Assembly: GCF_947302755.1 (NCBI RefSeq) | Contig: NZ_CAMYWM010000010.1 | Location: 1 to 35,401, forward strand | DNA: 35,401 nucleotides | Source of the DNA: an uncultured Anaerovibrio sp. | GTDB taxonomy: Bacteria > Bacillota > Negativicutes > Selenomonadales > Selenomonadaceae | Direction: 5' to 3' | In this document: positions 1 through 35,401 of the stretch, piece by piece | Numbering within the stretch: the first letter of the stretch is position 1 | How the letters are laid out: each line of letters begins with the position of its first letter | Made by a program: the position numbers and the translations under genes | Notes under the pieces: model-generated | Told to the model about the DNA's origin: nothing | Database searches by the model: none | What the model saw: only the letters and a program-made list of their open reading frames with translations

Positions 1-37
1 CATATTATGAGTTTGTAAAGCATTTTTTTTAAAATTT

Positions 38-1330
38 TTATTTTTTCCTTTTAGCTCGGTCACGAAGCCGGCGGGACCGGTCATTACGGCCCTTGTGGCC
101 GCTGCCCTTTCTGTTGGCATACTTGCTTTTAGCCTGTTTGGCCTGCTGTTTTTCTGCCTGCTGCCGTTTCATGGCCAGCTCCTTTTCCCGTTTTTCTCTC
201 TTTATACGGGATGCCAGGCTTCTGCCGGAAATATCCTTGGCAATATGATTTTTGATGCCGGCCTCGATTCTTCTCAGTATATTGTATTGACGGGCATTAA
301 CGAAGGTAATGGCCACCCCCTTTTGGCCTGCCCGACCGGTACGGCCGATACGGTGGATGTAGCTTTCCGTATCCTGGGGAATGTCGTAATTGAACACATG
401 GGTTACCCCTTCAATATCCAATCCCCGGGCCGCTATATCAGTAGTAACCAAAATTTGCAGCTTGGCCTGGCGGAATTTGTTCAATACATTGGTGCGTTGC
501 AGCTGACTGAGCTCACCGTGGAGCTCATCCGCCAAATAACCCCGCTTGGCCAAGGTCATGGCCACCTGGGACACCCGTGTACGGGTAGCACAGAATACCA
601 TGGCCAGATATGGCTGCTCCTCATTAATCAGCTCGCAAAGCTTATCCAGCTTGGAGGTCTCCATGGTATCAACCACCCGCTGCTTAATACTGTCCAGGGT
701 AATGTGCTCAGCCTTAATCTCGATATGCTGAACCTGAACCATGTAACGATGGGCTAGGGACTTGATTCTGTCGGGCATGGTGGCAGAAAACAGCATGATC
801 TGCCGATCCTTGGCCATGGTGGACAGAATAAGCTCCACGTCCTCAATAAAGCCGCGGCGAAGCATTTCATCCGCCTCATCCAAAACAATTTTATTGGTAG
901 TGGAAAAGTTCAAGGTACGACGGCGGAGATGATCCAAAATTCTCCCCGGAGTGCCGATAATAACATGGGGGTCCCGGCCCAGCTTATGCTTCTGCCGTTC
1001 AATATCCTGACCGCCATAAATTGCCAGGGAGCGAACTCCTGTGGCCTTATCCAGAACAGAAGCCACCCTGGAAATCTGAATAGTCAGCTCCCTGGTAGGA
1101 GTAATAATCAGGGTCTGAACATTATCCGCCTGAATTTTAATTTTGTCATAAAGCGGCAATAAAAAGGCCAGGGTCTTTCCCGTACCGGTCTGGGCCTGTA
1201 CGATGGTATCCCGGCCGTTTCTAAGGGCGGGTATAGCCGCCTCCTGCACCGGAGTAGCCTCTCTTATGCCAATTTTCTTTAATGCATCACAGAGGGGCTG
1301 TGAAACACTTAATTCTTCAAATAACTTCAT
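38..1330 (-). CDS. DEAD-box ATP-dependent RNA helicase
   Basis: The 430-residue product is a superfamily 2 RNA helicase of the CshA/DeaD type, expected to unwind structured RNA in ribosome assembly, mRNA decay or cold adaptation. All the diagnostic motifs are present: AQTGTGKT (46-53), TPTREL (about 78), TPGR (127-130), DEAD (151-154), SAT (182-184), TDIAARGLD (297-305) and HRIGRTGRAG (326-335). The last 45 residues are a basic, Lys/Arg/Gln-rich tail typical of RNA-binding extensions in this family. The ATG follows a GAGGG ribosome site. It is the last gene in the window on this strand, and a strong hairpin lies in the gap between it and the ABC-F gene upstream. Which paralogue it is (cshA, cshB or deaD) cannot be decided from the sequence alone. 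Confidence 0.95.
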   Translation of the reverse strand: MKLFEELSVSQPLCDALKKIGIREATPVQEAAIPALRNGRDTIVQAQTGTGKTLAFLLPLYDKIKIQADNVQTLIITPTRELTIQISRVASVLDKATGVRSLAIYGGQDIERQKHKLGRDPHVIIGTPGRILDHLRRRTLNFSTTNKIVLDEADEMLRRGFIEDVELILSTMAKDRQIMLFSATMPDRIKSLAHRYMVQVQHIEIKAEHITLDSIKQRVVDTMETSKLDKLCELINEEQPYLAMVFCATRTRVSQVAMTLAKRGYLADELHGELSQLQRTNVLNKFRQAKLQILVTTDIAARGLDIEGVTHVFNYDIPQDTESYIHRIGRTGRAGQKGVAITFVNARQYNILRRIEAGIKNHIAKDISGRSLASRIKREKREKELAMKRQQAEKQQAKQAKSKYANRKGSGHKGRNDRSRRLRDRAKRKK

Positions 1331-1360
1331 ACTAATCCCTCATATACATATATACAGATA

Positions 1361-1381
1361 GCTCCCCCAAATTGGGGGAGC
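1361..1381 (-). other. hairpin between ABC-F and helicase genes
   Basis: A perfect 8-bp inverted repeat (GCTCCCCC / GGGGGAGC) with a five-base AATTT loop lies in the 60-base gap, just 5' of the helicase ribosome site. On the minus strand no U-run follows it, so it is not a standard terminator. It may act as an mRNA stability or processing element, or as a leader structure of the helicase gene. The helix is seen directly; the role is inference. Confidence 0.5.
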
Positions 1382-1390
1382 CGGTAAATA

Positions 1391-3013
1391 TCATTTATTC
1401 TCATATTGGGCGGCCAGACGCTTCTGAAGCTCCTCATCAGCCAGGAAATCATCATAGGTGGTAAATTTATCAAATACACCGCCTGGAGTAAGCTCGATGA
1501 TACGGTCGGCAATGGTCTGAACGAACTCATGGTCATGGGATGTAAAGAGCAGGGTTCCCTTGAAGGCAATCAGGCCATCATTAAGGGCCGTTATGGATTC
1601 CAAATCAAGATGGTTGGTGGGCTCATCCATCAACAGTACATTGGCACCGCTGAGCATCATCTTGGATAACATACAGCGGACCCTTTCACCACCGGAGATA
1701 ACCGAGGCCTTTTTCAGGCTTTCCTCGCCGCTAAAGAGCATACGGCCCAGGAAGCCGCGTACAAAGGACTCATCCGGATCCTTGGAGTACTGACGAAGCC
1801 AATCGGTAAGGCTGAGGTCACAGCCCTCAAAATATTCGGTATTATCATTTGGCAAATAGGCCTGGGTAGTGGTAACACCCCACTTAAAGCTTCCCTCATC
1901 AGGCTCCATTTCCCCCATGATTATCTGGAACAATGCAGTTTTACCGGCACTGTTGGGACCGGTAAAGGCCACCTTGTCCCCCTTCTTCAGGGTAAAGCTT
2001 ACATTATCCAGCACCTTTTCCCCCTCGATGGTCTTGGATATACCCTCCACAATGAGAAGCTGGTCACCAGCCTCACGGTCCGGGGTAAAGGCAATATACG
2101 GATAGCGGCGGGAGGATGGCTTAATATCATCCAGGGTAATTTTCTCAAGCAGCTTCTTGCGGGAGGTAGCCTGCTTGGACTTGGAGGCGTTAGCAGAAAA
2201 CCGGGCAATAAAGGTCTGCAGCTCCTTAATCTTCTCCTCCTTCTTCTTGTTGGCATCCTTGGCCATCTGGAGAGCAAGCTGACTGGAATGGTACCAAAAA
2301 TCATAGTTGCCAACATAAAGCTGGATTTTGCCAAAGTCCACGTCTGCAATATGGGTACAAACCTGATTTAGGAAGTGACGGTCATGGGATACTACAATAA
2401 CGGTGTTTTCAAAATCAGCCAGAAAATCCTCCAGCCACTTGATGGATTCAAGGTCAAGATGGTTAGTGGGCTCGTCCAAAAGAAGGATATCCGGATTGCC
2501 GAATAGAGCCTGGGCCAACAGGACCCGCACCTTCAAATCAGGATCCATTTCGGACATCATCTTGTTGTGATGCTCCTCATGGATGCCAAGGCCATTTAAC
2601 AGCTTTGCCGCATCCGCCTCTGCATCCCAGCCGTTAAGCTCGGCGAATTCCGCCTCCAGCTCCCCGGCCCGAATGCCATCCTCATCGGAAAAATCCGGCT
2701 TGGCATAAATTGCATCCTTTTCCTCCATAATATCTACCAGATGCTGGTTACCCATTATTACAGTACGAATAACATCGTACTGATCAAAGGCAAAATGGTC
2801 CTGCTTCAGTACTGACATCCGCTCACCCGGGGTAATTTCAATGGAGCCCTTGGTAGGCTCAATATCACCGGACAGCAGCTTCAGGAAGGTTGACTTACCG
2901 GCACCATTGGCGCCAATTACGCCATAGCAGTTTCCGGGAGTAAACTTAATAGAAACATCCTTGAACAGAACCCGCTTACCAAACTGAAGTGTAACACCAC
3001 TTGTTGAAATCAT
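1391..3013 (-). CDS. ABC-F family ATPase (YbiT/YkpA-like)
   Basis: A 540-residue protein with two ABC ATPase domains and no membrane segment, the layout of ABC-F proteins that act on the ribosome. Walker A motifs are GANGAGKST (34-42) and GPNSAGKT (about 351). Walker B/D-loop motifs LLLDEPTNHLD and LLMDEPTNHLD occur near 173 and 456. The first ABC signature is degenerate (DPDLKVRV replaces LSGGQ) while the second reads SGGERVR. This asymmetry is usual in YbiT/YkpA-type members. A Lys-rich helical linker (about 255-300) joins the domains. The start ATG follows GAGAGGA. It may tune translation elongation. An antibiotic-resistance role is not indicated. Confidence 0.92.
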   Translation of the reverse strand: MISTSGVTLQFGKRVLFKDVSIKFTPGNCYGVIGANGAGKSTFLKLLSGDIEPTKGSIEITPGERMSVLKQDHFAFDQYDVIRTVIMGNQHLVDIMEEKDAIYAKPDFSDEDGIRAGELEAEFAELNGWDAEADAAKLLNGLGIHEEHHNKMMSEMDPDLKVRVLLAQALFGNPDILLLDEPTNHLDLESIKWLEDFLADFENTVIVVSHDRHFLNQVCTHIADVDFGKIQLYVGNYDFWYHSSQLALQMAKDANKKKEEKIKELQTFIARFSANASKSKQATSRKKLLEKITLDDIKPSSRRYPYIAFTPDREAGDQLLIVEGISKTIEGEKVLDNVSFTLKKGDKVAFTGPNSAGKTALFQIIMGEMEPDEGSFKWGVTTTQAYLPNDNTEYFEGCDLSLTDWLRQYSKDPDESFVRGFLGRMLFSGEESLKKASVISGGERVRCMLSKMMLSGANVLLMDEPTNHLDLESITALNDGLIAFKGTLLFTSHDHEFVQTIADRIIELTPGGVFDKFTTYDDFLADEELQKRLAAQYENK

Positions 3014-3060
3014 TGTAAAAAAATCCTCTCTATACTGCTTTAAATTTTAATATAGCCTAA

Positions 3061-3831
3061 TCATGAATTGAGAATTGCATGATAATAATCCAATATACTT
3101 TGACCATACCCTACACCCGGCACAGCCCAGCGACCATTAAGATCCTGCCACTGACCCAGCGTATCATCGCCATAAACCCCTCTCACCAGTGAATACCTGG
3201 GATCTACCACCGGAGTTTCCGGATACTTGGTTGAGGCGTAGGCCAGCAGATGCTGAATATGGGCCCGCACCCCAACACGGGGTGAGTCAAAAAAGGCCCC
3301 CTTTACAGTAGCACTGGTGGTACCCAAGCCGCAATAATTATTCTGGGCCGGTACAACCGTACCGCCATAGCTGAAAAAGCCTGTTTCCTTCAAGGCCTGG
3401 GCAAAGGCAATATCTGGACGAATTCCCTCCAGGGCAGCTTCCTCATAGTAATAGCTTACCAATTCCTCCGGGCTGGTATTCAGCAGGGGATGGGGATTAT
3501 TCTTTAACAGGTAACGGACACATTGCTCCTGGGTAGCCACCGGGCTGCCCATAATATTCATTTCGTTGGATACGGCTCTTGGCGCCACCACCACAGGCTC
3601 CTCCACAGGCTCTGGATGCAGTATGGCCTCGATACGCTCAGCAAAGCTCTTTTTCTTGTCAGAAGCTTTTTTCTCCAATTTCACCTTGGTATTACCGGTA
3701 TTATAGGTTCTCTCTGTGGAAACTGACGCTTTATCCACAACGCTGTTGGCCTCAGCAGTACCACTACAGCTCAGCACGGCCAATATACCCACAGCACATA
3801 ACAATTGCACACCTTTTTTAGAAGAAAACAC
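3061..3831 (-). CDS. exported glucosaminidase-domain peptidoglycan hydrolase
   Basis: The product (about 256 residues) has a signal peptide (SKKGVQLLCAVGILAVLSC, then AEA) and a Lys-rich linker. Its C-terminal domain resembles the N-acetylglucosaminidase family of FlgJ and autolysins (PF01832). The likely catalytic Glu is in QALKETGFF (about residue 149), followed by the PAQNNYCGLG segment that matches the family's P-x-N-N-x-F-G motif. The frame opens with TTG immediately after a stop codon. GTG at 3831 is preferred because GGGGGG lies 7 bases upstream. It should cleave glycan strands in the cell envelope. It sits between the permease and ABC-F genes, with no flagellar genes nearby. Confidence 0.8.
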   Translation of the reverse strand: MFSSKKGVQLLCAVGILAVLSCSGTAEANSVVDKASVSTERTYNTGNTKVKLEKKASDKKKSFAERIEAILHPEPVEEPVVVAPRAVSNEMNIMGSPVATQEQCVRYLLKNNPHPLLNTSPEELVSYYYEEAALEGIRPDIAFAQALKETGFFSYGGTVVPAQNNYCGLGTTSATVKGAFFDSPRVGVRAHIQHLLAYASTKYPETPVVDPRYSLVRGVYGDDTLGQWQDLNGRWAVPGVGYGQSILDYYHAILNS

Positions 3832-3873
3832 CCTATTGCCCCCCAATTACATATTTACGACGTAGGAGTCTTC

Positions 3874-5040
3874 TCAACGGCCCCTCATCATACTTAAACC
3901 ATAATACAAAATCAGCCCGAAGCCTATACCAGCTGTCAGGCTCCCCCACAGGGGAACCAGCACTATGGTAAATACTCCTGCTAAGATTGATATATTATCA
4001 TTAATCGGCAAAAATTTCAAATCCATCAGCAAATAGCAACCGGCCCCTATGACCGAGGCGGCAAATACAGATGGATAATCGCGCAGCTCCATCATCATGG
4101 GTCCGCAAAATAACACCACCAGCAGCAATATCGCCGTAATCATGGACGATTTTACAGGCTTTTTGCTCCATCGCCCGCAGGCAGCCGATACCTCAGCCAC
4201 TGTCATGGCACCACCGGATAACAGCCCCCCCATCAAGGTCCCAAGTCCATTGATGAAAAACAGCCTTCCATCATTTACCTCCATGGTTTTGGCGGCTGCC
4301 ATGGCATCAAAGGCCAAAACTAGCCACACCGCAGCCACTGCAGCAAGCAATTCAACAGCCTTGCCGCCATTTACCTGGAATGCTGTATCCGTAAACCCCT
4401 CCGGTACCGAAAAAAGATACTGGGGTAGGGCCACATAGCCTTCGGCCAGAGCCATAGTCCCAGCCGCCAATAGGCCAATGGCCAGGCCCTGCTCCCTTCC
4501 TCGGCCCGAAAAGCACAAAACCGCCAACAGGCTTATCAAAGTAATCACCGTCAAGGGATCGTAAATACTGCCCATGCCGGTTACCTGAAAGGGAGTGCCC
4601 ACCACCAGCCGCCCCATAAGCAGCCCTTTATAAATAAGCAGGACTCCCATGGACGCCGGAACTGCTGTTTTAAGGTAAGCCGGCAGCACAGCCATTACCC
4701 TGCCCCAAATATTATTATATTGACATAACAGGAGCAGCAAGCCCGCCACAACAGGGACTGTCATAGTCTCCTGCCAGGTATAGCCCTGGCAAATCACCAA
4801 ATCATAGCACAAAAAGCTGTTGATTACTATTCCCGGAGCCACAGCCACAGCCACCTTATAGTACGCCGCCAGCAAAGTGCCCACCAAGGAACCGAGGACC
4901 ACCGCCGTGTAGGCTCCATTGAAGGGAACCCCCGCTTTTTGCCACATAACAGTGACCACCATGAGATTTATCAAAATCAGGGTAAAGTTTATAATACCGG
5001 TAAACATGGCATTTCCCAATAATCCTTCCATATTGTTCAC
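3874..5040 (-). CDS. NCS2/AzgA-like nucleobase permease
   Basis: A 388-residue, very hydrophobic protein with roughly 10-12 membrane segments. The segment VAVAPGIVINSFLCYD and the following GYTWQE resemble the AzgA branch of NCS2 transporters (family form APGMGLNA...GxxWQ). These import adenine, guanine or hypoxanthine with protons. It is somewhat shorter than typical AzgA proteins (about 430-450 residues) and several consensus positions differ, so the substrate is open. It starts 10 bases after the UPF0104 gene and is followed by the glucosaminidase gene, and these probably form one transcript from the promoter near 6100. The family call is fairly safe; substrate is not. Confidence 0.78.
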   Translation of the reverse strand: MNNMEGLLGNAMFTGIINFTLILINLMVVTVMWQKAGVPFNGAYTAVVLGSLVGTLLAAYYKVAVAVAPGIVINSFLCYDLVICQGYTWQETMTVPVVAGLLLLLCQYNNIWGRVMAVLPAYLKTAVPASMGVLLIYKGLLMGRLVVGTPFQVTGMGSIYDPLTVITLISLLAVLCFSGRGREQGLAIGLLAAGTMALAEGYVALPQYLFSVPEGFTDTAFQVNGGKAVELLAAVAAVWLVLAFDAMAAAKTMEVNDGRLFFINGLGTLMGGLLSGGAMTVAEVSAACGRWSKKPVKSSMITAILLLVVLFCGPMMMELRDYPSVFAASVIGAGCYLLMDLKFLPINDNISILAGVFTIVLVPLWGSLTAGIGFGLILYYGLSMMRGR

Positions 5041-5050
5041 ATCGGCTCAA

Positions 5051-6070
5051 TTATTTGTCCATAACATCTAAGGAGCTTGACTCTTCATCAGCCAAATCCC
5101 TGTCCAAAACATGCTTGCCGAAGACGGTAATTGTGTAGTAGAGACCCACAAAAAATGGCAGATATTCGGCAATAAACCGCCATGATACGGCCAGAATACC
5201 CACCGTACCCGACGGCACACTTTCACTGAACAGGTACACAAAACCGCCTTCAGCAATGCCGGAGCCTCCCGGAGTCGGTGAAAAATACAGCAGAATATTC
5301 AGGAACATCATCCGGCCCATTACCGTCAGCCAATCTACCGTTACCCCCAGTCCCAGCATCAGGAAGGGAACCACCATATAAATGAAAATCAGGCTGAGGC
5401 CGGATTCAAAGAAAACCCGGAGCATGGATTTAGGGGAGGAAGCCAGCAAAATAATGGCCGACTTGCTGTCCCGGTACATATCCACAAATTTCCTGCCCCA
5501 TTTCTTGGGCAGCCTTCTGGTCAGCTTTACGGCAAGGTAATCAAAGGCATTTTTTCGGATACCGTAGGCCAGTATCAGCATAATAACGGTGGCTGTACCT
5601 GCCACATAAACCATAACTGTATTGGAAACCCCGGGCAATATTCCCTGATCATGAAGAAATATGAAGGGCAGACAGCAGGCCAGGAAAAAAATGGACACAA
5701 CGGTACGAACCAGGGCCAATACAGCAGCCTTCCCCCCGGGAATGCCGGCCCTCCGCAGAAACATGACCTGGGCCACGGCCCCAAAGGCCGCCCCCGGCCC
5801 CAGCATAGCCAGAAAATAGTTGCCAAATACCACCTGTACAGCCTGTTTTAGTGTAATGCTTTCGCCAGAAATCTTGACCATATGCATAAGCCTGGTTCCA
5901 TCCAAAACAAGACCCACAGCCATAGCCAGTACAGCCATTCCCACCGACCATGGCTGAAACATATATAAATTGGTTATGGTATTTATGTCCACCGTAAAGT
6001 AAATTACCGTGCTTGATATGACCAAAACCAACAAAAATAAGCTTAAAATTCGCCCATAAACCTTATTCAT
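5051..6070 (-). CDS. UPF0104/YbhN-type flippase-like membrane protein
   Basis: A 339-residue integral membrane protein with about 8 hydrophobic segments. It matches the lysylphosphatidylglycerol synthase transmembrane region / YbhN family (PF03706). The conserved late segment FSPTPGGSGIAEGGF (about residues 260-275) is the best family signature. Members are flippase-like and often act on lipids or lipid-linked envelope precursors, but the substrate here is unknown. There is no soluble GNAT-like domain, so it is not a full MprF. The ATG follows AAGGAGC. The TATAAT at 6100-6105 suggests it is the first gene of a transcript continuing into the permease. Confidence 0.82.
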   Translation of the reverse strand: MNKVYGRILSLFLLVLVISSTVIYFTVDINTITNLYMFQPWSVGMAVLAMAVGLVLDGTRLMHMVKISGESITLKQAVQVVFGNYFLAMLGPGAAFGAVAQVMFLRRAGIPGGKAAVLALVRTVVSIFFLACCLPFIFLHDQGILPGVSNTVMVYVAGTATVIMLILAYGIRKNAFDYLAVKLTRRLPKKWGRKFVDMYRDSKSAIILLASSPKSMLRVFFESGLSLIFIYMVVPFLMLGLGVTVDWLTVMGRMMFLNILLYFSPTPGGSGIAEGGFVYLFSESVPSGTVGILAVSWRFIAEYLPFFVGLYYTITVFGKHVLDRDLADEESSSLDVMDK

Positions 6071-6099
6071 TCATAGCTCCTTAAAAAGAAATCAGCAAT

Positions 6100-6105
6100 A
6101 TTATA
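6100..6105 (-). promoter_or_regulatory. -10 box upstream of the UPF0104 gene
   Basis: A perfect TATAAT on the minus strand, 30 bases before the start codon. The -35 region is weak (an ATGAAA-like hexamer 17 bases further upstream). It lies in the 98-base gap after folE2, in which I see no convincing terminator. Confidence 0.5.
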
Positions 6106-6168
6106 ACTCATTTGTTCAAAATTTTCATCGAGTTATGTATTCTGTTTCTTTTATGCCAATTTCTACCC

Positions 6169-6957
6169 TTAGTCCACATACTCCTCATGAGCAGCATAAG
6201 CACTGTGGTTGTGGATGCTTTCAAAATTATCACAGTCTAATGCGAACCATTTTATACCCTCCAGCCTGCGCAGGGCAATAACCCCATCCCGAAGAATATC
6301 CTCCACAAATTTAGGATTATCATAGGCCTTTTCCGTAACGAATTTTTCATCCTCACGCTTTAAGAGCGGATAAACCTGACAGGAGGCCTGTTGTTCCATT
6401 AATGCCACCAAATCCTCAATAAGGATACATTCATGGTCATCATCAAAGCGTACCCGTACATCCATTACCCCCCGCTGATTATGGGCTCCATAGGCGGATA
6501 TTTCCTTGCTGCATGGGCAAAGGGAGGTATAGGGAACCCTTACCCCCAGGGTAAACTGCAATGGTTTGCCACGTTCCATGACACCATCAAAAAAACAGTC
6601 CACATCCAAAACGGATTTTCGCTTGCTGACCGGAGCAAACCTGTCCACAAAATATTTAAATTCAATATGTATTGCCGCTGTCTCCGCCTGAAGTCTGTCC
6701 ATGGCCTCCTGCAAAATATCTGCCATCTCGACCTCGGCAATAGGCAACCGGGTCCACTTGTTCAAAATTTCCTGAAATCGGCTCATATGGGTTCCCTTAT
6801 ATTCCATGGGCAGGGAAACCGTAAAGCTAATATTGGCCAACACCTGCTGATAATCGCCCTCCTGGGTTTTGATTAACAGGGGAAGATGGGCATCCCGGAT
6901 CCCCACCTTCTGAATGGCTATACCACGGGTGTCAGCACTATTTTGTACATCCTTCAT
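6169..6957 (-). CDS. folE2: GTP cyclohydrolase IB (FolE2)
   Basis: A 262-residue protein of the type IB GTP cyclohydrolase family, which converts GTP to 7,8-dihydroneopterin triphosphate. That is the first step shared by folate and queuosine (preQ0) synthesis. The signature SLCPCSKEISAYGAHNQRG (145-163) contains the catalytic Cys147 and the metal-binding region. Length is normal for FolE2. It lies 12 bases after queC, the preQ0 synthase gene, which points to a role in 7-deazaguanine synthesis as well as folate. FolE2 enzymes can use metals other than zinc, so in many bacteria they serve under zinc limitation. No Zur-like site is evident here. The start follows an AGGTG site. Confidence 0.95.
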   Translation of the reverse strand: MKDVQNSADTRGIAIQKVGIRDAHLPLLIKTQEGDYQQVLANISFTVSLPMEYKGTHMSRFQEILNKWTRLPIAEVEMADILQEAMDRLQAETAAIHIEFKYFVDRFAPVSKRKSVLDVDCFFDGVMERGKPLQFTLGVRVPYTSLCPCSKEISAYGAHNQRGVMDVRVRFDDDHECILIEDLVALMEQQASCQVYPLLKREDEKFVTEKAYDNPKFVEDILRDGVIALRRLEGIKWFALDCDNFESIHNHSAYAAHEEYVD

Positions 6958-6968
6958 AAATACACCTG

Positions 6969-7652
6969 TTACATATTCTCATACTCAACCGGGTCCACAA
7001 CTCCGGCTTCAGCAAAGCCCCGCAGTCTCAGCTTGCAGCTGTCACACACGCCGCAGGCCTTTTTCCCACCCTTATAGCAGCTATGGGTAAACTGCAGGGG
7101 AGCCCCCAATTTACTGCCCAGCTGAACGATTTCCTTTTTTGATAAATCCTGGAGCGGAGTCTCTATCTTAATATGGCGGCCATCGGCGGTACCGGCCTTT
7201 GTGGCCAGATTAGCCGTATTTTGGAAGCTGGCAATAAATTCCGGACGGCAATCGGGATAACCGGAATAATCAACGGCATTCACCCCGATAAATACATGAT
7301 CTGCCCCCACCACCTCGGCATAGGCCATGGCATAGCTGAGAAAAATCATATTGCGGGCCGGCACATAGGTAACGGGAATATCCGACGCTCCATGAGAAAA
7401 ATCCCCATCAGGAACCTCAATCCCAGCATCTGTAAGGGCTGAGCCGCCGATAGCCTCCATATTGGTTTCTATGATAAGGTGCTTTTGAACGCCATAAAAT
7501 TGGGCCACCCTTTTGGCACCTTCCAGTTCTATATTGTGGCGCTGGTGATAATTAAAGCTGATGGGATACACCTCCATACCCTTTGACCTGGCTACCGCCA
7601 TACACACGGTTGAATCAAGTCCACCAGAAAGTAAAACCACTGCTTTTTCCAT
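6969..7652 (-). CDS. queC: 7-cyano-7-deazaguanine synthase (QueC)
   Basis: QueC converts 7-carboxy-7-deazaguanine to preQ0 with ATP and ammonia, in the queuosine tRNA modification pathway. The ATP-pyrophosphatase P-loop SGGLDST lies at 9-15. A four-Cys zinc site (C192, C200, C203, C206) lies near the end. The frame is open 48 bases further upstream, but the ATG at 7652 is preferred. It is preceded by AAGGAGG about 10 bases away, and the family begins with the MEKAVVLLSGG-like strand. That ribosome site overlaps the stop codon of rpe, so the two are probably translationally coupled. queD and queE are not in the window. Confidence 0.95.
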   Translation of the reverse strand: MEKAVVLLSGGLDSTVCMAVARSKGMEVYPISFNYHQRHNIELEGAKRVAQFYGVQKHLIIETNMEAIGGSALTDAGIEVPDGDFSHGASDIPVTYVPARNMIFLSYAMAYAEVVGADHVFIGVNAVDYSGYPDCRPEFIASFQNTANLATKAGTADGRHIKIETPLQDLSKKEIVQLGSKLGAPLQFTHSCYKGGKKACGVCDSCKLRLRGFAEAGVVDPVEYENM

Positions 7653-7660
7653 TGTATAAA

Positions 7661-7670
7661 AATCCTCCTT
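7661..7670 (-). promoter_or_regulatory. queC ribosome binding site overlapping the rpe stop
   Basis: AAGGAGGATT on the minus strand shares bases with the TAA that ends rpe. It fixes the queC start at 7652 rather than at the upstream in-frame codon, and suggests coupled translation. Confidence 0.75.
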
Positions 7671-8319
7671 ACCCGGCACAATGTAAGGCCTTGATGGCAC
7701 CGGGAATATCCTGGGCCTTGTAAACCGCTGAGCCGGCTACCAGCACATCAGCCCCGGCCTCTGCCAATGCCCGGCAATTATCCACGGTAACGCCGCCATC
7801 CACTTCAATTTCCGCCTTACTGCCGGCCTGTACCAGCATTGCCTTGAGGCGGGCAATCTTATCCAGGGAATGAGGTATAAATTTCTGGCCGCCATAGCCC
7901 GGATTTACAGACATGATTACAATCATATCAAGCTCATCCAACAGCTCCTCCACCATGGAAAGGGGGGTGCCGGGATTCAGGCAGATGCCGGCCCTGCAGC
8001 CGGCCGCCTTAATAGCCTGCAATATTCTGTGGGGATGTATGGCCGCCTCGGCGTGGAAGGTAATAATATCCGCCCCGGCCCCGGCGAAGGACTCTATCTG
8101 AGTTTCAGGGTGTTCTACCATAAGGTGTACATCAAATACTGCATCCGTAACCGGACGGATAGCCTTGACAATCAATGCACCCAGGGTAATCTCCGGCACA
8201 AAGCTGCCGTCCATAACATCTATATGTACATAATCGGCCCCGGCGTCAATAACCTTTTTTACCTCCTGGCCCAGCTGGGCAAAATCCGCCGATAAAATTG
8301 ATGGCGCAACCTTTGTCAT
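7669..8319 (-). CDS. rpe: ribulose-phosphate 3-epimerase
   Basis: A 216-residue TIM-barrel enzyme that interconverts ribulose 5-phosphate and xylulose 5-phosphate in the pentose phosphate pathway. Family motifs are PSILSADF at the start, the metal and catalytic strand VHIDVMDGSFVP, FDVHLMVEHP, MSVNPGYGGQKFI, and EVDGGV followed by VAGSAVY. ATG at 8319 is chosen over the TTG one codon earlier because AGAAGG is 7 bases upstream. The junction with rsgA is TGATG, a one-base overlap of stop and start. The rsgA-rpe pair next to the PASTA kinase is a common arrangement in Firmicutes. Confidence 0.95.
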   Translation of the reverse strand: MTKVAPSILSADFAQLGQEVKKVIDAGADYVHIDVMDGSFVPEITLGALIVKAIRPVTDAVFDVHLMVEHPETQIESFAGAGADIITFHAEAAIHPHRILQAIKAAGCRAGICLNPGTPLSMVEELLDELDMIVIMSVNPGYGGQKFIPHSLDKIARLKAMLVQAGSKAEIEVDGGVTVDNCRALAEAGADVLVAGSAVYKAQDIPGAIKALHCAG

Positions 8320-9215
8320 CAATATACCTTCTTTCTGTCTAAAATACTTTGTAAAATATTTAAATAAGCATCATAGCGTTCCTGACTGACCTGCCCATCG
8401 GCCAGAGCCTGCTTTACGGCGCAATCCGGTTCGTGACTGTGGGTACAGGTATTATAGTAGCACTTTTCTGTAAGGGGCCTGAACTCAGGAAAATATTCTG
8501 CCAAATGCTCCTTATCCAGCTGCTCCAATTCAGCAGCACTGAAGCCGGGCGTATCTACCACAATACCGCCACTGGCCACCGGCAACAGGCAGGCCGCCCT
8601 GGTGGTATGCTTCCCCCGCTTAATTTTTTCACTAATCCCACCGGTAGTGAGGGACAGATTATTATCTATGGCATTTAACAGAGAGGATTTTCCCACACCG
8701 GAGGGCCCGGCAAAGGCCGTTACCCTGCCCCTTAAAAGGCCTCGTATTTCCTCAATACCCTTCTGCTCCTGGGCCGAGGCAAAAATCACCCTATAACCGG
8801 CCTCAACATAGGGCTTAACAAAATCATGGGCTGCATTGGGCAGCAAATCCAGCTTGTTAAAGCAGATTATTATTTCCGGAATACCCGACCACTCAGCCAA
8901 AACCAAAAACCGGTTCAGCAGCAGGCTGTTCATATCCGGTTCCCGCAGGGCGAAGGTAATAATCAGCTGATCAATATTGGCTACAGCCGGACGATGTAAC
9001 AGCGTCTTGCGCGGCAGCCGTTTTTCTATAACCCCGGTACCATCGCCCAAAAGCTCATATTCCACCCTATCGCCGGTTACCACAGAGCCCCTTACCCGCT
9101 TTATCCGGCCCCTGAGACGGCAGGACAACAGCTCCGGCTCCCTGGTAAGCTCCTTACCTTCCTCCAAAACGTAATAAAATCCATTATATGTTTTTATAAC
9201 CTGACCAATTGGCAT
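8319..9215 (-). CDS. rsgA: ribosome small-subunit GTPase A
   Basis: A 298-residue circularly permuted GTPase that checks late 30S subunit maturation. It has an N-terminal OB-fold, then the GTPase motifs in permuted order: NKLD (120-123), the P-loop GPSGVGKSS (170-178) and DTPG (221-224). A C-terminal zinc knuckle follows, with C252, C257, H259 and C265. Length is typical. The ATG follows AAAGGAT and lies 27 bases after the kinase stop. Its place behind the PASTA kinase is recurrent in Firmicutes, and in Bacillus and Staphylococcus this GTPase has been linked to PASTA-kinase phosphorylation. Confidence 0.95.
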   Translation of the reverse strand: MPIGQVIKTYNGFYYVLEEGKELTREPELLSCRLRGRIKRVRGSVVTGDRVEYELLGDGTGVIEKRLPRKTLLHRPAVANIDQLIITFALREPDMNSLLLNRFLVLAEWSGIPEIIICFNKLDLLPNAAHDFVKPYVEAGYRVIFASAQEQKGIEEIRGLLRGRVTAFAGPSGVGKSSLLNAIDNNLSLTTGGISEKIKRGKHTTRAACLLPVASGGIVVDTPGFSAAELEQLDKEHLAEYFPEFRPLTEKCYYNTCTHSHEPDCAVKQALADGQVSQERYDAYLNILQSILDRKKVY

Positions 9216-9242
9216 TTGTCCATCCTTTACATTGTACTTCCC

Positions 9243-11054
9243 TTATTGCTTAACTACTTCATCAGGTGATGTTTTTTGCCCCTTCTTCCCGGTGTCAGTC
9301 GGCTTGGTTGGTGCAGGTGCCGGAGCCGGGGCCGCTGCCTGGCCGCTGGAGACAATAATATTTACCGTGCCGCCCTCCCGCACTTCGGAGCCCGCTGCCG
9401 GTGACTGACCGATTACGGTACCCCGGGACTGGGAGCTGGTCTGCTCTGTCACAGTGCCTACAGAAAGCTTATTGGCCGCCAAATTGGCCTTAACACTGTC
9501 CACTGACATACCTGAATAATCCGGGATAATAACACTGACCTCTTTTGGTCCCTTACTTACAGTGAAATCAACAGTTTGTCCCTTGGTTACCTTGCTGCCT
9601 GCACCGGGATCCTGCTTTAAGACTGTACCAGCCGATTCATTGGACTCTTCCTCATATACTGCCCCGATTTTTAATCCCATTTTATTCAGCTTGGTTTCAG
9701 CATTGGAGCGGGACATCCCCTTCAAGTCGGGCATGGTCAGCTCCTCCCCTCCCTTACTGATATAGATGGTGACCTGACGCTGTTCCTTCACCATAATCCC
9801 CGCCTCAGGATACTGGGACACCACCTGCCCCACAGGAACCGAGGCATCATAGGCTTCAGCTATCTTGACCCGCAAATTCTTTTCTTCCAGCATATCACGG
9901 GCGATTTCCACCTGACGGCCCACCACATTGGGCACCTCAACCTCCACCGAGCTCCAGAGAGTGCCAAAGAACAAAAAGCTGCCGGCCACAAAGCCCATTA
10001 TTAAAATCAATACCAGACCAAAGGCAAAGGTCTTTGATTTAATGATTTTTTTAAAGGAGGCCTCATCCTCTCCCTCCTCCTCTTCATAGGCTTCATCATA
10101 ATCATAGCCGTAGCCCTGATTATTATAGGCCTGGGGCTGATTTTGCTGGAGCATCTCCGGCGTCACCCGAGGAATAACCTGGGTTGCAAAGGGATCATCT
10201 GCGGCAGCCGGGGCAGCCGCCGCCGTTGCTTTACCCTGTATCATGGTCAACGCCTGTTCCAAATCTATATAGATATCCGTACTGCTGGGACGGGCCATGG
10301 GGTCCTTGTTCATAGCCTTATGAACAATGGCCTCCAACACTGCCGGTACAGATGGATTAATCTGCCGGATTGGCACCGGCGTCTCCTGCAAATGCTTCAG
10401 GGCAATGCTAACTGAGGTTTCCCCATTATAAGGCAAGGTTCCGGTAAGCATTTCGTAGAGAACAACCCCAAGGGAATAAACATCGGACTTGGTAGTAATG
10501 GCCGTTCCCTTGGCCTGCTCCGGCGAGAAGTAGTGAACGGAGCCCATTACATTTCCTCCATAGGTCATGGTAGAGGAGGAAACGGCTCTGGCAATACCAA
10601 AGTCAGTAACCTTAATGTGCCCATCTCCCATTATCAGAATATTATGTGGTTTTATATCACAGTGAACCAATCCGTTCTTGTGGGCAGCCTCCAGGGCACA
10701 AGCCAGCTCTTTGGCAATACGGGCGGCTTCCACCGGCTCCAGACAGCCCTTTTCCTGAATATATTCCTTCAGGGTCTGACCGGCCACATATTCCATAACA
10801 ATAAAATGACTGCCCTCATCCTCACCCACGTCATATATATTAACAATATTCTGATGGGTCAGCTTGGCTGCCCCTTTGGCCTCCCGATGGAATTTCTCGA
10901 TAAATTCAGCATCATTGGCAAACTGTGCATGAAGGATTTTTACAGCCACTGCACGGTCCAATAGCTTATCGTGAGCCCGATATACATCAGCCATGCCGCC
11001 GCCACCGATATGTTCCTGAATTTCATAACGTCTAGCCAAAACGCGCTCTATCAT
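9243..11054 (-). CDS. PASTA-domain Ser/Thr protein kinase
   Basis: A 603-residue membrane kinase of the PknB/PrkC/Stk1 family. The kinase domain (about 10-275) has the Gly loop GGGGMA (17-22), Lys39, the catalytic loop HCDIKPHN (131-138, Asp133), DFG (151-153) and SPEQ (177-180). A flexible acidic and Gln/Tyr-rich juxtamembrane stretch follows. One membrane helix lies at about 343-365, and three extracellular PASTA repeats follow (about 371-435, 438-502, 507-571). It ends in an Ala/Pro-rich tail. PASTA repeats sense muropeptides or lipid II, and the kinase controls wall synthesis and division. The usual HRD Arg is Cys here. It lies 11 bases after the PBP gene and downstream of a matching phosphatase and two FHA proteins. 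Confidence 0.96.
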   Translation of the reverse strand: MIERVLARRYEIQEHIGGGGMADVYRAHDKLLDRAVAVKILHAQFANDAEFIEKFHREAKGAAKLTHQNIVNIYDVGEDEGSHFIVMEYVAGQTLKEYIQEKGCLEPVEAARIAKELACALEAAHKNGLVHCDIKPHNILIMGDGHIKVTDFGIARAVSSSTMTYGGNVMGSVHYFSPEQAKGTAITTKSDVYSLGVVLYEMLTGTLPYNGETSVSIALKHLQETPVPIRQINPSVPAVLEAIVHKAMNKDPMARPSSTDIYIDLEQALTMIQGKATAAAAPAAADDPFATQVIPRVTPEMLQQNQPQAYNNQGYGYDYDEAYEEEEGEDEASFKKIIKSKTFAFGLVLILIMGFVAGSFLFFGTLWSSVEVEVPNVVGRQVEIARDMLEEKNLRVKIAEAYDASVPVGQVVSQYPEAGIMVKEQRQVTIYISKGGEELTMPDLKGMSRSNAETKLNKMGLKIGAVYEEESNESAGTVLKQDPGAGSKVTKGQTVDFTVSKGPKEVSVIIPDYSGMSVDSVKANLAANKLSVGTVTEQTSSQSRGTVIGQSPAAGSEVREGGTVNIIVSSGQAAAPAPAPAPTKPTDTGKKGQKTSPDEVVKQ

Positions 11055-11065
11055 ATCATATCCTC

Positions 11066-12463
11066 CTAATTGTCTCGTAAAGCTGTAATTATCTGACGGG
11101 CGATAGGAGCCGCCACGGTTCCGCCGCCACCGCTATTTTCAACGATTATGCAAAAGGCAATTTTTCCCTTGGGAAGCTCAGCTGCACCAATAAACCAGCC
11201 ATGGTCGGCTCCCTGGGAGTTCTCTGCCGTACCGGTTTTGCCTATTACCCTTATCCCAGGTACTGCTGCGGCCTCACCGGTACCATTTGCTACAACGTTT
11301 TCCATAAAACCGCCAATTATATTGGCACGCTTATCAGAGGTAACCTCCATCCATTTTGACGGAGAGGCTTTTCGTATTACCAGCCCCACCGGTGAAATTA
11401 CTTCCTCCACCAGATAAGGAACCATTATTGTTCCTTGATTAACATAGGCACTGGCCAACATGGCCATCCGCAACGGCGTTACCAGGGTCTCTCCCTGGCC
11501 AATACCCACCTGGGCCGTATCCCCATCCCCAAGAGCGGAAAAATTTGGCAAATGACATTTGCTCTCATTAAATTCGCTGTTAATGGGCACGGTAAACCCA
11601 AATCGGTCAAAGGCGCTCTCCAGCCCCTTGCCATGCATTCGCATGGCAAGAGCAGCGAAGGTTACATTGCAGGACTCCGTAAGGGCATCCTTCAAAGTAA
11701 GATTATTGCCATGAACTGCCCCATGACTTTCACCAATATATTCACTGCCAATGTCCAGCCTGCCGGTACAGTTAAATTTCTCATTTACATCGGTAACCTT
11801 CTCATCCAGAGCCGCATCAGCTATCAGCACCTTGATGGTTGAACCGGGGGGATAAAGTCCCTGAGTCGCCCTGTTCAGGAGGGGACTGTCCTCCCTGGCT
11901 GTCAGGCTCTTCCAATTGGCCTCCACATCAATGGGGTCAATGGACGGCTTGCTGACCATGGCAATAATCCCCCCGGTTTCGGCATTCATAACCAATACAG
12001 CCCCACGATGATTTCCCAACGCATTGTAGGCCAGCTCCTGTATATCGGCATCCACAGTGAGCCTTACATTATTTCCCTGGTCAGACTGGAGGGCCTGACC
12101 AATTGGCCCCAGCATTTGCAGCTGCCGGGATTGTCCGGTGAGATCCCCACCGGCCACTGCTTCAATGCCATCATTGCCGATGGCTTCACCTATATATCCC
12201 GTTACCGGAGCCATAACTTCCCCATAAGGATAGCTCCTGTCCCCCGGCTTATCACTTTTGGCCAGCTCCTTGCCGTTGATGTCAAGAATGGCTCCCCGAA
12301 CAATATCCTGAGCCCCATCGCCACGCCGGTTCATTGGATTGGCCGCCAGGGAAGGGGCCGCAATCACCTGCAGATAGACAATATATCCAAAGAGGCACAA
12401 AAAGCACACCAGCATGAAAACACTGCAGTGCAGAATATATTTTTTTATATCATTATGCCCCAT
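11066..12463 (-). CDS. class B penicillin-binding protein (PbpA-like transpeptidase)
   Basis: A 465-residue class B penicillin-binding protein that cross-links peptidoglycan. One N-terminal membrane anchor (about 10-32) precedes a short dimerisation region and the transpeptidase domain. The catalytic motifs are S208-T-I-K211 (in PPGSTIK), S264-C-N266 and K409-T-G411. ATG at 12463 is chosen over the earlier in-frame start because GAAGGA lies 8 bases upstream. This start sits inside the last codons of the preceding SEDS gene, giving an 11-base overlap. The size and position next to a SEDS gene match PbpA, the partner transpeptidase of a SEDS glycosyltransferase. It could serve elongation or division. 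Confidence 0.94.
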   Translation of the reverse strand: MGHNDIKKYILHCSVFMLVCFLCLFGYIVYLQVIAAPSLAANPMNRRGDGAQDIVRGAILDINGKELAKSDKPGDRSYPYGEVMAPVTGYIGEAIGNDGIEAVAGGDLTGQSRQLQMLGPIGQALQSDQGNNVRLTVDADIQELAYNALGNHRGAVLVMNAETGGIIAMVSKPSIDPIDVEANWKSLTAREDSPLLNRATQGLYPPGSTIKVLIADAALDEKVTDVNEKFNCTGRLDIGSEYIGESHGAVHGNNLTLKDALTESCNVTFAALAMRMHGKGLESAFDRFGFTVPINSEFNESKCHLPNFSALGDGDTAQVGIGQGETLVTPLRMAMLASAYVNQGTIMVPYLVEEVISPVGLVIRKASPSKWMEVTSDKRANIIGGFMENVVANGTGEAAAVPGIRVIGKTGTAENSQGADHGWFIGAAELPKGKIAFCIIVENSGGGGTVAAPIARQIITALRDN

Positions 12464-13713
12464 GTATTTTTTCCTTCTTTGATAATGATAACAACAAACC
12501 AATCATAATAAAGCCCGATACCATAGAGCTGCCGCCATAGCTGATAAAGGGCAGGGTAATGCCCGTAAGAGGCAGGAACTTGGTAACTCCGGCAATAATT
12601 ATAAAGGCCTGGGTAAACAATCCTATAGAAAACCCGGCTGCCGCCAGGCTATGCAGCTCTTTTTTGCAGCTCATGGCAATCATAATACCACGATAAAACA
12701 GCAGCACGTATACCATCATAATGGCCGTGCAGCCCAGCAGTCCCAATTCCCTCAGCCACTGCCGAAAATATAAAATCAGTATGTACTTCCGGAATAAAGC
12801 CCGGATGACCATGGGTAAAGCCTGTTCCCCAAACCCCACCGGCCGCAAAGGCAAACAGGGACTGAACCACCTGATAGGCCTGTCCATCCGGATCAGCCCA
12901 TGGGTCAAGCCAAATATTAAACCGTACCTGAACATGGGAGAAAAAACCATAGCTGATCGCCGCCCCCAGGGTAAAAAACAGCAAGGCAATAAACACATAG
13001 GATTTGCTGCCAGTCCCCATATATGTCATAAAAACTGCCATACAAAAAAACAGCAGGGCAGAACCCAGATCCCGCTGAACCACAAACATGAGAATAGCAA
13101 TGCCCCAAATCACCAGCAATGGAGCAATAAACCTTATGGGTGGTAAATCCAAAAACAATATTTTCCGCTTGGACGCCTTCAGCATTTCACCATGGTCCGA
13201 CAGGAAGGCGGCCAGAAACAATACCAGCAGAATTTTGCCGAATTCGGAGGGCTGTACTGAAATGGGGCCAAGCACCAGCCAGTTCTTGCTGCCGCCGATT
13301 TCCACGCCAAAAATCAGGGAAAGGCACAATACCACCAGGGTGCATATACCCAAAATATACTGATATTGCAGCATATTTTTCAACTGACGGGAAAAATACA
13401 GCACCCCCACCATTACCAGCATACCGATCATCAGCCAGCGAAGCTGTGGTATGCAAAGAACCGGCTTCAGTCTGGCCAGCATAATAATACCTAAGCTGGA
13501 AAAAAACAGCACCATGGGAAAAATCCAGATATCACTGGTGTATTTTTTCTGCAGCAGGAACAGCTGTACGGCAAGGCCCATTAACGCTGCCGCCAGGGCC
13601 CAGGGAACAGGTGACCAGTCTATGACCGGATACTGGTTCAGCATTATAATGGCCAAACCGGCAAACATTATCATAAAATCAACTGCCACCAGCAGCAGGC
13701 TTTTACTCTTCAT
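12453..13713 (-). pseudogene. SEDS peptidoglycan polymerase (FtsW/RodA family), frameshifted
   Basis: Two overlapping frames together make one roughly 420-residue SEDS protein. The first (start ATG 13713) holds the N-terminal two thirds, including the catalytic-loop region RFNIWLDPWADPDGQAYQ, and reads HTDFIFSAVAE before losing the family pattern and stopping at 12649. The second frame continues with ELGLLGCTAI, the family motif GITLPFISYGGSS, and a stop at 12453-12455. Removing one base from the CCC run at 12749-12751 (+ strand) restores AEELGLLG, the expected SEDS sequence. This is either a sequencing or assembly error or a real recent mutation. The intact protein would be a multi-pass lipid II glycosyltransferase paired with the adjacent PBP. 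The start overlaps the phosphatase gene. Confidence 0.85.
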
Positions 13714-14416
13714 AGTATTCCACCACTATCGCCGAAATATTATCCAGTCCACCACTGTCCTTGGCCAGCTCCACCAAAGCTTCTGCCTTATCCGGGCACT
13801 CCTCTGCCTCCAATATCCCCTGAATAGCTGACAGGGTCACCATATTGGTAAGTCCATCTGAACACAGCAGAAACATATCTCCATTTTCCAAGGGCAGCTC
13901 CCCGGTATCCACCTTCACCACCGGATCCACCCCCACAGCCCGCAGCAGCATGTGCTTATTAGGATGGTCCTCCGCCTCGTCAGGAGAAATACTGCCATTG
14001 GCCAACAGCTCGGCCACATAGGTATGGTCGCTGGTTATCTGCTTTAGCTCACCCTTCCTGAGGCGGTATAGCCTGCTGTCCCCCACATGGGCCCAAAAGG
14101 CTGCCCCCTCCTCCAGATGAAGAATAGTGGCTGTAGTACCCATACCGCTCTTTTCCGGATTTTCCCGGGTACACTCAAAAATAGCCTTATTACCATCAAT
14201 TACCAGATAACGAAGTCCATCCTGGTCCAGGGCTGTATCCTCTGATGACAGTTTGCTTTCCGCAGTTGCCGTAAAAATGTGACTGGCTATTTCACCGGCC
14301 ACATGGCCCCCCATGCCGTCTGCCACCACAAATACATTTTTAGGACCTACCAGGATACTATCCTCATTCAGCTCCCGTACCAATCCCACATCAGTAGCCT
14401 GACTGACCTTTAACAA
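13703..14416 (-). CDS. PP2C-family Ser/Thr phosphatase (Stp/PrpC/PstP-like)
   Basis: A soluble phosphatase of about 237 residues that reverses phosphorylation by the PASTA kinase. PP2C metal-site motifs are all visible: GLVRELNEDS near the N terminus, ADGMGGHVAGE (about 35-45), AHVGDSRLY (about 110), SDGLTNMV (about 185) and GGLDNISAIVVE near the end. The open frame begins with a GTG at 14425 that overlaps the fhaB stop (GTGA), but GGGAGG sits directly against it. A TTG three codons later has ideal 8-base spacing and is preferred. The 3' end overlaps the SEDS start by 11 bases, so the two are coupled. Confidence 0.94.
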   Translation of the reverse strand: MLKVSQATDVGLVRELNEDSILVGPKNVFVVADGMGGHVAGEIASHIFTATAESKLSSEDTALDQDGLRYLVIDGNKAIFECTRENPEKSGMGTTATILHLEEGAAFWAHVGDSRLYRLRKGELKQITSDHTYVAELLANGSISPDEAEDHPNKHMLLRAVGVDPVVKVDTGELPLENGDMFLLCSDGLTNMVTLSAIQGILEAEECPDKAEALVELAKDSGGLDNISAIVVEYYEE

Positions 14417-14421
14417 GCCTC

Positions 14422-14877
14422 TCACCTCCCGAACTCAAATACGGCAGAACCCACTGTAATCAAATCACCTGACTGCAGGTATTGCCGTCCCGTAATGGGC
14501 TGATTATTCACATAGGTTTTGTTCACACTGCCCATATCCTCTATTACATATAAATTATTTAACAAAGCAATTTCCGCATGATGATGTGAGGCAAAGCTGT
14601 CATTTAACACAATATCATTATCATTGCCCCGTCCAATGCTTATATGATGTGAAAAGGCGAACCGCTGCCCCACCAAATTCTCCTCGGCGGCTTCCAGCAC
14701 GGTCAGCACCGCCTCCTCATTGGAAATCTCCGTAACAGCGTATATATCCTCCACCACCGGCTGACTGTCCCTTTTCATGAAGCTCATGAGCCTGTAGACA
14801 AAAAACAGCAGTAAAATCAGCAGCCCATACTGCAGGATTATGCCCAATCCCTTTATTACAATTGCAGCTCCCTGCAT
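14422..14877 (-). CDS. membrane-anchored FHA-domain protein (FhaB-like)
   Basis: A 151-residue protein with one N-terminal membrane segment (about 10-30) and a C-terminal FHA domain (about 72-150). FHA residues G82-R83, S97, H99 and N119 are present. FHA domains bind phosphothreonine, so this is a probable docking protein for substrates or autophosphorylated forms of the operon's kinase. In Mycobacterium the equivalent small FHA protein (FhaB/FipA) sits in the same operon position and acts in division and wall growth. The gene starts two bases after fhaA and overlaps the phosphatase frame. The assignment to FhaB is by domain and context. Confidence 0.88.
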   Translation of the reverse strand: MQGAAIVIKGLGIILQYGLLILLLFFVYRLMSFMKRDSQPVVEDIYAVTEISNEEAVLTVLEAAEENLVGQRFAFSHHISIGRGNDNDIVLNDSFASHHHAEIALLNNLYVIEDMGSVNKTYVNNQPITGRQYLQSGDLITVGSAVFEFGR

Positions 14878-14878
14878 A

Positions 14879-15634
14879 TCAAATCACCTCATACACCAGC
14901 ACCGTCTCACCAATTTGTATCTCATCCCCGGAACGCAGGAGCTGTGGTGCTACCACCCTTTGCCCATTGACAAAGGTGCCATTCAGGCTTTCAGCATCAT
15001 ACAAGAAATGACGATGCTGTTCGTAGGTGATATAGGCATGTACCCTTGAAGCATTGGTATCCGTCAAGATAAAATCATTATTCACCCGTCGGCCAATATA
15101 TATCTGCTTTTCCCCAAATTCAAGATAGGAATCTATATCCGGTCCCTCAATTGCCAACAGGCTGACTGTATTGTATTCAACAGGCAAATTAAGGGGTGGT
15201 TTAAATTCCGATTTATTCAGCACTATGGTGTGGCATTCCGGTGTATCCACGGGATACTCCATTTCCCCATAGCTGTTATCCACAAAGGATCCCCTTACTT
15301 CACAGGTTCCCTGGGAAAATTCCTCGTTGGCATTAAGGGTAATTTCCAATTGACCATTCATAAAGATATCATTGGAAATAACCATCTTCTCCACCATAAT
15401 ATACAGCTCATCCAAAAAGCGGCGGGCACAAAGCCGCTGATAATCCTCAGGGGCCATTTCCACGTAATAAAAATTAGGCACAATCAGACCATCCTGACCC
15501 TTGCGCCTTTTTCGGAGTACCTCCCGCTCCAGCTGCTTGATGACCTCGGTGGGTTCCAGCACACTGCTTAGCTTGCGGTTAAAAAATCCCTCTATTTTTT
15601 TTTCCAGAAAAGACTCCAGATTGCCAATAGACAT
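14879..15634 (-). CDS. DUF3662/FHA-domain protein (FhaA-like)
   Basis: A 251-residue soluble protein with an N-terminal DUF3662 domain (about 1-120) and a C-terminal FHA domain (about 160-250) carrying G181-R182, S196-R197-x-H199 and N218-G219. The linker is shorter than in mycobacterial FhaA. FhaA binds phosphothreonine on kinase targets and, in Mycobacterium, recruits regulators of peptidoglycan precursor export. It is the first gene of the signalling operon. A strong AGGAGGT site precedes the ATG, and a TTTACT-17-TAAAAT promoter lies just upstream. No membrane segment is seen. Confidence 0.92.
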   Translation of the reverse strand: MSIGNLESFLEKKIEGFFNRKLSSVLEPTEVIKQLEREVLRKRRKGQDGLIVPNFYYVEMAPEDYQRLCARRFLDELYIMVEKMVISNDIFMNGQLEITLNANEEFSQGTCEVRGSFVDNSYGEMEYPVDTPECHTIVLNKSEFKPPLNLPVEYNTVSLLAIEGPDIDSYLEFGEKQIYIGRRVNNDFILTDTNASRVHAYITYEQHRHFLYDAESLNGTFVNGQRVVAPQLLRSGDEIQIGETVLVYEVI

Positions 15635-15664
15635 GGTAGTACCTCCTAAGCCTTACTAGTCATA

Positions 15665-15693
15665 ATTTTACAACTTAACGCCATACAAGTAAA
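15665..15693 (-). promoter_or_regulatory. promoter of the fhaA signalling operon
   Basis: TTTACT (15688-15693) and TAAAAT (15665-15670) on the minus strand are separated by exactly 17 bases, 31 bases before the fhaA start codon. An inverted repeat TTAACG (15675-15680) / CGTTAA (15696-15701) spans the -35 box and could be an operator. Confidence 0.6.
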
Positions 15694-15712
15694 TACGTTA
15701 AAATAAGCCATC

Positions 15713-16753
15713 TCAGCCCTTATCCAGATGGCGGTTCCGCAACTGTCCGCAGGCCGCCTGAATATCATTCCCCATCTCCCGACGGACTGTAACCGTAATA
15801 TGCTGCTTGGCCAAATAGCCTTCAAAGAATTCGATACGCTCCGGGGAAGGGCGGTTCCAGTTCCGCTCCACCACCGGATTTATGGGAATAAGATTGACAC
15901 TGGCCAGCTGACCCTTTAAAAGGGCCGCCAATTCCTTGGCCTGCCGGGCATTATCATTTACCCCATCAATAAGTATATATTCATAGGTTACCCGCCGATG
16001 GGTTTTTTCCCCATAATCGCCGCCGGCCTTAACCACCTCCGCCAGGGGATATTTGCGGTTAATCGGCATCAATTCAGAACGCAGCTCATTCTCCGGCGCA
16101 TGAAGGGATATGGATAAATTTATCGGTATATCCTCATCCGCCAGCCGATAAATATTCGGCACAATACCGGAGGTAGACAGGGTAATGCTGCGATAGCTCA
16201 TGCCCAGGCAATAATCCTCATGGAGCAGTCTGATGTATTTCAGCACATTATCATAGTTGGTCAAGGGCTCTCCTGAGCCCATAATAACGATGGTATCCAC
16301 CTTTTCCCCGGACTTGTTCAGCATATCATTGATATAGTAGGTCTGGGCCAGCATTTCCCCAGCCGTGAGATCGCGCACCATCCCGTGAAGGGTGGAGGCG
16401 CAAAAGGCACAGCCCATATTACAGCCTGCCTGGGAGGAAACACAGATACTGTTTCCATAGGGCTGACGCATAAGCACCGTTTCTACCCCCACCCCATCGG
16501 AAAAATTAAGTAAAAATTTGGAGGTCTTCCCATCTGAAGAATCCAGCTGGTCCACCCTGGCTGCCCGGTCAATTACGCACTGAGCCCCCAATTGTTCCCG
16601 CATGGCCTTTGGCAGATTATGCATAGCATTAAAATCCGTAACGCTTTTCCTGTACATCCAATCCGCCAGCTGTTTACCCCGAAACTTGGGCAGCCCCCAT
16701 TCCGTCAGCAGCTCCGTAATTTCTGCCAATGTTTTACCGAAAATATTTATCAT
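15713..16753 (-). CDS. rlmN: 23S rRNA (adenine2503-C2) methyltransferase (RlmN)
   Basis: A 346-residue radical-SAM enzyme that methylates C2 of A2503 in 23S rRNA and A37 of some tRNAs. The radical-SAM cluster motif is C111-NMG-C115-AF-C118. The resolving and catalytic cysteine pair includes C335 near the C terminus (QAACGQ). MGSGEPL and the SISLHA strand are further family markers. It begins 6 bases after rsmB and is the last gene of the def operon before the fhaA promoter. RlmN rather than Cfr is indicated by context and by housekeeping-type surroundings. Confidence 0.95.
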   Translation of the reverse strand: MINIFGKTLAEITELLTEWGLPKFRGKQLADWMYRKSVTDFNAMHNLPKAMREQLGAQCVIDRAARVDQLDSSDGKTSKFLLNFSDGVGVETVLMRQPYGNSICVSSQAGCNMGCAFCASTLHGMVRDLTAGEMLAQTYYINDMLNKSGEKVDTIVIMGSGEPLTNYDNVLKYIRLLHEDYCLGMSYRSITLSTSGIVPNIYRLADEDIPINLSISLHAPENELRSELMPINRKYPLAEVVKAGGDYGEKTHRRVTYEYILIDGVNDNARQAKELAALLKGQLASVNLIPINPVVERNWNRPSPERIEFFEGYLAKQHITVTVRREMGNDIQAACGQLRNRHLDKG

Positions 16754-16759
16754 GACGAA

Positions 16760-18088
16760 CTATTTTCTCCTCATACATGAAATAAAAAATCCGTCTGTAC
16801 CGTCCCGCTGAGGATACAGCTGAACCATCTCATCCTCCCGTGGATTAGGCAGGCGTTCACCGGCGTTTATCAAAGTAAACTCTCCGGTGCTGTCCAAAAA
16901 TGCCTGTACCACCTCCTGGTTTTCCTCCCGGGCTATGGTACAGGTACTGTACACCAACAATCCCCCAGGCTTGACGGCAGCTGCCCCACTTTTGAGAATG
17001 TCCAGCTGGAGCCTTGGCAGCTCCTTTAACAATTCAGGAGTTTTGCGCCAACGGGAATCCGGCTTTCGGCGAAGCACCCCCAGTCCTGAGCAGGGAGCAT
17101 CAACCAATACCCGGTCTGCCTGTTGAGGAAATTCCTGCCATATTTCCCGGGCATCCATCAGCATTGGATCAATAATGGTAATACCCAGGCGTTGGGCATT
17201 ATTCCTTACCCGCTCCAGCTTGTGATCATATATATCACAGGCCACTATCCGCCCGCGATTTTCCATCAGAGCCGCCATGTGAGTAGTCTTCCCTCCGGGG
17301 GCACTGCACACATCCAGGACCAGCTCCCCGGGCTGGGGATCCACCACATGGGCCACCAGCATAGAGCTTTCATCCTGAACCTGACAATAGCCCTCCTGAA
17401 GCACCGGCAAATCATCCAGGGAGCCATGGGAGCCAAGTAGTATTCCCTCAGGGGCAAATTCCGACTGGCGGCAATCCAGGCCCAGGGAAACCAGCTGCAG
17501 CATGAGCTCCGAGGGATTTGTCTTCAGGGTATTGGTCCGCACTGACAACGGGGCCGGATTATTATTAAAGGCACACAGACTGGCTGCCTCCTCAAAGCCA
17601 AATTCCTTTATCCAGCGACGCACCAGCCATTCCGGATGCTGCTGGGTAAGGGCCAAATTAATAGTAGCATTTCCCTTTCCCTCAGGAAAAGCCCCTTTTT
17701 CCGGCTCCCGCACCATGGTGCGCATTACTCCATTAACAAATTTGGCCACCCCATCGTGACCAAATCGCTTGGCTAATTCCACCGACTCATTGCAGGCCGC
17801 CGAAGGAGGAACCTTATCCATATATTTAAGCTGATAGACCCCCATCCGCAAAATATCCCTAACCATAGGACTGACCTTACTCATGGGCCGATTAATGTAT
17901 TTTCTGATAATCCAGTCCAGGGTATCCCCGGCCTTCACCGTGCCATAAACCAGTTCAGTAACAAAACGACGGTCCATATCAGACAGACCGCCCTTACGCA
18001 GCTCCCTGGCAAGAGCCACGTTGGCATAGGCCTCCTGTTCATGGACCGCATTTATAATTATCAAAGCCCGCTCACGTGCTTTATCCAT
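16760..18088 (-). CDS. rsmB: 16S rRNA (cytosine967-C5) methyltransferase (RsmB)
   Basis: A 442-residue protein with an N-terminal NusB-like RNA-binding domain (about 5-130) and a C-terminal Rossmann methyltransferase. The SAM-binding motif is DVCSAPGGKT (259-268). The two active cysteines are C333 in DAPCSGLG and C383 in YSTCT. It makes m5C967 in 16S rRNA. Its start codon abuts the DUF116 stop without a gap, and rlmN follows 6 bases after it. The def-fmt-DUF116-rsmB-rlmN order is a conserved translation cluster in several Firmicutes. Confidence 0.95.
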   Translation of the reverse strand: MDKARERALIIINAVHEQEAYANVALARELRKGGLSDMDRRFVTELVYGTVKAGDTLDWIIRKYINRPMSKVSPMVRDILRMGVYQLKYMDKVPPSAACNESVELAKRFGHDGVAKFVNGVMRTMVREPEKGAFPEGKGNATINLALTQQHPEWLVRRWIKEFGFEEAASLCAFNNNPAPLSVRTNTLKTNPSELMLQLVSLGLDCRQSEFAPEGILLGSHGSLDDLPVLQEGYCQVQDESSMLVAHVVDPQPGELVLDVCSAPGGKTTHMAALMENRGRIVACDIYDHKLERVRNNAQRLGITIIDPMLMDAREIWQEFPQQADRVLVDAPCSGLGVLRRKPDSRWRKTPELLKELPRLQLDILKSGAAAVKPGGLLVYSTCTIAREENQEVVQAFLDSTGEFTLINAGERLPNPREDEMVQLYPQRDGTDGFFISCMRRK

Positions 18089-18892
18089 TTATTTCTGCTC
18101 CTTTTCCTGAGCATTTCCGTCAGCATCAGGTACATCTATAATTTCCAAAATGGCCCTCTTAAATTCCTCGATATCCACCTTGGTATTAAAGCAAGGACCA
18201 TTGGGGCGGATATTCATTACCCCCAGGGTGGGAATTGGATAAACATCCTGGATACCGCTGGCCAAATCCCGTTCACAGGCCACCGCCACCACCGCCTGAG
18301 GGCGAATTTCCCTAACCTTCTGCCGGGCCAGGGTGCCTCCGGTAACCACAAAGAAATGAAAGCCCATCTCCTCTGCCAATGTAACCAAATCGCCAATATT
18401 ACAGCCACCGCACCGTTTACAATTATTGGGGTCAGTGGTTATCTTATGAGGACAGGTGCTAAGCTGCAGGCAATGAGGAGTAACCACCAGCAGCCGGTCC
18501 GCCGGCACCTTTAGGTGGCGATTATGAACAATGGCATTGCTCACTGCCACATAGGAAGCCTCAATGCGTCGCCGATCAATTCCAATGATTTTACCGGCTG
18601 AAATAACAATATAAAATAAAACATTTAACAGCGTATAGGTCTGCTTTTTAAAAACAGAGGGCAATGGCCAGCCCTTGATGCCAAACAGCATTCCCAATAT
18701 ACCAAAACCAATCAAAAACAAAATGCCTATCATGGCAGCGGCAAAGGCCGGAGCCAGATGGGAATTGATATTATTCAGGCCGGGCAGGGTAATAAACCAT
18801 ACCCCTGAGCATACTATCAGCATAATAACATAGGTAATACACAGCAGCCCTATAAATAGCCGTTTTTTCGCCTTTTTAACCGCATAATTCAT
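18089..18892 (-). CDS. DUF116 domain membrane protein
   Basis: A 267-residue protein of unknown function. Three hydrophobic segments lie in the N-terminal half (about 12-34, 44-70, 86-102). A soluble, cysteine-rich DUF116 region (about 100-255) follows, with the conserved clusters PHCLQLSTCPHK, NCKRCGGCNIG, ACERDL and GPCFN. These cysteines suggest an Fe-S or metal centre, which is inference. It lies between fmt and rsmB, as in other anaerobic Firmicutes, so a link to translation or redox control of it is possible but unproven. The last 15 residues are charged and not conserved. Confidence 0.85.
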   Translation of the reverse strand: MNYAVKKAKKRLFIGLLCITYVIMLIVCSGVWFITLPGLNNINSHLAPAFAAAMIGILFLIGFGILGMLFGIKGWPLPSVFKKQTYTLLNVLFYIVISAGKIIGIDRRRIEASYVAVSNAIVHNRHLKVPADRLLVVTPHCLQLSTCPHKITTDPNNCKRCGGCNIGDLVTLAEEMGFHFFVVTGGTLARQKVREIRPQAVVAVACERDLASGIQDVYPIPTLGVMNIRPNGPCFNTKVDIEEFKRAILEIIDVPDADGNAQEKEQK

Positions 18893-18916
18893 AATTAATC
18901 CTCTGGGGACTCAGCA

Positions 18917-19849
18917 TCAATTTAGTACTGCCCCAAGCTTTACGCCATTTCCCCGTACAAAATCACCTGCTGCCATACGCTTTTTGCTGGGCGGCTGAAT
19001 TTCGGTAATTTCCACCGCTCCGCTTCCGGCAGCCACAATAAAGCTGTTCTTGGTCAGCTCCAGTACCTCACCTGGATTGCCGGATTTATCCTCTCTCACC
19101 TTGGTGCCCCACACCTTGTAGTTTTTCCCCTCCAGCATGGTCCAGGCCACTGGCCAGGAATTAAGGCCCCGCACCAGATTATGAACCTCCCGGGCCGACT
19201 TGCTCCAGTCAATATGCCCCGTTTCCTTGGTAAGCATGGAAGCGTAGTTGGTAAGGCTGTCATCCTGCTTTTCGGGAGTAATGGTACCTGCCTCCAGGCC
19301 GTCAACAGTATCTGCCAGCAATTCGCTGCCCAATACCGCCAGCCTATCATGAAGCTGTTCAGTGGTCATATCAGGGGTTATCTCTATTTTTCTCTTTAAA
19401 AGCATATCACCGGTATCCAGCCCGGCATCCATCTTCATGGTGGTAACGCCGGTCTCAGTTTCACCGTTGATAATGGACCAATGAATAGGTGCCGCCCCAC
19501 GATACCGTGGAAGAAGGGAGGCGTGAACATTCACACAGCCCAGCCTTGGGATGTCCAGTATCTCCTGGGATAAAATCTGACCAAAGGCAACCACAACGAT
19601 CAAGTCTGGATTAAGCTCCCTGAGTCGGGCCACACAATCGGCTGTCTTTATTTTTTCCGGCTGCCATACAGGCAGACCGTATTCCATAGCCTTCACCTTA
19701 ACCGGGGAAGGGGTAAGCTTCTGTCCTCTTCCCTTTGGACGGTCCGGCTGAGTAATAACCGTAATAACCTGGGTCTTGTCCTGCGTTACCTCCAGACACC
19801 CCACGGCAAAGTCCGGAGTGCCCATAAACACCGTTCTTAATTTGCTCAT
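18917..19849 (-). CDS. fmt: methionyl-tRNA formyltransferase
   Basis: A 310-residue enzyme that formylates initiator Met-tRNA with 10-formyltetrahydrofolate. The N-terminal Rossmann domain opens with VFMGTPDFAV. The active-site region includes HASLLPRYRGAAPIHW (about 108-123) and TGVTTMKMDAGLDTGD. A C-terminal OB-like domain (about 205-305) carries the tRNA-binding face. Its ATG overlaps the def stop by four bases (ATGA), so the deformylase and formyltransferase of the same cycle are translationally coupled. Confidence 0.96.
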   Translation of the reverse strand: MSKLRTVFMGTPDFAVGCLEVTQDKTQVITVITQPDRPKGRGQKLTPSPVKVKAMEYGLPVWQPEKIKTADCVARLRELNPDLIVVVAFGQILSQEILDIPRLGCVNVHASLLPRYRGAAPIHWSIINGETETGVTTMKMDAGLDTGDMLLKRKIEITPDMTTEQLHDRLAVLGSELLADTVDGLEAGTITPEKQDDSLTNYASMLTKETGHIDWSKSAREVHNLVRGLNSWPVAWTMLEGKNYKVWGTKVREDKSGNPGEVLELTKNSFIVAAGSGAVEITEIQPPSKKRMAAGDFVRGNGVKLGAVLN

Positions 19850-20313
19850 TTCTTTTCTCCCTGCTTGATGGTCTTTGCCACGTCAATAAACAATGTACCC
19901 TCCAAATGGTCCAGCTCATGCTGAATGCAGCGGGCCATAAGCCCCTTGGCGGTAAGCCGCTTTTTCTTTCCCCAACGGTTCAAATACTCCACAGTTACCT
20001 TTTCAGCCCGTTCCACGTCACCAAATACATTTGGTACACTAAGGCAGCCCTCCTGGCCCAGCTCCGAGCCCTCACGGTGAGTAATAACCGGGTTGACCAT
20101 TTCCACCAGGCCCTTATCATCACCCACGTCAATTACAACCAGGCGGATGGACTGACCAATCTGAGGAGCCGCCAGGCCCACTCCATCAGCCTTGTACATG
20201 GTTTCGGCCATGTTTTCCATCAGCTTCCTCAGCTTGCTGTCCACCTTCTCTATGGGTGAAGCCACCTGCTTCAGCAGCGGATCACCTGCTTTTACTATAT
20301 CCAACAGTGCCAA
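19846..20313 (-). CDS. def: peptide deformylase
   Basis: A 155-residue metalloenzyme that removes the N-formyl group from new proteins. The three motifs are GVGLAAPQIG, EGCLSVP and QHELDHLEG, giving the Cys and two His metal ligands plus the catalytic Glu. The start must be TTG at 20313: the in-frame codon directly upstream is TAA, the next Met is about 33 residues in, and AGGAGGG sits 9 bases upstream. First gene of the operon def-fmt-DUF116-rsmB-rlmN, with a promoter about 40 bases ahead. Confidence 0.95.
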   Translation of the reverse strand: MALLDIVKAGDPLLKQVASPIEKVDSKLRKLMENMAETMYKADGVGLAAPQIGQSIRLVVIDVGDDKGLVEMVNPVITHREGSELGQEGCLSVPNVFGDVERAEKVTVEYLNRWGKKKRLTAKGLMARCIQHELDHLEGTLFIDVAKTIKQGEKK

Positions 20314-20348
20314 TTACAAACACCCTCCTAATTACATATATCTTCTTG

Positions 20349-20378
20349 ATTTTATCACATTATGAATTGAAAGTCCAA
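20349..20378 (-). promoter_or_regulatory. promoter of the def-fmt operon
   Basis: TTGGAC (20373-20378) and TAAAAT (20349-20354) on the minus strand with an 18-base spacer, ending 36 bases before the def start. The -35 is only a partial match. Confidence 0.5.
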
Positions 20379-20420
20379 ATCATCACCATATTAAGTCACT
20401 GACCCCATTGAAAAACAAAA

Positions 20421-20459
20421 AAAGAGAGCACTGAACAAAACGCTCTTGATCAGTGCTCT
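20421..20459 (-). terminator. intrinsic terminator of nifJ
   Basis: A perfect 10-bp stem, AGAGCACTGA (20425-20434) with TCAGTGCTCT (20450-20459), has a 15-base loop. On the minus strand it is followed by CTTTTTTTGTTTTT. It lies 46 bases past the nifJ stop and separates it from the def operon. Confidence 0.85.
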
Positions 20460-20504
20460 GAAATATATTTTTAGGGTTTGTGTTAACGGTTTAGCAAAGG
20501 GATA

Positions 20505-23500
20505 TTACTCTTTACCGGCCAGTCTCTTGTAATTTTCCAGTCTGGTCTTGGCATCCTTCTGAGTCTTCTCAAAGAGTGCATCAGCCTCATCAGGGAATGC
20601 ACGCTTCAAGCTGTTGTAGCGAACCTCGCCCATGAGGTAATCCTGGAACTTGCTGAAATCAGGCTCCTTGGAGTCAAGGGAGAATGGGTTCTTATCGGTG
20701 CCAACCAGCTCTGGGTTGTAGCGATAATTAGCCCAATAACCACACTCAACAGCACGGCCAGCTTCCATCTGGGACTTGCCCATACCAATCTTGATACCAT
20801 GGTTGATGCAAGGTGCATAACCGATGATAAGGGATGGTCCTGGATATGCCTCAGCCTCAGTAATAGCCTTCAGTACCTGGTTCTTGTCAGCACCCATGTT
20901 AACCTGTGCTACATATACATAGCCATAGGACATAGCCATCATGCCCAGATCCTTCTTCTTGGTCTTCTTACCGGTAGCAGCAAACTGTGCTATAGCAGCA
21001 GTAGGAGTGGACTTGGAAGCCTGACCGCCAGTGTTGGAATATACCTCAGTATCGAATACGAATACATTTACATCCTCACCGGAAGCCAATACGTGGTCCA
21101 AACCGCCGTAGCCGATATCATAGGCCCAGCCATCGCCGCCGAAGATCCACTGGGAACGCTTAATCATGAAGTCGCGGTTATCATAAATCTTGTTGAGCAA
21201 TGGATCGTCGCCCTTCTCAGCCTCCAGGGCACCAATCAGGTTCAGGGAGCGCTCACGGGTACCCTCGCCCAGATTCATATTATCCTTCCAGTCAACCATT
21301 GCATTCTTCAATGCTTCGGAAACCTTGCCGGACTCCAGGGCAGCAGTAACATCAGCAGCCAAAGCCTCACGAACAGCCTTAACGCCCAGGAACATACCCA
21401 AGCCATATTCAGCATTATCCTCAAAGAGGGAGTTAGCCCAAGCAGGACCATGACCCCAAGCATTCTTGGTGTATGGCATTGCAGGAGCAGATGCACCCCA
21501 AATGGAGGAACAGCCTGTAGCGTTAGCTACCATCATGCGGCCGCCGAAGAGCTGGGTAATGAGCTTAGCATATGGAGTCTCGCCGCAGCCTGCGCAGGCA
21601 CCGGAGAATTCCAGGCATGGAGTCTCGAACTGGGAGCCCTTAACAGTGGTCTTCTTCATTGGGTTAGTCTTAGGACTAACCTTTACGCCATAATCAAATA
21701 CAGCCTGCTTGTCAATCTGGGAAGCGATAGGCTTCATAACCAGAGCCTTCTCCTTAGCTGGGCATACGATAGCGCAGTTGCCGCAGCCGGAGCAGTCCAG
21801 AGCAGAAATGGCCATGGTGAAGTTCAGACCCTTGGTACCAAGTGCCGGCTTGGAAGTAAAGCCCTCTGGTGCAGCATCCTTCTCTTCATCAGTAGTAAGA
21901 ACCGGACGGATTGCAGCATGCGGACATACAAAGGCGCACTGGTTACACTCGATACACTTGGTAACATCCCATTCAGGAACATTAATGGCAATACCGCGCT
22001 TCTCATAAGCAGCAGTGCCGGATGGGAAGGTACCATCAGCATGGGCAGCCATCTGCTTAACGGTAATCTTGTTGCCCTCCTGACGGTTAACAGGCTCCAA
22101 AATCTCCTTAACATAAGCAGGAACATCGGCCCGGTCATCAGCGGCAGCATCCTTGGCATTAGCCCAGTCAGCAGGAACATTAACGAGGTGCAATGCATCA
22201 ATACCGGCATCAACAGCACCGTTGTTCATGTCTACGATGTTCTGGCCCTTCTTGCCATAGGAGGTTACAATAGCGTCCTTCAAATAGCCAACAGCCTTCT
22301 GAAGTGGAATAATGTCAGCCAGCTTGAAGAAGGCGGACTGCATTACCATGTTGAAGCGGCCGCCAAGACCCAGATCCTGAGCGATCTTAACAGCATTTAC
22401 AGTGTAGAACTTAATGTTGTTCTTGGCAATGAACTGCTTCATGGAAGCAGGCAGCTTCTCGGACAACTCCTCATCAGACCACAGGGTATTCAGCAGGAAG
22501 GTACCACCTGGCTGGAGACCTGCCAAAAGGTCATACTTATTTACATAAGACTGCTGGGAGCAGGAAATAAAGTTTGCATTATCAATAAGATATGGAGAAG
22601 CGATAGGAGACTTACCAAAGCGCAGGTGGGACATGGTAATACCACCGGACTTCTTGGAGTCATATGCAAAATATGCCTGAGCATACAGATCAGTCTTATC
22701 ACCGATAATCTTGATGGCGGACTTGTTGGCACCTACAGTACCATCGGAGCCCAGACCCCAGAACTTACAAGCAGTGGTTCCCTCAGGAGTGAGGTTAACA
22801 TGCTCCGGATAAAGATCCAGGGAGGTATTGGACAGATCGTCGATGATACCGATAGTGAAGCCGTTCTTTGGAGCGTCCTTCTTCAATTCCTCGAATACGC
22901 CCAGTACCTGTCTAGGAGTAACATCCTTACCGCCTAAGCCGTAACGGCCGCCAACGATCAATGGATGACGATGGCTTGCATAGAAGGCAGTGCGGACATC
23001 CTGATACAGAGGCTCACCAAGAGCACCTGGCTCCTTGGTACGGTCGAGAACAGCAATCTTCTCAACAGTGGAAGGAATAGCCTTCAGGAAATGCTCAACG
23101 GAGAATGGACGGAAGAGGTGAACTGCTACTGCACCAACCTTCTCACCCTTGGCGTTGAGGTAATCAACGCACTCCTGGAGAGTCTGGTTAATGGAACCAA
23201 TAGCGATAACTACGCGCTCAGCATCCTTGGCACCATAGTAATCGAAGATATGATGCTCACGGCCGGTAATCTTGGCCATCTGGCCCATAGCTTCCTCTAC
23301 CAGCTCAGGCAGGGCATCATAAGCCTTGTTTACAGCCTCACGGCCCTGGAAATAAATATCATCATTCTGGGCAGTACCACGAATAACTGGATGATCCGGA
23401 TTCAGGGCATTGCGACGGAACTCATTAACAGCATCCCAGTCAAGGATCTTTGCCAAATCCTCGTAGTCAACCAATTCAATCTTCTGAATCTCATGGGAGG

Positions 23501-24026
23501 TACGGAAGCCGTCGAAGAAGTTCAGGAAAGGAATCTTGCCCTTGATAGCAACTAAATGTGCTACAGCAGCCAAATCCATTACTTCCTGTACGGAGGACTC
23601 AGCCAGCATAGCCATACCAGTCTGACGTGCAGCCATAACATCCTGATGATCACCAAAAATGTTAAGTGAAGAAGTGGCCAATGCACGTGCAGATACATGG
23701 AATACACCTGGGAGCATCTCGCCGGAAATCTTGTACATATTCGGAATCATCAACAGCATACCCTGAGAAGCAGTGTATGTGGTGGTCAGGGCACCTGCCT
23801 GCAAGGAACCGTGAACTGCACCTGCAGCACCAGCCTCAGACTGTAATTCAACAATGCGAACCTTCTGACCAAAAAGGTTCTTCTGCCCCTTTGCAGCCAT
23901 CTCATCAACATGCTCTGCCATTGGTGAGGATGGGGTGATAGGATAGATAGCAGCCACATCAGTAAATGCGTAAGACACATAAGCCGCAGCTGTGTTACCA
24001 TCCATAGTTTTCATTTTTTTGCCCAT
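20505..24026 (-). CDS. nifJ: pyruvate:ferredoxin (flavodoxin) oxidoreductase
   Basis: A 1173-residue single-chain PFOR that oxidises pyruvate to acetyl-CoA and CO2 and reduces ferredoxin or flavodoxin, the central catabolic step of many anaerobes. The N-terminal domain carries the PITPSSPMAEH pyruvate/TPP segment. A two-cluster ferredoxin domain follows, with CIECNQCAFVCP (about 689) and CSGCGNCAIVCP (about 742). The C-terminal TPP domain has CAGCGETP (about 808) and GDGWAYDIGYGGLDH (about 961). The start follows GAGAGGAGAG. It is monocistronic, between its own promoter and terminator. Codon use is strongly biased compared with its neighbours, consistent with very high expression, and this bias leaves a long stop-free antisense frame that is not a gene. 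Confidence 0.97.
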   Translation of the reverse strand: MGKKMKTMDGNTAAAYVSYAFTDVAAIYPITPSSPMAEHVDEMAAKGQKNLFGQKVRIVELQSEAGAAGAVHGSLQAGALTTTYTASQGMLLMIPNMYKISGEMLPGVFHVSARALATSSLNIFGDHQDVMAARQTGMAMLAESSVQEVMDLAAVAHLVAIKGKIPFLNFFDGFRTSHEIQKIELVDYEDLAKILDWDAVNEFRRNALNPDHPVIRGTAQNDDIYFQGREAVNKAYDALPELVEEAMGQMAKITGREHHIFDYYGAKDAERVVIAIGSINQTLQECVDYLNAKGEKVGAVAVHLFRPFSVEHFLKAIPSTVEKIAVLDRTKEPGALGEPLYQDVRTAFYASHRHPLIVGGRYGLGGKDVTPRQVLGVFEELKKDAPKNGFTIGIIDDLSNTSLDLYPEHVNLTPEGTTACKFWGLGSDGTVGANKSAIKIIGDKTDLYAQAYFAYDSKKSGGITMSHLRFGKSPIASPYLIDNANFISCSQQSYVNKYDLLAGLQPGGTFLLNTLWSDEELSEKLPASMKQFIAKNNIKFYTVNAVKIAQDLGLGGRFNMVMQSAFFKLADIIPLQKAVGYLKDAIVTSYGKKGQNIVDMNNGAVDAGIDALHLVNVPADWANAKDAAADDRADVPAYVKEILEPVNRQEGNKITVKQMAAHADGTFPSGTAAYEKRGIAINVPEWDVTKCIECNQCAFVCPHAAIRPVLTTDEEKDAAPEGFTSKPALGTKGLNFTMAISALDCSGCGNCAIVCPAKEKALVMKPIASQIDKQAVFDYGVKVSPKTNPMKKTTVKGSQFETPCLEFSGACAGCGETPYAKLITQLFGGRMMVANATGCSSIWGASAPAMPYTKNAWGHGPAWANSLFEDNAEYGLGMFLGVKAVREALAADVTAALESGKVSEALKNAMVDWKDNMNLGEGTRERSLNLIGALEAEKGDDPLLNKIYDNRDFMIKRSQWIFGGDGWAYDIGYGGLDHVLASGEDVNVFVFDTEVYSNTGGQASKSTPTAAIAQFAATGKKTKKKDLGMMAMSYGYVYVAQVNMGADKNQVLKAITEAEAYPGPSLIIGYAPCINHGIKIGMGKSQMEAGRAVECGYWANYRYNPELVGTDKNPFSLDSKEPDFSKFQDYLMGEVRYNSLKRAFPDEADALFEKTQKDAKTRLENYKRLAGKE

Positions 24027-24161
24027 ACTTGATTAACTCTCCTCTCAAAACACAAAATTTACCCTTATTGTGTTGCTGAAACAATAATAAATTTGATATT
24101 CAGCATACCAACCAAGCAAAAAACACTTATAACATTTCTCTTATAAATGTTTTACGAATTC

Positions 24162-24190
24162 ATTATACATCTAACCAATTATTTTGTAAA
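24162..24190 (-). promoter_or_regulatory. nifJ promoter
   Basis: TTTACA (24185-24190), a 17-base spacer and a perfect TATAAT (24162-24167) on the minus strand. The predicted start leaves an untranslated leader of about 130 bases. That leader holds two inverted repeats: AACATTT/AAATGTT (24131-24151), right after the start site, and GCTGAA/TTCAGC (24075-24104). Confidence 0.75.
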
Positions 24191-24275
24191 ATAAATCGCT
24201 TTTTCTTTTTAAATTTAGACAAATGAAAAGAAAGAAACTTAAAAGTGAACAATTTTTCAGTACTCTATTGTCTAA

Positions 24276-24286
24276 TTGTCAGACAA
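24276..24286. promoter_or_regulatory. GntR/FadR-type palindromic operator candidate
   Basis: TTGTCAGACAA is a perfect 11-base palindrome around its centre and fits the FadR-subfamily consensus TNGTNNNACNA. It sits about 86 bases upstream of the nifJ -35 box. AGACAAATG occurs at 24281-24289 and again at 24218-24226, so a second half-site may lie nearer the promoter. It lies in the 359-base gene-free stretch 24027-24385, which otherwise holds only the nifJ promoter/leader and the tRNA terminator. Confidence 0.4.
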
Positions 24287-24350
24287 ATGTTTTTCCTTTG
24301 TGCTATAAGCTATAACCATATGTATCTAAAATATATTTTTGGGCAAAACA

Positions 24351-24373
24351 AAAAGCTGGATCAAAGATCCAGC
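24351..24373 (-). terminator. terminator of tRNA-Pro
   Basis: An 8-bp stem GCTGGATC (24355-24362) / GATCCAGC (24366-24373) with an AAA/TTT triloop is followed on the minus strand by TTTTTGTTTTG. It lies 12 bases past the tRNA 3' end. Confidence 0.85.
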
Positions 24374-24385
24374 CTTAAATTGCAA

Positions 24386-24462
24386 TGGTCGGAGCAGCAG
24401 GATTCGAACCTGCGACCCCCTGGTCCCAAGCCAGGTGCTCTACCAAACTGAGCCATGCCCCG
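24386..24462 (-). tRNA. tRNA-Pro(UGG)
   Basis: The minus-strand sequence folds as a standard 77-base tRNA with encoded CCA. The acceptor stem is CGGGGCA/TGCTCCG with one G-U pair. The anticodon stem CCTGG/CCAGG encloses the loop CTTGGGA, whose anticodon is TGG, reading proline codons. The T loop is GGTTCGAATCC. It has its own promoter and terminator. Confidence 0.96.
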
Positions 24463-24492
24463 TTGCTGACCGTCATCGCGTCAACGTTAGTA

Positions 24493-24521
24493 ATATTACA
24501 TTATTTTCCATTGCTTGTCAA
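24493..24521 (-). promoter_or_regulatory. tRNA-Pro promoter
   Basis: A consensus TTGACA (24516-24521), 17-base spacer and TAATAT (24493-24498) on the minus strand, 30 bases ahead of the tRNA and directly after the stop codon of the symporter gene. Confidence 0.8.
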
Positions 24522-24526
24522 CATTT

Positions 24527-25927
24527 TTATTTTTGCCAATAATCCAGCTGCTCAGTCAGGCCAATATCCCTGGCAAAAAATACCGGGTCCTTACCTGCAT
24601 CCCGCTGGTTCTCATAATCCCGCAGGCAAGCCATGGCCTGGCTGCCCAATATTACGATAACCGGCAGGTTGATGATGGCCATACAGCCCATGAGCACGTC
24701 GGCCAAATTCCACAGGAGATCCATACTAAGACCGGCACCCACAAAAATTACCAAAGCGGCAAATACGCGATAGCAGGTCATGAACAGCTTACCCGGCACC
24801 TTGCCGTTTACATAAGCCAGGCAGTTATCTACATAATAGAGATTGCCCAGCAGGGTAGTAAAGGCAAAGAGCAGCATGGAAACCGTCAGGAACACGCCGG
24901 CACCTGAGCCAAGGGTTGCATCAAGAGCGGCCTGCACGAATGGCGCACCGGCCAACTCCTTGGTAGGGGCCACACCGGAGCTCATGCACAGGAATGCCGT
25001 TGCAGTACAGAGAATCATGGTATCAATAAATACGGAGAACATCTGAACCAAGCCCTGCTTTACCGGATGAGAAACATCAGCGGCAGCTGCGGCGTTTGGT
25101 GCAGAGCCTACACCGGCCTCATTGGAGAACAGTCCGCGCTTGATACCAAACATTACACAGGAGCCGGTGAAGCCGCCAAAGATGGCCTCAAAATCAAAGG
25201 CCTGGGTAAAGATAGTATCAAAAACCCCTGGCAAAAGTCTGATGTTCATAATAACCACAATAAATGCCACCAGCACATAGATCAGGCCCATCAAAGGAAC
25301 CAATGCCGAAGTAGCCTTAATAATCCGGCGGCCGCCGCCAAAGATACACCAGCCTACCAGCACGGCCAACACTGCTCCAATAAACCATGGAGTTCGATTT
25401 GGGTCGTAGAAGTTGAAGCCGGAGAAGGTAGATTGCAGATTGTAGGCACAGAGCATATTAAAGCCTATACCATAGGTGCAAATCAGAGCCAAAGCAAAAA
25501 TAATTGCCACAAACCGGTTATGGAGAGCACTCTCGAGATAGTAAGCCGGTCCACCGTAGCTGGCATGCTCGCCCCGCTTTTTATACACCTGGGCCAAGGT
25601 ACTTTCCACAAAGGCAGCACCGCCGCCCAGAAAAGCAGCCAGCCACATCCAGAACATGGAGCCAAAGCCGCCCAGGCACAGGGCTGTTGATACGCCAATA
25701 ATATTACCCGTCCCCACCCGGGAAGCAGTGGAAACCATCAAGGCCTGGAAGGAGGATACCTTTTGCCCCTCCTTTTTCTCCATAATAACCTTTAAGGTCT
25801 CACCAAAGAGACGAAGCTGAACAAATCGCGTTCTGATGGTGTAATATAACCCCACACCCAAAATCATCACGATCAACAGCTTGCCGTACATAAAATTAGA
25901 AATCTCTCCGACTAATGCATCCAACAT
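24527..25927 (-). CDS. AGCS-family alanine/glycine:cation symporter
   Basis: A 466-residue membrane protein of the alanine or glycine:cation symporter family (AlsT/DagA/AgcS), which imports alanine or glycine with Na+ or H+. Family motifs are RVGTGNIIGVSTAL (about 71-84), the G-rich FWMWLAAFLGGGAAFVE, and NEAGVGSAPNAAAAADVSHP (about 270-290). About 10-11 membrane segments are visible and length is normal. It has an AAGGGG-type ribosome site. No promoter is obvious in the 136-base gap behind panF. The exact amino acid and cation cannot be told. Confidence 0.92.
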   Translation of the reverse strand: MLDALVGEISNFMYGKLLIVMILGVGLYYTIRTRFVQLRLFGETLKVIMEKKEGQKVSSFQALMVSTASRVGTGNIIGVSTALCLGGFGSMFWMWLAAFLGGGAAFVESTLAQVYKKRGEHASYGGPAYYLESALHNRFVAIIFALALICTYGIGFNMLCAYNLQSTFSGFNFYDPNRTPWFIGAVLAVLVGWCIFGGGRRIIKATSALVPLMGLIYVLVAFIVVIMNIRLLPGVFDTIFTQAFDFEAIFGGFTGSCVMFGIKRGLFSNEAGVGSAPNAAAAADVSHPVKQGLVQMFSVFIDTMILCTATAFLCMSSGVAPTKELAGAPFVQAALDATLGSGAGVFLTVSMLLFAFTTLLGNLYYVDNCLAYVNGKVPGKLFMTCYRVFAALVIFVGAGLSMDLLWNLADVLMGCMAIINLPVIVILGSQAMACLRDYENQRDAGKDPVFFARDIGLTEQLDYWQK

Positions 25928-25950
25928 TTTCTTACCTACCCCTTTTCCTT

Positions 25951-25982
25951 AAAAAAACTCCGTGCAAAATGGTATTCTGCAC
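25951..25982 (-). terminator. probable panF terminator
   Basis: A 9-bp stem with one G-U pair, GTGCAGAAT/ATTTTGCAC on the minus strand (25982-25974 with 25970-25962), has a three-base loop. It is followed by GGAG and seven T residues (25957-25951). The four-base gap before the T-run weakens it. Confidence 0.55.
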
Positions 25983-26040
25983 TACGCCCTTACAACGATC
26001 ACTAAGCTCCCACTGCGCTGTAAGCTCGTGCTCACTAAGT
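25983..26040. repeat. structured repeat-like element between panF and the AGCS symporter gene
   Basis: A GC-richer block in the intergenic gap. TCACTAAG occurs twice (25999-26006, 26032-26039), 33 bases apart. CTTACA (25989-25994) and TGTAAG (26019-26024) are an inverted pair, with outer GCAC/GTGC complementarity. The layout looks like a dispersed intergenic repeat or small RNA hairpin. No second copy occurs in this window, so the repeat status is inference. Confidence 0.35.
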
Positions 26041-26063
26041 GTTCATATTAAATGAAAACTCCC

Positions 26064-27548
26064 CTATTCAGGGAAAAAATCCCCTAAAGCTTCCTTATCC
26101 TCAGGCTTACCCACATAGGAGCCTATAAGGAACAAAATCAATGAAACGGTAATTCCAATGGTGATCTGATGCAGCCCCATTAGCTTATAGCCCATACCCT
26201 GGGCCAGGCAATAGAGGACTGTACCTCCCACCATAGACAGCATGGCCCCGGTTTTATTGGCCCGTGGCCAATACAGCCCTAAAAGGAGGGTCCAGAAGAA
26301 GGCCGTCTCCAGGCCGCCAAAGGCAAACATATTTATGAGCCATATAAGACTGGGCGGCGTCATGGCAATAAAGAATACAATGGCACCAATAACGGCCGTT
26401 GCCAGCATGGATAAAATACGCAGCTTGCCATCCCCCGGCTTATTGCCCCTTCTCTCCTGACGATGGAGATAAATATCCTTGATAATCGCCGAGGATCCCA
26501 CCAGCAGCAGGCTGCTTATGGTGGAAATACTGGCTGAAAGGGGGCCAATAATTGCAATACTGGCCAGGGTGGCCGGCATGGCCGTCACCACAATCCGGGG
26601 AATAATACTGTCCGTGCCGCCATAATCCGCCGGAGCGCCGGTCATAATCCCCTGACCTAAAATACCGGTGAGATTCACCCCAATATTCATGAAGCCCACC
26701 ACAAAGGTACCGATTAGCATAGCCCGTACCAGGCTCTTGTTATTTTTGAAGGCCAGGCCCCTTACCACAGACTGGGGCAGGGCTATAGTACAGATTCCCA
26801 CCAAAATCCACTGGGTCAGGTACAAACCATAGGGCATTTTCCCCCCGGACAAAGGCTCCAGCATATCGGGGCGGTTCATTTCCAGATGGGCCACAATGCT
26901 GTCATAGCCGCCTCCGGCCCGGAGAACGAAATACACCAGCATCATAATACCAATCATCATCATCACAGCACAACAGGTATCGGTAATAGCCACTGCCCTA
27001 AAGCCTCCTATGGTGGTATACACCACCACCATGGCCCCAAACAGGATAAGCCCTGTCACATAGCTGTAGCCGGTAACCGCCTCAAAGAGCTTGGCCCCAC
27101 CCACAAATTGGGCCACCATAGTAGCACAAAAGAATAAGACAATTATAAAGGCTGAAATCTCCGCCAGCAAATCTGACCTATACCGGCGGCGAATAATATC
27201 CACCACCGTTACCGCATTGAACTTACTGGCCAGCAGGGCCACCCGCTTGCCGAAGATGCCCAATACCAGAAACACGGCTGTCACCTGAACCACGGCCATA
27301 TACACCCAGCCAAAGCCCACATTCCAGGCCACCCCCGGTCCCCCCACAAAGGAGCTTACGGAGCTGTAGGTAGCCACCGTGGTCATGGCCAGCACAAAGC
27401 CGCCCAAATCCCGGTTGCCAATGAAGTAGGTCTTGACGAAATTATTCATCAGCCCCGACTGCTGCTGATGGCGCACATAAAAGCTGATACCAATCATAAA
27501 GGCCATATAGCCTAAAAGGGGTAATAGCTGACTAAAATCACCATTCAT
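26064..27548 (-). CDS. panF: sodium/pantothenate symporter
   Basis: A 494-residue, 13-segment transporter of the sodium:solute symporter family. The segments NRDLGGFVLAMTTVATYSS and SSFVGGPGVAWNVGFGWVYM match PanF, as does the sodium-site helix GPLSASISTISSLLLVGSS (about 333-351). PanF imports pantothenate, the coenzyme A precursor, with Na+. The small membrane protein YhdT overlaps its start by four bases, the same pair as in Escherichia coli yhdT-panF. This supports the substrate call. Expressed from the TTGCTA/TATAAT promoter upstream of yhdT. Confidence 0.92.
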   Translation of the reverse strand: MNGDFSQLLPLLGYMAFMIGISFYVRHQQQSGLMNNFVKTYFIGNRDLGGFVLAMTTVATYSSVSSFVGGPGVAWNVGFGWVYMAVVQVTAVFLVLGIFGKRVALLASKFNAVTVVDIIRRRYRSDLLAEISAFIIVLFFCATMVAQFVGGAKLFEAVTGYSYVTGLILFGAMVVVYTTIGGFRAVAITDTCCAVMMMIGIMMLVYFVLRAGGGYDSIVAHLEMNRPDMLEPLSGGKMPYGLYLTQWILVGICTIALPQSVVRGLAFKNNKSLVRAMLIGTFVVGFMNIGVNLTGILGQGIMTGAPADYGGTDSIIPRIVVTAMPATLASIAIIGPLSASISTISSLLLVGSSAIIKDIYLHRQERRGNKPGDGKLRILSMLATAVIGAIVFFIAMTPPSLIWLINMFAFGGLETAFFWTLLLGLYWPRANKTGAMLSMVGGTVLYCLAQGMGYKLMGLHQITIGITVSLILFLIGSYVGKPEDKEALGDFFPE

Positions 27549-27817
27549 GGCCGGCCCTCCCTTCCGGAGGAATTGGTGTCTGTTTCCAGATCGATATCCT
27601 TAAATACCAATGTAGTCAACAGCTTGACCAGCACCATGGCAAAGAACCATACCCCAAAGGTACCCGTAACAGCCCACAGGGGCAGTCCAAATACCCTGAT
27701 GTCCACACTGGACAGGCCGAAGCCGGCAAAAATCCAAAAGCAAATCAGCACCACCAGAGTTATGCCGGTCCACATGGCCTCCTTGCGAATCTGATAATAT
27801 TTTTCCTTTTCTGTCAT
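27545..27817 (-). CDS. yhdT: YhdT-family small membrane protein
   Basis: A 90-residue protein with two membrane segments (about 17-36 and 45-66) of the YhdT/DUF997 family, which is regularly encoded directly ahead of panF. Function is unknown; it may be a small partner of the symporter. ATG at 27817 is preferred over the longer frame (to 27925) because AAAGGTGAT is 4 bases upstream and the family starts here. The extra upstream codons also overlap the promoter. It ends in an ATGA overlap with panF. Confidence 0.85.
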   Translation of the reverse strand: MTEKEKYYQIRKEAMWTGITLVVLICFWIFAGFGLSSVDIRVFGLPLWAVTGTFGVWFFAMVLVKLLTTLVFKDIDLETDTNSSGREGRP

Positions 27818-27890
27818 ATACATCACCTTTCTGTAGAACCCGGCCCCTGCAAGCTGGTCATATTCTGATAACCGGCCGGTGTCCTCAACA
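27818..27890 (-). other. structured leader of yhdT-panF
   Basis: The roughly 72-base untranslated leader can form two nested helices. An outer CCGGCC/GGCCGG pair encloses an inner GGTTAT/ATGACC stem (one G-U) with a CAGAAT loop. It is much more GC-rich than the flanking promoter. No known riboswitch class is recognised. Confidence 0.35.
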
Positions 27891-27896
27891 CTGTAA

Positions 27897-27925
27897 ATTA
27901 TACAATCTGTGATGTACATTAGCAA
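27897..27925 (-). promoter_or_regulatory. yhdT-panF promoter
   Basis: TTGCTA (27920-27925), a 17-base spacer and a perfect TATAAT (27897-27902) on the minus strand, 79 bases before the yhdT start. Confidence 0.75.
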
Positions 27926-27967
27926 TATATCAGGTGTACCTCCAATATATGTGTTACTGAAAATAAA

Positions 27968-30826
27968 TCATTCAGCCTTGTACTTTTTGAATTTGGCAAA
28001 AATTTCATCGATTTCCGGTCCCGTCAGCTGATATTTTTCCACCAGCTTATCAGCCAGGGCCTTGATGGCTCTTTTTCCCTTTTTTACAATCTCCAGGGTT
28101 TTTTCGTATTCCTGCTGAATGATTTCATTGGCCTCATCATAAACCTGCACCGCCGCCGGACTGACAGACAGGGTCTCCAAGGGAATATAGGCCCGCAGCT
28201 TCCTGCCCATGCCCAAATTATTCACCATGAGAACTGCATGAACGGTAGCATTTTCCAGGTCACCGCTAATCCCTGCGTTAATGCCCTCCTTTTCCCCGAA
28301 AAAAGCTACCTCGGCGGCCCGGCCGGCCAGACTGACCCGTATCTTGTCAATATACCACTGACGATTGTAATTTTTGCTGATTTTCTCATTTACCTTGGGC
28401 TTGGTATAACCGCCATATTCCTCCCGCCCCACAATGGTCACAAAGGAGGACTGTTCCCCGGTGAGCCAAAGCATGTATGCATGACCTGCCTCATGAACCG
28501 CCGTGGCAAAATAATTTATTTCCTCCCAATCATGCTTCTGACCAAAGGTCAGCTCATCCAGGGCATCGGACAGAATATCGCTGTCCACCTCCTTTTGCTG
28601 CTTCAAGGCCATACGGGTGGCCAAAGCTATAAATTCATTAATATCAGCAATGCTCTGTCCAAAAACCCGGTCGGCTATGTTATTAATAATCGTATCCGGA
28701 ATGGTGGTAATATCCTTGTTGGCCAGTGCCTTTTTTATTCCTGCAATGCGTTCATCCCTGTCCGGCAGCCGCACGTAAATCTTGTGCTCCAAAAGGTGCA
28801 GCAACTCCGGATCAATATCCGAATTTTCGTCGGAAACTGTGGAATGTGACCAGTTCATTGTACCCACAAACAGCACCGGTGACCCGCAGGACTTAATATC
28901 CTTAATCCCGTTAATAAGCTGTTTAACTGCCCCCAAACCACAGGCCTTTATGAGCAGATCAAACTTTTCTATAAGGATAACCGACGGAGCCTCCCGTATC
29001 CCCTTCTCAAATAAATCCTTCAGAAGGTCACAGGCTCCCTCAGGGGTCAAATCGGCCAACCTGGAGGGGGTAATCATCAACAGAGTGGCATCTCCCTCGG
29101 TGGCCAAGGCCCTGGCCAAGGACACCTTGCCCGCATCGGCCAGACCAAAAAGCAGCACTCCCCCCGGCACACTGTGATACTTCATCACAAAGGCTTCGGG
29201 GTTAACCAGGTATTCCTTCAGATATTTCAAGTCCTCCTTGGCACTGGTTCCACCCACTATATCATCAAAATACCGGGGCTCCTTGTACTCCTCCAGATAT
29301 TCATCCACCGGATCAGGCCCCTTGAGGCTTTCAAAGTCAAAATCGTAAAATATAACCTCAGCCGTTTTTCCATCAGCAGATAATTGCTGGGCTGTACTAT
29401 ACTTTACGATTAGGTCCTCCCGCTGAAGGACATCATAATTCTTTTGAATAAGGGTATCACGGGCAATCAGCAGCAGCTCCGCCTGGGCATGCTCCCGGTC
29501 CACCGACAAATCCACGGTTCCCCGGGCCCCCTTTTGCCTGAAGGTAAAATAATCCGCCATGGTAATGGAATCGTGCTTTATCAGGTATACCGGCAGGGTC
29601 GGCAGATTTTCCCGAATAATTTCAAAGACCCCCAGGCCTACCGAAACCTGGTCATCAAGGCTTAACACGCTGAAGCCCCTATCCTCAACTCCCTCCATCA
29701 AATCCACCACCGCAAAGGACAGACAGGCCTCTGAAAGAATCTTCACCGCCTCATCAATATCCTTGACAAAAATGTAATCCAGATACTCATTATCCAGCAA
29801 ACATTCATATTTTTCCTGATTGGCCACCAATAACACCTGAGGCTTTTCCCTGTAGCTGAACAGGGTGGTCATGGGGCTATCCGCCTCAGGCCGCTCCACT
29901 GTAAAATTAATCCGTTGGATTTTGGTCAGGGCATCCGGCTCCAGATGACGGCTCAGCTCATAAAACTCATTTTTCAGAAAAGCCTTACTAAGGGATAATA
30001 CGGAATTGGCATCAATCATATCACACTGGTTAAACAGGCACAGATTCAGCATATCCGGATCCAGCTCCATATCGTAGCCGTATTCATTTTTAATCTCGGT
30101 GGCAAAATCAAAAAAGCTATGCTCCATCAGCTCCAACAAATGATTGACGGCCATATCCTTGAAGAAAATAATATTCTCATTATTGAAATATTCGTAGAAG
30201 AATATAATGGGAAAATCCGAGTCCTCCAATTCCTTGGCAAAGGACCCCAAAATAACCGACTTAGGCAGCATGGAGCCCAAAGCATCATTTAAATACAGCT
30301 CCGCCCCCACATGGGTTGTGAAAATTATCATGGTTTCCCGGAAGGATATGACCTTCTCATTGGCGGCGTCCACCACCTGACCGGTTTCAATGATCTTGCT
30401 GATGGCTGACACCACCTTGGGACTGGCCTTTTCAATATTCTTTAGGAGCAGAATACCATTGGGATTTTCCTCCACAAACCTGGTTATCCGTCCCGTCTTT
30501 TTGCTGCCGCTTACCGTGTAGACCAGCTCCTTGGCAAAGGGCTCTGCCGCATTCATATCCAGATTTATTTCCAGAATGCTCCGCCCGAGTACATCGGCAG
30601 TAATATGGGCCAGACGGGATTTACCAATACCGGGCGGCCCTGACAGCAAAAAGATATTATGCATTGTTTTAGAGGATGACTCCGGAATAAACTGCCCCTT
30701 GAACACCCCCTGAACGAAATAATGTATGGCCTCATCCTGCCCCATAATGTTGGCGCACAGAGTCTGATACAGCCGTTTTGTGTTCTTGGAAAGCTCCACC
30801 AGCTCCTTTTTCTTATTTCGCTTCAT
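27968..30826 (-). CDS. multidomain M41 (FtsH-like) peptidase with two AAA modules and receiver-like insert
   Basis: A 952-residue protein with no membrane segment. The order is: a ClpB/ClpA C-terminal-type AAA+ module (about 25-300) with intact Walker A GPPGIGKS (63-70) but Walker B altered to LLLKNIEKA (K129, N130 for Asp-Glu); a receiver-like domain (about 328-441) with D375 at the expected phosphoacceptor position but without the acidic pair or the Lys; an FtsH-like AAA module (about 519-700) with Walker A GLADAGKV (561-568), Walker B VILIEK and no Arg-finger GRFDR; then an M41 peptidase with HEAGH (778-782) and the third zinc ligand D856 in SGDLENAT. The peptidase looks active, while the ATPase parts look largely disabled. 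The start follows AAGGTGGTGA. Function unknown; a soluble regulated protease is the simplest inference. Confidence 0.85.
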   Translation of the reverse strand: MKRNKKKELVELSKNTKRLYQTLCANIMGQDEAIHYFVQGVFKGQFIPESSSKTMHNIFLLSGPPGIGKSRLAHITADVLGRSILEINLDMNAAEPFAKELVYTVSGSKKTGRITRFVEENPNGILLLKNIEKASPKVVSAISKIIETGQVVDAANEKVISFRETMIIFTTHVGAELYLNDALGSMLPKSVILGSFAKELEDSDFPIIFFYEYFNNENIIFFKDMAVNHLLELMEHSFFDFATEIKNEYGYDMELDPDMLNLCLFNQCDMIDANSVLSLSKAFLKNEFYELSRHLEPDALTKIQRINFTVERPEADSPMTTLFSYREKPQVLLVANQEKYECLLDNEYLDYIFVKDIDEAVKILSEACLSFAVVDLMEGVEDRGFSVLSLDDQVSVGLGVFEIIRENLPTLPVYLIKHDSITMADYFTFRQKGARGTVDLSVDREHAQAELLLIARDTLIQKNYDVLQREDLIVKYSTAQQLSADGKTAEVIFYDFDFESLKGPDPVDEYLEEYKEPRYFDDIVGGTSAKEDLKYLKEYLVNPEAFVMKYHSVPGGVLLFGLADAGKVSLARALATEGDATLLMITPSRLADLTPEGACDLLKDLFEKGIREAPSVILIEKFDLLIKACGLGAVKQLINGIKDIKSCGSPVLFVGTMNWSHSTVSDENSDIDPELLHLLEHKIYVRLPDRDERIAGIKKALANKDITTIPDTIINNIADRVFGQSIADINEFIALATRMALKQQKEVDSDILSDALDELTFGQKHDWEEINYFATAVHEAGHAYMLWLTGEQSSFVTIVGREEYGGYTKPKVNEKISKNYNRQWYIDKIRVSLAGRAAEVAFFGEKEGINAGISGDLENATVHAVLMVNNLGMGRKLRAYIPLETLSVSPAAVQVYDEANEIIQQEYEKTLEIVKKGKRAIKALADKLVEKYQLTGPEIDEIFAKFKKYKAE

Positions 30827-30859
30827 GAACCATCACCACCTTCTTAATAATGTATATCA

Positions 30860-30894
30860 AAAGGAGTCCCCCATAACCAATCAACGGGGGACTC
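30860..30894 (-). terminator. terminator after the preA-like gene
   Basis: A perfect 9-bp stem GAGTCCCCC (30864-30872) / GGGGGACTC (30886-30894) with a 13-base loop, followed on the minus strand by CTTTT. It lies 5 bases past the stop codon. The U-run is short, so some read-through into the M41 gene 34 bases on is likely, and no other promoter for that gene is clear. Confidence 0.7.
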
Positions 30895-30898
30895 ACCT

Positions 30899-32398
30899 CT
30901 ACTGCTTCTTTACCCTTTTTCCCGAAGACTGTATTGCCCGGGCCTGGCATACCAGAATACACAAATGACAGCCCACACACCTTTTCGGATTAAGTACAGG
31001 CTTCCTGTTTTTTAACACTATAGCCTGATGACCGCCATCGGCACAGGATATCTGACAGCGTCCGCAGCCAATACACTTCTTGAGCAAGAACTGGGGATAT
31101 ACCACTGTATCCCGCTCCAGGCACTCTGTCGTATTACTTACATGGGTCAGGGCTAACCCGACTATCTCCTGGACACTGTTCCTGTTTTGAAGCTTCAAAT
31201 AATATTTAAGGCCGGCCTTCAGATCATCTATAATCCTGTAGCCGTACTGCATGACAGCCGTTGTTACCTGAACCGTCCCGGCCCCCATAAGGATAAATTC
31301 CGCCGCATCCTGCCAGGTTTCAATGCCTCCCATACCACTGATATGGAGATTGGCCAGCTCCGGATTTTTCCCAAGCTCAGCAATAAATCTTAAAGCAATG
31401 GGCTTTACTGCTCTGCCACTATATCCGCCCACTGCCGAAGTCCGTCCCACCGCCGGGCTGGATACATATGTCTCCAAATTTATCCGCATAATGCTCTTGA
31501 TTGTATTGATGGCTGAAATTCCCCTTGCACCCCCTCGCTTGGCGGCCTCCGCCGCCTCACTCATGGTGGCCACATTAGGTGTAAGCTTGGCCAAAACAGG
31601 AATATTCACCCCACGGCAGGCGGCCCTGGTAAATCGTTCCACATATTCGGGACTCTGGCCAACATCTGAGCCCAACCCCTCCTCCATCATATTGGGACAG
31701 GAAAAATTCAGCTCTATGGCATCGGCCCCGTTTTCCTGACACAGTCTGGCCAGCTCCTCCCATTCCTCATCGTTGCGGCCCATAATGGAGGCCAGCAGAA
31801 ATTTATTAGGGTAATCCCGTTTCAGGTCCTTAAAAATTTTCATATTTTCCACAACACTGTGGTCGGACAGCTGTTCAATATTTTTAAACCCCATTATGCT
31901 GCCGCCGCCACCGGTAATGGCCGAATATCTTGGGGACGCCTCACGAATGGCAAAATTACAGATGGTCTTGAAGGAAACGCCGGCCCACCCTGCCTCAAAG
32001 GCCCGGGCGCACATATCATAATTGCTGCCCACCACCGAGGAGGACAACAAAAAAGGATTTTCCAGGGGAATACCGCAAATCTCCGTCTGCAATATATCAT
32101 CATTTGCCAACGCCTCTGCTGTAACCTTAGGCTCTACATTATGCCTCAATCGGTTCATCAGCTTCATTATAGGTACCTTACCGGGACTAATGCAGGCTGC
32201 TTCACAATCACCTGAACACTCCGCGCAATAATTCCTTTCCGGCAGGCCGGCCGCCGCATGATGCTCGCCGCCGAACCATATACTACGCAATTTATCGCCT
32301 GGCTGAAGCTTTGCCGGACAGGCTGCACTACAGGGAGCATCACCGCACAAAGCACAAAACATCATTTCACGCCGTTTGATTGTCGGCTGCAAAAACAT
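30899..32398 (-). CDS. PreA-like dihydropyrimidine dehydrogenase with N-terminal Fe-S domain
   Basis: About 499 residues. The central TIM barrel (about 105-420) resembles the DPD/PreA pyrimidine-reducing domain (SFKTICN, NFSCPNMMEEGLGSDVGQ, LAKLTPNV, SGMGGIETWQDAAEF). The C terminus has two 4Fe-4S motifs, CIGCGRCQISC and CVGCHLCILVC. The N terminus adds a Cys-rich domain (C15, C18, C23, C27, then CAECSGDCEAAC at about 59) like the start of PreT or the DPD N-terminal domain, without the flavin/NAD part. It may reduce uracil/thymine, or a related pyridine/pyrimidine, with electrons from an unknown partner. ATG at 32398 is chosen because GGAG lies 8 bases upstream. It lies 33 bases after the L,D-transpeptidase gene. 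Confidence 0.82.
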   Translation of the reverse strand: MFLQPTIKRREMMFCALCGDAPCSAACPAKLQPGDKLRSIWFGGEHHAAAGLPERNYCAECSGDCEAACISPGKVPIMKLMNRLRHNVEPKVTAEALANDDILQTEICGIPLENPFLLSSSVVGSNYDMCARAFEAGWAGVSFKTICNFAIREASPRYSAITGGGGSIMGFKNIEQLSDHSVVENMKIFKDLKRDYPNKFLLASIMGRNDEEWEELARLCQENGADAIELNFSCPNMMEEGLGSDVGQSPEYVERFTRAACRGVNIPVLAKLTPNVATMSEAAEAAKRGGARGISAINTIKSIMRINLETYVSSPAVGRTSAVGGYSGRAVKPIALRFIAELGKNPELANLHISGMGGIETWQDAAEFILMGAGTVQVTTAVMQYGYRIIDDLKAGLKYYLKLQNRNSVQEIVGLALTHVSNTTECLERDTVVYPQFLLKKCIGCGRCQISCADGGHQAIVLKNRKPVLNPKRCVGCHLCILVCQARAIQSSGKRVKKQ

Positions 32399-32431
32399 CA
32401 CAATCACTCCACTTCAATGGTAAATCAAAAA

Positions 32432-33697
32432 TCAGAAGCTGCCCCCCAGCTTATCCAGGGCATTAATCACTACCACGCAATCCGGGCGGACGTGCTTCAT
32501 CACAAATTCCATTTTATCCAACGGAAGAGCTACACAGCCACCGGTATATGGCTTATTTGGTCCAAAGCTGTGCAGGAAAATGGCCGAACCCTTCCCCGGC
32601 TCCTGCTTATCGTTGTAGCTGATATTCAAACAATAGATGTATTGCGGATTATAGTCCACAATATGCTCGCTGGCATTCTTGTCCAAATCCGGCATTGTCC
32701 GAATATCTACCATTTGGTTATACCTCATACCGGGACGCTCATCCCCGGACCAGTAGAAATTCTCGTCCACCTGCTGATACGGAATGGCACAGCCAGGATC
32801 AGGAGCAATACCAAAGGCCGCATTAAACCCGAAGGTTCCCACCGGAGTTCCGCCATCGCCCTCTTTGGTCTTTCCCAGGCCATTTCTGCCGATAAAGCCC
32901 GGGGTAGTCATAAGCTGACGCCATTGGCCGTTCCAATCCTTCTCATGAAGGGATACCCAGGCAGTTGTGGCACCCACACCGGCTACCACCAGCATTTGCT
33001 GACTGGCTTTAGCCTCGGGCAGCTTCTGCACCCAGGCCGGTGATGAAGCATATTGGCCATCATTATAGCCCTTGTAGGCCTTCATGGCACTTCGCCATTG
33101 CTCAATTACCTCATCGTTGTTAAAGGTCACCGATACCAGTCCCGGATTATTTTTAATAAAATCTGACCGTACCGATTGCCCGGCCCACTGTACCAGCTCT
33201 GTCCACAGGACCTGATCCTCCCTCATCTCCTGTATGGTAGACCGATGATAGCGCACATCCGTTGGATGGTAAAAGACATAATACATTCCCGATATATCCT
33301 TGGCAAATATTTCCACCCCTGACATATCATTGGCCAGCATTTCATTAAGCTGTCCCTCACTAATCTTGCCGATACTGAACAACCACCCCATACCATCGTA
33401 TTTCATATGGGCCAGTCGGCTTTCCTCCACTGATTTCTTTTCGGATACGGTAAACAGCTTACCGTTCTCACCGGCGTAAAGGGCTTTTATAATTAATTTA
33501 TCATTGTGTTTTTCGGGTACAACCAGCTTCAAGCCCTTTGCCTCATAGACATACCCCCCCTGCTGCTGGGTCACTGCCACGGCCGCCCCGCTCACCCCAG
33601 GGACTGCGGCCTGCCCCATATTCAGGGGATAAAGGGCCACCATCGCCGCCAAACCAATACCTGCCATACCTTTACCAATCCAACCTGTATAATTCAC
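32432..33697 (-). CDS. exported L,D-transpeptidase (YkuD domain)
   Basis: A 421-residue exported protein. The signal peptide (about 1-30, ending near GQAA) is followed by an unrecognised N-terminal region (about 40-240) and a C-terminal YkuD domain (about 245-415). The catalytic Cys388 is in TGGCVALP, with the conserved His in LHSFGPN about 12 residues before. The usual S/T-H-G-C-V-R becomes T-G-G-C-V-A, as in a divergent branch. Such enzymes make 3-3 peptide cross-links or attach proteins to peptidoglycan. The GTG start is supported by GGGAGG 8 bases upstream, and no other in-frame start fits. A terminator-like hairpin lies in its long leader (33772-33807). Confidence 0.88.
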   Translation of the reverse strand: MNYTGWIGKGMAGIGLAAMVALYPLNMGQAAVPGVSGAAVAVTQQQGGYVYEAKGLKLVVPEKHNDKLIIKALYAGENGKLFTVSEKKSVEESRLAHMKYDGMGWLFSIGKISEGQLNEMLANDMSGVEIFAKDISGMYYVFYHPTDVRYHRSTIQEMREDQVLWTELVQWAGQSVRSDFIKNNPGLVSVTFNNDEVIEQWRSAMKAYKGYNDGQYASSPAWVQKLPEAKASQQMLVVAGVGATTAWVSLHEKDWNGQWRQLMTTPGFIGRNGLGKTKEGDGGTPVGTFGFNAAFGIAPDPGCAIPYQQVDENFYWSGDERPGMRYNQMVDIRTMPDLDKNASEHIVDYNPQYIYCLNISYNDKQEPGKGSAIFLHSFGPNKPYTGGCVALPLDKMEFVMKHVRPDCVVVINALDKLGGSF

Positions 33698-33771
33698 GTT
33701 TCATGCCTCCCATCAAAAGCTTTATATGTTCTTATATTCGCCCTCTTTACCGTAAAACCTTTTTGTATAAC

Positions 33772-33807
33772 AAAAAATCACCCCAAGGTCAGTGAACCAC
33801 GGGGTGA
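33772..33807 (-). terminator. terminator-like hairpin upstream of the L,D-transpeptidase gene
   Basis: TCACCCC (33778-33784) pairs with GGGGTGA (33801-33807), with an inner GGT/ACC helix. On the minus strand TTTTTTG follows directly. It lies 75 bases before the transpeptidase start, so it would either stop transcripts entering from the right or act as an attenuator in that gene's leader. Confidence 0.55.
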
Positions 33808-33821
33808 ACTTTGAATTATTA

Positions 33822-33850
33822 TTGTTTTCATATTCGGAGCAGAGTACAAT
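33822..33850 (+). promoter_or_regulatory. promoter of the small orphan gene
   Basis: TTGTTT (33822-33827), a 17-base spacer and TACAAT (33845-33850) on the plus strand, 55 bases before the start codon. An ATACAG/CTGTAT inverted repeat (33856-33874) covers the predicted transcript start. Confidence 0.55.
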
Positions 33851-33905
33851 AGAATATACAGATTAATCCTGTATCCATATACTTATAGAAAGCTGGTGTA
33901 ATACT

Positions 33906-34211
33906 ATGTATGCTGAAACTAGAAATGATTGGATGGACAACGGTGCCCTGCACAGTGAGGTAATGCGTCCTCTGGAGGAACGGCTGGCTGACACCAAGCC
34001 GGAGCTGGTGGAGCCATTACAGAAAACCAGGGAAATGGTGGGCCAGGAGGTCTATGACCGGGCCTTTAAGACCGTTGAAACCTTTAACCGGGCCGGAGAT
34101 ACCCTGCTAATCGTCGTAGGCAACCCCCGTGAACGCTCTTTCCTGGAACGGGACTGCATTGATGCCCTAAAAAATGCTTTTGGGGTAAAAAAAGTACGGA
34201 TCGTGTGCTAA
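33906..34211 (+). CDS. small conserved-looking hypothetical protein
   Basis: A 101-residue acidic-to-neutral soluble protein that I do not recognise. The first half is helical and charged (LEERLADTKPELVEPLQKT). The second half has a strand-helix-strand look (DTLLIVVGNPRERSFLERD, then FGVKKVRIVC), faintly like the N-terminal domain of DnaA or a small RNA/KH-type fold. No signal peptide or membrane segment is present. It is one of only two plus-strand genes here, with its own promoter (33822-33850) and terminator (34253-34295), so it is an independent unit. A GGTG site lies 8 bases ahead of the ATG. Base composition and codon use look like the neighbours, which argues for a real gene. Confidence 0.75.
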   Translation: MYAETRNDWMDNGALHSEVMRPLEERLADTKPELVEPLQKTREMVGQEVYDRAFKTVETFNRAGDTLLIVVGNPRERSFLERDCIDALKNAFGVKKVRIVC

Positions 34212-34252
34212 ACACCGATTAACTGCATATCCTCTGAATAATTAACCCATAT

Positions 34253-34295
34253 ATCCGCCGATAAGCTGCTATATCCCAGCCCGTCGGCGGATTTT
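34253..34295 (+). terminator. terminator of the small orphan gene
   Basis: A 9-bp stem ATCCGCCGA (34253-34261) / TCGGCGGAT (34284-34292) with a 22-base loop, continuing into TTTTT on the plus strand. Confidence 0.7.
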
Positions 34296-34374
34296 TAGTG
34301 GTTGATGGGTAACTCCAATTATGCCGGCTTTCACAGCACTTCATCGACTATTTATTCTGCATATATACTGCTGC

Positions 34375-34725
34375 TTAATGGTCACTACAGCCGCAATATT
34401 CTTCCCACAGCATTTCCCGTTCCTGCCATGATTTCAGTAAACATAGCCCTACAATAATAATGTAGATAATCCAAGAAAACCAGGAAAACAATACAAACAG
34501 CCCCATCAATGGCCCATATACGTCACCTATACTGGGAATAATCATAATAAACCAGCTGTATATCCCCGTTGCCGCCAGCCAGGCAACTGTTACCAAGGAG
34601 GAAACCACAAAGGCTGAAGGTACGGTAGGATGATTGGTGTTGGGCGCAAACAGGTAAAAAATTGTTAAATAAACTGTTAATGCCAAAAAAGGAATTACAT
34701 ACTTTGTCCAGGACCAGGTCTGCAA
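34375..34725 (-). pseudogene. C-terminal remnant of a YihY/BrkB-family membrane protein
   Basis: A 116-residue frame starting at TTG covers only the last third of a YihY (virulence-factor BrkB) protein. The segment YLFAPNTNHP resembles the family's Y-R-x-x-P-N motif and is followed by two to three membrane helices (AAxxxIYSWF, then GVxYGPLMGLFVLFSW-like). Full-length members have about 270-300 residues and six helices. Upstream in the same frame a TGA lies 13 codons before this start, and the next 71 codons show no YihY-like helices. The gene therefore looks truncated or decayed. The alternative, a short stand-alone protein, is less likely since no ribosome site precedes the TTG. Confidence 0.55.
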
Positions 34726-35057
34726 AAATACTTCCGGCAGAATGTGACAGCCATCTCAAAATGACATAATATCGTTCCTCTTGCTTGTCTCTGAATTGTT
34801 CTCTACACTGTCATTAGAAAATATCTCCACTACTATTACGAAAGCAGATAAATTACCTATGTAAGCTTTATCTACTTCATAAAATATGAAATTTTGCCTT
34901 ATTGTATTCCCTATCATATGTTTCCGAATTTTTCTAATCTCTCGGTATTTAATTCTTTGATTATTTCGCATTTCTGTTGTATAATATTAAATAAATACAG
35001 TTTTTACTTTAAAGTTCCTCTACATAGTTGTTTCTACCCTAACAAACATTTTCATGT
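34726..35057. other. AT-rich gene-poor stretch
   Basis: About 330 bases with a minus-strand frame of 71 codons (34756-34971) that has no recognisable domain, good start signal or membrane pattern. I see no RNA gene or repeat. It is clearly more AT-rich than the coding regions. It probably holds decayed sequence upstream of the YihY remnant plus the upstream region of the Rpn gene. Confidence 0.4.
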
Positions 35058-35063
35058 TATAAT
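35058..35063 (+). promoter_or_regulatory. -10 box of the Rpn-family gene
   Basis: TATAAT, 25 bases before the start codon, with an AAAGGAG ribosome site (35074-35080). No good -35 is visible at 17 bases. Confidence 0.4.
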
Positions 35064-35088
35064 CTATTTGAGCAAAGGAGATTTTTCA

Positions 35089-35401
35089 ATGGAAGACCAG
35101 CGTACTATTACAAAGCAGCAAATCGAAAATGACATCGCCAACAAGCGGTACAACCCTATGAACGATGTCCTTTTCAAATTCATCTTCGGCAGGGATGAGA
35201 GAAAGAATATCACCATTGATTTACTAAATGCTATATTGAATCGCACAGGTGAACAGGCAATCAAGGATATTCAGTTCAAAAATAGTGAAATTGTTCCCTT
35301 CTACGAAGATGAAAAGCTGACCCGTCTTGATATCTTCTGTGTAACAGAAAACGAAACCAAGATTGATGTGGAAGTGCAGCTTATCAATAAGAAGGACATG
35401 G
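35089..35401 (+). CDS. Rpn/PD-(D/E)XK nuclease-family protein (partial, runs off window)
   Basis: The first 104 codons of a gene cut by the right window edge. The frame starts with ATG 35089 after AAAGGAG and stays open. RYNPMNDVLFKFIFG, then LLNAIL, is the N-terminal signature of the Rpn recombination-promoting nuclease / PD-(D/E)XK transposase-like family. The nuclease core appears as TRLDIFC followed by KIDVEVQL, where the Asp and the Glu of the D-x(n)-E-x-Q motif are present. Such proteins are often multicopy and mobile-looking, and cut DNA in vitro. It is one of two plus-strand genes and lies beside a decayed gene, suggesting an accessory spot. Confidence 0.85.
   Translation, partial: MEDQRTITKQQIENDIANKRYNPMNDVLFKFIFGRDERKNITIDLLNAILNRTGEQAIKDIQFKNSEIVPFYEDEKLTRLDIFCVTENETKIDVEVQLINKKDM

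Follow-up and report, generated by a model that had tools for sequence, protein, structure and literature searches.

What kind of machine results when an FtsH-type peptidase loses its membrane anchor and is joined to a Clp-like AAA module, a receiver fold and a second AAA module is the question raised by a gene at positions 27968 to 30826 (minus strand) of the window, the 35,401-nucleotide stretch of DNA analysed here. Contig C10, which constitutes the window, belongs to a 2.66 Mb draft genome of a rumen-type bacterium whose nearest named relatives are Anaerovibrio. The initial annotation had placed a 952-residue protein here without giving a strand, and the open reading frame proved to be real; it encodes 952 aa on the minus strand and starts with ATG, upstream of which the frame stays open for just two codons and the stretch AAGAAGGTGGTGATG is found, a possible ribosome-binding site. 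In comparisons with relatives of 62-90% identity, dN/dS of the whole gene, where computable, was 0.04-0.13 and synonymous sites were near saturation, indicating that the gene is functional and neither a chance open reading frame nor a frameshift fusion. The lowest dN/dS was obtained for the M41 domain (0.01-0.10), and values were low in all other parts too. The gene is thus under strong purifying selection, and the altered AAA and receiver motifs described below are being kept up rather than left to decay freely. A pseudogene was likewise ruled out by the open frame together with the dN/dS values.

A 72-bp gap separates the gene from one encoding a PreA-like dihydropyrimidine dehydrogenase subunit (30899-32407, minus strand). 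This subunit carries about 100 additional, Cys-rich N-terminal residues (CALCGDAPCSAACPAKL), which look as if a portion of a PreT/ferredoxin-type domain had been fused to it. Within the gap, at 30859-30894 (minus strand), a perfect 9-bp inverted repeat, GAGTCCCCC...GGGGGACTC, with a 13-nt loop followed by CTTTT, is probably the terminator of the upstream PreA-like gene, and escaped the scanner, whose loop limit it exceeds. Elsewhere in the window we observed a tRNA gene at 24389-24462 (minus strand; Rfam, 69.5 bits) and, at 18089-18892 (minus strand), a DUF116 protein gene (185 bits) adjoining methionyl-tRNA formyltransferase-like and rRNA methyltransferase-like genes. A 712-aa open frame at 20799-22937 (plus strand), antisense to a pyruvate:ferredoxin oxidoreductase-like gene, is most likely a codon-bias artefact.

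The domain order suggested by the initial annotation, an AAA_2-like module, a receiver, an AAA module and M41, was borne out by Pfam for three of the domains and by predicted structure for all four. Pfam identified AAA_2 at aa 59-178 (49.9 bits, cut-off 27), AAA at aa 557-685 (61.4 bits, cut-off 21.2) and Peptidase_M41 at aa 774-942 (78.8 bits, gathering cut-off 29.9); both AAA families were found in all ten relatives and M41 in nine, the remaining contig being cut. Response_reg, the fourth family that the annotation had expected, was absent by Pfam up to E 10 from this protein and from every member tested, and a Pfam search of aa 185-515 returned no match. Sequence searches gave weak matches to NtrC-type receivers (E 0.3-2, and E 0.006 for one genome), so that the identity of the receiver hangs mainly on predicted structure. 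In an AlphaFold2 model of aa 185-515 (11 sequences, mean pLDDT 78), residues 327-463 gave 110 Foldseek matches at E <= 0.001 with response-regulator receivers on top, and superposed on the LuxO receiver with Z 14.2 and rmsd 2.0 over 117 residues. The predicted structure of this region (29438-29848, minus strand) is a (beta-alpha)5 receiver fold.

The N-terminal module, aa 5-312 (29891-30814, minus strand), had been described as Clp/Hsp100-like, in agreement with its AAA_2 match, its similarity to ClpA (E 1.5e-18) and its modelled fold, for which Skd3, ClpB and ClpC provide matches in their second AAA modules (Z about 24; 293 residues superposed at rmsd 2.8). The receiver is followed by a connector consisting in the model of the end of a long helix and a beta-hairpin (aa 464-505; 29312-29437, minus strand), an FtsH-like AAA module (aa 506-761; 28544-29311, minus strand) and the peptidase (aa 769-945; 27992-28522, minus strand). 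Modelled residues 502-946 matched FtsH with Z 31.1 over 413 residues at an rmsd of 8.5, probably because the AAA and M41 domains are packed differently. The full-length model was built from 24 sequences (pLDDT 75.7) and reached a pTM of 0.41, so that domain packing and ring formation rest on unreliable relative positions. This model pairs part of aa 464-505 with the small domain of the first AAA module. Certain ClpB superpositions of it extend to residue 485, and the receiver may thus, judging from this single model, be inserted ahead of the last strand of that small domain. As previously proposed, no membrane helix was found, the peak 19-residue hydropathy being 1.60, on a Walker B strand, compared to 2.49 for FtsH of the same genome. 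The NCBIfam FtsH_fam score of the protein was 134.8 bits, below the equivalog cut-off of 600, and the N-terminal part scored 66.4 against a cut-off of 993 for the ClpA family, placing the protein by sequence as akin to both families and a member of neither.

The peptidase, which is the most conserved domain, has kept both its zinc ligands and its catalytic Glu. The HEAGH motif (aa 778-782; 28481-28495, minus strand) is present in 10/10 orthologues, and the third-ligand Asp of GDLxxAT, here Asp856 in ISGDLENAT (aa 853-861; 28244-28270, minus strand), is kept in all nine readable ones. HExxH, the third-ligand Asp and a Peptidase_M41 match above the gathering score are the marks of an M41/FtsH peptidase, and with HEAGH intact the mutated or missing HExxH by which FtsHi proteins are recognized is not seen.

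In contrast, the AAA modules, which had initially been taken at face value, have both lost catalytic, arginine and pore residues in the motif table of ten orthologues. In the first module Walker A (GPPGIGKS, aa 63-70; 30617-30640, minus strand) is intact and follows GPPGxGK[ST] in 9/10 orthologues. In L018 (genome G123; aa 62-70 region) it reads GPPKIGKA, with the Ser/Thr lost, and the last canonical nucleotide motif is thus not universal. Walker B of this module (GILLLKNIEKA, aa 124-134; 30425-30457, minus strand) has KN in place of the DE of Clp (DEIEKA) in all ten, the arginine finger is gone from its region, which has FYEYF or FYDYF, Asn, Lys or Ser (DAN/DAK/DAS) stands at the sensor-2 position where the distant relative L067 has the arginine of DAR, and there is no GYVG pore loop. 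The second module has lost the Ser/Thr of Walker A (GLADAGKV, aa 561-568; 29123-29146, minus strand; GxxDAGKV or GKA) in 10/10 and carries Lys or Gln at the catalytic Glu position of Walker B (VILIEKFD, aa 616-623; 28958-28981, minus strand; EK/EQ/DK), again in every orthologue. Neither arginine of LRPGRFDR remains in its second region of homology (SRH; LHLLEHK, aa 672-690; 28757-28813, minus strand), and TPE stands in place of the FVG pore loop. Both modules have thus lost the residues that are required to hydrolyse ATP, to couple subunits through arginine fingers and to grip substrate. Accordingly, of the features of Clp proteins the D2-type AAA fold is retained, while Walker B, the pore loop and the arginine finger are degenerate; of those of FtsH, the N-terminal transmembrane helices, the Walker A and B motifs and the SRH arginines are lost.

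The receiver has been altered as well. Its phospho-acceptor position, D375 (29702-29704, minus strand), is invariant in Anaerovibrio (10/10) and is Lys in L067. Across the ten orthologues the conserved Thr is replaced by Lys, Arg or Gln, the conserved Lys is missing and Ala takes the place of the first acidic residue, leaving the Asp and usually one acidic residue of the canonical DD, D, T, K set. With Thr, Lys and one acidic residue missing, the domain is a pseudo-receiver under the published definition (PMC12632262). The suggestion of a signal-controlled cytosolic protease thus holds for the cytosolic part, given the lack of a membrane helix, whereas for classical phospho-signalling the missing residues make it weak.

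When the whole genus set was searched, the gene was found in 10 of 16 Anaerovibrio species genomes. Nine carriers could be placed in a codon tree built from canonical FtsH; they formed one clade (support 0.996) with the six non-carriers outside it, a pattern accounted for by a single gain, or by a single loss in the sister group. In 380 genomes of the class, from 102 genera, the middle region was not found elsewhere. When other phyla were scanned for close relatives, full-length matches came solely from Anaerovibrio; plasmids and phages yielded no full-length relative at a coverage of at least 80%, phages gave none either when queried with the middle region of L067, and IMG/VR gave no confirmed one. 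The gene does not lie in a conserved operon, as DUF997-panF is found downstream in the subclade of the window and in L017, and the downstream neighbours in L015 and L016 differ. PADLOC returned generic AAA-type matches, leaving a role in defence without support.

A sampled search of the phylum (398 genomes) yielded one relative, L067 of genome G521 (E 3.4e-15 with a profile built without it), and the reverse search with the middle region of L067 returned Anaerovibrio (E 7.6e-11). L067 lies on a contig of a metagenome-assembled genome of another class and is co-linear with the Anaerovibrio protein from residue 9 to 730, the full extent common to both; the contig ends before M41 could appear. 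A continuation of L067 into M41 was not found in this incomplete genome, in which the only M41 protein is an ordinary FtsH. L067 has GPPGVGKT, FDEIEKA and DARS at the matching places of the first AAA module and GPPGTGKT, FIDEID and RRFDR in the second. Given the co-linearity and these intact ATPase motifs, the losses in Anaerovibrio look derived, which suggests that the protein degenerated from an ATPase-active ancestor. At its N-terminus L067 carries some 180 additional residues, which are no more than suggestive of a Clp_N-like domain (Pfam Clp_N, E 0.16; ClpC N-domain, E 0.015). A dCache and HisKA histidine kinase is encoded divergently from the L067 gene (L067:3160-4401, plus strand).

Dead motors combined with a conserved peptidase and solubility probably mean cleavage of unfolded proteins or peptides independently of ATP. 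The reading that we favour, at about even odds, is that both AAA+ modules have been turned into non-hydrolysing scaffolds and that the protein acts as a soluble M41 zinc protease. Against this reading, FtsH-type proteolysis normally requires ATP hydrolysis, and the motif losses would still allow hydrolysis in a complex shared with an active partner. We infer the oligomeric form of the protein, its ATP-independent activity, the role of its pseudo-receiver and its substrates as follows. A ring or stack of the FtsH-like and Hsp100-like modules probably persists above the M41 chamber, perhaps stabilised by nucleotide on the intact first P-loop. The AAA modules would be unable to pull substrates, and peptides or unfolded or flexible proteins would instead diffuse to the M41 sites. 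Alternatively, a partner docked on the pseudo-receiver could bring substrate to M41; docking or dimerisation is the most likely function of the pseudo-receiver surface, similar to the use that ClpXP makes of RssB. Going further, and tentatively, the protein may represent a new class of energy-independent M41 proteases in which a stacked Hsp100-FtsH pseudo-ATPase cage is gated by a pseudo-receiver that senses a cue other than phosphorylation, descended from an ATP-driven Clp-receiver-FtsH fusion that persists in other Bacillota.

If the protein were instead the output of a two-component system, a histidine kinase would phosphorylate D375 and so open or close the protease. The receiver fold and the invariance of D375 in ten of ten orthologues are in line with this, as are the kinase gene adjoining that of L067 and the published remark that phosphorylation sometimes survives changes at DD, T or K (PMC12632262). 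However, the substitutions at the Thr, the Lys and one acidic residue speak against it, L067 has Lys at the position of the Asp despite its kinase neighbour, and no histidine kinase adjoins the gene in the window or at the other Anaerovibrio loci, making phosphorylation an unlikely mode of control. The protein could also be a regulatory subunit that mixes into an active AAA+ ring, of the cell's own FtsH or ClpB, adding a protease to it or modulating it. Pseudo-subunits of this kind are known from FtsHi with FtsH12 (PMC8197885), the AAA folds are kept, and the genome also encodes canonical FtsH and ClpB. On the other hand, without membrane helices the protein has no ordinary seat in an FtsH ring, and its two AAA tiers of unlike type fit the layout of neither FtsH nor ClpB, and we regard such mixing as improbable.

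Given that the majority of the catalytic sites of the protein are lost, and that there are systems whose inactive modules are thought to be binders or decoys (PMC7159879), one might also suppose a substrate-binding scaffold or decoy for which proteolysis is beside the point. The intact zinc ligands and catalytic Glu in the most conserved part of the protein speak against this, and we consider it quite improbable. Loss of the ATPase motifs and absence of the gene from 6 of the 16 genus members would fit a decaying gene. This is hardly conceivable and is refuted by the selection data, as dN/dS is 0.04-0.13 with synonymous sites near saturation, the frame is open in all carriers, and the carriers form one clade.

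Should the reading as an ATP-independent M41 protease be true, the protein would be the M41 counterpart of LonC and a natural test case for FtsH peptidase function with both motors dead, for which L067, with its intact motifs, supplies the matching 'before' state. With the receiver inside the protease chain, it would also offer a tractable, soluble system for pseudo-receiver regulation without phosphorylation chemistry.

The view that no described family has this domain order agrees with text searches of the open-access literature, which turned up no published M41 protein with a receiver and, from bacteria, none in which the AAA modules are dead. FtsH, Yme1 and the m-AAA proteases (MEROPS M41) share with it the succession of AAA and M41, the HExxH motif with the third-ligand Asp and the fold (413 residues aligned, Z up to 31); the present protein, however, has no membrane helices, has lost the ATPase, the pore loop and the SRH arginines, and carries 500 extra N-terminal residues. 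The second AAA modules of ClpB, ClpC and Skd3 share their fold with aa 5-312 (293 residues at rmsd 2.8), whereas the present protein has lost Walker B, sensor 2, the pore loop and the arginine finger and has a protease of its own fused to it, in place of the ClpP used by Clp.

FtsHi is also an M41/AAA protein missing one activity, in the reverse arrangement, being membrane-bound with its ATPase kept and its protease dead (PMC8197885). The FtsH component of MoxR-vWA ternary systems likewise has two AAA modules of which one is inactive; there, however, both are FtsH-type, the N-terminal one inactive and the C-terminal one active, no receiver is described, and the MoxR-vWA operon is absent here (PMC7159879). 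RssB is an atypical response regulator that acts as an adaptor for ClpXP, resembling our case in coupling such a receiver to an AAA+ protease and differing in being a separate adaptor, whereas here the receiver lies within the protease chain (PMC7226468). LonC offers a further parallel, as it is soluble and combines degenerate AAA with an intact protease domain within a family of ATP-dependent proteases. MtaLonC shows the same kinds of AAA+ losses; devoid of ATPase activity, it nevertheless binds nucleotide and assembles into hexamers, and without ATP it degrades proteins that are unfolded but not those that are folded (PMC3391209). LonC differs in its Lon-type peptidase, its one AAA-like module and its lack of a receiver, where the present protein has M41; with these differences, the 952-aa protein would appear to stand to the FtsH-type proteases as LonC stands to Lon.
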